64,000 nt of DNA, from NCBI GenBank assembly GCA_037447655.1, contig JBBHKE010001550.1, positions 44,529 to 108,528 of the forward strand, in the 5' to 3' direction. Positions 1-64,000 of the stretch are shown here, piece by piece. Position 1 is the first letter of the stretch, and each line of letters opens with the position of its first letter. A program made the position numbers and the translations under genes. Under the pieces are notes generated by a model that was not told the DNA's origin, searched no databases, and saw only the letters and a program-made list of their open reading frames with translations. The stretch is from Zygnema cylindricum (lineage: Eukaryota; Streptophyta; Zygnematophyceae; Zygnematales; Zygnemataceae).

Positions 1-239
1 ATTTCTAATGGAAAGTCAAAGTGGGTGAATGTGTCAAAATCTCATATTCTAACTTTGCATTCTGTGGTGGAACTGAGCACACAGAAAGTCTTATTTCACA
101 GGGGTGAAGCTATAATGGGGTTCTGATTGTCAAGGGGTCAATCATTTGGGTTTATATAAACCTGGAGTCGGCACTATCTAGATTAGCTTTTTTGGATCTG
201 CAAATTCTGTGTGGCAATGAAGCCTATAGAATTGCAAAG

Positions 240-740
240 GTACCTAAATTTCACTAAGTCTTGGTCTACCTACTTACGACTGTCTACTACTAAACCCTAG
301 TCAAATAAAAACACTATATAGTACAAGAAGGTACACTAGGCGATGTATTTATTGTACGACCATTCTACGACATGGCTTTCAAAGTGACGCATGTCAAAAC
401 GGGAGCCATGGTTCCTCTTCCCATCTTTTCCGATATCCAATAATATGGTGCCACGTGGCGTCACGTGATACTATCCCTAAAAGCTGCCGAAAGCTTATTG
501 CGCTACAATGGTGGCCGACCGATCATTTGTATTTCTACGGCTTTGATTTTATTCCATGCATAAATTGATTAATGCATGTTTTCGTTAGTCTGATGCAAAT
601 TAGTCCGTTGAATCAATAGCTCAATATGCGTGAAACGTTTTTCGTATATTGTTTTGCTAGTGACTTAATGGATAAGACTTGGTTCTAAACCTTAGTCCGT
701 AGACTGCAGTTCAAATCCGGCCTGAGGAAGTATTTTGCTA
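240..740 (-). repeat. Relic Copia LTR, TGTTGAAA family
   Basis: The stretch resembles, in the same order, the minus-strand LTRs at 5496-6469 and 34458-35098. Shared landmarks are a 'ctaagtc' block, a CCACGTGG-like box near 450, a 'ccatgcataaa' block near 555 and a tRNA-like block near 660-730. Neither terminus nor a target duplication can be fixed. It is most likely an old, decayed solo LTR. Confidence 0.5.
658..731 (+). other. tRNA-like (Pol III box) module, antisense in LTR relic
   Basis: A D-arm-like block TGACTTAATGGATAAGAC (from 661) is followed by an anticodon-stem-like GGTTCTAAACC and a B-box-like AGTTCAAATCC at 708-718. Spacing is that of a tRNA. The acceptor stem does not pair well, so this is not a functional tRNA gene. 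Similar modules lie at matching places in the other LTRs of this family, always opposite to the LTR. It could be an ancestral tRNA-derived SINE or a retained Pol III promoter. Confidence 0.5.
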
Positions 741-2642
741 CAAATAATAAAATACCTCATCAGCCGTAGAATAATGTGAGAATAATTCAACGGTTGTTCC
801 CTTCGCAGCGAAAGCATTGGGACGACCACGGGGAAGATTCGTCACAATATCATCCGGCCAATCAGAAGCTCGCGGTTTGATTGCTTTGCAACTTTTTGAT
901 TTGACTGGCGCCCGCCGTAGATATGCCAGCTTGGGACTGTTTGAGAGAGCTATCCACGCTGGCAAATCCGGATTGCTTGATCTGGCACCTCTTTTCCTTC
1001 TCTGTTCATCAAGAGATCTTTTGTCGACACAGAAAAGTCAAGCGCGCCCGTCCATACTCCGTAGTCCCACACACGTGCGTGAACGGCCGTGCATGTGGAA
1101 CATGCTTTACTGCCTCAAAAAGTGACACTTGGACCGCAGAGTACTTTCAAGGCTTGAACTCTGCGGCTCAAAAAAAGACCCGATCGGCAGATCGCTAGAT
1201 CGGCAAACCCTCGAGAGCTGAGATATCTCACGTATCGACCGACCACGCCAAACATTTATTTCGCATCTTGTACCTTCCAAATATCGATTTCACAAATATC
1301 GGAACTGAAATGTCCATACGATATTACAATATGTCGTCTCTATATCATTGCTATGTCGTCTTGCTTCCTACATCCATATGTCAATATGTCATCGTACTCT
1401 ATCGTGCCATCTCGCGTACTACTCCGTACGACATCTCTCATAGCACTCACTACTAATAGGCCATCTTCTCCAAAATGTCGAGCTGCATGGCCCACTGTCA
1501 CGGGTCAGAAGACGGGAGGGGAGAGGATCGGCCGAACGAAGTCTTCAAAAACACAACGGGCCACATCGCACAAAATGTCTCTTGGGTGCCTATGAATAAA
1601 ATGTGGCACTTTGCGTCGGAAAAAAAATGTCACAATTGCAATAATGTTGTGCGCAGTATCTTGCGCTTGTTATATCGCCGCTATGGGAGCCACAAAGAGT
1701 TCTCGACATATTATCATTCCTTAACTTTATCGTACTTGACTCTGTCATGCAGTAAGCTTTTCTCATCGCCTACAACCGTTGAGGAGGAGAACAAAAACTC
1801 CAGAAGCTTAAAATTCAATATTCAGACGCATGTTTGGACATATAACTTTAAATGAAATTATTTCTCGGCTGTAATTATTTTTCTACTTACGGTCATTTCC
1901 ACGCCAGGTTCGCCCAAGCGCCAATGAAAACATCTACTACACATTAAAATTCTACCAAACTTTCACATTTGAATGGCCAAATCTAAACTTGAAATGATGA
2001 TGAGAATGTATTGAACAATCATTAACATGTACATAGACCATTCAAAGTACAGGAAATCATGTACTCCCTTAGTTTGCAAGGTTGTCTCTTAATAAGAATA
2101 TACATTCCACTTTTTTAGGGCGTGCTTGTCGAACAATACTCCCACATTCAATGGAATCACATTTTCCTACACCAATAGCATTGAGAAGAACAACCAACAA
2201 CAGTATGTAATCTCCTTTGTATGGATAAACCGGATTATTAATTATGAAAAGGAAATTCTCGCGACAACCATCCTTGAAAACTACAAACAACATACATACA
2301 GAGCAAATACGTTCATATAGCTTTCAATAAAAAGTAGAGTGAAAAGGAGAAAGGTGTAACAAGAGTGTGAGGAAAGTGGAACAGATGATTGCCATCCGAA
2401 AATTGAAGCAATTGCAATGAGACCAGAAAAGGTGGCAAGGATTGAAAGCAACAAACCCAACCCAACAAAAATTGAGTGTACAACTTGCTTATATCCAACT
2501 ATATTGTATTCTCAAAGCCAATAAAAATAGAGTGGACAAAAAAAAATAGAGTGGACATACAACTATTTACCCAGCTTCCAGTACTTCACAATTCAACAAA
2601 AACGGAGTACGTAAACTAACTATTATCCAACTAATATTGTTC
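741..2642. other. Unassigned DNA, no gene recognised
   Basis: Only short overlapping open frames are present (for example 817-1125 on plus and 738-965 on minus). None resembles a known protein or a transposon domain. The part near 740-1260 is richer in GC than the rest. The stretch 2120-2640 is A-rich and lies downstream of the minus-strand pseudogene. Confidence 0.4.
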
Positions 2643-2650
2643 GTCTAAAG

Positions 2651-2956
2651 CATAGTTCAAAAGTAGGCTTTTTTATGGTAGGCCTTTTGTCGGTTCCTTT
2701 ATCGTAAGTTGTGTTATGGGCTTTTCATGTGATCTTCTTAGATCGCTCCTTTGATCAGCGACCGGCCGATTGTCACAATCTGATGGTGTAAACAATTTTT
2801 TTTGGTCCGAATGTTTTTATTGGTCCAATTTTTGGTCCGAATTTTTTAATTGGTCCGAATAGGTTCGGATACAATATGGGTCTTAAGGTCATATTGTATG
2901 ATCTGCATACAATAGGCATACTGTATGGGCCTAATTTCACCTACTTTTGAACTATG
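2651..2956. mobile_element. MITE, hAT-like, copy 1 (306 bp)
   Basis: The ends are perfect 17-bp terminal inverted repeats, CATAGTTCAAAAGTAGG at the left and its complement at the right. Identical 8-bp direct repeats GTCTAAAG flank it at 2643-2650 and 2957-2964. An 8-bp target duplication is typical of the hAT superfamily. There is no coding capacity. The interior has smaller palindromes around 'tacaatatgggtc'. A longer relative lies at 63006-63565. The right-hand duplication contains the stop codon of the PRISE-like reading frame. Confidence 0.9.
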
Positions 2957-2958
2957 GT

Positions 2959-3216
2959 CTAAAGAGTGTACTTCTCATTCCTCAACTTCTCAAACAAGTG
3001 CAAAAACGATTCTGTTGTGTCGTAACCTTTAGTAAATCCATGTTCTTGACTATTAGACATGTCGTTAAAAGCTTCAAGGGGTCGACTTAAATCCGCATCG
3101 GTATGCCACCATATTGCAAGATCATCCATTTTAAACGACAACAAGTGGTACTTCCCCACGATTTCGTCCCAAACATGACCTTTTTCCTTCATTCGACCTT
3201 TTTCCTTCATTCTCTC
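2959..3216 (-). pseudogene. PRISE-like, last exon
   Basis: The exon starts after an acceptor (TTTTTGTAG) and is open from E-R-M-K-E-K-G to the stop at 2961-2959. It includes GHVWDEIVGKYHL, a block near the C-terminus of PRISE enzymes. The segment MKEKGR is doubled by an 18-bp tandem repeat just before this block. The MITE target duplication covers the final Leu and stop codons, so the stop survived that insertion. Confidence 0.8.
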
Positions 3217-3446
3217 CTACAAAAATAAGTCACGTCAGGAAATGTCAGCACAGAATGGAGAGAGCAAACAAAAACAGATAGTTTATTGAAACCAATACTG
3301 AAAAATAAAACACACATATTGTCAAAACACTGTATACACTCGGAAAAAGGTAGTTTATGTGGCAATCTGAACCAATAACACATCCGCAAAATTTTATAAA
3401 AGTTATCAAAATTCAAAAAATAAACGAAGTAAACCAAGTAACTCAC

Positions 3447-3554
3447 TTGAAGACGCTCGGGTTTTCCAGAATATGGAGCCTCCGGAAAACCGTAAAAGGC
3501 GGCAAGTTTTGGCCACAGCTCTTTCCACCAAAAAACATCACCATTCACCACATT
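3447..3554 (-). pseudogene. PRISE-like, penultimate exon
   Basis: The exon lies between a pyrimidine-rich acceptor (TTTTTTTCACAG) and the donor GTGAGT. It encodes NVVNGDVFWWKELWPKLAAF and ends in R-L-Q with a complete codon, so it joins the last exon in phase 0. The NGDVFxWKxLW motif is a strong family signature. Both splice sites look functional. Confidence 0.85.
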
Positions 3555-3841
3555 CTGTGAAAAAAATAGTTTCCATGTCAATTAGTGAGTGAGGGAGAGA
3601 GGCCGATGATTCCCGTTTTAAAAATGTAGAGAGAGAGAGATGGTTCCGAGTTAAAAATAAGAGCGAGAGGTGGATCCCATTCAAAATACAAACAAATGGG
3701 GAGAGAATGAGAAGGACACTTATTCTCGAGAGAGAGATGGTACCCGTTTTTAAATAGGAGGGAGATATGGTTCCAGTACTAAATTGAAGGACGGGGCAAG
3801 AGGGAAAACGGTTCCTATCATAAAGGGGGAGGGGGAGGGGG
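3555..3841. repeat. Purine-rich degenerate minisatellite
   Basis: Several diverged copies of a roughly 50-60-bp unit built on 'gagagatggttcc' plus a 'gttttaaaat' block fill this interval. It ends in a 'gggggaggggg' tract at 3829-3841. It sits between the LTR fragment and the penultimate PRISE exon and replaces the expected end of the preceding exon. Confidence 0.6.
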
Positions 3842-4169
3842 TGTTGTTCTGAGACAACTGCTGGCACTGAAGATGAAGAAGATGCAGCAGTAGTCATCGT
3901 AGAACAAATCAAGAGAGGAAGCTTTCACAAATACCGATGGCTGAACAGTAACTTTGACAGACTATAACTTTCGAAAAAATACTCTAATCATCCTAAGAAT
4001 ATGCCACACTTTAGATAACATACAAAGGAACACACACACAAAATTGCAATCAATTCCGCTCACAAATCTGTGAGATATGTAGAAATGAAATTACATAAAA
4101 CTGAGTGTACAGTTTTCATATCATTTGTTCCTAAAAATCAAATTCACTAAGTCCTGCTTTTATACACCG
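3842..4169 (-). repeat. 3' part of a TGTTGTTTTTAG-type LTR
   Basis: On the minus strand this 328-bp piece matches the last 328 bases of the solo LTR at 13091-13932, ending in CTCAGAACAACA. The first 500 or so bases are missing. It contains the ATG-starting stretch that would encode the Gag N-terminus (MTTAASSSSS). Its upper edge abuts the broken PRISE exon directly, so it arrived by truncated insertion or by deletion after insertion. Confidence 0.8.
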
Positions 4170-4233
4170 ATTGCAAATGCTCGCATAAATCGCCAAACTC
4201 TTTCCCAAGTTCATAAGGTTTCCCGGGGCAAAT
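4170..4233 (-). pseudogene. PRISE-like, truncated exon fragment
   Basis: The minus strand reads FAPGNLMNLGKSLAIYASIC in frame, matching the family segment F-S-P-x-S-x-M-N...YAxIC. The upstream dinucleotide that should be AG reads AA (TTTGCAA). The LTR fragment begins right after Asn of ICN. The rest of the exon, which should lead into NxVNGDVF, is not found. I read this as the lesion that killed the gene. Confidence 0.75.
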
Positions 4234-5026
<793 letters not shown>

Positions 5027-5264
5027 CCAATAATGCTGAAAGGGCGATAGACTGTCCACGTGAAGTTATGTTGTTTGTCGAAGTCGAAAAGAATATCCTC
5101 AAGAGTGTAGTAAAAGTTGGGATATTCGAGACGCTCCATATCTTCTTTGAAAGGCAATTGTTTTGGAACTATTTTTCCGTATAATTCAAATGGTCCAAGA
5201 TAGTGTTTAGTGCCAGCGGTGAGTGCCACGTGTCCAAGAACTGCTCCATGGTTTACGAGTGTAC
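5027..5264 (-). pseudogene. PRISE-like exon with catalytic Lys and Tyr
   Basis: The exon starts after the acceptor TTTTATTTCAG and ends before the donor GTATGT. It encodes TLVNHGAVLGHVALTAGTKH, then the YLGPFE block, and later PNFYYTLEDILFDFDKQHNF and TWTVYRPFSIIG. In the family the Lys of TGxKHY and the Tyr of NFYYxLED form the active site, and both are present. The reading frame is open through all 238 bases. Confidence 0.88.
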
Positions 5265-5495
5265 CTGAAATAAAAGCAAAGAAGCAAAGTCCAATCAAAA
5301 TATTTAATTTAGAAAACACATAAGAAAACAGAAAGTGATAAGGATCTTTAACTATTTTTGAATTCGATTTGTGCAATCATTGGAGTTCCTACATCTAATC
5401 ACAAACTTGAAACAAATGTAGTAACGATAAAATCTGCGTTAAAATAAAACACTTCCAGGTCAATCAAATATGGCAAGATAGTAACAAGATTGATT
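5265..5495. other. PRISE intron remnant with Copia-1 target site
   Basis: Non-coding, A/T-rich. Its last five bases, TGATT (5491-5495), should be one copy of the Copia-1 target duplication. The partner copy is expected beyond the assembly gap at 19277. Confidence 0.4.
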
Positions 5496-6469
5496 GTAAT
5501 TTTGTGACCTCCATTGGTACAGAGAATGTCCAGCTTATATGAAGCCTCTAGGATAGTATATGCACTTTTGACTTTGACAATGAATAAGTCCCACCCTCGG
5601 ACGCAAAAAACTCTAAACGACTACACTCGTGTGTAGCCTGAACTCCGTTGGGTCCGGTGCAAAAAAAAACACTGAAATTGCTCCCTTGAGCATTAAGTTA
5701 TGGCTGACCAAAGTTGGTCCATAAATACAAGTGCACTGTGGGAGAGAGGCTAGAAAACCAAAAAATATTCTAAGTCCTAAGCTACCTCTCTAATCCTACT
5801 ACTAAGGTACTTCGACCAATCATAAGACTATAAAGAACAACAAGGTAGATGTACCGCTGTACTTCTTGTACGGCCATAGTACGGCATGGCCGTTCCACTG
5901 ACTCATGTCAATTCCGGAGCCGTAGTTGCTCCTCCCTTGATATCCGCTGTCCAACCATATGTTGCCACGTGTCATCCACCGACATCTGGTCCGCAAACCG
6001 CCAAACGGCTATTAAAGCATTCTGGCTCCAGTGTGAGCCGTTTGATGAGATCGGGACATTTGATTTCGTCCGTCGAAATTAAATGATAATTCGTATATTT
6101 CGTATGGTCCCGATTTCGTGCGGACTGGTATGTTTCCATGCATAAATCCTCGTGTAATTAGTTAAATGAAATGTCCGCCGCAGTATAGCTTTTAATAAAT
6201 ATCGCGCCATATACGTGTATCATTTTCTTCAAGACCTACGGGATTAGGAGGCCCTCTAATTTGTACGAGGACATCTGGAGGTCACTGGTTCAAGTCCCAG
6301 AAAGGGCACTATATATTTTGCAAAAAACCCTCTTTTTAATGATCTACCTGTCTCCTTTAGTTGAAACAAACAACCATGGCTCCCTAGAAGTCCTCATGGC
6401 TGCCCACAGGTCCTCATTGACTACGACAAGTATGAGGGCTGTAGTAAGTCCACAAGAAAGACTACAAAA
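5496..6469 (-). mobile_element. Copia-1 3' LTR, larger part
   Basis: On the minus strand this is the LTR body, ending in the ATGGAGGTCACAAAATTACA-type terminus at 5496. Its start is missing here but found at 14344-14365: read across the Copia-2 insertion, the two pieces match the start of the Copia-5 LTR at 50091. It contains a CCACGTGTCA block and an antisense tRNA-like module. Confidence 0.8.
6231..6308 (+). other. tRNA-like module, antisense in Copia-1 LTR
   Basis: Plus strand: a D-arm-like ACCTACGGGATTAGGAGG, then at 6287-6297 GGTTCAAGTCC, which fits the B-box consensus GGTTCRANNCC exactly and is flanked by a short CTGG/CCAG stem. Orientation is opposite to the LTR. Confidence 0.55.
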
Positions 6470-6981
6470 TGTAGTTTTTGGAAAGCTTTTAGTCTCAGCA
6501 GACAGAGCAGCACATCTGCGCAGCAGCCCAGTAGCAGAGCAGTGCGGCAGCAGAGCAATGCTGCAGCGTAGCTGCTATGCAGACAAAGCAGCGTAGCAAC
6601 GCATCAGCAGAGAAGCGCAGCAGCAGAGCAATGCAGCAGCGTAGGTGCTATGCAGATAGAGATGCGCAGCAGCTAAGCTGCGACACATACAAGACAACGC
6701 AACTGTGGTTACTTTGGATATAATCTGCATAGACAACCCAACTACTGTTATCTTGGATATGATTCGGTACGGAAAACGCAGCTGCGATTGATACGAATCA
6801 AGTCAACGGACCTCAACTTAGTGGTAGCTCAGTGGTAGCTCACTAGTAGCTCATGGTAGCTTTGTATTAGCTTGACAGCTTGATGTACCTCTCAGGTACA
6901 CTGGTATTGCTGGTACAACACTTGAATAAGACTTAAGACTCAGAACACATGATGTATCGAGACTTCCAAGCAGTAAAACTA
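6470..6981 (+). mobile_element. Copia-2 first LTR (truncated)
   Basis: It starts TGTAGTTTTTGGAAAGC and follows the LTRs at 7601 and 12733 as far as 'gtaaaact', then jumps straight into RNase H coding sequence. Its left flank CAAAA (6465-6469) pairs with CAATA (14344-14348) as a target duplication with one mismatch, placing the whole Copia-2 block inside the Copia-1 LTR. Confidence 0.75.
6500..6680 (+). repeat. Degenerate GCAGCAGAGCAATGCAGCAG minisatellite
   Basis: CAG-rich irregular repeats in the 5' part of the LTR. Equivalent tracts lie in the sister LTRs at about 7784-7830 and 12761-12935 with different copy numbers. Confidence 0.75.
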
Positions 6982-7440
6982 CAAACGTGGAGTGATGCAA
7001 GCTATGGTGACATGCCAAGTCAGAAGTCCACCACGGGATTTGTTCTACAAATTGGGAACGTGACTTGCTGCTTGAGCAGCAAACTTCAAAAGTTTACAGC
7101 ACAGTCGACAATGGAGTCAAAATATATGGTAGCAAGCTCGACCCTCAAAAAGCTCTTATGGGTAAAATCCATGTTAGAAGAACTACGATACATGTAGATT
7201 GGTCCACAGGTGATTTGGTGTGATAACCAGGCTGCCATTGCCATTGCGTCTAACGCGAGTCATCACTTCGAAAGCAAGCACATGGATGTAAGATTACACT
7301 TTGTAAAAGAAAAAGTGTTCTCTAGAGTGATTAAATTATGTTGTTTGCTAGATGCAAAAATGATTGTTGATATGCTCACTAAAGTTCTTCCCGCTCCTAA
7401 GCTGAAGTATTGCAGAGACGCAGTTGGACCAAGGGAATAG
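6982..7440 (+). pseudogene. Copia-2 upstream unit: RNase H remnant
   Basis: It encodes WSDASYGDMPSQKSTTGFVL and, after one stop, WCDNQAAIAIASNASHHFES and the C-terminal ADxLTK-type block, ending at the stop at 7438-7440. This is the Copia RNase H with the catalytic Asp of WSDASY and the Asp of DNQAA. All upstream gag-pol is deleted. It is followed by untranslated sequence and a polypurine tract before the next LTR, as in the complete unit at 12573-12732. Confidence 0.85.
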
Positions 7441-7600
7441 TTGAGTTGGTATAATGCTATGCTTTGATACTGCACTAAGTCCAACATTGAGATGTAGTGG
7501 GACTGGGTGACTTTCTGATTGCTATACAACTATGATGCGATGTTGCGCTAGTTTGTCATCGCAGCTGCGCTGGTATACTGAGTCTAAAGCTTTAGAGGAG

Positions 7601-8391
7601 TGTTTTTTTTGGAAAGCTTTCAGTCTCAGCAGACAGAGCAGCATAGTGTTGTTTTCAGAAAGCTTTAGTCCTCTTTATGCCTCAGCTGTGAGAGAGAGCT
7701 GTTCAGGACTTAAGCTATTTTTGGTTGAGTTCGGTTCAGTACTTACCGAAATTAGTGTGACAGTGAAGTTGGGAGTTCACGGTGCAGGAGCGCGGCTGCT
7801 ATGCAGACAGAGCAGCGCAGCAGCTAAGCTGGGACACATATAAGACAACGCAGCTGCACTTACTTTGGATATCATCCGCACAGACAACGCAGCTATTGTT
7901 ATCTTGGATATGATTCGATAGGGACAACGTAGCTGCGCTTGATACGAATCTTGCAACGGACCTCAACTTAGTGGTAACTCAGTGGTAGCTCACTGGTAAC
8001 TCAGTGGTAGCTTAGTATTAGCTTGAGAGCTTGATGTACCTCTCAGGTACACTGGTATTGCCGGTACAACACTAGTATAAGACTTAGGACTCAGAACACA
8101 TGATGTATCCACACTTCCAAGTTGTAAAACTGGAGACAGTTTTTGGGAAATTTTTGAGTATTATATCTTGTGTGTTGTCGGGTCTATTGTACTGAAACTT
8201 TGTGAGTTGTCAGTGTTTATGCTGCTCTATACTTTGATAGAGCTTTGTGAAGTCTGGATGCGTGTATAAGATTCGGTGAGCACTTGTAAACAACTGTTTG
8301 GTAGGATTCTTCATAGCTTCTGAGAGTGTATCATGTCTACTTCTACTACTATTGCTGCTCTTCCACCTGCACCGGTGGTTGTAGAACAACA
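7601..8391 (+). mobile_element. Copia-2 central LTR, shared by two units
   Basis: It starts TGTTTTTTTTGG after the polypurine tract CTTTAGAGGAG and ends in GTAGAACAACA next to the primer site. It is the 3' LTR of the RNase H remnant and the 5' LTR of the gag-pol unit. A 137-bp piece of the TGTTGTTTTTAG-type LTR is embedded at 7647-7783. The ATG of gag (8333) lies inside this LTR. Confidence 0.8.
7647..7783 (+). repeat. Embedded 5' piece of TGTTGTTTTTAG-type LTR
   Basis: Starts TGTTGTTTTCAGAAAGC and follows the first 137 or so bases of the solo LTR at 13091, ending at 'gagttcacggt'. The remainder is missing, so a nested LTR was later deleted. Confidence 0.75.
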
Positions 8392-9240
8392 GGTTATGGG
8401 CATTTCATCAAGAGTTCATATCTTTTCCAGGGAAAAGTATGTTTACTGGGCGGATATGGTGGAGACACATTTTGAGAATGTCAATCGTTTGGATGTATTG
8501 GATGGTTCGCTGGATGAATCTGATCCGTCATGGTCTAAGAAAAATACGCAGGCTCGTTGTATTCTGAAATTTTGTATATCTGAGGACTTAGCTATGTCTT
8601 GGATAAAAATGAAAAAATCAATTGATATCTGGAAATCTCCTAAAAATAATTATGAAAAGGCTAATGTCTAGGGAGAGCTTCTATAGGCTGGAAAAAATTG
8701 GGACTATAAGTACATTGGTGGTACAATGGCTGAATATTCTAACAAATTTTGCATCATTGTAGATGCAAATGCTTGTGCAGGTGGGGTGTTTCCTCTGTTT
8801 CAACAGGCAACTTTGCTCATGAAGGGTCTCCCTCGTAGTATGAAAGGAGCATCTGACATGCTCAAACAAAAAGATAAAGCTAGCTGGACTTTACAGTTGG
8901 CCATCAATATTTTACTAGAGGAGGAAGCCATATCAATATTCTCAATGTTGAGCAGGTGGAGGATTTTAATTCAGACCTTGGGAGGAAAGGTCAGTTTAAT
9001 CAGCAACGTAATCAGTTTAACCATCTCAGACAGTTTAATCAGGGTGGAAATAGACAATCCACCAATACATGTTTTTATTGCAGTGAGAGAGGTCATAGAT
9101 ACAAATTCTGTCCTAAAATTAAACAAGCTAACGATATAGGTTTATACAGGCCGGGATGGCAACAAAGTCAGTTTTACAAAACCTTCACGGGGCCTACACC
9201 TCGTGGAAATGCACTGTTTTCAACTTTTTCATCACTCTAG
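8333..9240 (+). pseudogene. Copia-2 gag
   Basis: The frame opens at 8333 inside the LTR (MSTSTTIAALPPAPVVVEQQ) and runs through the primer site into SRVHIFSREKYVYWADMV, the typical Copia Gag start (UBN2 type). A stop at 8669-8671 and a frameshift near 8950 break it. A zinc knuckle CFYCSERGHRYKFC (CX2CX4HX4C) lies near 9070-9111. The protein would coat element RNA in virus-like particles. Confidence 0.85.
8392..8401 (+). promoter_or_regulatory. Primer-binding site, initiator tRNA-Met anticodon arm
   Basis: GGTTATGGGC directly follows the LTR end AACAACA. It complements the anticodon region of plant initiator tRNA-Met (GGGCCCATAACC, from established tRNA sequence). Divergence starts after ten bases. 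Confidence 0.75.
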
Positions 9241-9288
9241 GACGAGACTCTAACATTTTCTGAGGAGGACGACACGGATCTATTTGCT

Positions 9289-9744
9289 ATGGCGACAGCA
9301 ATGGAGGGCGCAAAGGACCTTGGATGGATAATGGATACAGGAGCGTCAGCCCACATGTGCTGGAACAAGGCCATCTTGAAAAATTTGAAAGTAATGCCGA
9401 AGAAAAATATTTATTATGCTTGTGGAATGAGTGTCCAGACTCGTGCTATGGGTGATGTGTCCTTACTAGTTGATGTAGAAGGAAAAGCAATTGAAAGGAC
9501 TCTTCACAATGTCTTATTTGTGCCTGACTTTAAGAAAAATCTGCTTTCTACGTCGTTGGTAGAGAGTAAAGGCTTTGAGGTTAATTTGAAAAATGGTCGG
9601 CAAGTTGTTAGCAAAAATGGAAAGGTTGCGGTTACAGGTACAAAAGATAATAGCAAGATGTACCGTATAGATATGGCTAATACTAAGGAGAATGATGTTC
9701 ATTACTCCGGTGTTTTGCACTCAGATGAGTTGTGGCATAAATAA
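9289..9744 (+). pseudogene. Copia-2 protease and integrase N-terminus
   Basis: GWIMDTGASAHMCWNK carries the aspartic-protease active site D-T-G-A. Downstream is the LFVPDFKKNLLSTS block typical of Copia proteases. It ends in SDELWHK with a stop where the integrase zinc-binding LWHxxLGH motif begins. Confidence 0.9.
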
Positions 9745-10888
9745 TTAGGCCATGTAAACTATGATAGTTTGAGAAGAATGGTCCTTGCTGGCAAAATAGA
9801 CGGTGTGTCAATCACAAATCAGCCGGTCAAAACATGTGATGGTTGCGCTTTAGGCAAAATCCACAGACTGCCATTTCCTAAGGAGTCTAAGCATCGGTCA
9901 ACAAAACTTTTACAACAAATTCATTCGGATGTTTTTGGTCCTGCGAAGGTTCCATCTGCCGGGGGGGATGAAATATATGGTCACATTTACAGATGATTTC
10001 TCCAAGTTTACAAAGGTTTACTTCATGAAGGAAAATAGCGAAGTGTTTGGTCACTTCAAACACTATAAAGCATGGGTTGAAAAGCTTCATAATTTACCTA
10101 TAGCATGGGTTGAAAAGCTTCATAATTTACGTAAAGCTTCATAATTTACCTATAGCATGGGTTGAAAAGCTTCATAATTTACCTATTTTGCAGCTCAGAT
10201 CGGACAATGGTGGTGAATATACATCAAAGGAGTTTGAACCTTTTTACTCGAGGAGGGAAAAAGTCATCTATTGACTGTTCCATATTCACCGGAACAAAAT
10301 GAGGTGTTGGAGGGATTAAATAGAACTCTCACGGAGAGCTCTAGGTCGATGCTCGCGGATAAAAATCTGGATCCGAAATTCTGGGTTGAGGCTCTCAATT
10401 GTGCAGTTTATATTAAAAATAGGATAGGATCAAGATTGGTAAAAACTACTATTTTCGAGATCTGGACAGGTAGCAAACCAGATGTTAGCCATTTCAAGAT
10501 CTTTGGTAGTCACTGCTTTATCTTGGATATGTCTACAGATAGATGGAAAATGGAACCAAAGGGATTACCGGGTATTCTGTTAGGATATTATGATCACTCA
10601 AAAGGTTATAGAGTCATTGTGTTTGAGAGGCAAAAAATAGTTGTAGCACGGAATATTATTGTAAAGAATGAGCTTGAATCCATATATTTATTTCAAATGA
10701 CAGAGCAACAAAAGCAGCAAAAAGTACAGGAATACGTCATTTTAGATTGCATGCAAGAAATTGTCCCGCAGATAAAAAATTCTCTAGTAGTGACTCCGGA
10801 GTCCGCCTCTCTACAAGTTACTCAACAAGTTCAGTTCCAACCGGAACAACAACGGTCAATACACAGAGATCGCAACCAGGGCAATTAG
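9745..10888 (+). pseudogene. Copia-2 integrase
   Basis: LGHVNYD...CDGCALGK completes the HHCC zinc motif. HSDVFGPAKVPSAGG and RSDNGGEYTSKEF hold the first two catalytic Asp residues. The third block reads PEQNEVLEGLNRTLTE, with the catalytic-Glu region altered. There are frameshifts near 9965 and 10250, and a repeated segment at 10070-10187. The C-terminal GLPGILLGYYDHSKGYRV motif is clear. Confidence 0.88.
10070..10187 (+). repeat. Short tandem duplication inside integrase
   Basis: The block encoding AWVEKLHNLP is present three times plus a partial copy of its second half, between FGHFKHYK and LQLRSDNGG, where other elements have one. Units are about 33 bp. Confidence 0.9.
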
Positions 10889-10906
10889 CGCAATGGGCGG
10901 CATCCA

Positions 10907-12572
10907 ATGATCTTAGCCTCAGAATTTTCGAGGGGAAGAAGATCTAGCAACCGCCTACAAGCAAGCTCTCACTTTGCCTACTCGCCAACCTCAGGGGAGC
11001 CCTTGACCATCAAAGAGGCCTTCTCATCCCCGGAGCGGAATCACTGGATCGAGGCAGCAAACGACGAAATGAAGTCCATCATTGAGGCTCAAACATGAGG
11101 CTTGTGGACCTTCCTCCGGACTGAAAAGCAACCAGCAACAAATGGGTATTCAAGGTGAAGTTAAATCCCGAAAACACCATTGAACGCTAGAAGGCCAGGC
11201 TTGTGGCAAAGGGCTACAATCAAAAGAAAGGATTCGATTTTGAAGAAACATTTTCTCTGGTTGTAAGATTTCCGACAGTTAGGACTTTGTTGTCTATAGC
11301 TACTAAGGAAGATATGGAAATTCATCAGATGGATGAAAAGACAACCTTTTTGCATGGAGAACTAGAAGAAGCCATTTACATCCAACAGCTTGAAATGTAT
11401 GCAGAACCAGGAAAAGAGCACTTAGTATGCAAACTGTTAAAATCTTTGTACGGCCTAAAACAGGCCCCTAGGCAATGGAATCTGAATTTGATGAATTCTT
11501 AACTGGTCTAGGATTTTAAAAGATAAGTTGTGATCACTCTGTCTACGTTCTAAAGGGTGAAAATGGGATAGTGTACATAACGATGTATGTAGATGATTTA
11601 CTATTAATTAGCAAATTAATGACTGAAATTAACAAAATCAAAACTGCTCTAAACTCACGGTTCGAGATGAAAGACGTCGGTGAGGCAAAGTATATTTTGG
11701 GTATCCAAGTAGAGAGGGACAGAAATAAGAAAGTAATAAAATTGACTCAAAAAGAGGCTATTCGAAACATGTTAGATAAGTGTGGAATGCGGGGGGCAAA
11801 AGGATGTCTAAGTCAAATAAAATTTCGGCAGAAGTTAGAGGGAGAAGAGACAAAACCGGGTGTCATTGTTAGCGAGTATTTGGAGTCAAGGGAGAATGAT
11901 CCTCTATCACTGATGCCTTATAGACAGATATTGGGAAGCTTAATATATTTCATGACCTGTACCCGTCCTGACATTGCTGCAGTAGTTGGGGTATTGAGCA
12001 GAAGTCTAGAGAATCCGAGAAAATCTGATTTTGATGCAGCAAGGAGAGTCTTAAGATATTTGGCAGGAACCAAAGACCTCAAACTCACACTAGGGAGAGG
12101 AGAAGTAAAAATGCAAACGAGGAGTGATGCAAGCTATGGTGACATGCCAAGTCGGAAGTCCACCACGGGATTTGTTCTACAAATTAGGAACGGGACTTGT
12201 TGCTGGAGCGGCAAACTTCAAAAGGTTACAGCACAGTCGACAATGGAGTCAAAATATATGGCAGCAAGATCGACCCTCAAAGAACTCTTATGGGTAAAAT
12301 CCATGTTACAAGAACTAGGATACATGCAGATTGGTCCACAAGTGATCTGGTGTGAAAACCAGGTTGCCATTGCCATTGCGTCTAACTTGAGTCATCACTT
12401 CAAAAGCAAGCACATGGATGTAAGATTACACTTTGTAAGAGAAAAAGTGTTCTCTAAAGTGATTAAAATATGTTATTTGCCAGATGCAAAAATGATTGCT
12501 GATATGCTCACTAAAGCTCTTCCCGCTCCTAAGCTGAAGTATTGCAGAAACGCAGTGGGACAAAGGGAATAG
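10907..12572 (+). pseudogene. Copia-2 reverse transcriptase and RNase H
   Basis: Starts in the linker (RRSSNRLQ...) and runs through RT blocks [52 protein letters not shown] and the active site YVDDLL (near 11588). It is broken by stops near 11100 and 11190 and a frameshift at about 11500. From 11571 a 333-residue open frame covers the RT thumb, the SLIYFMTCTRPDIAAVVG block and all of RNase H. The RNase H motif reads CENQVA instead of CDNQAA, losing a catalytic Asp. Confidence 0.9.
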
Positions 12573-12732
12573 TTGAGTTGGTATAATGTTATGCTGCGAT
12601 ACTGTGCTAAGTCCAACATTGAGATGTAGTGGGACTGGGTGACTTGCTGATTGCTATAAAACTATGCTACGATGCTGCGCTAGTTTGTCATCGCAGCTGC
12701 GCCGGAAAACTGAGTCTAAAGCTTTAGAGGAG
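12573..12732 (+). other. Copia-2 3' untranslated region and polypurine tract
   Basis: Non-coding, near-identical to 7441-7600. It ends in AAAGCTTTAGAGGAG, the likely plus-strand primer tract next to the LTR start. Confidence 0.7.
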
Positions 12733-12760
12733 TGTTGTTTTTGGAAAGCTTTCAGTCTCA

Positions 12761-12935
12761 GCAGACAGAGCAGCACAACAACACAGTAGTAGAGCATTGC
12801 AGCAGCAGAGCAATACAGCAGCGGAGCTGCTATGCAGACAGAGCAGCGCAGCAACGCAGCAGCAATGCAGCGCAGCAGCAGAGTAATGCAGCAGCGCGGC
12901 TGCTATGCAGACAGAGCAGCGCAGCAGCTAAGCTG
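12761..12935 (+). repeat. CAG-rich minisatellite in Copia-2 3' LTR
   Basis: Irregular GCAGCAGAGCAATACAGCAG-like units, longer than the tract of the central LTR. It gives repetitive spurious open frames on both strands. Confidence 0.75.
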
Positions 12936-13090
12936 CGACACATACAGGACAACGCAGCTGCAGTTACTTTGGATATAATCCGTAGAGACAACGCAGCTAC
13001 TATTATCTTATATATGATTCGGTACGGACAACGCAACTGCGATTGATACGAATCAAGTCAACGGACCTCAACTTAGTGGTAGCTTAGTGG

Positions 13091-13932
13091 TGTTGTTTTT
13101 AGAAAGCTTCAGTCCTCTCTATGCCTCAGGTGTGAGGAAGAGAGAGCTGTTCAAGACTTAAGTTATTTTTGGTTGAGTTCGGTTCAGTGCTTACCAAAAT
13201 TAGTGTGACAGTGAAGTTGGGAGTTCACGGTTCATTCACACTTGGGACACGCGTCATCACTTGAGAGAAATGAGTGAGTATGTTCTTCGTGGACATACGC
13301 AAATTCGGCAAGACCATGGGAATTCGTGAAGTCAATTCTACTGTGCCAAATCCTCAAGTCGGACGGTTGATAGCCGCCGCCAACAAATACTGACGAGGCG
13401 TGATTAAATCACTATCACTTTACGTTGTCTGAACTTCGGTGTAAATATTTGGTAGAATAAAATTTTGTATGTATGAATTAGTTGTTTAGTGTTGAGAATG
13501 TAGTTTATGACATACCTTCAGTGCACAGGTATACTCATAGTATTTGTTGTGTTAGAATGTTATATGTACGGCTCGATTGCCTCCATACAGCTTAGTGTAG
13601 TTTCGGTGTATTGGAGAAGGACTTAGTGAATTTGATTCATTAGGAACAAATGATATGAAAACTGTGCACTCAGTTTTATGTAATTTCATTTCTGCATATC
13701 TCACAGATTTGTTAGCAGAATTCACTGAAAATTTGTGTAAATTTTTCTTTGTATGTTTTCTACACTGTGGTAAATTTTCAGGACCATTTCGTAGTTTTTC
13801 TGAAAGTTATAGTCTGTCAAAGTTGCTGTTCAGCCATCGGTATTTGTGGAAGCTTCCTCTTTTGATTTGTTCTACGATGACTACTGCTGCATCTTCTTCA
13901 TCTTCACTGCCAGCAGTTGTCTCAGATTAAGA
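13091..13932 (+). mobile_element. Solo LTR (TGTTGTTTTTAG type)
   Basis: Complete 842-bp LTR starting TGTTGTTTTTAGAAAGC and ending CTCAGATTAAGA (the usual end is CTCAGAACAACA). It is flanked by the 5-bp duplication AGTGG (13086-13090 and 13933-13937). No internal domain is present, so it arose by LTR-LTR recombination. A Gag start ATGACTACTGCTGC lies near its end. Confidence 0.88.
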
Positions 13933-14343
13933 AGTGGTGGCTCACCGGTAGCTCAGTGCTTGCTTAGTATTAGCTTGAGAGCTTGACGTACCTCTCACGT
14001 ACACTAGCATTGTCGGTACAACACTAGTATAAGACTTAGGACTCAGAACACATGATGTATCTAGACTTCCAAGAAGTAAAACTGTAGACAGTTTTTGGGA
14101 AACTTTTGAGTATTATATCTTGAGTGTTGTCAGGTCACTTGTACTGAAACTTTGGGAGTTGTCACTGTTTATGCTGCTCTATACTTTGAAAGAGCTTTGT
14201 GAAGTTTGGATGCGTGTATAAGATTCGGTGAGCACTTGTAAACAATTGTTTGGTAGGATTCTTGATAGCTTTTGAGAGTGTATCATGTCTACTTCTACTA
14301 CTACTGCTGCTCCTCCACTTGCACCGGTGGTTGTAGAACAACA

Positions 14344-14365
14344 CAATATACCTCTTTTTTCAACA
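14344..14365 (-). mobile_element. Copia-1 3' LTR, first 22 bases
   Basis: The minus strand starts TGTTGAAAAAAGAGG right after the polypurine tract AAAATAAGAGGAG. The LTR breaks off at Copia-2 and continues at 6469 going down to 5496. Confidence 0.8.
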
Positions 14366-14378
14366 CTCCTCTTATTTT

Positions 14379-16205
14379 CTAGTCTATCTTTTGCTTCAGT
14401 CCACACTTCTCCCAATAGAATATCAATTTAGGAGAAGGGACCTTTTTAGTCATCATATCTGCTACCATCTCACCATCTGGTCTATATTCCAAACTAATGA
14501 TTTTATTCTTAACTTTCTCCCTAACAAAGCTCAAACGAATATCCATGTGTTTTGCTTTAAAATGATGCTTAGGGTTCGCTGGAATTGCAATAGCAGCTTG
14601 ATTGTCACAAAATGTCTTTTGTACTCCATTCTTCATGTATCCCAATTATTGAAGCGGAGATTTCACCCACATTAACTCTTTCACAGCCGAACAAGAGGCC
14701 ATATACTCAGCCTCCATGGTGGACTAAGCAATGACCTTTTGTTGCTTACTGCTCCAACCGCAAGCTCCATTCCCAACATATAACACATACCCTGAAGTAC
14801 ACCTCCTCATCGAAGCATCCCCATAACTGGCATCACTCGAAGTAGTGATGTCAGTATTATCCCCTCCCAGATGCAACCACAAATCTGTAGTTCCTACCAA
14901 ATACAGCATGACCCTTTTGGCCACTTCCCAATCTTTCTTCCTAGGATCATTCACACTCCTACTTAATACTCCCACAACTGCAGCTATACCAGGACGAGTA
15001 CAGTTCATAAAGTAGATCAAACTACCGACAACCTGTCTGTACGGAATAGTTTGCATGAACTTGCTTTCCTCATGTCCTAGCTCATCATCCAAAATCAAAA
15101 CTCCCTCTTCTGAGCTCCCCTCAATTCCCTTCTTTAAGTCCATTGGAGTTGTACAGCTATTTGCCTTTTCCATTTGAAAATTTTCAAGCATATTCCCAAT
15201 TGTTTCCTTTTTAGTTAGTCTAATTGTCTTCTTTTTTCTATCCCTCTCCATTTCAATTCCCAATATGTACTTTGCCTCCCCTAAAACTTTCATTTCAAAT
15301 CTACTCTTTAGATCTTTTTTCAATCTATTAATTTTCACCATTGATTTACTTAACAGAAGCAGATCATCAACATATATGGCAATGAAAATTATACCTTCCT
15401 CATCCTCAAATAAGTAGATCGAATGATCCGAACTGATTCGGATATATCCCAAATTCGTCAAAAACTCGTCCAACTTTTTGTTCCATTGGCGAGGAGCTTG
15501 CTTTAGTCCATAATGGGACTTTATCAACCTACACACCTTGCCTTCTTCTCCTTTCTCGACAAATCCTTCCGATTTTCTCATGAAAATCTCTTCTTCCAAT
15601 TTTCCGAGTAAGAAAGCAGTTTTGATGTCCATCTGGTGCACTTCCATGTCTTCCGCTGCCATGAGACTTAGTAAAATCCGGACGGAGGGGAATCTAACAA
15701 CCGGAGCAAAGGTCTCCTCATAATCGATTCCCTCCTTTTGTGTGAACCCCTTTGCCACTAATCTGGCCTTGTATCGCTCGATAGTGTTATCAAGATTGAG
15801 ATTCAACTTAAATACCCACTTGCATCCTATTGGTTTTCTTTCCGGAGGACAATCCACCAACTCCCAAGTGTTTCCTTCCATAATGGAAGCCATCTCATCA
15901 TTAATAGCTGTCACCCATCTACCACCTTCTGGACTATTAACCGCTTCCGAGTAATTCTGAGGTTCACTCAAATGTGACAGCTTAGTTACCTTGTTGTTCA
16001 CTTGTCTCTCTTGAAGTCTCTTGCTGCTTCTCCTTCCTCCTTCAAACTCCAATGCTGGAATGGAGGGTAATCTTGGGTTTTCTTTGAACAACTTCGCCTT
16101 CACTCCTATCAGTGGAGTCCATCTCCGACGTTCATCGTCCATTTCCAGTCTTTCTTCGTTTTCTTCCTCTTTGAACCGGATGTTTTGACTCCAAGAGAGT
16201 GTCAC
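14379..16205 (-). pseudogene. Copia-1 reverse transcriptase and RNase H
   Basis: The longest open stretch among the Copia elements here: 493 residues at 14724-16205 cover the linker, RT and most of RNase H. Blocks are [42 protein letters not shown], the active site YVDDLLLLSK, SLIYFMNCTRPGIAAVVG and SDASYGDASMRRCTSGYV. One stop after KVIA and another before LGYMK separate the C-terminal DNQAAIAI block, which ends at 14379. The relatively open frame suggests a younger insertion than Copia-3 or Copia-4. Confidence 0.92.
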
Positions 16206-16952
16206 TCTCGGTCAATTTTTCCTCTTCCTTTGCAAAGTCAGGTTGAACCAGAGTTCGGTTAGTAGAATCTGAATCTAACTCACTTTCGGATTATATTCTA
16301 ATTCTGACCGGTTTAATGTACTTAAAGGGATCTATGAATTTTCCTTCATCTTTAACTACCAAGTGTTTCACTAGAATTATGTCTTCTCTTCCGAGATCAT
16401 AAACTCTATACCTTTTTACGTTCTCATCATACCCAAGTAAGTATCCCGACTTTCCTGTAGCATCTAACTTCTAATCACATTTTTCTTTTTTTAAACTAAA
16501 CACTTGACTTCCAAACACCTTTAAGTGTGATATATTAGGTTTTCTCTCGGTCCATCTTTCATAGGGTGTTTGACCTTTTACAGCTGAGGTAAGGACTCTT
16601 TTTTTGAGATAGTTAGCACAATTCATAGCTTTTGCCCAAAAGCTTTTCCTTATCTTTTTATCTGTCAACATGCTACGGGCACTATCACTTAATGTCCGAT
16701 TTAGTCTCTAGGCTACACCATTTTGTTCTGGGTTCTTTGGGACAGTCTTTTGGTGTTGAACCCCTTCCTCTTTCAAGTAGTCCTCAAATTCATTAGAAGT
16801 GAATTACCCCCCATTATCACTTCTCACTCTCTTTATAGGTGTCTCATGAAGCGTTTCGCTCCATGATTTATATTCTTTAAAGTAAGCAGAAGCATTACAT
16901 TTGTTTTTCAAGAAATATACTCTAGAGTATCTAGACCAATCATCAGGGATAG
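16206..16952 (-). pseudogene. Copia-1 integrase core and C-terminus
   Basis: Fragments include KSFWAKAMNCANYLKKRV, TPYERWTERKPNISHLKVFG and the region of RSDNGG near 16800-16830. Several stops and frameshifts break it. Catalytic residues cannot all be placed in one frame. Confidence 0.75.
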
Positions 16953-17837
16953 TTAGCATAAATCTTTTCCCTCAACTGATGGCACTTTAGCCGGTCCCCA
17001 CATGTCAGTGTGAACCAAATCTAAAACCTTTTCACCCTTATATGTTGCGGCTTTTGGAAAAGGCAATCTGTGGGCCTTTCCTTGAGCACTCCCACTACAA
17101 TCATCCAAAGTCTTGTTATATCCAAAATGTATGCCCTCAACTACACCCGTTTTCTTCATTTCCTTCAATCTATCTAGATGCACATGTCCCAATCTTTTAT
17201 GCCACATCATTAAATCACTTACACCAGCATAGTAAACTCCTGTCTTTTCATTACTCAAATTCAGCCTAAACATTCCTTGGCTTCCCTTTTCAGCGGTGAA
17301 GTACACATCATTCTCATAGCTAGCAACGAAGACTTCTTTTTTAGTACTAGTCTCAAAGCCCTTATCATCTAAGACCGACGTAGAGATAAGATTTTTGTTC
17401 AGCTCAAGAATAAAAAGAATATCAGAGAAAGTGACTATAGATGTCTTTCCATCAACTAGGACCCTCAAATCTAGTGATCATACTGAATTTGTGGTCACTA
17501 TTCTCCCATCCCCATACTCTATCTCTACAGTAGGGATCTTTCTCATTTTGGTAAACAATGGTTTTTCTCTACACATATGCATAGAGGCTCTTGAATCAAT
17601 GATCCATCTTTCTTCAAGAGCTTCTTTCACTCCATTGAAAGCACACATTTGCCTCCTTGGAATCTCCTGCTCACCTTTCACCTCCAACTCCTCGTCGAGG
17701 AGAAGTTCTCCATCGTCATCATTGGTATCCTCTCCAACAACTTGTGTCGCAACGAACGCCTTCTTTTTCATTTTGGTCGGTTTTCCAATCGATTCTTCCT
17801 TCAATCTCAACTCCGTCAACTTATTACACACCGCCAT
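16953..17837 (-). pseudogene. Copia-1 protease and integrase N-terminus
   Basis: The protease block reads WIIDSRASMHMC, so the catalytic D-S-G is changed to D-S-R. It is followed by the LFILELNKNLIST block, MMWHKRLGHVHLDRL and CSGSAQGKAHRLPFPKA. The last block has lost one zinc Cys (usual CSGCA). One stop lies near 17475. Confidence 0.85.
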
Positions 17838-18211
17838 CTAGTTTCCCAGCTTCTTACAAAAATGGCAAAGCCCCTTCAGAGCCCTTGGTCGAGATCCGTC
17901 ATGGTTTCCTCTTCCCCCTCCACCAAAGTTCCCATAAGGTTTATTGGAATCCTTATCTCCCCAGTTAGTACCAGCAGCCAATGCCTGAACACTCTTTCCC
18001 CCTCTCCGAATCTCAATTTTGCTTTCTCGAACCAAAATCATTCCCACAACGGAGTTCCAGATCAATCGATGATATGGCAAGTCCTGAACCCTGCTAACAA
18101 TGTTTTCATAATCATTTGGGAGTTTCACCAACAAAGTATTCACCTTCTCTCTCTCGGTCTCCCCTTTCCCTGCACTCTCCAACTCTATAAATAACCCGGC
18201 CAAGTCACTAC
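17838..18211 (-). pseudogene. Copia-1 gag, C-terminal part
   Basis: Encodes LAGLFIELESAGKGETEREK, the INRVQDLP-like block and a basic RRGGKSVQA region. It ends in LCHFCKKLGN followed by a stop. The zinc knuckle should read CX2CX4HX4C; the His is Asn here. Confidence 0.85.
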
Positions 18212-19057
18212 TGTTTTTTTGAGACAACTGCTGGCATTGAAGATGAAGAAGATGCAGCAGCAGTAGTCATCGTAGAACAAATCAAAAGAGGAAGCTTCCA
18301 CAAATACCGATGGCTGAACAGCAACTTTGACAGACTATAACTTTCAAAAAAACTCTCCAATGGTCCTGGAAATTTACCACAGTGTAGATAACATAAAAAG
18401 AAAAAACTACAAAAAAATTCAATGAATTCCGCTCACAGATCTGTGAGATAAGCAGAAATGAAATTACATAAAACTGAGTGCACGATTTTCATATCATTTG
18501 TTCCTAATGAATCAAATTCACTTAGTCCTTCGATACACAAAAACTACACTAAGTTGTACGGAGGCAATCCAGCTGTACATATAATATTCTAACACAACAA
18601 ATACTATGAGTATACCTGTGTACTGAAGGTATGTCATAAACCACATTTGCAATACTAAACAACTGCTTATTCACTATAGACAAAATTCTATTCTACCAAA
18701 TATTTACACCGAAGTTCAAACAACGTAAAGTGATAGTGATCTAGTCAGGCCTCGTCAGTATTTGTTGGCGGCGGTTGTCAGCCGTCCGATTAGAGGATTT
18801 GGCACCGAATAACTGACTTCACGAAGTCTCATGGTCTTGCCGAATTTCCGTACGTCCACGGAAGACATACTCATGCATTTCTATCAAGTGACGACGCATG
18901 TCCCAAGTGTGAATGAACCGTGAACTCCCAACTTCATTGTCACACTAATTTTGGTAACCACTGAACCGAACTCAACCAAAAATAGCTTAAGTCGTGAATA
19001 GCTCTCTCTCTCTCACAGCTGAGGTATAGAGAGGACTAAAGCTTTCTAAAAACAACA
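18212..19057 (-). mobile_element. Solo LTR (TGTTGTTTTTAG type) in Copia-1 gag
   Basis: 846-bp LTR on the minus strand between ACTAC (18207-18211) and ATTAC (19058-19062), a target duplication with one mismatch. The minus-strand start is TGTTGTTTTTAGAAAGC at 19057. Gag coding resumes on both sides. Confidence 0.85.
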
Positions 19058-19276
19058 ATTACAAAAATCTAACATCTTCCCCCCTTTGTATACATATGCT
19101 TGTACCTTTTGATCTGCTAGCTTTTGGTGCTGAATCGTACCACTCTTGTAAATGTTGACAAGAGCCTCCCACAACTCGTTCGCCTTGTCAACATGATGAT
19201 GAGGTGTAGCCACTGCGTGGGTGAGACGCTTGAGAATAAAATGAGTCCCCGCTGTATTGTTGAAATCCCAGATTTC
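19058..19276 (-). pseudogene. Copia-1 gag, central part, cut by gap
   Basis: Minus strand: a W-D-F-N-N block, then THFILKRLTHAVATPHHHVD, ANELWEALVNIYKSGTIQ and GGKMLDFCN. It matches gag of Copia-5 (47690-47930) and Copia-3. The N-terminal part and the 5' LTR lie beyond the gap. Confidence 0.85.
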
Positions 19277-19286
19277 NNNNNNNNNN
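19277..19286. other. Assembly gap (10 N)
   Basis: Ten N bases. Copia-1 gag stops dead here and unrelated sequence follows, so the true gap length and even adjacency are unknown. Confidence 1.
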
Positions 19287-19578
19287 GCGAATGTGTAGAC
19301 ACTATATTCGTCTTTACTTTAATTTATTTTGACTCACATGTCAAAAATATAGTAAACAAGGATTACTTAGCTTAAGTGATTCAGGATGAAGATATGTGGC
19401 TTTGATGTGATTCGACATGCCTCCGTAAGGTCGGCATGTATATTGTAAGATTGTGTTGTTTATCACCCTCATATGGACACATGACTTCGATACAGTATTT
19501 GGTGTAAGAGTTGTGATTTGTTGATTAAGTGATGTTTGTTTTAAGATAAGATGGTTTATAAATGTGGCTTCAAGTCTG
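19287..19578. other. Unassigned DNA after the gap
   Basis: A/T-rich, without a usable open frame or a clear match to other parts of the window. Confidence 0.4.
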
Positions 19579-20130
19579 TCCAACAAATACTGACGAGGCG
19601 TGACTAGATCACTATCACTTTACGTTGTCTGAACTTCGGTGTAAATATTTGGTAGAATAGAATTTTGTTTGTAGTGAATTAGTTGTTTAGTGTTGAGAAT
19701 GTGGTTTATGACATAGCTTCAGTACACAGGTATACTCCCACTATTTGTTGTGTTAGAATGTTATATGTACGGCTGGAATGCCTCCGTACAGCTTAGTGTA
19801 GTTTCGGTGTATAGAAGTAGGACTTAGTGAATTCGATTCATTAGGAACAAATGATATAAAAACTGTACACTCAGTTTTATTTAATTTCATTTCTGCTTAT
19901 ATCACAGATGTGTAAGCGGAATTCATTGAAATTTTGTGTGAGTTTTATTTTGTATGTTATCTACATTGTGGTAAATTTTCAAGACCGTTAAATAATTTGT
20001 CCGAAAGTTATAGGCTGTCAAAGTTGTTGTTCAGCCATCATTATTTGTGGAAGCTTCCTCTTTTGTTTTGTTCTACGATGACTACTGCTGCATCTTCTTC
20101 ATCTTCACTGCCAGCAGTTGTCTCAGAACA
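19579..20130 (+). repeat. TGTTGTTTTTAG-type LTR lacking its 5' part
   Basis: Follows the solo LTR at 13091 from 'ccaacaaatactgacgagg' to CTCAGAACA. It carries the Gag start MTTAASSSSSLPAVVSEQ. No primer site follows, so this is a solo or truncated copy. Confidence 0.8.
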
Positions 20131-20760
20131 ATACATACAGGCACAAAACGGAAGCATCTTATGAATTTTATTCCATGCACTACTGTGGTCCCCGGCCTTA
20201 CGGACAGACAGCGTTGCACTTTGTTGGGTAAGGTCATGGATCCTCAGTTTTTATCATTTATCTTAGGTCTTGGCCTAGAAGCTGGTCGCTACGTAGAGAA
20301 TCACCCCATGCAACCAGCTGGGGGGGGGAATACGGCGGCTCCTTCACATCTTGTTTCCTCTCGCACCTCTCCTAGTCTCAAGGGAAACCCATTTCAGTTT
20401 TTTCTCTTCCCTTCTCTCACACCTGCCGTTAAGGACATCTCCATCTATGATTTCCTCAACCCTAGTCATATGTCTTGGGAAATCCCGGCCTATACAGCCG
20501 TTCAATCCACAATTTCATCGTTTCTTAGTCTAGCATTGAACTAAACAGCTGCATTTCGGACGTGTAACTAGCACCACTGGGTGAACTGCTTGCAATAGAC
20601 TCCGGTAAAATACTAGTTAGGCCACTCACTCATCGCCGATGAGCAAATTGCATTTGCTCAGGCCATGGAAGCTTTCACTATCAAGAGTCCCGAGACGCCC
20701 AAGTGCAAATTCGGTTCGAGTCTCACAAAGGCGGAACAGACACTATTAAGTTACACAGTC
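20131..20760 (+). pseudogene. Gypsy-1, region before RT
   Basis: Of the long frame at 20047-20544 only the last part is outside the LTR fragment, and I do not recognise it. From about 20640 the text reads IADEQIAFAQAMEAFTIKSP and TLLSYTVTRHRDQF, which fits the stretch before Gypsy reverse transcriptase. Gag and protease are not identifiable, so the 5' part of the element is missing or decayed. Confidence 0.5.
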
Positions 20761-22363
20761 ACTCGTCATAGAGATCAGTTCCTTTCTCTATAAATGACCT
20801 TGGACGTCATTCTACTTACAAAATGTCAATCGACCTTGAAGATGATCGACCTATCTTTAAGCCGAAACACCGTCTCTCTGAAATGGAATGGGAGATGGTG
20901 GACAAAAGATGCGTAGAATTAGAAGAAGCTGGTCTAATCTATCGGTCGAATTCCACCTTTGCCGTCCCCACTGTCATGCCTAGTAAGAAAGATTCCGACG
21001 GAAATTTTACTGAGCGAAGAATGTGTGGGGACTACCGAGAGCTCAATGCCCGGACCGTTCAAGACCACCACCCTATGCCTCTAGCAGAGGAAATATTTGA
21101 CCATGTAGGTGGTGCAAAGTTCTTTAGCATTCTTGACTTGCGTCAAGGGTTTAACCAGATTGAAATCGAGGAAAGAGATTGGCATAAAACTGCATTTTGG
21201 GGCAGTGATGGTCGGTGGGAATAGGCAGTCATGCCTTTCGGTCTTAAAAACGCACCCGCCGTGTTTCAAAAAGTTATGGATTCGGTGTTGGGTGAATGTA
21301 AATTTGCCCGGTGCTACATCGATGACTTGATAATCCCTTCCGCCACGGTTGTGGATTACTTCTGCCATATTGAGTGGGTTCTCACCGAGTTAAAGAAAGT
21401 CGTGCTGATGTGTCACCCAGCCAAGTGTACTTTCGGTGCGGAGGTAGTGCCCTATCTTGGCCATTTATTTCAGCTGAGGGCATCACTCCCTTGGAAGCTA
21501 AGGTAGAGGCTATCACTAAACTCGCGGCCCCTACAGATCTCACTAGTCTGAGGGCTTTTCTCGGATTAGCCAATTATTACCGTCGATTTGTACTGAATTT
21601 TAGTACGATTGCTTCTCCCCTAAATGACCTTTTCAAAAAAGAAGTGCCTTTTGTTTGGGGACCCGCCCAAGTAGAAGCGTTTCAAAAATTAAAAACCGCC
21701 CTTTCTAGCGCTCTCATTCTCCGACCTCCTAACCACAAGCTTCCTTTTTGCCTACAAACTGATTTCGAGAAGCCAAACATTGCGGCTATTTTAACGCAAA
21801 GAGAGTTGAATGGAGAGGAATACGTAGTGGCATACACCTGCCGGAGCAATAACTGAGCTGAATCTAATTACACTAGTTACGAGGGTGAATGTCTCGCCGC
21901 GGTATGGGGTATTGTTCACTTTCGACATTATCTTTATGGCAAGCCATTCACGCTCATAACTGACCATCAACCCCTTTATTGGTTGATGACCAACGATATG
22001 CTTTGAGGGAAGCTTGCTCGATGCGCTTTAATTTTACAAGAGAACGACGTTGAACTCATCCATCGGCCCGGTTTGTTAAGCTTGAACGCCGACAGGATTT
22101 CCGGGAATCCACTACCCCGGACCACCGATAACGGTGTCTGGCAAGATTTGAAAGAAGACGAGGTACCGGCCATGTTGGGTGGTTCCTATATCACTTACAT
22201 TCTTTCTTGTATCCCACACCCTCTGCCGGCCACAGATCTCTGGCGCGATGGCCCATTAATCCTCTTCCTCTCCTCTCAAACCTTTTGGCACGGTATTATC
22301 GTCCAGGTGGAAGACCGGGTAAAGAAACGAGCCAAAATTATCTGTGGCTTGGCGGATCTTTAG
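20761..22363 (+). pseudogene. Gypsy-1 reverse transcriptase and RNase H
   Basis: Ty3/Gypsy RT blocks appear in order: RMCGDYRELNARTVQDHHPM, FSILDLRQGFNQI, MPFGLKNAPAVFQKVM, active site CYIDDLI, LRAFLGLANYYRRFV, then RNase [33 protein letters not shown] and [14 protein letters not shown] stands where Trp is usual (GRWE-stop), and TGA stops follow ARSNN-type and ML positions. There is a frameshift near 21470. The element would copy its RNA to DNA; it is dead. Confidence 0.92.
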
Positions 22364-23088
22364 TTCGATTGCTGGCGGACTGCAGTCATCGCCATGTCTC
22401 CCAGCCAACCGAGCGCTTGTCATTGATTGATTAGATACATACCGAGCTCGGCCATTACGGGGCCAAGCGTACTTTGAGCCTTGTACATGCACGCTATTGG
22501 TGGTCCGGAATGCAAGCGGGTGTGGCGGCCATTCTCCACATTTGCGCCACATGCGACCGGTTTCACACCTTTTTCTCTAATCGGCAAGTGTCTCTTCAGC
22601 CATTGCCTATCAAAGGATTGTTTTATCGCTGGTCCGTGGATCTTGCCGGACCGTTTCCCTTATCTCAAAAGGGGAAACAATACATCATGATGATGATTGA
22701 AAATTTTAGCAAGTGGGTAGAGGTGGTTGCTCTTCCCCGCAAGACCGCTAAATTGAACACCGCTGGTTTTAAAGAGCACGTTCTCATGCGTTATGGAGCT
22801 CTTGCAAAGGTTCTCACAAACCAAGGTACGGAGTTCTGAGTGGAATTTCAAGAGATGTTAGATGAAGCTTTAATTGATCATCGTTGGACAAGTCGTGGTC
22901 ACCCACAAGCCGATGGCTTGGCGGAATGAGCTGTCCCGACTTTTAAGCGGGCTTTCCGAAAGCATTGTTTGGAGAAACACATCTCCCTCTGAGAAGAATC
23001 CTTAGGCTATATCACCATGGGATACTAGATGTCCGAACAGGCTAGTTTGGCTAATTTCAGCCCGTACTATAATCTCTTCGATCGAGCA
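22364..23088 (+). pseudogene. Gypsy-1 integrase, 5' portion
   Basis: The zinc domain reads HTELGHYGAKRTLSLVHARY and CATCDRF (HHCC). The core contains SVDLAGPFPLSQKGKQYIMM (first Asp) and TNQGTEF (second Asp changed: D to N). Several TGA stops occur. The frame runs to SLANFSPYYNLFDRA, where Copia-3 begins; it continues after 29578. Confidence 0.9.
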
Positions 23089-24156
23089 TGTAGAAATTGA
23101 TTGTTCCTTTTAAGTATTTTCTAGGTCTTAATTAAAATACAAAAAGAAGGCCAGGCAGTCTATCTCTAACTTCTCTCTCCAAACTCCCACACTGGTCGCA
23201 GTCACTGGGAAGTTCGAGTAGAAGCTACAGCCATGACTACCTTGGCTATCCAGATGTTTACGGGAAATGGATTAGTTTATATACCAATAAGTAGTTTATT
23301 TACTAAAGGGATAGATGCCGGAACTGGGATTTGATCCTGATACCTGCGGAAAGATAGGTAGCCGATAGCCGGTAGTCGTAGCCGTTAAGTCGAAGACTAA
23401 TGATATATGATATATGGTTTGATATTTATTTAAATAGTATAGCGTAGGATAATTCATTTAACTGCAACTGTTTACGGGATATATAGATCCAGTTATGTAA
23501 AAGTACGGATTACGGTATGTGTAAGAAACTAGTACTGCATATTTATTTCTTTAAAGAAAAAAAAACCGCGCAAGTATTTATGACGGCTACGATTGAAATC
23601 TGCATTCAATCGGACGGCCAGGAAAAAAGCCGAGATCGCAGAAGAGAATCTTGGCAGTTTGTGGACATCGCCACATCGGATGACAAGTGGAAAAATTACA
23701 TTAGATCGCGGCATCCCCGAGAATTACGGGACCGAACCCGTATATGACATGTGTTCACTTTTAGGCCATGTCGTACAGTTTCCGTACAGAAAGTACATCG
23801 GCAGCTGTACATTTATGTACGGAAATGTAATATGATTGGTTCCATACATCAGTAGATAGAGTTTGTGAGGGAGATAGGACTTAGAAAAAATTGGTAGATA
23901 GGACCCTCTCTCCTATAGAGCTTCTATACAAAATGTCAACTTTGACCCTCCATAACTCACTGCTCAGGGGAGCAAATTCAAAGATTCTTTTTGCTATCGA
24001 CTCACGGGAGTCTTGCCTTCAGGAGGTGAAGGTGGTCAATGTTTTTGTTTTCCAAGGTAACGGTTATTAGTGCTGAAAGACAAAGGGGTCAGGGGTATCC
24101 TAGAGGCTTCGTGTAAGCTGCTTACTTTGAGGTCCTATGGAGGTCTCAGAGTTGCA
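23089..24156 (+). repeat. Copia-3 5' LTR (1068 bp)
   Basis: Starts TGTAGAAATTGATTGTTCC, ends CTCAGAGTTGCA. The last 20 bases hold the ATG of gag (24137). An antisense tRNA-like module lies at 23314-23396. Confidence 0.92.
23314..23396 (-). other. tRNA-like module in Copia-3 5' LTR
   Basis: On the minus strand: D-arm-like GACTTAACGGCTACGAC, then B-box-like GGATCAAATCC (plus 23327-23337, one mismatch to consensus). It matches the relic at 658-731 in spacing and D-arm sequence. Confidence 0.5.
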
Positions 24157-25165
24157 GGTTATGGGCCCACCATCTAGGGTGCCCATATTTAATGGAGCTG
24201 GTTTCATATACTGGGAAAGTATGATGAAAGAAGCTCTATGTGAGAAACGGTTTTGGGGAATAGTGAGTGGACGCGTGACGCGTCCATATAGTCTTGGGAT
24301 ACCTCAAGGGTTTACAAGAGGAAGATTCACTAGAGATACAGATCCATCTTCAATGGAGAAGACAAAGGAAGATGAGGTGATGGACGAAGGAATGGAGAAT
24401 GAGACGACCACACCAATAGCAACTAGTTTGGCAATCATGTCACCGTTTTCAAGGAACGAGGAGAATATTATTGATACGTGGGACTTCAACAATATGGCCG
24501 CAAAGCACCTCATCCTCCGCCATCTTACTCAAGGACTTGCATGTCCTCATTTGTAGGTAGAAAGGGCATCCGATCTTTGGATGGCTCTCATAGAGATGAA
24601 CCGAAGTGGTACAATTCAGCAACAACAGTTGGCTGATTAGAAAGTTAATGAGTATGTATACAAAGGGGGGAAGATGTTAGATTTTTGCAATGAGCTTGCT
24701 ACACTTTTCATGGAGCTTGAGAGTGTTGGAAAATATTTTAGTGAAAAAGAAAAGGTTAACTGTCTACTGATGAAGTTACCTGATGAGTTCGAGAACATAG
24801 TCAACCGTGTGCAGGACTTACCAGACTCAAGGTGGATATCGAACTCAGTGGTAGGAATGATTCTCCTTCGGGAGAATACAATTAAGATCTGAAGGGGAGG
24901 AAAGAGTAGGCAAGCCTTGGCAGCTGGGACTGACTTGAGGAACAAGGATTCCCGAAGATCGGTCAGAAATTACAGAGGGGGGGAGCAGAAAAATCAGACT
25001 GACGAGTTCGGACCAAGGGCTCCCAAGGGTTTATGTCATTTCTGTAAGAAACCTGTGCACTATATGGCGGAGTGCACTAAACTAACCGAGTTTCAGTTAA
25101 AGGAGGGGCAGACTGGTGGAACACCGAGAGTAAAGAAAAAGGCCCTTGTGAAATAGGTACATGAG
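24137..25165 (+). pseudogene. Copia-3 gag
   Basis: The frame starts at 24137, 20 bases inside the LTR: MEVSELQVMGPPSRVPIFNG. Next come FIYWESMMKEALCEKRFWGI, NNMAAKHLILRHLTQGLACP, and a zinc knuckle CHFCKKPVHYMAEC (CX2CX4HX4C). In-frame stops lie near 24554, 24638, 24890 and 25154, without a frameshift. Confidence 0.9.
24157..24172 (+). promoter_or_regulatory. Primer-binding site of Copia-3
   Basis: GGTTATGGGCCCACCA directly abuts the LTR. It is 16 bases complementary to the anticodon stem-loop of plant initiator tRNA-Met, which implies priming by a tRNA cleaved in its anticodon loop, as shown for Drosophila copia. Confidence 0.88.
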
Positions 25166-25765
25166 GTGGAATCTGAAGACGAGGACGATGAGCTCCTATT
25201 AGATGAGGAGTTGGAAGCGACAAACGAGGTAGAAATTCCACGAAAGCAGAAATGTACTTTCGGTGGATTAAAAGGTGAAGCAGGCTGGATTGTAGATTCA
25301 GGTGCCTTCATGCACATGTGCAAGGATAAACACCTGTTCATTAAGATAAGAAAGATTCCCACCGTAGAGATAGAGTACGGGGATGTGAGGATAGTCAGTA
25401 CTACTCTTGTAGGATCGGTAGATGTGAAAGTGTTGGTAGAAGGTCAGACATCTATAGTTACATTCTCCTATGTATTGTGTATTCCGGAGCAAAACAAAAA
25501 CCTCATCTCTACGTTTGTATTAGATGATAAGGGTTTTGATACTAGCACTAGGAAAGGAGTCTTTATTGCTAGTTTTGAGGAGGAAGTTTATTTCACCGCT
25601 GAAAAAGGTAGCCAAGGGATGTTTAGGCTGATTTTAAGCAATGAGAATGAGAAACTTTATTATGCTGGTGTTCATGATATAATGATGTGGCATAAGAGGC
25701 TTGGGCATGTGAATCTAGATAAGCTAAGTGAGATGAAAAAGATGGGAGTGTTGGAAAGAATTTAG
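25166..25765 (+). pseudogene. Copia-3 protease and integrase N-terminus
   Basis: An acidic leader (EDEDDELLLDEELEA) precedes GWIVDSGAFMHMC with an intact D-S-G active site. The LCIPEQNKNLISTFVLDDKG block and MMWHKRLGHVNLDKL (zinc His pair) follow. The frame is open for 200 codons. Confidence 0.9.
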
Positions 25766-26887
25766 TTCAGTGAGAGTGAGAATCTAAGTGATTGTAGTGG
25801 ATGTGCTCTAGGTAAAGCACACAGATTGCCCTTTCCTAAAATAGCCACCTATAGGGAAGAAAAAATTCTAGATTTAGTACACACAGATATTTGGGGACCG
25901 GCCAAAGTGCCCTCACCGGGGAGGAAGAGATTTATGATGACTATCACTGATGATTGATCTCGATATTCCAAGGTGTAGTTTTTGAAAAAGAAGTCAGAAG
26001 CTTAGGATTGTTTTAGACAATATAAAGCATGGAGCAAAAACCTCCAAGAAACTCCAATCAAGAGAGTAAGGAGTGACAATGGTGGAGAGTATACTTCTAA
26101 CCAGCTTGAGGATTTTTAGAGGGAAGATGGAGTTCAATACCAAAAGACAGTTCCAGAAAACCTAGAACAGGATGGGGTAGCTGAACGATTAAATAGGACA
26201 CTAATTGATAGTGCTAGAAGTATGTTGTCGGATAACAAGATAGGAAAAAGGTTTTGGGCAGAAGCAATGAACTTTGCTTATTACCTCAAAAATATAGTTC
26301 TTAAAACAACTATAAAAGATCAAACACCTTATGAGAGATAGACTTGCCGAAAACCAGACATATCTCACTTAAAGGTTTTCGGCAGTCAAGTATTTAGTCT
26401 AGATACAGATCGGTCTAATTAGAAGCTAGCTCCTAAAGGAAAACCAGAATACTTATTAAGATATGATGAGGATGTTAAATGATATAGAGTTTACGATCTA
26501 AAAAGGGAAGATATAATCTTAGTAAAACATCTAGTAATTATGGATGAAGGAAAGTCCGTGGATCCTTTCAAGTATACAAAGTCAGTAAAAATCAGATTTG
26601 AGTCTGAAAATTCTGATGACTTTAAACTTCCTAACTATCCAGGTTTTAGAGAAGATGACATTCTTGCAGGTACATTTCAAATTGAAAAGGACTCGGCTGT
26701 AGAAACTCTAGTGACAACTCTACCCGAAGCGGAGACGTTATGGAAAATGATCAGGAATCAAGGGATAGGGGAGAAGCCGAGAGTGTTCGAAAGAACCCAC
26801 GAGAACCATCTATTTCGGCCACAGATTTTGAGGGGGGAAGGAGAAGTAGCAAAAGATTGCAAGAAAAACAGGTTAATAACAAGGTAA
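25766..26887 (+). pseudogene. Copia-3 integrase and linker
   Basis: Still in the gag frame, with CSGCALGKAHRLPFPK (zinc Cys pair), HTDIWGPAKVPS (first Asp), RSDNGGEYTSNQ (second Asp) and DGVAERLNRTLID (Glu). All three catalytic residues are present despite about eight in-frame stops, for example at ER-stop-T and SN-stop-K, where related copies have Trp. The C-terminal SHLKVFGSQVFSL block is clear. Confidence 0.9.
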
Positions 26888-27950
26888 CAAAACTATCTCA
26901 TCAAGATGAACCTCAAACTTATGGAAAGGCGATGACTTGTCTAGAAAGGAACCGGTGGAAGACAGCCATTAATGATGAGATGGCCTCAATTATGGCAGCC
27001 GATACTTGGGAGCTGGTGGACTGTCCATCTAACCGAAAACCAATCGGTTATAAGTGGGTTTTCAAATTATAACTGAACCCGGATAACACCATTGAGGGTT
27101 ACAAAGCCCGATTAGTGGCAAAAGCATTTACACAGAAAGAAGGAATCGACTACAAGGAAACCTTTGCCCCAATCGTCAAATTTCCCTCTGTCTGCATACT
27201 TCTCAGTTTGGCAGTAGCGGAAGACATAGAGGTGCACCAGATGGACATCAAGACAACCTTTTTGCATGGAGAATAGAAAGAGGAGATCTTCATGCGACAA
27301 CTCGAGGATTTGTGGAGGAAGGAGAGGAGAGTAAAGTATGGTGGCTGATTAAATCCCTCTACGGTTTGAAACAAGCGCCTCGACAGTGGAAAAAGAAACT
27401 TGACGAGTTTCTTACCGGTTTGGGATATATACTGATAAGCTCACATCACTCAATCTATGTTTTTGAAGATGAGGAAGGTATTATATTTATTTCAATTTAT
27501 ATTGATGATTTACTTGTTTTAAGTAAATCAATGGAAAAAATTAATATACTGAAAACTGATCTTAAGGGGAGATTTGAAATGAAGGATATGGGAGAAGCAA
27601 AACATATTTTGGGAATTCAAGTAGAAAGAGATTGAGAAAGAAAGATTATAATATTGACTCAAAAAGAAGCAATAGGGAACATCTTGGAAATATTTCACAT
27701 GGATAAAGCTAATAGTTGTACAACTCCAATGGAGTTAAAGAAGGGAAATGAGGGGAGTGAGGAAGAAAGAGTCATAGTCTTAGACGAGGAATTAAGTCCT
27801 GAAGAACAAAATTTCATGCAGACTATTCCTTACAGGCAAGTAGTGGGAAGCCTAATCTATTTTATCAATTGTACCCGGCCGGATTTAGTTGCAGCTGTAG
27901 GAGTACTTAGTAGAAGTCTAAATGCTCCCACTAAGAAGGATTAGGAGGTA
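26888..27950 (+). pseudogene. Copia-3 reverse transcriptase
   Basis: Blocks: [65 protein letters not shown], active site YIDDLLVLSK (Ile in place of Val) and SLIYFINCTRPDLVAAVG. There are stops near 27070, 27276 and 27634, and frame changes near 26900 and 27300. Confidence 0.9.
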
Positions 27951-27991
27951 GCTAAGAGAGTCCTTAGATATTTGATAAGAACTAGGGATCT

Positions 27992-28487
27992 ATGGTTGCA
28001 TTTGGGTGGGGGAATACTGACATCACTACTTGGAGTGATGCTAGTTATGGTGATGCTCCGATGAGGAGATGTACTTCTAGATATGTATTATATGTGGGTG
28101 ATGGGGCTTGCTCTTGGGGTAGCAAACAACAAAAGGTTATTGTTCATTCCACCATGGAGGGTGAGTATATGGCCTCTTGCTCTGTTGTAAAAGAATTGAT
28201 GTGGGTCAAGTCTTTGCTTGGTGAGCTTGGTCACCTTAAGAGTGGTGTGCAGAATTTTTTTTGTGATAATCAGGCAGCAATCGCTTTTTCTGCCAATCCA
28301 AAACATCATTTCAAAGCTAAACACATGGACATTATACTCAGATTTGTTAGAGAGAAAGTAGAAAACAAAATAATCAGTTTAGAGTCCTGACCAGATAGTT
28401 AGATGGTAGCAGATATGATGACCAAACGTGTGCCTTCCCCTAAGCTAATTTTCTGCAAGGAGAAGTGTGGTCTGAAAATTAAAGATT
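27992..28487 (+). pseudogene. Copia-3 RNase H
   Basis: TTWSDASYGDAPMRRCTS, HSTMEGEYMASCSVVKELMW and FCDNQAAIAFSANPKHHFKA hold the catalytic Asp, Glu and Asp. The tail MVADMMTKRVPSPKLIF ends at the stop near 28486. Two stops precede the tail. Confidence 0.88.
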
Positions 28488-28493
28488 GACTAG

Positions 28494-28506
28494 AAAATAA
28501 GGGGAG
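28494..28506 (+). other. Copia-3 polypurine tract
   Basis: GAAAATAAGGGGAG directly before the 3' LTR. It is the expected plus-strand DNA primer. Confidence 0.75.
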
Positions 28507-29573
28507 TGTAGAAATTGATGGTTCCTTTTAAGTATTTTCTAGGTATAAATTATAATACAGAAAGAAGCCTAGACAGTCTATCTCTAACTTCTCTTTCCAA
28601 ACTCCCACATTTCTCACAGTCATTGAGAAGTTGGAGTAGAAGCTACAGCCATGGCTACCTTGGTTATCCAGAGGTTTACAAGAAATAGATTAGTTTATAT
28701 ACCAATAAGTAGTTTATTTACTAAAAGGATAGATGTCGCAACCGGGATTTGATCCTGATACCTGCTGAAAGATAGGTAGCCGGTAGCCGGTAGTCGTAGC
28801 CGTTAAGTCTAAGACTAATGATATATGATATATGGTTTGATATTTATTTAAATAGTATTACGTAGGATAATTAATTTAACTGCAACTGTTTACAAGATAC
28901 ATAGATCCAGTTATGTAAAAGTACGGATTACGCTATGTGTAAGAAACTAGTACCGCGCATTTATTTCTTTAACGAAACAAATACCGCGCAACTATTTATG
29001 ACGGCTACGATTGAAATTTGCATTCAATCGGACGGCCAAGAAGAAAGCAGAGATCGCAAAAGAGAATCTCGACGGTTGTGGTCATCGCCACATCGGATGA
29101 CACATGGCAAAATTACGTTGGATCGCGGCATCCCCAAGGATTACGTGACCGAACCCGGATATGACATGTGTCGACTTTTAGGCCATGTCGTACTGTTTCC
29201 GTACAGAAGTACATCGGCAGCTGTACTTTTATGCACAGAAGTGTTATATGATTGGTTGTGTACATCATTAGATAGAATTTGTGAGGGAGATAGGACTTAG
29301 AAAAAATTGGTAGATAGGACCCTCTCTCCTAGAGAGTTTCTTTACAAAAGGTCAACTTTGACCCTTTATAACTTACTGCTTTGGGGAGCAAATTCAGAGA
29401 TTTATTTTGCTATCGATTGAGGGGAGTCTTGCCTTCACAAAGGTGAAGGTGGTCAGAGTTTTTGTTTGCCACGGTGGCGGTTATTCGTGTTGAAAGACAA
29501 AAGGGTCAGGGTTATCCTAGAGGCTTCGTGTGAGCTGCTTACTCTGAGGTCCTATGGAGGTCTCATAGTTGCA
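28507..29573 (+). repeat. Copia-3 3' LTR (1067 bp)
   Basis: Starts TGTAGAAATTGATGG, ends CTCATAGTTGCA. It differs from the 5' LTR at many scattered sites, so the insertion is not recent. The antisense tRNA-like module recurs at 28731-28812 with B-box-like sequence at 28745-28755. Confidence 0.92.
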
Positions 29574-29578
29574 GAGCA

Positions 29579-29835
29579 CCCTTGCTCGGTCAGAATATTC
29601 AAAAAGCAGCAAGTTACCTTTGCCTCTAATTTTTGATACCATATTCTTGAAAGAACTAACTCGCCGTGCTTTGCTTTTCGCTCGTGAGATGTCCATGGCT
29701 TTTGATAATTTGCAGATTGCCCAACATCAAGATACTTTGCGCTTTGCCACCACGCAAAGTGGCAGTTACAAGCCTCAACAGAAAGCTTATCAGGTTGGAG
29801 ATTACGTGTACCTCTGACAACAATTTTTCGACACT
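29579..29835 (+). pseudogene. Gypsy-1 integrase, 3' portion
   Basis: After the Copia-3 insertion the integrase continues with LLGQNIQKAAS (in frame with the part before 23088), then after a frameshift RRALLFAREMSMAFDNLQIA and KAYQVGDYVYL. The last motif is the GPY/F-adjacent C-terminal fold of Ty3/Gypsy integrases. A TGA follows where Arg is expected. Confidence 0.88.
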
Positions 29836-30198
29836 TTGGACACGGATGTTTCACCACACATTCTTCCTGTGGTGGAAATGGATGCTAATGGGATGTTGGG
29901 TGTGCAGGGTGCGGATACAAGGATAATTCGAGAGCATTCGAAGAACGGTGCCCCTTGTTACTTAACATATTTGTCACAAGATATGGATCTAATCAGGATG
30001 CCAATCACAGAGGCGACGGAATGTACCATTTGCAAGCGAGCAAACGGCGAGACTTCCATGCTCTTGTGCGACCATTGTAACCAAGGGTTCCACATGGAGT
30101 GCTTAGTTCCTCCATTGACAGCTGTACCAGCTGGCCACTGGTTTTGCCATGGTTGTAGTGAGCAGCCGAGGGTTTTGACCAGCGCCTCCGCAGGCTAA
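29836..30198 (+). pseudogene. Gypsy-1 integrase tail with PHD finger
   Basis: In the same frame as the preceding VYL-stop. After about 60 residues comes a complete C4HC3 PHD finger (30022-30156): ECTICKRANGETSMLLCDHC, then NQGFHMEC and GHWFCHGC. All eight zinc ligands are present, and an aromatic residue precedes the last CxxC. PHD fingers commonly read histone H3 tails, so the domain may have steered integration. The frame ends at 30198, just before a poly-G tract. Confidence 0.9.
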
Positions 30199-30199
30199 G

Positions 30200-30215
30200 G
30201 AGCATAGGGGGGGGG
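30200..30215 (+). other. Gypsy-1 polypurine tract
   Basis: GGAGCATAGGGGGGGG lies directly after the pol stop and before the LTR start. Confidence 0.6.
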
Positions 30216-31530
30216 AATTATTGGGGTCACTTCACGCTACGGGAGTATTCTTCCTTTATTCCTTTGGTCATCTTCACCTTTACTCTTTTGCATGTTGTAT
30301 ATACATTTTCCCCTTCTCGTTCATTTTCGTTTGTATATATGTGTGGAGCATGACTTTCATGGTTGGGATGCATGTTTGCTCTTGCTTCTCTCTCATGCAG
30401 GACAGCTGTCATGCCGCATGGTGTCGATCGCGGGCATGCACGATATTTTGCATGCGCCCACGATATATTTCGCACGCACGCATAATATTGTGCACGCGCG
30501 AGCGATATTTTGCATGCGTGAACGATATTTCGCACGCACGCACAATATTGTGCACGCGCACGCGATATTCAACACGCTCGAACGAAATCATACACGCACG
30601 CACAATTATTTTTGCGCGCGTGCATGATTTCTGTTCGCACCTGCAAAGGCACATCAGTTCACTTATCTTTGACGTGTACACGATTCGCGTACAAGTCTAT
30701 TTGTATATGTACTAATTGCATGCGTACTATTGTTTCGTTTCGTGCACAGGTACACAATTTTGGAGTACATACGTGAAGTATCGTTTGGCGATGCAGTGCC
30801 ATATCCGGGAGTACCATCGACGCTTCGATGTACCATTATATATTTAAGTCGCGAACCCATGTAGGTTCGCGCGTACATGTAGTTAGAGAGGGTTTTTACC
30901 CTCGGAAGGTGGATTATGCGGAACGTACGGTAGACAATGTTGGCCGCCTATTGGCCAACATTCTAAGTAGCTCCATACATGTAAAGTAGACTAGACGTAG
31001 GCTAATTTTGTTTAGGCCTAGCCTAGCTTCTACTTATTCTATTTTCAGACTTGGAATTTTTAGCTTTTGGACAAGAATTTTCTCTTGGTGGCGGAGCACT
31101 TTTGTTGCTTTCTCTTTGCCACTGATTGCCCATTATCTCTTTTCCTTTTGTTAGCTATTGATAGATGCTAGTTAGCATACGGATTTTTGTCTCCTAATAT
31201 TCTGCCTCGTTTTTAATCCACATGGCTTCGGCCAAGTCCGGAAGGTTTCCCTCCAAACTTGTTTTTTTGGCGATTTGTGGAGTGGAGGCTTCGAGTGTGG
31301 CATCTTCTGTCAAGCTGCGCCGTTCTCCACACAGCTGGACGGTTTTATTGGGTGTATTTGTTGTTGGGGCATTTTGGTTGTATTAGGAAGTGTCATTTTT
31401 GGCTAAATCCGATTTTCTTGGTTTTTGGTTGTAAGTGCTTCCTATTGCTTCTTTGCCTTTCTTGAGATAACTCTTGTAAGGAATACGTGGAAGACCAGGG
31501 AGCTTAGTGACTATCCCACGGCTTAGTATA
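30216..31530 (+). repeat. Gypsy-1 3' LTR
   Basis: Begins near TGGGGTCACTTCACGC. Its first 190 bases recur at 31539-31723. A part around 30829-31240 recurs in diverged form at 44140-44560 (shared 'gcctattggcca' and 'aatccacatggcttcggcc'-like blocks). The end is not sharply defined. A 20-bp minisatellite lies in it. Confidence 0.65.
30430..30640. repeat. 20-bp minisatellite, alternating purine-pyrimidine
   Basis: About ten copies of a 20-bp unit of the type GCACGCACGCACAATATTGT / GCATGCGTGAACGATATTTC. The units are partly palindromic (AATATT, GCATGC, CGCGCG). They create long cysteine- and arginine-rich shadow frames on both strands. Confidence 0.85.
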
Positions 31531-31538
31531 AATTATAG

Positions 31539-31723
31539 GGGTCACTTCGCGCTAGGGGAGTATTCTTCCCTTTTATTCCTTTGGTCATCTTCACCTTTAC
31601 TCTTTTGCATGCTGTATATACATTTTTCCATTCTCGTTCATTTTCGTTTGTATATATGTCTAGAGCATGACTTTGCTGGTTGGGATGCATATTCGCTCTT
31701 GCTTTTCTCTCATGCACGACAAT
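31539..31723 (+). repeat. Second Gypsy LTR, first 185 bp
   Basis: Matches 30225-30413 closely, then stops where Copia-4 RNase H begins. The likely continuation is at 43702, beyond Copia-4. Confidence 0.75.
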
Positions 31724-32137
31724 CACAAAACACTTCATGCACTCCCTCCTTCATATACCCAGTTCTTGCAACAAGGACTTGACCCACATCAATTCTTTCA
31801 CAACAGAACAAGAGGCCATGTACTCTGCCTCCATAGTAGATTGAGCCACTACCTTTTGTTGCTTACTGCTCCAACAGCAAGCACCTTCCCCCACATACAA
31901 CACATACCCAGAAGTGCATCTTCTCATAGGTGCGTCCCTATAACTAACATCACTCCAAGTAGTGATGTCAGTGTGCTCCCCTCCCAAATGCAACCATAAC
32001 TCTCTAGTTCCCACTAGATATCTCATGACTCTCTTGGCTACCTCCCAGTCTCTCTTCGTAGGATCATTAAGACTCCTAGTGAGTACTCCAACTGCTGCCG
32101 ATATGTCTGGCCAAGTACAGTTCATAAAATAGATCAA
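31724..32137 (-). pseudogene. Copia-4 RNase H, truncated
   Basis: Minus strand: MIYFMNCTWPDISAAVGVLT, TTWSDVSYRDAPMRRCTSGY, AQSTMEAEYMASCSVVKELM, and YMKEGVHEVFCD before the break. The C-terminal tail and the 3' LTR are missing; the junction abuts the Gypsy LTR. Confidence 0.88.
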
Positions 32138-32142
32138 GCTTC

Positions 32143-32702
32143 TTACGACCTGGCCTGTCTATAAGGGATAGACTTCATAAACTCTCTCTCCTCTAGACTC
32201 ATCTGATCGTCTAAGATCATCACTCCTCCTTCTACACTCCCATCAATTTTTTTTTTCAAGTCCATGGGAGTGGTACAACTGTTAGCCTTTTCCATTTGGA
32301 ATTTCTCAAGCATATTACCTATTCCTTCTTTCTGGGTAAGTGTGATAATCTTTTTCCCCTTATCTCTCTCCATTTGGATCCCCAAAATATATCTTGCCTC
32401 ACCTAAATCCTTCATATCAACTCAGCTTCTAAGATCTTTCTTTAGCCTATTAATCTTTTCCAAGGTTTACTCAACACAAACAGATCATCAACATAAATTG
32501 CAATAATAATGACACCATTCTCATCTTCAAACATATAGATAGATTGGTCAGAGCTGATCCAGATATATCCCACACTATTGAGAAACACATCTAGTTTCTT
32601 GTTCCACTGTCGAGGAGCCTCCTTAAGTCCATACAAGGACTTTATGAGCCTGCAGACTTTGCTCCCTTCCCCATTCTCCACAAATCCCTCTGGTTGCCGC
32701 AT
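32143..32702 (-). pseudogene. Copia-4 reverse transcriptase, C-terminal half
   Basis: Contains MRQPEGFVENGEGSKVCRLI, SLYGLKEAPRQWNKKLD, active site YVDDLFVLSK and MKDLGEARYILGIQMERD. The N-terminal RT half is deleted (see 32703). Confidence 0.88.
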
Positions 32703-32708
32703 GATGAT

Positions 32709-33479
32709 TTATTCCTCTAACTCAAAGTAAACTTGCAAACTCAAGTCTAGTACCTCCTCTCCTCTATATGTGGCGGCTTTGGGAAAGGGAAGTATGTGAG
32801 CCTTACCTTGAGCACAGCCACTACAATCATTCATCATTTCATTTTTTCCAAAATGAATGCCTTCTACTACCCCAAGCTTTTTCATTTCCCTCAACCTATC
32901 AAAATACACATGCCCCAATCGTTTATACCAAATCATCAACTTAGAAACACCAACATAGTAAGCATTTTTCTTTTCATAACTCGGGTTAAGCCTAAACATT
33001 CCTTGGCTACCCTTATCTGCCGTGAAGTAAACTTCATGCCCAAACTTGGCTGTAAAGACTCCCTTTCTAGTAGAGGTATGAAACTCTTTGTAATCTAACA
33101 CACACGTAAAGACAAGATTTTTACTCAACTGAGGAATGTAGAGTACATCTGAAAATGTGAGTATAGAAGTCTTACCCTCTACTAAGACTTTCAGATCTAC
33201 TGATCCCAGTAGATCTGTAGTAACCACTCTCCCATCCCCATACTCTATTTCTACAGTAGGGATTTTCCTTAGCATAGTGAAGAGGTCTTTATCACGACAC
33301 ATATGCATGGATGCACTTGAGTTGATGATCCATCCTTCTTGTGACGCTTCCCGAATTTCTCCAAGGGCACACTTTTGTCTCCGAGGGATCTCCTTCTCCT
33401 CTAGACTCTCGTCAAGAAAAAGCTCCCCATCCTCCTCAGAGGACTCGTCCTCATTCTCTCCTGTCACCTTTTTGACCAA
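32709..33479 (-). pseudogene. Copia-4 protease and integrase N-terminus, fused to RT
   Basis: A 256-residue open frame. It holds an acidic leader, then GWIINSSASMHMCRDKDLFT (active site D-S-G changed to N-S-S), LYIPQLSKNLVFT, MIWYKRLGHVYFDRL and CSGCAQGKAHILPFPKA. After EEVLDL it continues as SLQVYFELEE and stops. There an internal deletion joins integrase directly to RT, removing the whole catalytic core. Confidence 0.9.
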
Positions 33480-34457
33480 AAGTGCCTTTTTCTTTCCATC
33501 GGAAGAACCTCCTCCATGGTTCTCTTAGAGCCTCAGCTCCGATAGCTTGACACAATCCGCGATAAAGTGTCCCGGCTTTTTGCAAAAATTACATAGGCCC
33601 TTTGGGGGCCTCGCTCCTCCAAGCTGAACTCTTTTTCCTTTGTATGGTTTTTTCGGATCTGGTTTCCACATGTCTCCTCTGGCGGCTAGAGCTTGAACGC
33701 TCTTCCCTCCTCTCCTGATTTCAATTGTGTTCTCCTGCACAAGTATCATGCGGACCACTGTATTCCACTTCCATGAACTATCACTCATTTCGTGTACTCT
33801 ATACACTATATTTTCATACTCGTCGGGTAACTTCATGATAAGAGTGTTAACCTTCATCTTCATTATACCTGTCCATCCGGCACTCTCCATCTCCATATAC
33901 AAACAAGAAAGATCATTACAATAGTCTAACATCTTTCCCCCTTTGTAAGTATAATTTCACAATTTTTGGTCTGCCAACTGGAGCTTCTGAATTGTACCAG
34001 CTCTATAGTTCTCTATCAAACTCACCCACAACTCCTCAGCCTTGTAAACGTGAAGGTGAGGAGTTGGCAAAGCTTGTGTGAGGTGTCTCAGAACGACGTT
34101 CTTGGCCGCCATGTTGGTGTCTTCCCACATTTGAGTATCGGCCTCCACGGTCTTCACAATCGCCACTTTCGGGTGTCGTGGGAATAGGAGCAATAGGAGT
34201 AAAAGTTGTCTCCTTTTCTTTCACCTTTTTGGACACACTGCTGTCCCCATCATCTGCCTCCTCTGCTGGAGGAGATGTTGCTACAGAAAACCTTATTCTA
34301 CCAAATCCTGGTGGTGTTCCCTGAGGTGGACGTTTCACTTGTCCACTAACAATACCCCAGTATCTTTTTTCACACAAAGCTCCTATCATCATGGCTTCCC
34401 AATACATAAACCCCTGATCCATTGAAGATGGGCACCCTAGAGGGTGGGCCCATAACA
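33480..34457 (-). pseudogene. Copia-4 gag
   Basis: Starts at 34477 inside the LTR (MEDTELHVMGPPSRVPIFNG), shifts frame near 34420, and continues with RRSETPHTSFANSSPSRLQG-type and LDYCNDLSCLYMEMESAG blocks. The zinc knuckle is CNFCKKPGHFIADC, a perfect CX2CX4HX4C. Confidence 0.87.
34443..34457 (-). promoter_or_regulatory. Primer-binding site of Copia-4
   Basis: Minus strand TGTTATGGGCCCACC next to the LTR end TTGCA. The plus strand GGTGGGCCCATAAC is identical to the anticodon arm of plant initiator tRNA-Met. Confidence 0.85.
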
Positions 34458-35098
34458 TGCAATTCAGTGTCCTCCATTGGACTACAAAATACATGAAGCC
34501 TCTTGATAGTTATTAGCTAACCCACTTTCAATGGCAACCACTGCTACCCAAGAGAGAAGTAGACAATCTGACTATACCCTTGAGCAGCTTAGACTCCCCT
34601 AAGTCTGTAGGAAAAGGAATCTCTAAAAACGCCCAACCAAGCGATAAGTTATGAGCCAGTAAAAATGCCAATTTGTACAAACTCTCAAAGAGAGAGGTGA
34701 CTACTTACCAAATTTTTTTAAGTCGTGATTCCCTCAAATAACTCCTAACTACTAAAGTACGAACCAATCAGAATATTGTACCGTACCAAAAAGTACTACT
34801 GCCAGTGTACCTTTTGTTCGGCCTATGTACGACAAGGCTATTAAGCGGACGCGTGTCCATTTTTCACTCGTCCGTACGTTCCTCAAAATTCCCGCGACCA
34901 AATGTTATCTCTCCAAGTGGCGCCAGGTCATGCCACGTCACTAAACACCAAAGTGACCATTTCGGGATCCTGGCGATGATGTGCGCCGTCGAATATGAAC
35001 CAAAACGTAATCTCAGCCGTCATAAATACTTGTGTGATATTCGTTTCGCTGTCGAAACAAAATGCGTGGTATCTGTTTCAAAATAGTATCGTACTTTG
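34458..35098 (-). mobile_element. Copia-4 5' LTR, 3' part
   Basis: Ends ATGGAGGACACTGAATTGCA on the minus strand. It matches the Copia-3 LTR (for example 'aagtatttatgacggct'). It breaks at 35098 at the tandem LTR array and resumes at 43305. Confidence 0.88.
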
Positions 35099-36417
35099 TG
35101 TTGTTTTTTGAAAAGTTAGTTTCGTGCGAACACATCGTTTCGTGCGTACGCGATGTTTCGTGCGTACGCATTTACGCGATATATTGTGGAGGTTCGAAAG
35201 GATTTATGGATTGGGGAATTAAATGTACACATAAAATTAATGGAGTAATTGAGTGGCGCGAAATGTGAGAGGAAATGGACGGCGGATCGCGAAGCAATCC
35301 GACGTGAGATAATCGACGAAGATAAAATGGTACGTCGCACGTACGAAACATAATGCGACAGATGAAATTTATTACATGGGACGCCGCCGGTACGGAGCGT
35401 CGTATTTGACAGGTGTACTTTAAGTTGTCGCTTATTGCGACATTCATTTATCGAAAATGACGTGTACCTTAAATGCGACAAGGCGCATTTATGATGAAGT
35501 ACGTGATTTCGGTACGGACAGAATTGGATCGTACGAATTGATTTCGACAAGTTGGTCATGGTACACGTGGAGGGCGAATGTCGTCTACCGATATTTTCAA
35601 GGGATCTCATTATCTTTAATGACGCATTATCTAGTGGACCGTACATATGCGATGTCGGTTCACTACGTGGACTTATCGACAAGTGACTAAGCAAGTTGTC
35701 ACTTATGACGCGGATTTTTGGATGCGTCGGTGTAAATATTTGAAGCATCAATGTTTTGTCTTATTTGAATTAATGATTTAGTGTTGATTAAATAGTTATA
35801 TTTTACGTGATTAAAGAGGATATCGACACTTTAATTTATGTGTCGTATTTGCAGACAAGTGTACGCTTACGATTGCTTGACTTTCAGGTGTACGCTTACG
35901 ATTAGTTTGATTTAATGACAGTTACGTAATTTACGTTGGTTATTTTGACACTTAGTGATTTGTTAAAAGCTCACAAGTGTATATATAGATTTGAGCTTCA
36001 TTAGAATAAATAATCAATGCTGGTTAGTAAAGTGGGGACCGAAGATGTAGTATTTTAGGGTTGCCGATTAAGTCATGCACTTTGAATGATATAATGATTA
36101 TACTCTGATTATACTCTTGTTTATGTGTGATGCATTTGTGTGTTATTATTTATTTATGTTTTTATATATGTTTGATATGCATTGTTTATGCATTTGTCCT
36201 AGGGTTTGTTTATGTCGATTATTCCATCAAACCTTAGATGTTGTCATAGGGTTTATTTATGTTGATTATTCCATGAAACTCTAAATGTTGTTTGTTGCGT
36301 CTGTGTACGCATATGGAGGATGCATTTCATATGATTGTTCGTCGACCTATTTTTGCTTAGCTTTTTGCATGATAGTTTGGGTTGCTTCTGCGGTCTATTT
36401 TAGACCAAAGAACAACA
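35099..36417 (+). repeat. Array LTR 1
   Basis: Starts TGTTGTTTTTTGAAAAG, ends AAAGAACAACA. A TATATATAG box lies near 35977 and AATAAATAA near 36004, plausible promoter and poly(A) signals. A 211-codon frame is open on the minus strand at 35116-35751. Confidence 0.93.
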
Positions 36418-37392
36418 GGTTATGGGCCCACACCCCATCTATCATATGTTAGGTTAAGTCGATGTAAGTTTTTGTCACACGCATTGTAGCGGGTTAATAT
36501 TGTCCTTGCTGGTTGTATTGCAGTAATGGTGTCTGTGTACTCATGAGATCGGCCTTATCATAGTGTTGGTATGTGCCGAGTTTAATCTTGCATCGCCCCA
36601 AGGGTTAACTTAGTGACAGTGCCGAAATGTCTACCCTCAATGAAAATGATTTATTTTGAGAATCGATATTTTAGTTTTGAAAATAAATGTTTATTTTTAA
36701 TGAAACATTTCGAAATGTGGAGATTTGACATTTAGTGGAGAGATGTGGAAGGAGGAGTTTCGACGTTTGGGGGAGAGATCCGAAAGGTGGAGTTGTGGCA
36801 TTTGGAGAGATCCAAATTTTGTGGATCGATGATTGTTGAAAATTGGATTTGTAATGTAGATTTTGAGTTGTTGGAAATTTTTGGGAAATGTGATATTATT
36901 AGAATTTTTGGGAAAATACTATTTGTTAAGTGTATTTTTAATGGGAAATTTTGGGATCAGATTATTAAATGGAAAAGAAAAAGAAAAAAAAAAAAAAAAA
37001 ATTATTATTGAAATCTAGATTTGTTATAATGAGGTAGGAATTATTTGAGCGAGGATATATTATTAGTGTGACCTTTTGGCTTTAATTTTTAGTTGATTTG
37101 TGATATAATTTTGGGAATGTAAATCCGGATTTAGATATTGGAAGGAATTATTTTTGTTGTAATCCGAAAATGAAAATATATATTGTGTATTATGATATTT
37201 GGAAAGATGGTATGTGGAGGCAGCGGAAGCGATGGTGGAACAAGTGGGAAACTTCTGGCGGAGGCATTTGGTGGATACAGATGGAACAGACAGCAGGAAG
37301 TGACATTGATGACAGCTGATGACGTAGTTCCATGAAGTGTGACAGATGATGACGTGGCATCATGGATGCACGAAACTAAATTTTCGGGGGAG
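36418..37392 (+). mobile_element. Array internal region 1
   Basis: Begins with the primer site GGTTATGGGCCCAC (36418-36431). It is A/T-rich with an A-tract near 36970-37000. Two TGACGT motifs (37320-37325, 37350-37355) precede the polypurine tract at 37381-37392. The 88-codon frame at 36745-37011 has no recognisable domain and low-complexity composition. Confidence 0.92.
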
Positions 37393-38711
37393 TGTTGTTT
37401 TTTGAAAAGTTAGTTTCGTGCGAACACATCGTTTCGTGCGTACGCGATGTTTCGTGCGTACGCATTTACGCGATATATTGTGGAGGTTCGAAAGGATTTA
37501 TGGATTGGGGAATTAAATGTACACATAAAATTAATGGAGTAATTGAGTGGCGCGAAATGTGAGAGGAAATGGACGGCGGATCGCGAAGCAATCCGACGTG
37601 AGATAATCGACGAAGATAAAATGGTACGTCGCACGTACGAAACATAATGCGACAGATGAAATTTATTACATGGGACGCCGCCGGTACGGAGCGTCGTATT
37701 TGACAGGTGTACTTTAAGTTGTCGCTTATTGCGACATTCATTTATCGAAAATGACGTGTACCTTAAATGCGACAAGGCGCATTTATGATGAAGTACGTGA
37801 TTTCGGTACGGACAGAATTGGATCGTACGAATTGATTTCGACAAGTTGGTCATGGTACACGTGGAGGGCGAATGTCGTCTACCGATATTTTCAAGGGATC
37901 TCATTATCTTTAATGACGCATTATCTAGTGGACCGTACATATGCGATGTCGGTTCACTACGTGGACTTATCGACAAGTGACTAAGCAAGTTGTCACTTAT
38001 GACGCGGATTTTTGGATGCGTCGGTGTAAATATTTGAAGCATCAATGTTTTGTCTTATTTGAATTAATGATTTAGTGTTGATTAAATAGTTATATTTTAC
38101 GTGATTAAAGAGGATATCGACACTTTAATTTATGTGTCGTATTTGCAGACAAGTGTACGCTTACGATTGCTTGACTTTCAGGTGTACGCTTACGATTAGT
38201 TTGATTTAATGACAGTTACGTAATTTACGTTGGTTATTTTGACACTTAGTGATTTGTTAAAAGCTCACAAGTGTATATATAGATTTGAGCTTCATTAGAA
38301 TAAATAATCAATGCTGGTTAGTAAAGTGGGGACCGAAGATGTAGTATTTTAGGGTTGCCGATTAAGTCATGCACTTTGAATGATATAATGATTATACTCT
38401 GATTATACTCTTGTTTATGTGTGATGCATTTGTGTGTTATTATTTATTTATGTTTTTATATATGTTTGATATGCATTGTTTATGCATTTGTCCTAGGGTT
38501 TGTTTATGTCGATTATTCCATCAAACCTTAGATGTTGTCATAGGGTTTATTTATGTTGATTATTCCATGAAACTCTAAATGTTGTTTGTTGCGTCTGTGT
38601 ACGCATATGGAGGATGCATTTCATATGATTGTTCGTCGACCTATTTTTGCTTAGCTTTTTGCATGATAGTTTGGGTTGCTTCTGCGGTCTATTTTAGACC
38701 AAAGAACAACA
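37393..38711 (+). repeat. Array LTR 2
   Basis: Translations of its shadow frames are identical to those of LTR 1, and no difference was seen by eye. Confidence 0.93.
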
Positions 38712-39686
38712 GGTTATGGGCCCACACCCCATCTATCATATGTTAGGTTAAGTCGATGTAAGTTTTTGTCACACGCATTGTAGCGGGTTAATATTGTCCT
38801 TGCTGGTTGTATTGCAGTAATGGTGTCTGTGTACTCATGAGATCGGCCTTATCATAGTGTTGGTATGTGCCGAGTTTAATCTTGCATCGCCCCAAGGGTT
38901 AACTTAGTGACAGTGCCGAAATGTCTACCCTCAATGAAAATGATTTATTTTGAGAATCGATATTTTAGTTTTGAAAATAAATGTTTATTTTTAATGAAAC
39001 ATTTCGAAATGTGGAGATTTGACATTTAGTGGAGAGATGTGGAAGGAGGAGTTTCGACGTTTGGGGGAGAGATCCGAAAGGTGGAGTTGTGGCATTTGGA
39101 GAGATCCAAATTTTGTGGATCGATGATTGTTGAAAATTGGATTTGTAATGTAGATTTTGAGTTGTTGGAAATTTTTGGGAAATGTGATATTATTAGAATT
39201 TTTGGGAAAATACTATTTGTTAAGTGTATTTTTAATGGGAAATTTTGGGATCAGATTATTAAATGGAAAAGAAAAAGAAAAAAAAAAAAAAAAAATTATT
39301 ATTGAAATCTAGATTTGTTATAATGAGGTAGGAATTATTTGAGCGAGGATATATTATTAGTGTGACCTTTTGGCTTTAATTTTTAGTTGATTTGTGATAT
39401 AATTTTGGGAATGTAAATCCGGATTTAGATATTGGAAGGAATTATTTTTGTTGTAATCCGAAAATGAAAATATATATTGTGTATTATGATATTTGGAAAG
39501 ATGGTATGTGGAGGCAGCGGAAGCGATGGTGGAACAAGTGGGAAACTTCTGGCGGAGGCATTTGGTGGATACAGATGGAACAGACAGCAGGAAGTGACAT
39601 TGATGACAGCTGATGACGTAGTTCCATGAAGTGTGACAGATGATGACGTGGCATCATGGATGCACGAAACTAAATTTTCGGGGGAG
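38712..39686 (+). mobile_element. Array internal region 2
   Basis: Same landmarks as internal region 1, with the primer site at 38712-38725 and the same A-tract. Confidence 0.92.
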
Positions 39687-41005
39687 TGTTGTTTTTTGAA
39701 AAGTTAGTTTCGTGCGAACACATCGTTTCGTGCGTACGCGATGTTTCGTGCGTACGCATTTACGCGATATATTGTGGAGGTTCGAAAGGATTTATGGATT
39801 GGGGAATTAAATGTACACATAAAATTAATGGAGTAATTGAGTGGCGCGAAATGTGAGAGGAAATGGACGGCGGATCGCGAAGCAATCCGACGTGAGATAA
39901 TCGACGAAGATAAAATGGTACGTCGCACGTACGAAACATAATGCGACAGATGAAATTTATTACATGGGACGCCGCCGGTACGGAGCGTCGTATTTGACAG
40001 GTGTACTTTAAGTTGTCGCTTATTGCGACATTCATTTATCGAAAATGACGTGTACCTTAAATGCGACAAGGCGCATTTATGATGAAGTACGTGATTTCGG
40101 TACGGACAGAATTGGATCGTACGAATTGATTTCGACAAGTTGGTCATGGTACACGTGGAGGGCGAATGTCGTCTACCGATATTTTCAAGGGATCTCATTA
40201 TCTTTAATGACGCATTATCTAGTGGACCGTACATATGCGATGTCGGTTCACTACGTGGACTTATCGACAAGTGACTAAGCAAGTTGTCACTTATGACGCG
40301 GATTTTTGGATGCGTCGGTGTAAATATTTGAAGCATCAATGTTTTGTCTTATTTGAATTAATGATTTAGTGTTGATTAAATAGTTATATTTTACGTGATT
40401 AAAGAGGATATCGACACTTTAATTTATGTGTCGTATTTGCAGACAAGTGTACGCTTACGATTGCTTGACTTTCAGGTGTACGCTTACGATTAGTTTGATT
40501 TAATGACAGTTACGTAATTTACGTTGGTTATTTTGACACTTAGTGATTTGTTAAAAGCTCACAAGTGTATATATAGATTTGAGCTTCATTAGAATAAATA
40601 ATCAATGCTGGTTAGTAAAGTGGGGACCGAAGATGTAGTATTTTAGGGTTGCCGATTAAGTCATGCACTTTGAATGATATAATGATTATACTCTGATTAT
40701 ACTCTTGTTTATGTGTGATGCATTTGTGTGTTATTATTTATTTATGTTTTTATATATGTTTGATATGCATTGTTTATGCATTTGTCCTAGGGTTTGTTTA
40801 TGTCGATTATTCCATCAAACCTTAGATGTTGTCATAGGGTTTATTTATGTTGATTATTCCATGAAACTCTAAATGTTGTTTGTTGCGTCTGTGTACGCAT
40901 ATGGAGGATGCATTTCATATGATTGTTCGTCGACCTATTTTTGCTTAGCTTTTTGCATGATAGTTTGGGTTGCTTCTGCGGTCTATTTTAGACCAAAGAA
41001 CAACA
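39687..41005 (+). repeat. Array LTR 3
   Basis: Indistinguishable by eye from LTRs 1 and 2. Confidence 0.93.
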
Positions 41006-41980
41006 GGTTATGGGCCCACACCCCATCTATCATATGTTAGGTTAAGTCGATGTAAGTTTTTGTCACACGCATTGTAGCGGGTTAATATTGTCCTTGCTGG
41101 TTGTATTGCAGTAATGGTGTCTGTGTACTCATGAGATCGGCCTTATCATAGTGTTGGTATGTGCCGAGTTTAATCTTGCATCGCCCCAAGGGTTAACTTA
41201 GTGACAGTGCCGAAATGTCTACCCTCAATGAAAATGATTTATTTTGAGAATCGATATTTTAGTTTTGAAAATAAATGTTTATTTTTAATGAAACATTTCG
41301 AAATGTGGAGATTTGACATTTAGTGGAGAGATGTGGAAGGAGGAGTTTCGACGTTTGGGGGAGAGATCCGAAAGGTGGAGTTGTGGCATTTGGAGAGATC
41401 CAAATTTTGTGGATCGATGATTGTTGAAAATTGGATTTGTAATGTAGATTTTGAGTTGTTGGAAATTTTTGGGAAATGTGATATTATTAGAATTTTTGGG
41501 AAAATACTATTTGTTAAGTGTATTTTTAATGGGAAATTTTGGGATCAGATTATTAAATGGAAAAGAAAAAGAAAAAAAAAAAAAAAAAATTATTATTGAA
41601 ATCTAGATTTGTTATAATGAGGTAGGAATTATTTGAGCGAGGATATATTATTAGTGTGACCTTTTGGCTTTAATTTTTAGTTGATTTGTGATATAATTTT
41701 GGGAATGTAAATCCGGATTTAGATATTGGAAGGAATTATTTTTGTTGTAATCCGAAAATGAAAATATATATTGTGTATTATGATATTTGGAAAGATGGTA
41801 TGTGGAGGCAGCGGAAGCGATGGTGGAACAAGTGGGAAACTTCTGGCGGAGGCATTTGGTGGATACAGATGGAACAGACAGCAGGAAGTGACATTGATGA
41901 CAGCTGATGACGTAGTTCCATGAAGTGTGACAGATGATGACGTGGCATCATGGATGCACGAAACTAAATTTTCGGGGGAG
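41006..41980 (+). mobile_element. Array internal region 3
   Basis: Same landmarks as internal regions 1 and 2. Confidence 0.92.
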
Positions 41981-43299
41981 TGTTGTTTTTTGAAAAGTTA
42001 GTTTCGTGCGAACACATCGTTTCGTGCGTACGCGATGTTTCGTGCGTACGCATTTACGCGATATATTGTGGAGGTTCGAAAGGATTTATGGATTGGGGAA
42101 TTAAATGTACACATAAAATTAATGGAGTAATTGAGTGGCGCGAAATGTGAGAGGAAATGGACGGCGGATCGCGAAGCAATCCGACGTGAGATAATCGACG
42201 AAGATAAAATGGTACGTCGCACGTACGAAACATAATGCGACAGATGAAATTTATTACATGGGACGCCGCCGGTACGGAGCGTCGTATTTGACAGGTGTAC
42301 TTTAAGTTGTCGCTTATTGCGACATTCATTTATCGAAAATGACGTGTACCTTAAATGCGACAAGGCGCATTTATGATGAAGTACGTGATTTCGGTACGGA
42401 CAGAATTGGATCGTACGAATTGATTTCGGCAAGTTGGTCATGGTACACGTGGAGGGCGAATGTCGTCTACCGATATTTTCAAGGGATCTCATTATCTTTA
42501 ATGACGCATTATCTAGTGGACCGTACATATGCGATGTCGGTTCACTACGTGGACTTATCGACAAGTGACTAAGCAAGTTGTCACTTATGACGCGGATTTT
42601 TGGATGCGTCGGTGTAAATATTTGAAGCATCAATGTTTTGTCTTATTTGAATTAATGATTTAGTGTTGATTAAATAGTTATATTTTACGTGATTAAAGAG
42701 GATATCGACACTTTAATTTATGTGTCGTATTTGCAGACAAGTGTACGCTTACGATTGCTTGACTTTCAGGTGTACGCTTACGATTAGTTTGATTTAATGA
42801 CAGTTACGTAATTTACGTTGGTTATTTTGACACTTAGTGATTTGTTAAAAGCTCACAAGTGTATATATAGATTTGAGCTTCATTAGAATAAATAATCAAT
42901 GCTGGTTAGTAAAGTGGGGACCGAAGATGTAGTATTTTAGGGTTGCCGATTAGGTCATGCACTTTGAATGATATAATGATTATACTCTGATTATACTCTT
43001 GTTTATGTGTGATGCATTTGTGTGTTATTATTTATTTATGTTTTTATATATGTTTGATATGCATTGTTTATGCATTTGTCCTAGGGTTTGTTTATGTCGA
43101 TTATTCCATCAAACCTTAGATGTTGTCATAGGGTTTATTTATGTTGATTATTCCATGAAACTCTAAATGTTGTTTGTTGCGTCTGTGTACGCATATGGAG
43201 GATGCATTTCATATGATTGTTCGTCGACCTATTTTTGCTTAGCTTTTTGCATGATAGTTTGGGTTGCTTCTGCGGTCTATTTTAGACCAAAGAACAACA
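41981..43299 (+). repeat. Array LTR 4
   Basis: Differs from LTRs 1-3 at two seen sites, both G where the others have A (42429 and 42953). It ends AACAACA, followed by the target duplication CTTTG. Confidence 0.93.
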
Positions 43300-43304
43300 C
43301 TTTG

Positions 43305-43701
43305 TACTTTTACAAAACTGTATCTATGCATGCCGTATACAGTTTCATTTGAATGAATTCGTTCACTCCTAAATAAATATATATCTATAATACCCTTATA
43401 GCATTTAGCATTGGTCCTAGTCTAATAGGATAAAGCTAACAGTTACCAGCTAACATGACGGACGGCAGGTACCACGATCAAGTCTTGGGTTTCGTCAAGC
43501 ATCTTTTTAGTAACCTAGTAAAAATAACTGCCTATTAAACTAAGGGTGCCATGGTTCAACCACCCTCTCTATTCTTTAGTGACTACAACAATTATGGGGG
43601 CTAGAGAGAGGAGGTGGAAGCAGGCTGTCCGTACTTTTCTTTTGCTTTTATACCAACATATTTATACCTAGAAAATACTCTAAAAATCTATTAATTTCAA
43701 C
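43305..43701 (-). mobile_element. Copia-4 5' LTR, 5' part
   Basis: Minus strand starts TGTTGAAATTAATAG at 43701 and continues with 'gtattttctaggtataaat' as in Copia-3. With 34458-35098 it makes an LTR of about 1038 bp. Confidence 0.85.
43418..43495 (+). other. tRNA-like module, antisense in Copia-4 LTR
   Basis: Plus strand: D-arm-like TAGTCTAATAGGATAAAGC, then T-arm-like CGATCAAGTCTTGGG after about 40 bases. Same orientation and place as in the other LTRs of the family. Confidence 0.5.
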
Positions 43702-44794
43702 ACACGGCCCCTGTACAGATCAGCGCATGCAAAACATTACGGATAAGCGCACACAAAACATTACGCACACGCTGGAAACGTGCAGTGTGGTTTTTTTTTG
43801 GTACTTCGCGCACAAAAATTGTAAAAAACAACAGACACGTGAGACAGTGTCTGCCTATTCGCTCTAATATATTTGATCCTCATGCAAGCGGTCCTTAAAA
43901 AAAGGACGCCACACTTATTTACTCGTGGGGATATTTCGTTGGCGACAAGTCTGTAGAGATTTTGGTCCAACGCCGTGAAACCCGCTTACATTCACATTTT
44001 GTCCGCGAAGTCATCGATCGCCGGAAATCACGCGAACCGAAACCTCAACTCCAAATGATGTCAGCGCCATCGTGGATTCGAACGCGAATCTACTACCACA
44101 AATGATATAGACGAATGGACAGTGCAAATGCGGACTGCACGCAGGACCATTTTAAGTCGTGGACCCTTGGAGGTCGCACGCATTCACATGTAGCGTAGGA
44201 AGGGTTTTTATCTGTAGGTTGTAGGTTTTGTAATGTAAGGCAAACGATACAGGTCGCCTATTGGCCAGAATCCAAACTAGGCGCAGACAACTACATAGCA
44301 CGCATGTATTTGTAGTAGGTTAGGCGCTCAACTGTAGACTTTGTACTTAGCGAATTTTAGGTGAATTTTGTGCTCACAATTTCAAGAGCACCGGAATTCT
44401 ATTTTTGGAAGATTTGACCTAAAATTAGAGGATTTTTCCTGTGAAATTGTCTAGATAGTTTTTAGTGGCTATTTTCCTTGCCATTAAGCGTTCTGCTGCT
44501 TAGCTTTTACTTTCTTTATTTGTAAACCTGCTCTACGAATTAATCTACACGGCTCACGCCGAGGAATAAACTGAGTCTCTTAGCTTCCACTCTCACTCTA
44601 CCTTTTCCTTTTTTTGTGATATGTTTATTTGTTGCTTGCTGCTTGTACAAATTTTTGCAACCGATTCTCTGCTATGTCACGACCTTTTTGTTTATTTCTT
44701 CATTTTTTTCTTTTGCAGCTGATTGTGATGCATATTTATCATTTGGTTTGTCACATGCATGACATAGAGAATTGTACTTTAGAGTCTTTTGATT
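43702..44794 (+). repeat. Gypsy LTR remainder, diverged
   Basis: Follows the Gypsy-1 LTR in order: 'gcgcatgcaaaacattacgg' units like the minisatellite, 'accattttaagtcg' like 30829, 'gcctattggcca' like 30940, and 'aatctacacggctcacgcc' like 31217. It is probably the rest of the LTR begun at 31539. A GTTCGAATCC B-box-like string lies on the minus strand near 44073-44082. Confidence 0.55.
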
Positions 44795-45105
44795 GATGAA
44801 TAGTTTAGTAGATACGGTTGGTGAGTAGGGTTCTAGGTCTCTGATAGTTTTTTCGTCTTCTCTCTCCTAGAAAGCGTCTATACATATTTGCTGACTTTGA
44901 TTGGCTATAATTACGTGCTCGCTTAAGCAAATTTAGTGATTTTTTTTGTGGCGGACCCAAGGGAATCTTATCTTCACATGGGTGGATTTGCCTTGAGTTT
45001 ATGTTTGCGAAGGTGGCAAAAATAATTTAGTGAACTAGTGTGATTAGAGGTTATCCTAAAGACTTAATTTGAGATGTGGATTCTTTGTGACCATGGAGTC
45101 CACAT
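44795..45105 (+). repeat. Relic of a TGTTGAAA-type Copia LTR (3' part)
   Basis: Matches the second half of the Copia-5 LTR in order: 'tctctcctagaaagcgtctatacatat', 'gcaatttagtgattttttttg'-like, 'ggttatcctaaagac', 'gaccatggagtccaca'. Diverged; no domain follows. Confidence 0.6.
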
Positions 45106-46265
45106 ATTTTCCGAGTTGGGCGTACGTATTCATTTTCCCTAAGCGTGGTTGTATTTCAATTTTAAATCTAAAAAATGACACCATCTACCTTATTCAAACG
45201 TACTTTTGGATGATATACCAAAAATACAAGATCATTTATTGCAAGGCTATAACGAGGCCATGGCTTTGTGTCTCTTAATTCTTTGGTGTCGCAAAGATGC
45301 CTTGCCTTCCCTGACCAAGGAAAGGTCCTTTCAGTTTGTTTCTTGTTTGATTCATAATGATACTTGTCCATACTTTCCTTGTGCAACGCCTAATTTATTT
45401 CGTTCTTTAAGGGTTCACCTAAATTTTGAACTTTTCTCGAGGCGATATTTTTTTACCATACCTTTTGGCCATGTTGGTAACTTTAACCCTCCCCTCTTGT
45501 AAGTCTCCAAATTGGTGCACAAAACCTGAGATTTATAATATTTTCGTAAAAAAAAGGAATTCGTGGATGATCTTAATATGCCTCAAGTAGCACGGATATG
45601 TATCCACGTTCCAAATGTCAAATTATTTGTGTTGATGTTGAGAAGGTTTGTAAGGGTTTATGCCTTTGAGGCCAATTTCCCGTACACAACTTTTGTTAAT
45701 AAACCTTTTGTAGAATTATGTTAATGCCTTTTTTATGGAAAAGTAACGAAAGCGTGGTTCACCAAGTTCCATTTTTCCTTTATGCATTATAATCTGATTG
45801 CCAATGAAGGACTCCATCGAATGAACTACTTATTAATAAATGTCTCTAGTCCATTTCTATTTCGTATAATGTGGCAATAAATAATGCATTGATGAAAAAA
45901 GACATAAGATAAAGATGTGGAATGAAATCTTACACAATAGAGGAACAAATTTAAAGAAAAGATCAATCAAAAATCACAATCCGTAAATAAAAATGTCTAA
46001 ACATCTTTTACAAATAAACAATGGTTGCCCAATGATTTCGTATGTCACTGTATCTCAAATGCATACAACCCATTGTTTAACGTGTCACTAAATGGAGGCT
46101 CCTGTACTTTGTACCACAAGCTATTATTCTACTTGAAAATACCCAAGGCTTGTAGATTTTCCGTTGAACCTCTTACCATTCATTCTTATCTTATTATATG
46201 AATCTGACCATAGTGTCTAGACGAAGGATTCATGTACTGGTGTGCTGCTATGGAACTGTGGTGGC
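45106..46265. other. Unassigned DNA, candidate host sequence
   Basis: A frame at 45206-45502 (98 codons) and a minus frame at 45168-45386 overlap; neither is recognised. The stretch matches no transposon seen elsewhere in the window. It ends in the Copia-5 target site GTGGC (46261-46265). Confidence 0.4.
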
Positions 46266-47360
46266 TATTGAAAAAAAGTATTTTGTATTTTATCTCTAGT
46301 TATTTCTATGGTCATTCTACAGTTCTCATACTTGTCGTAGTCACTGAGAACTGGAAGGCACCCATGGCTGTCTTAGGCAGATAAAGAGGAAGACAGACAG
46401 AAGACACAGCCTCTACAAAACATGTACTGCCAAGGTGAAGATTTCACCGTGTGTCCTCTAAATGACAGTCGTACGGAATAGCCGTCAGCCTTAACTGGTA
46501 GGTCTTGATGAATCGATACGTATATGGTACTTAATAAATAAATAACGAATGACGTGGCGACACATTTCATTGAGCAACTTACACAATAAATTGAAACAGG
46601 GAAACCTAAAGTACTACTCGAAATATTGAACGCACGAAATGACCGAAACGACATTTAGTTTCTATGGACGAAATCAAATGTTAATTCGCGATCGACGGTT
46701 TGCAGAATAGCCAGAATTACAACGGTCAACACGGGACGAGGACTGTAGAATTTCAACCGTCAACATTATTCGGCGCACCTTTATGATCGAACGGTCGACA
46801 TTGATTGCCGAATTACGAATGGACAGCACGCATCAGTGGCGGCATGCCGGAAAGAATTTTTAGCAACATTTCGCCAAACTGGAGGAAAACTAACACGTGG
46901 CACCATCCTATTGGATGTTGGAATGGAAATAGAAAAAACGACTACGACTTATTTGCCACGTGGCGCACAGAGAGTGGTGCTGAATAATTCCGTACATAAA
47001 ATACAACGACTACCGTATTTTATATAGGCATTATGTAGTGTATGATAATTTGATAGGTCTAAAATGGCTATGAGTAGGTTCTTAGGACTTAGACATTTAT
47101 GAAAGCCCTCTCTCCTTGAGGGAATCTATATAAATTCGTTTTCTTTGAACATCCATATCTTAATGCTCACGTGAGCAATTTCGGTGATTCTTTTTGCTGC
47201 AAACTCAACGAAGTCCAAGCTACACAAACGTGTAGTCGGTTAGAGTTTTTGCGTGACAGGGTGGCACTTATTCATTGCCAAAATAAAAAGTGCAAATACC
47301 ATCTTAGAGGCTTCATATAAGCTGGACATTCAGTGTACCAATGGAGGTCACAAAATTAAA
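46266..47360 (+). repeat. Copia-5 5' LTR
   Basis: Its last 20 bases ATGGAGGTCACAAAATTAAA hold the gag start. An antisense tRNA-like module lies at 46425-46505 (minus strand GGTGAAATCTTCACC forms a T-arm-like hairpin). Confidence 0.87.
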
Positions 47361-48430
47361 AGTTATGGGCCCACCCTTTAGGATCCCCATTTTGAATGGA
47401 ACAGGGTTTATTTATTGGCAAACCATGATGAGGGTGTATTGTTTGAGAAACGACTATGGGGCATTGTGAGTAGTTGTGTGCGTTGGCCATTCGCAAAAAT
47501 GGGAGTTCCACCAGGATTTGCAGGATCTGGATTGAAAAGAGGATCTGCGGGGGCAATGTTTAAAGAGGATGTTAGAGAAAGCATTGTGTCGGACATACAA
47601 GGAAGAATAAGGGGAAGGAGAAACTCACACCGATTGCTACTCGATCGGTTTCGGTAGCAGATGTTCAGAAAACCGAGGCAAATGATACTAAAATTTGGGA
47701 TTTCAACAACACTGTGACGACTCATTTTATTTTCGGGCGCCTCACTCAAGCAGTGGCTACACCTTATCTTTATGTGGACAAGCGGACGAGTTGTTGGAGG
47801 CTCTTATCAACATTTACAAGAGTGGTACGATCCAGCAACAGAGGCTGGTTGATCAGAAAATATAGGCAATTGAAAACAAAGGGGGAAAGATGATAGACTT
47901 TTGTAATGACTTTTCCGAGTTATTAATGAAGTTGGAGAGTGCAAGGAAAAGGGAGACCGAGAAAGAGAAGGTGAATAACTTGTTGATGAAACTCCGAGAT
48001 GACTATGAAAATATTGTTAACAAAGTTCAAGATTTGCCAGATCATCGATGGATCTAGAACTCTGTTGTGGGGATCATTTTGGTTCCAGAAAGCACAATTG
48101 AGATTCGGAGAGGAGGAAAGGGTGTTAATCATTAGCTGCTGGAACTAGCTAGGGAGATAATGATTGCAAAATACCTTATAAAAACGTTGGTGGAGGAGGA
48201 AGAGGAAACCAATCGCACGGATCTAGATCGAGGCCTTTGAAGAGGCTCTGTCACATTTGTAAGAAGTCGAGACATTAGATGGCTTAGTGTACTAAATTGA
48301 CATAGTTGAGATCGAAGGATGAGCGGATTAGAAAACCTCCTGCATGAAAGATGAAGGCATTTGTGGCAACACAAGTCATGGGAGAGTGTTTCGATGAGGA
48401 CGGTAGAGAACTCCTCAACGAGGAGCTGGA
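47341..48430 (+). pseudogene. Copia-5 gag
   Basis: MEVTKLKVMGPPFRIPILNG starts in the LTR, followed after frameshifts by KRLWGIVSSCVRWPFAKM, DFNNTVTTHFIFGRLTQAVA and MIDFCNDFSELLMKLESARK. The zinc knuckle region reads CHICKKSRH with stops. It is strongly broken. Confidence 0.82.
47361..47375 (+). promoter_or_regulatory. Primer-binding site of Copia-5
   Basis: AGTTATGGGCCCACC: 14 bases complementary to the initiator tRNA-Met anticodon arm, directly after the LTR. Confidence 0.83.
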
Positions 48431-48598
48431 GGTGAAAGAGGAAGAGAAAAATCTGATCGAGAGTGGCCCTCTTTTGGAATCATAGCCTTCGACTCAAACC
48501 GAGGAAGAAAACAAGGAAAGACCAAAAATGGATGATGAGCGTCCGAAGATGGACTCCACAGATAGAGGAGAGATGAAGTCGTTCGGAGAAATCGGAGA

Positions 48599-49428
48599 TT
48601 GCCCTCTATTCCAGCATCGGAGTTTGAAAGAGAAAGGAGAAGCACTAAGAGACTTCAACAGAGACAAGTAAACAATAAGTTAAGGAAGCTTTCACACTTG
48701 AGCGAACCCCGAATTTACTCGGAAGCAGCTAATAGTCTGGAACGTAGTAGATGGATGACAGCCATTAATGATGAGATGGCTTCCATTATAGAAGAAAATA
48801 CATGAGACCAGGTGGATTGTCCTCCGGACAGAAAGCCGATAGGATGCAAGTGGGTATTTAAGTTGAAACTCAATCCGGATAACACTATCGAGCGACACAA
48901 GGCCAGATTGGTGGCAAAGGGCTTCACACAGAAGGAGGGAATCGATTATGAGGAGACCTTCGCTCCGGTTGTTAGATTTCCCTCCGTCCAGATTCTACTT
49001 AGTCTAGCGGCAATGGATGACAATGAAGTACACCAGATGGACATCAAAACCGCTTTCTTACACGGAGAATTAGAAGAAGAGATCTTCATGCGACAGCCGA
49101 GAGGATTTGTGGAGATATGAGAAAAAGTAAAGTGCGCAGATTGATCAAGTCTCTTTATTATCTAAAGCAAGCTCCACGCCAATGGAACAAGAAGCAGGAC
49201 GAGTTTTTGATTAGTTTGGGATATTTCCGAACTAGTTCGGATCATTTCATCTATTTATTTGAGGACGAGGAAGGTATAATTTTCACTGCCATCTATGTTG
49301 ATGATTTGCTTGTTTTGAGTAAATCAATGGAGAAAATTAATAGATTGAAAAAATACCTAAAGAGTAGATTTGAAATCAAAGACATGAGGAAAGCAAGTTT
49401 ATGCAAACCATTGCATACACACAAGTAG
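48599..49428 (+). pseudogene. Copia-5 reverse transcriptase, joined to gag
   Basis: Linker RRSTKRLQQRQVNNKLRKLS, then VDCPPDRKPIGCKWVFKLKL, KEGIDYEETFAPVVRFPSVQ, VHQMDIKTAFLHGELEEEIF and active site YVDDLLVLSK. After KDMRKA the sequence jumps to a FMQTIPYRQVVGSL-like block: about 250 bp are deleted. Protease and integrase are absent upstream. Confidence 0.88.
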
Positions 49429-50041
49429 TCGGTAGTTTGATATATTTTATGAACTGTACTCCTTTAGATATAGCAGCAGCTGTACGGATATTAAGTAGGA
49501 GTCTGAATGATTTTGGGAAGAAAGATTTGGAAGCTGCCAAAAGGGTAATGCTATGCTTGATAGGAACATGAGATATGTGGTTGCATTTGGAAGAGGATAA
49601 TACTGACATCACCACTTGGAGTGATACCAGTTATGGAGATTCTCCGATGAGGAGGTGTATTTCTGGGTATGTGTTGTATGTTGGGAATGGAGCTTGCTTT
49701 TGGAGCAGTAGGCAACAAAAGGTGATTGTTCAATCCACCATAGAGGCTGAGTATATGGCCTCTTGTTTGTCTGTGAAAGAATTAATGTGGGTGAAATCTT
49801 TGCTTCAAGAACTTGGATATATGAAGAGTGGAGTGCAAAAAATATTTTGTGATAATCAAGTTGCGATTGCAATTGCAGCAAACCATAAGCATCACTTTAA
49901 AGCAAAACATATAGATATTTGTTTAAGCTTTGTTAGAGAGAAGGTTGAGATTAAAATAATTAGTTTGGAATATAGACCGGACGGTGAAATGTAGCAGATA
50001 TGATGACTAAGTCAGTTCCTTTTCCCAAATTGATATTTTGT
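49429..50041 (+). pseudogene. Copia-5 RNase H
   Basis: SLIYFMNCTPLDIAAAVRIL, TTWSDTSYGDSPMRRCISGY, QSTIEAEYMASCLSVKELMW, FCDNQVAIAIAANHKHHFKA and a degraded ADMMTKSVPFPK tail. The catalytic D, E and D are present. Confidence 0.85.
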
Positions 50042-50090
50042 AGGGAGAAGTGTGGATTGAAGCAAAAGATAGACTAGAAAATAAGGGTAG

Positions 50091-51181
50091 TGTTGAAAAA
50101 AGGTATTATGTGTTCTATCTCTAGTTAAGTCTATGGTCATTGTATAGTTCTCATACTTGTCATAGTCACTGAGAACTGGAAGGCACCCATGGTTGTCTCA
50201 GGCAGATAAAGAGGAAGACAGGCAGAAGACACAGCCTCTGAAAACATGTACTGCCAAGGTGAAGATTTGATCGTGTGACCTATAGACGACAGCCGTACGT
50301 AATATCCGTCCGCCTTAACCAGTAGGTCTTGATTAATCGATACGCATATGGTACTTGATAAATATTTAAGGAATGATGTGGCGAAACATTTCATTGAGCA
50401 ACTTATAGAACAAAATGAAACAGGGAAACGTACAGTACTGCACGAAATACTGTACCGTATGAAATGACCGAAACGACATTTAGTTTCAATGGACGAAATC
50501 AAATGTCGATTCGCGATCAACGGTTTGCAGAGTAGCCAAAATTTCAACAGTCAACACAAGATGACGACCGTATAATTTCTATGGTCAACATTATTCAGCA
50601 CGCCGTCATGATCGAACGGTCGACATTGATTGCCAAATTACGAATGGACGGCACGTGTGAGTGTCGCATGCCGGAAAGACTTTTTGGCAACACTTCGCCA
50701 AAGTGGAGGAAAATTGACACATGGCACCATGCTATTAGATGCTAGAGAGGAAATGGACAGAACAGCGACGACTTATTTGCCATGTGGTAGACCGAGTGGT
50801 GCCGAATATTTCTATAAATAAAGTACCGCGGCTACCGTACTGTGTATGTACATTATGTAATGTATGATAATTTGATTAGTCTAAAAGGGCTATGAGTAGG
50901 TTCTTAGGACTTAGACATTTTTGAAAGCCCTCTCTCCCAGAGGCAATCTAAATATATTCGCTAACTTTGAACTGCCATATCGTAATGCTCAGGTGAGCAA
51001 TTTAGTGATTTTTTTTGCTACAGACTCAAAGGAGTCCACGTTACACAAAGGTAAATTCGGTTAGAGGTTTTGCGTGACAAGGTGGCACTTATTCATTGTC
51101 AAAGTCAAAAGTGAAAATACTATCCTAGAGGCTTCATATAAGTTGGACATTCAGTGTACTAATAGAGGTCACAGAATTAAA
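50091..51181 (+). repeat. Copia-5 3' LTR
   Basis: Starts TGTTGAAAAAAGGTATTATG after the tract GAAAATAAGGGTAG. An antisense tRNA-like module lies at 50250-50330 (minus strand TACTGGTTAAGGCGGAC and CGATCAAATCT). Confidence 0.88.
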
Positions 51182-51186
51182 GTGGC

Positions 51187-51490
51187 AATGTTCTAAAGGC
51201 GTCTCTTTACATGTGGAAGCAAGTACGGTCGACATAGGGAAGGTCACCAAGTTGCTTCGTGTCCCAATATATTGTGAATAATGTCTCACCTGTTTATCGG
51301 ATCTTGTTTTTTGTTATTTGCTATAGGTCATAAGGTTGTTAACAAGCGGAATACCATGAAACTTTGATAAGGACTTCCCATAGTGTCATCGTCAAGTTTT
51401 GTTGCGTCGTTTACTTTGGCGGGATCGTTGGATTCTTAGCGCGTTTCTTCTCATGGCGCGATCATTGAATATTTTACGCCTACTATATAT
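51187..51490. other. Unassigned DNA between Copia-5 and Copia-6
   Basis: No transposon match. With 45106-46260 it would form a continuous stretch once Copia-5 is removed. No convincing open frame. Confidence 0.4.
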
Positions 51491-52488
51491 TGTTGTTTTG
51501 GAAAAATTTAGTCCTCTCTATGCCTCGCAATCTAAGGGAAAGAGAGAGATTTTCAAGACTTAGAATATTTTTAGTAAGTTTGGTCAGTACGAACCATAAT
51601 TGGTATTACATTAACTCATTGAGGAGTACACCGATGAATATACTCTTGGGAAAAGTATCAGTACAAGAAATAATATTTTCAATAAGTTTTGTCAGTACGA
51701 ACAAAAATTGGTGTAACAATGACTCATTGAGGTGTACACCAATGAATATACAAACGGGACACGTGCCAGTACAAGAATAAATGTATTCCAAAATATTATG
51801 TTCCGAAATATCCGTCTGTTGGTGTACGAATACACCTGAGGACCAAAATGACAAGTGTGTGACAGGTGGCGGTTCACCTATATATCTTAATGTGATATGC
51901 GGGCGGCGGCCAGAGACCACCGACAAATGTTGGTCAAAGTGGATCATGTACACGATGATCTGACATCGAATACAAAATCCTACGTAGTTGTAAATATCCG
52001 TTTGAACTGGTCTTTGTCTTTATTTGATTAGTTGATTAATGTACGATTCATTTGTTTGACATACCTTCTTATTTCAGGTATACGCACAGTATTAGTTGAG
52101 TTAGGTTATTAGATGTATGGCAGGTATGCCTACGTACATTCAGTAGTGAAGCTTTTGTGTATATAAGTAGGACTGAGTCAATTTTTGAGTTACAAAACAA
52201 TTTGTATCAAAAACTTTACATGTTTTTTTTGGTAATTTTTTTTTGGTTATTTTATCTATGAATAACTCACATATTTGTGAGAAAAATTACTTGTAATTTC
52301 GTGTATGTGTTTTTTTTGTTGTTACCTACATTGTAGTAGATTTTTAGAGCTATTGTGTCTCTCATTCAACAGTTGTTATTTTAGACCAGTTTTTGTGAAA
52401 GTTATCTTGCTTCTTTTCATTCTAAGATGATTACCCTTGCATCCTAGTCATCTTCAACTTCAGTACCAGCAATTGCCCCAAAACAACA
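51491..52488 (+). mobile_element. Copia-6 5' LTR
   Basis: Starts TGTTGTTTTGGAAAAATTT, ends CCAAAACAACA. A block of about 120 bp ('cagtacgaac...cagtacaagaa') is tandemly doubled at about 51587-51778. A gag ATG lies at 52427 inside the LTR. Confidence 0.87.
51587..51778 (+). repeat. Tandem duplication in Copia-6 LTR
   Basis: Two diverged copies of a segment with 'ctcattgaggagtacaccgatgaata'-type core. The 3' LTR (56739 onward) has a single copy, so the duplication arose after insertion or in the 5' copy only. Confidence 0.8.
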
Positions 52489-53390
52489 AGTCACGGGCCC
52501 GCCTTCACAAATTTCAGTTTATGATGGGAGGGTTGGGCAGATCTTGTCACGTCTTACTTTGTACAAGTGAAGTTTTCTAATGTTGTTAATGGATCTATGG
52601 CATAAACTGATGCCGACTATGGTCAAAAGAATGATCAGGATCTTATTCTAATAAAATTAATGATATCTAAAGAGCTGCATATGACATACATACAGGCTTC
52701 TAAAGCATCAAAAATTTGGGATGCTTTTGAAAAAGACATTTATAGAGCTAATGCATAGCATGAGATTATGACTGCTAGGCAGATCTGGGAATAGATCTGT
52801 GAATATAAGTATACAAGTGAAAGCATGGCGGAATATTGTAATAAATTAATTCTTATAGTAGCAGAAAATGCATGTTGAGGTGGTTCTTTTCTTAAGTATT
52901 ACCAAGCAATGATTGTAATAAGAGGTCATCCCACTAAGTATAAAAGAGCCTATGATGAATTGAAAAAATTGGAAAAGAAAGATTGGAATCTAGCTACAGC
53001 TGTAGAGTATGTGCTAGAAGTAGAGGCAAATCAGCTAGCATTTAATTTAAGAAAGCCAACCGTAGCTTACAATGCTCAGTTTCAGAATGATACTAGATTT
53101 AAAGGAAACGAATCTTTTCAGCAATTTGAAAGGTGTGTGCATGGCTATAAAAATGGTCATTTGTACGCATTTTTTCTCTTGTATATTTAAGCGTGTGAAA
53201 CATGTTCCTATTGCAAAGGATAGAAGGTGAAAGGAGCTCCATTTACAGCGAGGCCTCCGATCAAAACTGCGGCTTTTTCAACAAAGGAATAGGAACCAGA
53301 GGGAGAAATTTGAGGTTGTCAGTTTCCCTAAAACTGATGACACTGAGTTCTTAGCTCTTGCTAAGATGATGGAAGGGGAGAAAGATCTCG
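52427..53390 (+). pseudogene. Copia-6 gag
   Basis: Starts MITLAS in the LTR, followed by a stop, and continues QVTGPPSQISVYDG. Later: RGHPTKYKRAYDELKKLEKK and VEYVLEVEANQLAFNLRKPT. The zinc knuckle RCVHGYKNGHLYAFF has lost its second and last Cys. Many stops. Confidence 0.8.
52489..52503 (+). promoter_or_regulatory. Primer-binding site of Copia-6, diverged
   Basis: AGTCACGGGCCCGCC abuts the LTR. Compared with GGTTATGGGCCCACC it has four changes. Copia-7 has the related GGTCACGGGCCCAC. Confidence 0.6.
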
Positions 53391-53770
53391 GGTGAATTAT
53401 GGATTCCGGGAGTTCCTCACATTTTTGTTGGAACAAGTCTTATTTTAAAGATATGACACCTATCCCTACTCGTCATATCTTTTATGCTTGTGGTGCCACG
53501 GTGGAAGCTAATGCTAAGGGCAGCATAGATATAAATTGTGAAATAGATGGCAAAGTTGTAAAGAGAATTTTGCATAATGCTTTATAAGTGCGGAAATTTA
53601 AGAAAATAATGTTTTCTACTTCGGTGGCAGAAAGTTAAAGATATTATATGCTGCAAATCAAAAAGAATAAGATACTTAGCAAGGATGAAGAGTAGCCTTA
53701 GTGGGAACTAAACGCCTAAACATGTTGTATCGGTTGGACTTGGTTAATAAAGCTATTTTTTTGTACTCCA
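53391..53770 (+). pseudogene. Copia-6 protease
   Basis: IMDSGSSSHFCWNKSYFKDM keeps D-S-G. It is followed by VEANAKGSIDINCEIDGKVV and a LHNALxVRKFKKxMFSTS block with stops. Confidence 0.85.
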
Positions 53771-54730
53771 GTGTCCTTTCAGAAAATGTTTTGTGGCAAA
53801 AAAGGCTTCAGCACGTGCATAATGAGAGGCTTGAAAAGATGGTTGGGACTAATATGATAGAAGGTGTATAGCTTGGTCAGAAATAGTCCCATTTTTGTTA
53901 TGGTTGTGCTCTTAGGAATCTTTATAAGGTCCCGTTACCACAAATTTTAGATCACCGAGCAAATGACTTTCTCGGCCTTATCTACTTGGATATATGGGGA
54001 CCAGCCAACATTCATTTCCTCGGTGGCAGCAATTACCTTTTCACCTTCACCGACAACTACTCATGCTTCAGCTGAGTGTATTTCATGAAGGAGAAGAGCA
54101 AGGTCTTTATACATTTCAAACATTATCGCATCTAGGCGGAGAAACTTCACGGGAAAGTGATCCTTGCTTTGCGATCTGACAACGGTGGAGAGTATGTATC
54201 AAATGCCTTTGCTGGATATTTGAAAATAATGGTATTTGAGAGTGTGTATCAAATGCCTTTGCTGGATATTTGAAAATAATGGTATATCTCATGAGTTTAC
54301 TGTTTGGTACACTCAGGAACATAATGGTGTTGCTCAATGACTCAATAGAACTTTGACTGAATGTGCTAAATCTATCATGATGGATAAAGGTGTAGATCCA
54401 AAATTCTTTGGGGAAGTTTTTTAGTGTGCTTTCTATATTAGAAACTGAATAAAAATCAGATGTGTAAAAGATAAAACACCTTATGAAATGTGGAGAGGAA
54501 ACAAGTAGAATTTCAGTCACTTTAGACTTTTTGGAAGCAAATGGTTTATATTGGATAATATTCAAATTTGGAAGTTAAGTCTAAAATCTATACCTCACAT
54601 ATTTTTGGGCTATGATGATGAATTTGTACGACATAGAGTGTATAATCCTCTAAAAAATACAATTCAAATTGATGGGAATGTTCAGATCAAGGAAAAATTG
54701 TAGGAATTCATCATCATTGAGCCGATTTCT
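53771..54730 (+). pseudogene. Copia-6 integrase
   Basis: A LWQKRLQHVHNERLEKMV-like zinc block, LxYLDIWGPANIHFLGGSNY (first Asp), RSDNGGEYVSNAFAGYLK (second Asp) and LNRTLTECAKSIMMDKGVDP. A 50-bp tandem duplication follows the second Asp block (54188-54287). Multiple stops. Confidence 0.85.
54188..54287 (+). repeat. 50-bp tandem duplication in Copia-6 integrase
   Basis: Two near-identical copies of 'gagagtatgtatcaaatgcc...ggtat', encoding ESVYQMPLLDI-like text in shifted frame. Confidence 0.85.
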
Positions 54731-55930
54731 TTGAAGCAATCGGCAACTTCCCCTTCCTCTTCTACCTCCAGACTGCCTCATGTTTTGGGGCAGCTAGAGA
54801 TGCCTCGTGTTTTTGGGCAGCTAGATCTCTTCGATATTGCACATGCCACTGAACCTCCTCCTCCTCCTCCTACTCCCCCTCCTCCAAGACAACGGCGAGG
54901 ACTTACAGTTCACGCTTCTGATTTTCGGAGGGGAAGAAGACAAATCAGCCGACTGATAGGTGATCAGGTGAACCATGCCTATTCTGCAAGCATAAGGGAG
55001 CCTCTTACTATTTCAGAAGCCTTTTCCGTTCCGAAAAAAGATTGGTGGATTGCTAATGCAAATGACGAGATAAAGTCATTCATAGAGGCTCAAACATGGG
55101 AGCTTATATAACTTCCACCGGATCAGAAAGGGATCGGTTTTAAGTAGATATTCAAGTTAAAACATAATCTTGATAATACCATTGATAGATATAAGGCTAG
55201 GCTTATTATCAAGGGTTGCAACGAGAAAGAGGGTATTGATTACGAGAAAACTTTCTCATCGGTAGTTTGCTTTCCCACTATTAGGATTCTTTTATATCTA
55301 ACAACAATAAAGGATATCGAACTACATCACATAGATGTGAAAACAACTTTCGTGCATGGGAATTTAGAGGAAGTTATACATATGAAGCAACCAGAAGGGT
55401 ATGCCCAAAAAGGGAAAGAAAATGTGGTTTGTAACCATTTGAAGTCCATTTATGGTCTGAAAAAGTCGCTTTATGATTGAAACAGGCTCCACGACAATGG
55501 AACCTAAACTAGAATTTTCTTTTGACAAATAACAAATTTACTAGAAGCAGCTCAGATCATTTGGTTTATGTAATAAAAAGAGAAGATGGAGTTATGTATA
55601 TTGTTGTTTATATGGATGATTTTCTGCTGCTGACCAAATACATTAAAAAAATCTACAAAATAAAAAAATTATGAATTCTCGGTTTGAAATGAAGGATTTA
55701 GGGGAGGCTAAATATATTTTGGGAATTCAGGTAAAAAGCATAAAAACAACAATTAATTAATTTGACTGACAGGTAAGCCTTTAGGAACATGTTTGAGTGG
55801 TTTGGGATGTCAGAAGCAAAAAGGGGTGCTACTCCCATCAAGTTCATACAGAAAATAGAAAAGAAGAAATAAGATGGTGGGGTTGTGATTCATAACTCTA
55901 TGGAGTCAAGAGAGGCAGATTTTATATCCT
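54731..55930 (+). pseudogene. Copia-6 linker and reverse transcriptase
   Basis: A proline-rich linker (EPPPPPPTPPPPRQRRG) leads to FRRGRRQISRLIGDQ, then a NDEIKSFIEAQTWELI block, IDYEKTFSSVVCFPTIRILL, LHHIDVKTTFVHGNLEEVIH and active site YMDDFLLLTK (Val to Met). The YGLKQAP motif is partly doubled (SIYGLKKSLYD-stop-NRLHDN). Confidence 0.85.
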
Positions 55931-56738
55931 CTATTCCTTACAGATTTTATGTTCTCTATCCCGGCTTATTATCGGAAGCCTTATCTACTTCATAAATTGT
56001 ACCAGTCAAGATATTGCCACAGCTATTGGAGCCTTAAGCCGAAGTCTGCAAAATCCAAAGAAGTCAGACTCGGAGGCAGCAAAGAGAGTTTTTCGGTATC
56101 TTGTAGGAACTCGAAACCTCCACAACTATTGGAGCCTTAAGCTGAAGTTTGCAAAATCCAAAGAAGTCAGACTCGGAGGCAGCAAAGAAAGATTTTCGGT
56201 ATCTTGAAGGAACTCGAAACCTCCAACTCTTTCTCACTGGAGATGAAGTGAAAAGTCAGACCTGGAGCGATGCAAGCTATAAGATATGCCAAGCCAACTA
56301 TATACCACCGGATATATATTTTAAAGATTGGAAGCGGGACATGCTGGTGGAGCAACAAACATCAGAAGGTGGCAGCTCCGTCTCCTATAGAGGTTGGGTA
56401 TATTGCGGCCTACTCAGCTGTCAAGGAGATACTTTGTGAAAAGTCTCTCTTTCAAGAGCTTTTTTTTATGTAGTCTAGGCCTCAGACAGTGTGGTGTGAA
56501 AATCAGACTGCTATTGCTATTACATCTAACCCTAACCATCACTTCAAAGCAAACACATTGATATCAAGCTAACTTTTGTGACAGAAAAGGTTATGAGAAG
56601 AGTTTTGAAACTCGGTTATTTATTGGATGAGCAGATGGTTCTTGACATGATGACTAAACCCTTCTTGGCACCTAAGTTACATTTTGGCGGAGAGGCATGT
56701 GGTCTAAGTGGCTAGTAGAGTTGAAAGCATTAAGAGAG
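55931..56738 (+). pseudogene. Copia-6 RNase H and 3' untranslated region
   Basis: Contains a FINCTSQDIATAIGAL-like block, then a 103-bp tandem duplication (56023-56228) of the LSRSLQNPKKSDSEAAKR region, then QTWSDASYK and a CENQTAIAITSNPNHHFK block. It ends before the LTR at 56739. Confidence 0.83.
56023..56228 (+). repeat. 103-bp tandem duplication in Copia-6 RNase H
   Basis: Two copies of 'ctattggagccttaagc...ctcgaaacctccaca' with about six differences. Confidence 0.88.
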
Positions 56739-57437
56739 TGGTGTTTCGGAAAGCTTTAGTCCTCTCTATGCCTCGGAATGTGAAGGAGAGAGGAGAGAGA
56801 GTTTGAAGACTTAGAGTGTTATCACTAAGTCCAGTGAGTACGTACCAGAATTGGTGTTATAATGACTCATTGAGGAGTACACCGATGAATACACTTCCGT
56901 GATACGCGTCAGTACAAGAGAGAAAGTATTCTGAAATATCCGCCTGTTGGTGTTCGTGTACGGACACACCTGAGGATTGAAATGACACGTGGTCGTTCAC
57001 CTATGGACGTTAATGTGATATGCACGAGGCCGACGGAGACCATCGACAAATGCTAGTCAAAGTGGATTATTTACACGATGATCTAACGTGAATACAGAAT
57101 CCTACGTAGTTGTAAATATTCATTTGAACTAGTCTTTGTCTGTATTTGATTAGTTGATTAGTGTAGGATTCCTTTGTTTGACATACCATGTCATTTCGGG
57201 TATACCCACAGTATTAGTTGTGTTATGTTATTAGATGTACGGCAGGTATGCCTACGTACATTCAGTAGTGAAGCTTTTGTGTATATAAGTAGGACTGGGT
57301 CATTTTTGGAGTTAGGAACAATTTGTATCAAAAATTGTACAAGTTGCTTTTGGTAATTATATATCTGAATATCTCACATATTTGTCAGCTGAATTACTTG
57401 AAATTTTGTGTGTGTGTTTGTCTTTGTGTTATCTACG
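56739..57437 (+). mobile_element. Copia-6 3' LTR, 5' part
   Basis: Starts TGGTGTTTCGGAAAGC, follows the 5' LTR and breaks at 'gttatctacg', where Copia-7 begins. It resumes at 63940. Confidence 0.85.
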
Positions 57438-57440
57438 GTT

Positions 57441-58303
57441 TTTTTTCTTGAGATAACAACCGGAACCGAAGACGATGAGGATGCCGGTGTAGTCATCTCA
57501 AAACCAAACCAAGCAAGAAACTCTCACAAAAACCGGTCTAAAAATATAGCAGCTTGGACAGTTCATAAAACACAAAAAAAAGACACAATAGCCCTGCAAA
57601 TCTACCACATTGTAGATATTATCAGGATGAACACACACACAAAGTTACAAGTTATTTTGCTAATATGTCTGTGAGATATTCACAGATGAAAATGCCAAAA
57701 ACAGGCTGTACTGTTTTTGACTACAAAGTTTTCATAACTCCAAAAATGACTAAGTCCTACTCATATACATTGAAGCTTCACTACCAAACGTACGGAGGAA
57801 TATCTGCCGTACATATATCTACCTAACACACGTAATACTATGCGTATACCCGAAATGACAAAGTATGTCAACCAAAAAGTATTCTACACTAATCAACTAA
57901 TCAAATAATGACAAAGACCAAATCAAGCGAATATTTACAACAACGTATGTTTCCGTATTCCACGTTGAATCATCGTGTACATGATTAACTCTGACCAGCA
58001 TTTTTCAGCGGTCTTCGTCTGCCGCCAACATATCAAATTCAGATCCATAGGTAAACCGCCAAGTGTCATTTCGGTCTTTAGGTGTATTTGTACACCAACA
58101 CACGGATATTCCGCAATACGTTCTCCCTTGTAACTTTGCGTATTCCGGGAGTTTATTTAATCGGTGTACTCCTCAATGAGTCACTGTAACACCAATTCTG
58201 GTTCGTAGTGAACCGGATTTACTGAAAAACATTCTAAGTCTCGAAACTCTCTCTTCCTCACATTCCGAGGCATAGAGAGGACTAAAGCTTTCCCAAAACA
58301 ACA
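57441..58303 (-). mobile_element. Copia-7 3' LTR
   Basis: Minus strand starts TGTTGTTTTGGGAAAGC at 58303 after the tract AAAGCTTTAGGGGAG. Its lower end is a T-tract where the usual AGAACAACA end is decayed. It carries the intact sequence 'ccacgttgaatcatcgtgtac' at 57960-57980, the empty counterpart of the MITE site in the 5' LTR. Confidence 0.85.
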
Positions 58304-58407
58304 CTCCCCTAAAGCTTTAGACTCTACTTGTCACTTAGGCCACATGCCTCTCTACAGAACTTTAATTTAGGTGGAAGCAAGGGTTTAGTCATTATGTCAA
58401 CAACCAT

Positions 58408-59212
58408 CTACTCATCTGGTAAATAAGTGAGTTTCAAAACACTTCCCAAAACCTTCTCACTTACAAAGTGTAGCTTGATATCAATGTGTTTGCTCTTAAA
58501 GTGATAGTTAGGGTAAGATGCAATAGCAATAGCAACTTGATTGTCACTCCACACCATTTGAGGTCCTGTTTGCATAAAGAAAAGCTCTTGGAGGAGAGAC
58601 TTTACCCAAATTACCTCTTTGACAGCAGCCTGCATGGTAGATTGAGCTGTCACCTTCTGAAGTTTGTAACTCCAGCAGCGTGTCCCACTTCCAATCTTTA
58701 GAATATATCTGGTGGTAGAGCGTCGGATTGGCATATCTCTATAGCTAGCATCGCTCCATGTCTCAATTTTCACTTCTTCTCCACCGAGAGAGAGATAGAG
58801 GTTCTGAGTTCCAGGAAGATATCGAAGAACTCTCTTTGCTGCCTCCCAGTGTGACTTCCTTCGATTTTGAAAACTTTGGCTTAAAGCTCCAACAACTGGT
58901 GCAATATCCGGACGGGTACAATTCATGAAGTAGATAAGACTTTCAACAATATGCCTGTAAAGAATGGATGACATAAAAACCCGCCTCCCTTAACTTTAAA
59001 TAATCATCAATCACAACCCCACCATGTGATTCCTTCCCCTCTATTTTTTGTCTGAACTCCAGGAGAGTAGAACTCCCATTTGCCTCCAACATGCCAAACC
59101 TCTCAAGCATGTTCCCAATGACTTCCTTCTGTGTCAAATAAATTAGTCTTTGTTTTCTATCCCTTTTTACCTGAATTCCCAAAATGTTCTTAGCCTCCCC
59201 TAAATCTTTCAT
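58408..59212 (-). pseudogene. Copia-7 RNase H and RT thumb
   Basis: MKDLGEAKNILGIQVKRDRK, SLIYFMNCTRPDIAPVVGAL, ETWSDASYRDMPIRRSTTRY, VWSDNQVAIAIASYPNYHFK. The STMEAEY block has lost its second half (STMQAAVKEVIW), so the catalytic Glu is missing. Confidence 0.88.
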
Positions 59213-59708
59213 TTTGAACCAGGAATTCAGAGCTATTTTTATTTTCTTAAATTCATAAATTGATTAACTCAATAGCAGCAAATCATCAACATACACAGCA
59301 ATATATATCACTCCATCTTCCCATTCTATTACATAAACTGAATGATCCGAGTTGATCGTAGTAAAGACGATATTTGTAAGAAATTCATTTTGTTTCAGGT
59401 TCCACAGTCGTGGCGCTTGCTTTAAACCATAAAGGGACGGCGCTTGCTTTAAACCATAAAGGGACTGTTGGCGCTTGCTTTAAACCATAAAGGGACGGCG
59501 CCTGCTTTAAACCATAAAGGGACTTCAACAATTTACAGACCAAATTTTCTTTTCCTTTTTCTGTATACCCATCTAGTTGCTTCATGTAAATAACTTCCTC
59601 TAAATCTCCATGCAAGAAAGCAGTCTTCACATCCATTTGATGCAATTCCATATCCTCTATTAGTGCCAGAGATAAAAGAATCCTAACAGCATGAAAACGA
59701 ACTATAGG
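59213..59708 (-). pseudogene. Copia-7 reverse transcriptase core
   Basis: [20 protein letters not shown] and [20 protein letters not shown], then a repeated SLYGLKQAP motif (four 27-bp units at 59413-59524). The region of the YxDD box (near 59290) is in another frame. Confidence 0.85.
59413..59524 (-). repeat. Four 27-bp tandem copies of the SLYGLKQAP codons
   Basis: Units at 59413-59439, 59440-59466, 59471-59497 and 59498-59524, the third preceded by four extra bases (TGTT) that shift the frame. Copia-6 has a partial duplication at the same motif. Confidence 0.95.
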
Positions 59709-60662
59709 TTAAAAAGTCTCTTCATAATCAATGCCCTCTTTTTGGCTATACCTTTTAACAAAAAACCTTGACTTATACCTCTCAATGGTATTATCCGAAT
59801 TCAGCTTTAACTTGAATACCCACTCACAACTGATCGTTTTTCGATCCGGTGGAAGTTCCACAAGCACCCACGGTTGAGCCTCCATGATTGACTTGATCTC
59901 GTCATTTGCCGCGATAATCCTTAAATATTTTTCTCGAACGGAAAAAGCTTCTTGAATGGTAAAATTTTCCCATGTGCTTACAAAATAAGCATGGTCCACT
60001 CGATCACATCTCAACCGGCTGCTTTGTCTTCTTCCCCCCGGAAAATTTGAAGCGAGAATTGTTGGTCCCCGGCTTGGTCTTGGAGGATGGGGAGGAGGAG
60101 GAGAAGGTGGAGGAGGTGTTGCGGTAGTAGTTGCAACAGCAGGTGGATTTGGCGGCCCAAAAACATGTGGTAGTCTAGATGGAGAGGAAGAAACCGCCGA
60201 TTGCGTGAAGGGAATCGGATTAAGTATAATATATTCCTGCAATTTTTGTGTCTTTTCCGCCTTATTCATGCTAAAAACATCAACAAATTGACTTTTTTCT
60301 TTGATTTTAACATTCTTAGCAATCTGAATTGTAATTTTTTGAGAATTATACACTCTATATCCTACACATTTATTATCATAGCCCAAAAATATCCCAGGTA
60401 CAGATTTCGGACTCAATTTCCAATTTGGAAGATTATCCAACATAAAAAACTTACTTCCAATGACTCTAAAGTGAATGACATTTAACTTCCTTCCTGTCCA
60501 CATGTCATAAGGTGTTTTATCCTTCACAGATTTGGTTTCTATTCTATTTATAATGTAAGAAACACACTGAAAAGCTTCCCCCCGGGATTTCGGATCCACA
60601 CCTTTATGCATCATCATAGATTTAGCACATTCAGTCAAAGTCGGATTGAGTCTTTTAGCCAC
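59709..60662 (-). pseudogene. Copia-7 integrase C-terminus, linker and RT start
   Basis: A 317-residue open frame: LNPTLTECAKSMMMHKGVDP, DKTPYDMWTGRKLNVIHFRV, SVPGIFLGYDNKCVGYRVYN, the proline-rich linker TATPPPPSPPPPHPPRPS, GGRRQSSRLRCDRVDHAYFV, CEWVFKLKLNSDNTIERYKS, and an IDYEETF end. It is the best preserved part of this element. Confidence 0.9.
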
Positions 60663-61412
60663 ACCATTCTGTTTCGGAGTTTAAGGAACATTAAACTCAT
60701 GAGAAATTCCATTTTCTTTTGAGTATTTAGCAAATGCATTTGATACATACTCTCCACCGTTCTCGGAGCGCAAAGCAAGAATTGATTTCCCTTGAAGTTT
60801 TTCCGCCCATATCCGGAAATGCTTAAAATGTGTGAAGACCTAGCTCTTTTCCTTCATGAAATACACTCCGCTCAACCGTGATTAGTCATCCGTGAAGGTG
60901 ACAAGGTATTTTCTGCCACTGAAGGAAGGAACTTTGTCTGATCCCTATACATCTTATTGGATAAGGGCGAGAAGGTCCTTTGCTCGATAGTATAAAATCT
61001 ATGGTAAGGGAAGCTTATGAAGCTTTTCGAGAGCACAACCATCACACACCTGGGATTCCTTTTGACCAAGCTTGACACCTTCTATCATATTAGTCTTCAC
61101 CATCTTTTCAAGCCTCTCATTGTGAACATGCATAAGCCTTTTATGCCACAAAACATTTTCAAAAATGACATTGGATTACACAAAATCAACTTTATTAACC
61201 AGGTCCATCGGATATAGCATGTTTTGGCCGCTAGTTCCCACTAAAGCTACTCTCCCATCTTTGCTTACTATCTTTTTGCCTTTGCTCTGAAAGACATCAA
61301 AACCCTTACTCTTTGCAACTGAGGTAGAAAATATTTTTTTCTTAAATTTTGGCACATATAAGACTTCATGCAAAGTTCTTTTTACAGCTTTGCCATCTAT
61401 CTCACAATTCAC
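60663..61412 (-). pseudogene. Copia-7 integrase N-terminal and core
   Basis: MNCEIDGKAVKRTLHEVLYV (end of protease), then a VKTNMIEGVKLGQKESQVCD-like zinc region, and a RSENGGEYVSNAFAKYSKEN-like core where the second catalytic Asp is Glu. Frameshifts and stops. Confidence 0.8.
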
Positions 61413-61740
61413 ATCTATGTTACCTTAGGCATTAGATTCAACCGTGCCACCACAAGCATAAAATATATGACGAATGGGGATAGGTGTCATATATTAAAAT
61501 AGGATTTGTTCCAACACATATGGGAGGAACTCTCGAATCCACAATCCACCCGAGATCTTTCTCTCTCTCCATCATCTTAGCTAAAGCAAAGACCTCGGTG
61601 TTGTCACTTTTAGGGAAAATGACAACCTCCAATTTCTCCTTCTTCATCTCCTTCATTAGTTCTTCTTCCTCCGCTGAAAAAGCCGCAGTTTTGACCGGAG
61701 GTTTCGGTGTGAATGAAGCTCCATTCACCTTCCATCCTCT
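61413..61740 (-). pseudogene. Copia-7 protease, broken
   Basis: EKDLGWIVDSRVPPICVGTN: the active-site D-S-G is changed to D-S-R, and a small deletion shifts the frame after it. The upstream FSAEEEELMKEMKKEKLEVV is an acidic/basic leader. Confidence 0.85.
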
Positions 61741-62474
61741 TTGATAATAACCTTTTTCACACGGTTATATATACAAAGGAAAATTTTTGTACAAATGACC
61801 ATTATTGTAGTAATAGACACACCTTTCATACTGCTAAAAAACTGATTTCCTTGAAATCTATTATCTCTCTAAAACTGAGCATTGTAAGGTACAACTAGCT
61901 TTCCAGAATTAAATGCTAGCTGATTTGCTTTTTATCTGGCATATACTCTATAGCCATAGCTCGATTCCACTGTGTCTTATCAAAATTTTTTAGTTCATCA
62001 TAGGCTCTTTTATACTCAGTAAGAACCCCCATCACTAGAAGCATTGCTTGATGATACTCAGTAAAAGAACCACACCACCACACCACTTGAGCATGCATTT
62101 TTGGCAACCAAAAGTCTGAACCTATTGCAATATTCCAACATGTTTCCACCTGTATATTTATATTCCCAGACCTGCTCAGCAGTTATAATCTCATGTTGAG
62201 CATTAGCTGTATAACATGTCGTTTTCAAAGCATCCCAAATCCTTGATGCTTAGTAGTTTGAATATATGTCATATGTAGCTCCTTAGATATCATTAGATTT
62301 ATAAGATGAAAAGCTTGCTCATTCTTTTTATCATAGTTGGCATCAGTTTCAGCCAAAGATCCACTAACAACATTAAAAAGCTTCACTTGTACAAAGTAAG
62401 ACCGAACAAGATCTGCCCAATACAAATATTCCCTCCCATCAAAAACCGGAATTTGTGAAGGTGGGCCCGTGACC
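61741..62474 (-). pseudogene. Copia-7 gag
   Basis: Starts at 62530 in the LTR (MATPASLSSSVPLVVSEQ), then a stop, then VTGPPSQIPVFDGREYLYWA and ISKELHMTYIQTTKHQGFGM, TEYKRAYDELKNFDKTQWNR. The zinc knuckle CVYYYNNGHLYKNF lacks two Cys. Confidence 0.85.
62461..62474 (-). promoter_or_regulatory. Primer-binding site of Copia-7
   Basis: Minus strand GGTCACGGGCCCAC next to the LTR end AACAATA. It has two T-to-C changes against the initiator tRNA-Met complement GGTTATGGGCCCAC. Confidence 0.65.
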
Positions 62475-63939
62475 TATTGTTCTGAGACAACAAGCGGAAC
62501 CGAAGACGATAAGGATGCCGGTGTAGCCATCTCAGAACCAAACCAAGCAAGAAACTCTCACAAAAACCGGTCTGAAAATACAGCAACTTGGACAGTTCAT
62601 AAAACAAAAAAAAGAGACACAATAGCCCTGCAAATCTACCACATTGTAAATATTATCAGGATAAACACACACACAAAGTTACACGTTATTTTGCTAATAT
62701 ATGTGTTAGATATTCACAGATGAAAATGCCAAAAACAAGCTGTACAGTTTTTGACTACAAAGTGTTCATAACTCCAAAAATGACTAAGTCCTACTCATAT
62801 ACACTGAAGCTTCACTACCGAACGTACGGCGGCATACCTGCCGTACATCTATCTACCTAACACACGTAATACTATGCGTATACCAGAAATGACAAGGTAT
62901 GTCAACCAAAAAGTATTCTACACTAATCAACTAATCAAATAAAGACAAAGACCAAATCAAGCGAATATTTACAACAACCTAAGATTGCGTATTCCACGTT
63001 GAATCCATGATTCAAAATAAGGCGTTTTTATGGTAGGCCTTTTGCAGGCACACAAAACTTGGCACAAAACTCGCGCAGAGTACGCATACTGTAGGTGTGT
63101 GCGTTGTGAACACTTTTGTACGAACATACGAATCTGACGTATCATCATGTGTAGCGCACGCCGTCGGACGTAATTTTTTAACAAACTGACACAACCTAGG
63201 ATGACGTTCCTCGGGAAAAAAAACCCGGAAAAAAAAACGCGGACATAAGTCCTACCATAAGTTGTGTTATGGGCTTTTCATGTGATCTTCTTAGATCGCT
63301 ACTTTGATCACCGACCTTCCGATTCCGAATTTGATGGTTTAAATATTAAATACCTCAAAACTCACGGAAAAATAAAAATTTGTCCGAATGTTTTTCAAAA
63401 TTTAGACATGACGTTTAATTCTCTATCGATCGATGTGCAACTCAACCGTGTTAATATTATTTTTCATTTTGCAGCCAATACAATATGGGTCTTAAGGCCA
63501 TATTGTATGTTTTGCGTACAATATGCATATTGTATGGGCCTACTTTCACCTACTTATAAGCTATGGTTGAATCATCGTGTACCTGATCCACTCTGACCAG
63601 CATTTGTCAGTGGTGTCTGTCTTCCGCCCACATATCAAATTCAGATCCATAGGAAATTCAGATCCATAGGAAATTCAGATCCATACGTAAACCGCCAAGT
63701 GTCATTCCGGTCTTTAGGTGTATCCGTACACCAACAAACGGATATTCTGGAATACGATCTCCATTGTAACGTCATGTATTCCGAGAGTGTATTTAATCGG
63801 TGTACTCCTCAATGAGTCACTACAACACCAATTCTGGTTTGTAGTGAACCGGACTTACTGAAAAACATTCTAAGTCTCGAAACTCTCTTTTCCTCACATT
63901 CCGAGGCATAGAGAGGACTAAAGTTTTCCCAAAAAAACA
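62475..63939 (-). mobile_element. Copia-7 5' LTR, interrupted by MITE copy 2
   Basis: Without the 560-bp MITE and one 8-bp duplication it is about 897 bp and matches the 3' LTR at 57441-58303. A 17-bp block 'ggaaattcagatccata' is triplicated at about 63632-63680. Confidence 0.87.
63006..63565. mobile_element. MITE, hAT-like, copy 2 (560 bp)
   Basis: Flanked by GTTGAATC at 62998-63005 and 63566-63573. Left end CATGATTCAAAATAAGG, right end the complement of CATAGCTTATAAGTAGG: diverged versions of the copy 1 termini. It shares the 'aagttgtgttatgggctttt' and 'tacaatatgggtcttaagg' interior blocks with copy 1 and is longer in the middle. Confidence 0.9.
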
Positions 63940-64000
63940 CGTTATAGTAGATTTGCAAAGCTATTGTGTCTCTGATTTGTGAGGGAGGGAGGGAGGGAGG
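63940..64000 (+). mobile_element. Copia-6 3' LTR, continuation to window edge
   Basis: 'agtagatttgcaaagctattgtgtctctg' follows the Copia-6 5' LTR at 52334-52364, confirming that Copia-7 sits in this LTR. The last 22 bases are a GGGA repeat. Confidence 0.8.
63979..64000 (+). repeat. (GGGA)n tract at window edge
   Basis: GTGAGGGAGGGAGGGAGGGAGG: four or more G-runs, which could fold as a quadruplex or mark a low-complexity edge. It is cut by the window end. Confidence 0.85.

Follow-up and report, generated by a model that had tools for sequence, protein, structure and literature searches.

A four-LTR retrotransposon array inside one target duplication in Zygnema cylindricum and its probable growth after insertion

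LTR retrotransposons with more than two LTRs have been described from several plants. Arrays of TA-TRIM elements such as Zma-SMART comprise, for example, three LTRs with two internal regions or five LTRs with four internal regions, are flanked by 5-bp target duplications and were validated by PCR and sequencing (PMC4717578), and among 89 intact elements of the maize TRIM Wukong eight carry three LTRs, five carry four, and two carry six and seven, most elements having target duplications and unequal crossing-over being suggested as their origin (PMC4528315). Tandem LTR elements are described as common in rice and are also reported from Arabidopsis, almond and cotton, and the authors leave it open whether the arrays stem from complex insertion or from recombination (PMC11899658). 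Elements with three or more LTRs have likewise been noted in Arabidopsis (PMC5379124), and template switching was inferred, from the target duplication and the alike outer LTRs, for complex elements of Triticeae, of rice and of maize (PMC1950507). An earlier note on the DNA analysed here knew of no commonly described family existing as a three-unit multimer with a single clean target duplication, a view that must be given up in view of the passages cited, since published TRIM arrays have three to seven LTRs, many of them with a clean duplication, and tandem elements are found in rice and three other plants. The multi-LTR structure itself is already known in plants, and the new part is an informative mutation history; in a weak search of the open-access literature we found no published use of shared-derived sites in middle LTRs to choose between routes of origin.

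Anatomy, target site and class of the element

The window, by which we mean the whole stretch of 64,000 nucleotides that was analysed, contains a multi-LTR array at 35099-43299 in which four LTRs of 1319 bp alternate with three internal regions of 975 bp at a period of 2294 bp, and which is enclosed by a single 5-bp target duplication (Table 1). This anatomy and the single target site are observed directly, and the period, the four LTR starts, the CTTTG on both outer sides and the separate primer site and polypurine tract of every internal region, all of which the earlier note had listed, were reproduced at the same coordinates. The LTRs have the termini TGTTG..CAACA, and each internal region opens with GGTTATGGGCCCAC immediately 3' of the LTR and closes with TTTTCGGGGGAG, primer site and polypurine tract being the same in all three. 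Direct LTRs, TG..CA ends, primer site, polypurine tract and short target duplication identify an LTR retrotransposon, and the alternation of LTRs and internal regions within one target duplication identifies a tandem, or multi-LTR, insertion. The three LTR-INT units show zero differences over 2294 bp each, and LTR4 differs from LTR1-3 at two bases only, LTR positions 449 and 973. Self-comparison of the window (matches of at least 90 bases) gave a 5908-base match at 99.97% identity, which is not due to chance, and no further copy of the element. Nested insertion was rejected, since the units are exact and run into one another at the LTR ends.

Table 1. Features of the array and of the older repeat that it interrupts (window positions)
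Feature	Position	Strand
Left part of the interrupted older copia LTR (aligned stretch)	35015..35098	-
Left target duplication, CTTTG	35094..35098	
LTR1, A at LTR positions 449 and 973	35099..36417	+
Primer site 1, 14-base complement of iMet tRNA anticodon arm	36418..36431	+
Internal region 1, no Pfam match in ORF tested	36418..37392	+
Polypurine tract 1, TTTTCGGGGGAG	37381..37392	+
LTR2, same sequence as LTR1	37393..38711	+
Primer site 2	38712..38725	+
Internal region 2, same sequence as internal region 1	38712..39686	+
Polypurine tract 2	39675..39686	+
LTR3, same sequence as LTR1	39687..41005	+
Primer site 3	41006..41019	+
Internal region 3, same sequence as internal region 1	41006..41980	+
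Polypurine tract 3	41969..41980	+
LTR4, G at LTR positions 449 and 973 (window 42429, 42953)	41981..43299	+
Right target duplication, CTTTG	43300..43304	
Right part of the interrupted older copia LTR (aligned stretch)	43305..43359	-

When the flanks are joined over one CTTTG they align to window 28869-29006 (107/141 identities) and 23451-23588 (106/142), two paralogous empty sites, and since both alignments are gap-free for 12 bases to the left and 55 bases to the right of the junction, the insertion entered an older copia LTR-like repeat at one point. A search with the left flank found no second near-identical place among the 40 of 9589 candidates scored, the next best having 92% identity over 797 bases, and a second haplotype of this flank may have escaped the search.

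Over 14 bases the primer site is perfectly complementary to the initiator Met tRNA anticodon arm encoded by iMet-like genes of the same genome. An iMet pattern allowing at most two mismatches matches this genome at 13 places (reversed control, 0 matches), and all 5 exact places contain GTGGTGGGCCCATAACCC, the very stretch given as iMet probe or template in two papers. Priming by an internal segment of initiator Met tRNA is that of Ty1/copia hemivirus-like elements, and the array element is copia-like, with a half-tRNA(iMet) primer site. A copia-type gag-pol is however lacking, since neither of the two unit ORFs tested matches a Pfam family, whereby a coding element was rejected, and the longest ORF of a unit (among ORFs of at least 40 aa) has 211 aa and lies on the opposite strand of the LTR. 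The element is therefore most likely non-autonomous, a life style that we infer from these ORFs, and if it belongs to Ty1/copia it is at best a non-autonomous relative. The same kind of primer site occurs in old copia-like stretches of the window at 24157, at 47363 and near 34446, the last of these on the other strand; that these stretches are related to a helper of the array element is a guess. A different element in the window has a reverse transcriptase ORF that is 27-41% identical to sequences from, among others, plants, green algae, oomycetes and a yeast (best 120 of 565 matches).

LARDs are non-coding elements with LTRs and an internal region of several kb each, and retrozymes carry a hammerhead ribozyme within the LTR. 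The element is not a LARD, its LTR being 1319 bp and its internal region 975 bp, nor a retrozyme, as no Rfam family reaches its gathering score anywhere in the window, by which Cassandra and other known RNA content were rejected as well. Nor is it a TRIM, a class defined as non-coding and below 1,000 bp (PMC4717578), since the element is non-coding but its predicted LTR-INT-LTR monomer (two LTRs and one internal region) would measure 3613 bp. The internal/LTR junction pattern had no match in viral contigs, a collection that may omit records from the genome to which the window belongs.

The family across the genome

In the 352.8 Mb and 2689 contigs searched, the 26-base LTR/internal junction occurs 618 times at up to three mismatches (301 and 317 by strand), and its reversed control matches once and twice by strand. 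The first 100 of these 618 junctions, all exact, were collapsed by eye into 81 loci, and at least 10 loci, the window locus included, are arrays in the sense of having at least two junctions on one strand at array spacing, five of them (C46, C55, C339, C1117 and C1266) being known from junction spacing alone. The share of 10/81 is a lower bound, because C776, listed once, is an array with a differing second junction. The search for further LTR-INT-LTR-INT junctions that the earlier note had proposed thus bears out that arrays recur.

Ten arrays were examined in sequence, and exact 5-bp target duplications were found at eight of them. C870, C1285, C776, C1739, C1617 and C1571 have three LTRs each, the window array has four, C262 five, C1157 eight and C1707 five or more. 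The duplication of C1157, AAAAC, was read from the flanks with a TA-ending LTR taken into account; at C1739, which sits within a single LTR of its own family, 4/5 duplication bases match, and C1707 has no clean ends and yielded no target duplication. Two-LTR copies of the family have exact duplications at all nine loci compared (L019 was skipped and other incomplete loci left out), as do solo LTRs in 6/6 compared out of eight solo or partial LTR loci. Since solo LTRs carry exact duplications, LTR-LTR exchange occurs in the family, although solos also form by other exchanges.

Mutation history and origin of the array

We consider it likely, with a probability of roughly 0.78, that a non-coding LTR retrotransposon integrated once and that the array then grew in place by unequal crossing-over. 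One element without coding capacity, an LTR-INT-LTR of about 3.6 kb primed internally by iMet tRNA, would have integrated once and thereby created the CTTTG duplication, after which its 5' LTR would have acquired two G-to-A changes. An unequal crossing-over left of position 449 would then have produced 5'-type LTRs throughout with the old 3' LTR at the end, and a further exchange the third unit; exchanges within the insertion would not alter the outer target duplication. The number of exchanges, and crossover rather than another copying route, are what we infer here, the window array having two informative sites only.

The polarity of these two sites was read from a 51-row LTR alignment that leaves out partial LTRs, in which the outgroup has G at LTR position 973 in 28/28 loci and at 449 in 23/28 (A in three, C in one and T in one), and from a BLAST count over the fetched LTR copies, which gave G at 973 in 73/73 and at 449 in 48/54, the remaining six having A. 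By this directly observed polarity LTR4 is ancestral at both positions and LTR1-3 share derived A. In one cycle of reverse transcription both outer LTRs are made from the same template parts and are identical at insertion (PMC1950507), yet LTR1 and LTR4 now differ at two sites; since LTR1-3 share the derived A, the most likely reading is that LTR1 served as the source of LTR2 and LTR3 once the element was in place. The earlier note had left two origins open, and of these unequal crossing-over is favoured by the derived A shared by LTR1-3 and by the site order at C870 described below, and the one-step concatemer is disfavoured at this locus. If 7e-9 to 1.3e-8 substitutions per site are assumed to accrue each year, the LTR1-LTR4 difference corresponds to about 58,000-108,000 years and the zero change among units to a last growth at most about 33,000-62,000 years ago, both figures being rough.

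The sister arrays allow the same question to be asked at other loci. At C870 LTR1 is the odd one at five left sites (37, 468, 511, 523 and 546), where LTR2 equals LTR3, and LTR3 is the odd one in seven right events (983, 1073-1074, 1135, 1180, 1193, 1207 and 1235), where LTR1 equals LTR2; there is no LTR2-only site, the internal regions are without differences, and seven sites are shared-derived. The middle LTR of C870 is chimeric, with the 3' type in its left part and the 5' type in its right part, which is the order predicted by crossing-over. C1285 and C1571 have the same site order, apart from an LTR1 indel at 952 that breaks it in C1285, and an order test limited to the three arrays having both kinds of site gave 1 in 792, 7 in 120 and 1 in 21 for C870, C1285 and C1571 respectively, with a combined P of 3e-4. 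Furthermore, of 40 events over five three-LTR arrays 5 set the middle LTR apart from the other two (P 0.0025), a count that leaves out the window, C776, C262, C1157 and C1707, and at C1617 a derived TA start is common to LTR2 and LTR3, a second site there being less clear. Growth after insertion is hence pointed to at C870 also, and more weakly at C1571, C1617 and C1285. It should be mentioned that site 788 of C1285, where LTR2 has the ancestral state and both outer LTRs, LTR1 and LTR3, the derived one, speaks against simple growth, that the single shared-derived site of this array, 573, is polarised by 23/28 loci only, and that the internal regions of C1571 are 10 substitutions and an 11-base gap apart, exceeding its LTR differences, a divergence that is not predicted by simple sister exchange and runs against it. 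At C1707 the identity of internal regions 2-4 and the three sites at which internal region 1 departs from them suggest that one unit multiplied later, but the last LTR of this array differs at 45 bases. C1739 and C262 offer too few differences for the routes to be told apart.

It is unlikely that the assembly was expanded at the window locus, so that the true locus would hold one LTR-INT-LTR copy (or two units) and the repeat was walked too often. Exact units and the AAAG pattern of the four LTRs are what a false walk would leave, a scaffold gap is present in the window, though 16 kb away, and because such a walk could duplicate units without error, or even produce a chimera in a middle LTR, an artefact is compatible with the window array taken by itself. 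C1285 and C1571 however carry private changes and are hence no plain assembler copies, and between the units of C1157 there are 241 indel events, 230 of them single-base, versus 36 substitutions, summed over pairs with unit 3 and LTR4 left out, a profile which suggests long-read consensus error and units that were read apart there. Evidence from these three loci supports arrays in the family and says nothing on the unit number at the window locus.

A head-to-tail concatemer, preformed by template switching, run-through RNA or circular DNA and inserted in one event, seems quite improbable for the window array. One clean target duplication encloses all units, as such an insertion would leave it, and the route has been proposed for complex elements in Triticeae (PMC1950507), but it predicts that LTR1 equals LTR4 at insertion and that later changes are private, whereas LTR1-3 share two derived changes, and the probability that two random differences over 8201 bp both fall in LTR4 is 0.026. 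Within the family the concatemer fits C776, where the outer LTRs are near-alike (2 substitutions and 11 one-base gaps) and the right half of the middle LTR and the second internal region derive from another member of the family, 53 substitutions being confined to the middle LTR and 1 of them falling within the first 600 columns. Judged from this mosaic C776 looks like a two-parent dimer, and it fits the template-switch model or a related cDNA recombined into a resident LTR, so that more than one route appears to be at work in the family, a second one beside growth after insertion. The homogenisation of an older array or concatemer by gene conversion of LTR1 into LTR2 and LTR3 is very improbable, for although it likewise yields shared derived sites and identical units, and although a partly foreign unit of C1157 resembles a conversion tract, it must cover all of units 2 and 3 including the internal regions and yet spare LTR4, and no remnant of older differences is seen in the array.

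Comparison with known multi-LTR elements

One may tentatively suppose that the family regularly grows arrays in place, its long, near-identical LTRs around a short non-coding core giving rise to copy-number loci and perhaps to new satellite DNA, and that such arrays offer a general test of growth versus concatemer. Shared-derived sites and site order in middle LTRs would then separate post-insertion growth from preformed concatemers, which the target duplication alone cannot do. The polarity and site-order tests run on an ordinary assembly. They bear on the origin of multi-LTR insertions, which a recent survey calls open (PMC11899658), and on the use of one target duplication as a sign of a preformed complex element (PMC1950507), since a duplication of this kind should also remain when LTRs of a single insertion recombine with each other.

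As far as the cited passages describe them, the TA-TRIM arrays of the Zma-SMART kind resemble the present family in being non-coding LTR elements in arrays with 5-bp target duplications, but TRIMs are below 1,000 bp whereas the monomer here would be about 3.6 kb with LTRs of 1319 bp (PMC4717578). Wukong likewise forms multi-LTR arrays, of up to seven LTRs, and differs in being a TRIM (PMC4528315). Cassandra shares the long arrays of LTRs alternating with internal domains but has a 5S-like sequence, the window having no Rfam match at gathering score (PMC7215508). The tandem elements of rice have the same LTR-INT-LTR-INT-LTR structure in one short duplication and are polymorphic in unit number, but are mostly gypsy elements with coding domains (PMC11899658). 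The complex insertions of Angela, Squiq and Opie also hold three LTRs in one 5-bp duplication, and C776 resembles the model proposed for them (PMC1950507); by our reasoning, however, exchange inside one insertion would leave the same signs.

Window features outside the array and in its first LTR

The half-tRNA(iMet) primer site, complementary over 14 bases to the anticodon arm of the initiator methionine tRNA, is found in the array, and sites of this kind also occur in three older copia-like stretches of the window, the one at 34446 being on the other strand. In the first LTR of the array, the observed/expected ratio for CpG is 1.81, higher than in the flanks (0.64 and 0.95), and a row of ten N elsewhere in the window is probably a scaffold gap.

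Positions of these features in the window
Feature	Position	Strand
N run	19277-19286	
Primer site, older stretch	24157	
Primer site, older stretch	34446	other
First LTR of array	35099-36417	+
Primer site, older stretch	47363	

Other arrays of the family

The array C1157 (L046-L047) holds eight LTRs and seven internal regions in about 17 kb, and one of its units is partly foreign, the foreign part starting inside the LTR and reaching into the internal region. Three identical units of C1707 (L016-L017) adjoin a first internal region that differs at three sites, and the divergent last LTR is fused to a further internal fragment. The single LTR into which the array C1739 (L012) was inserted belongs to this family too and is oriented the other way. 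The outer LTRs of C776 (L011) are near-identical, while the right half of the middle LTR and one internal region derive from another family member; this array looks like a two-parent dimer.
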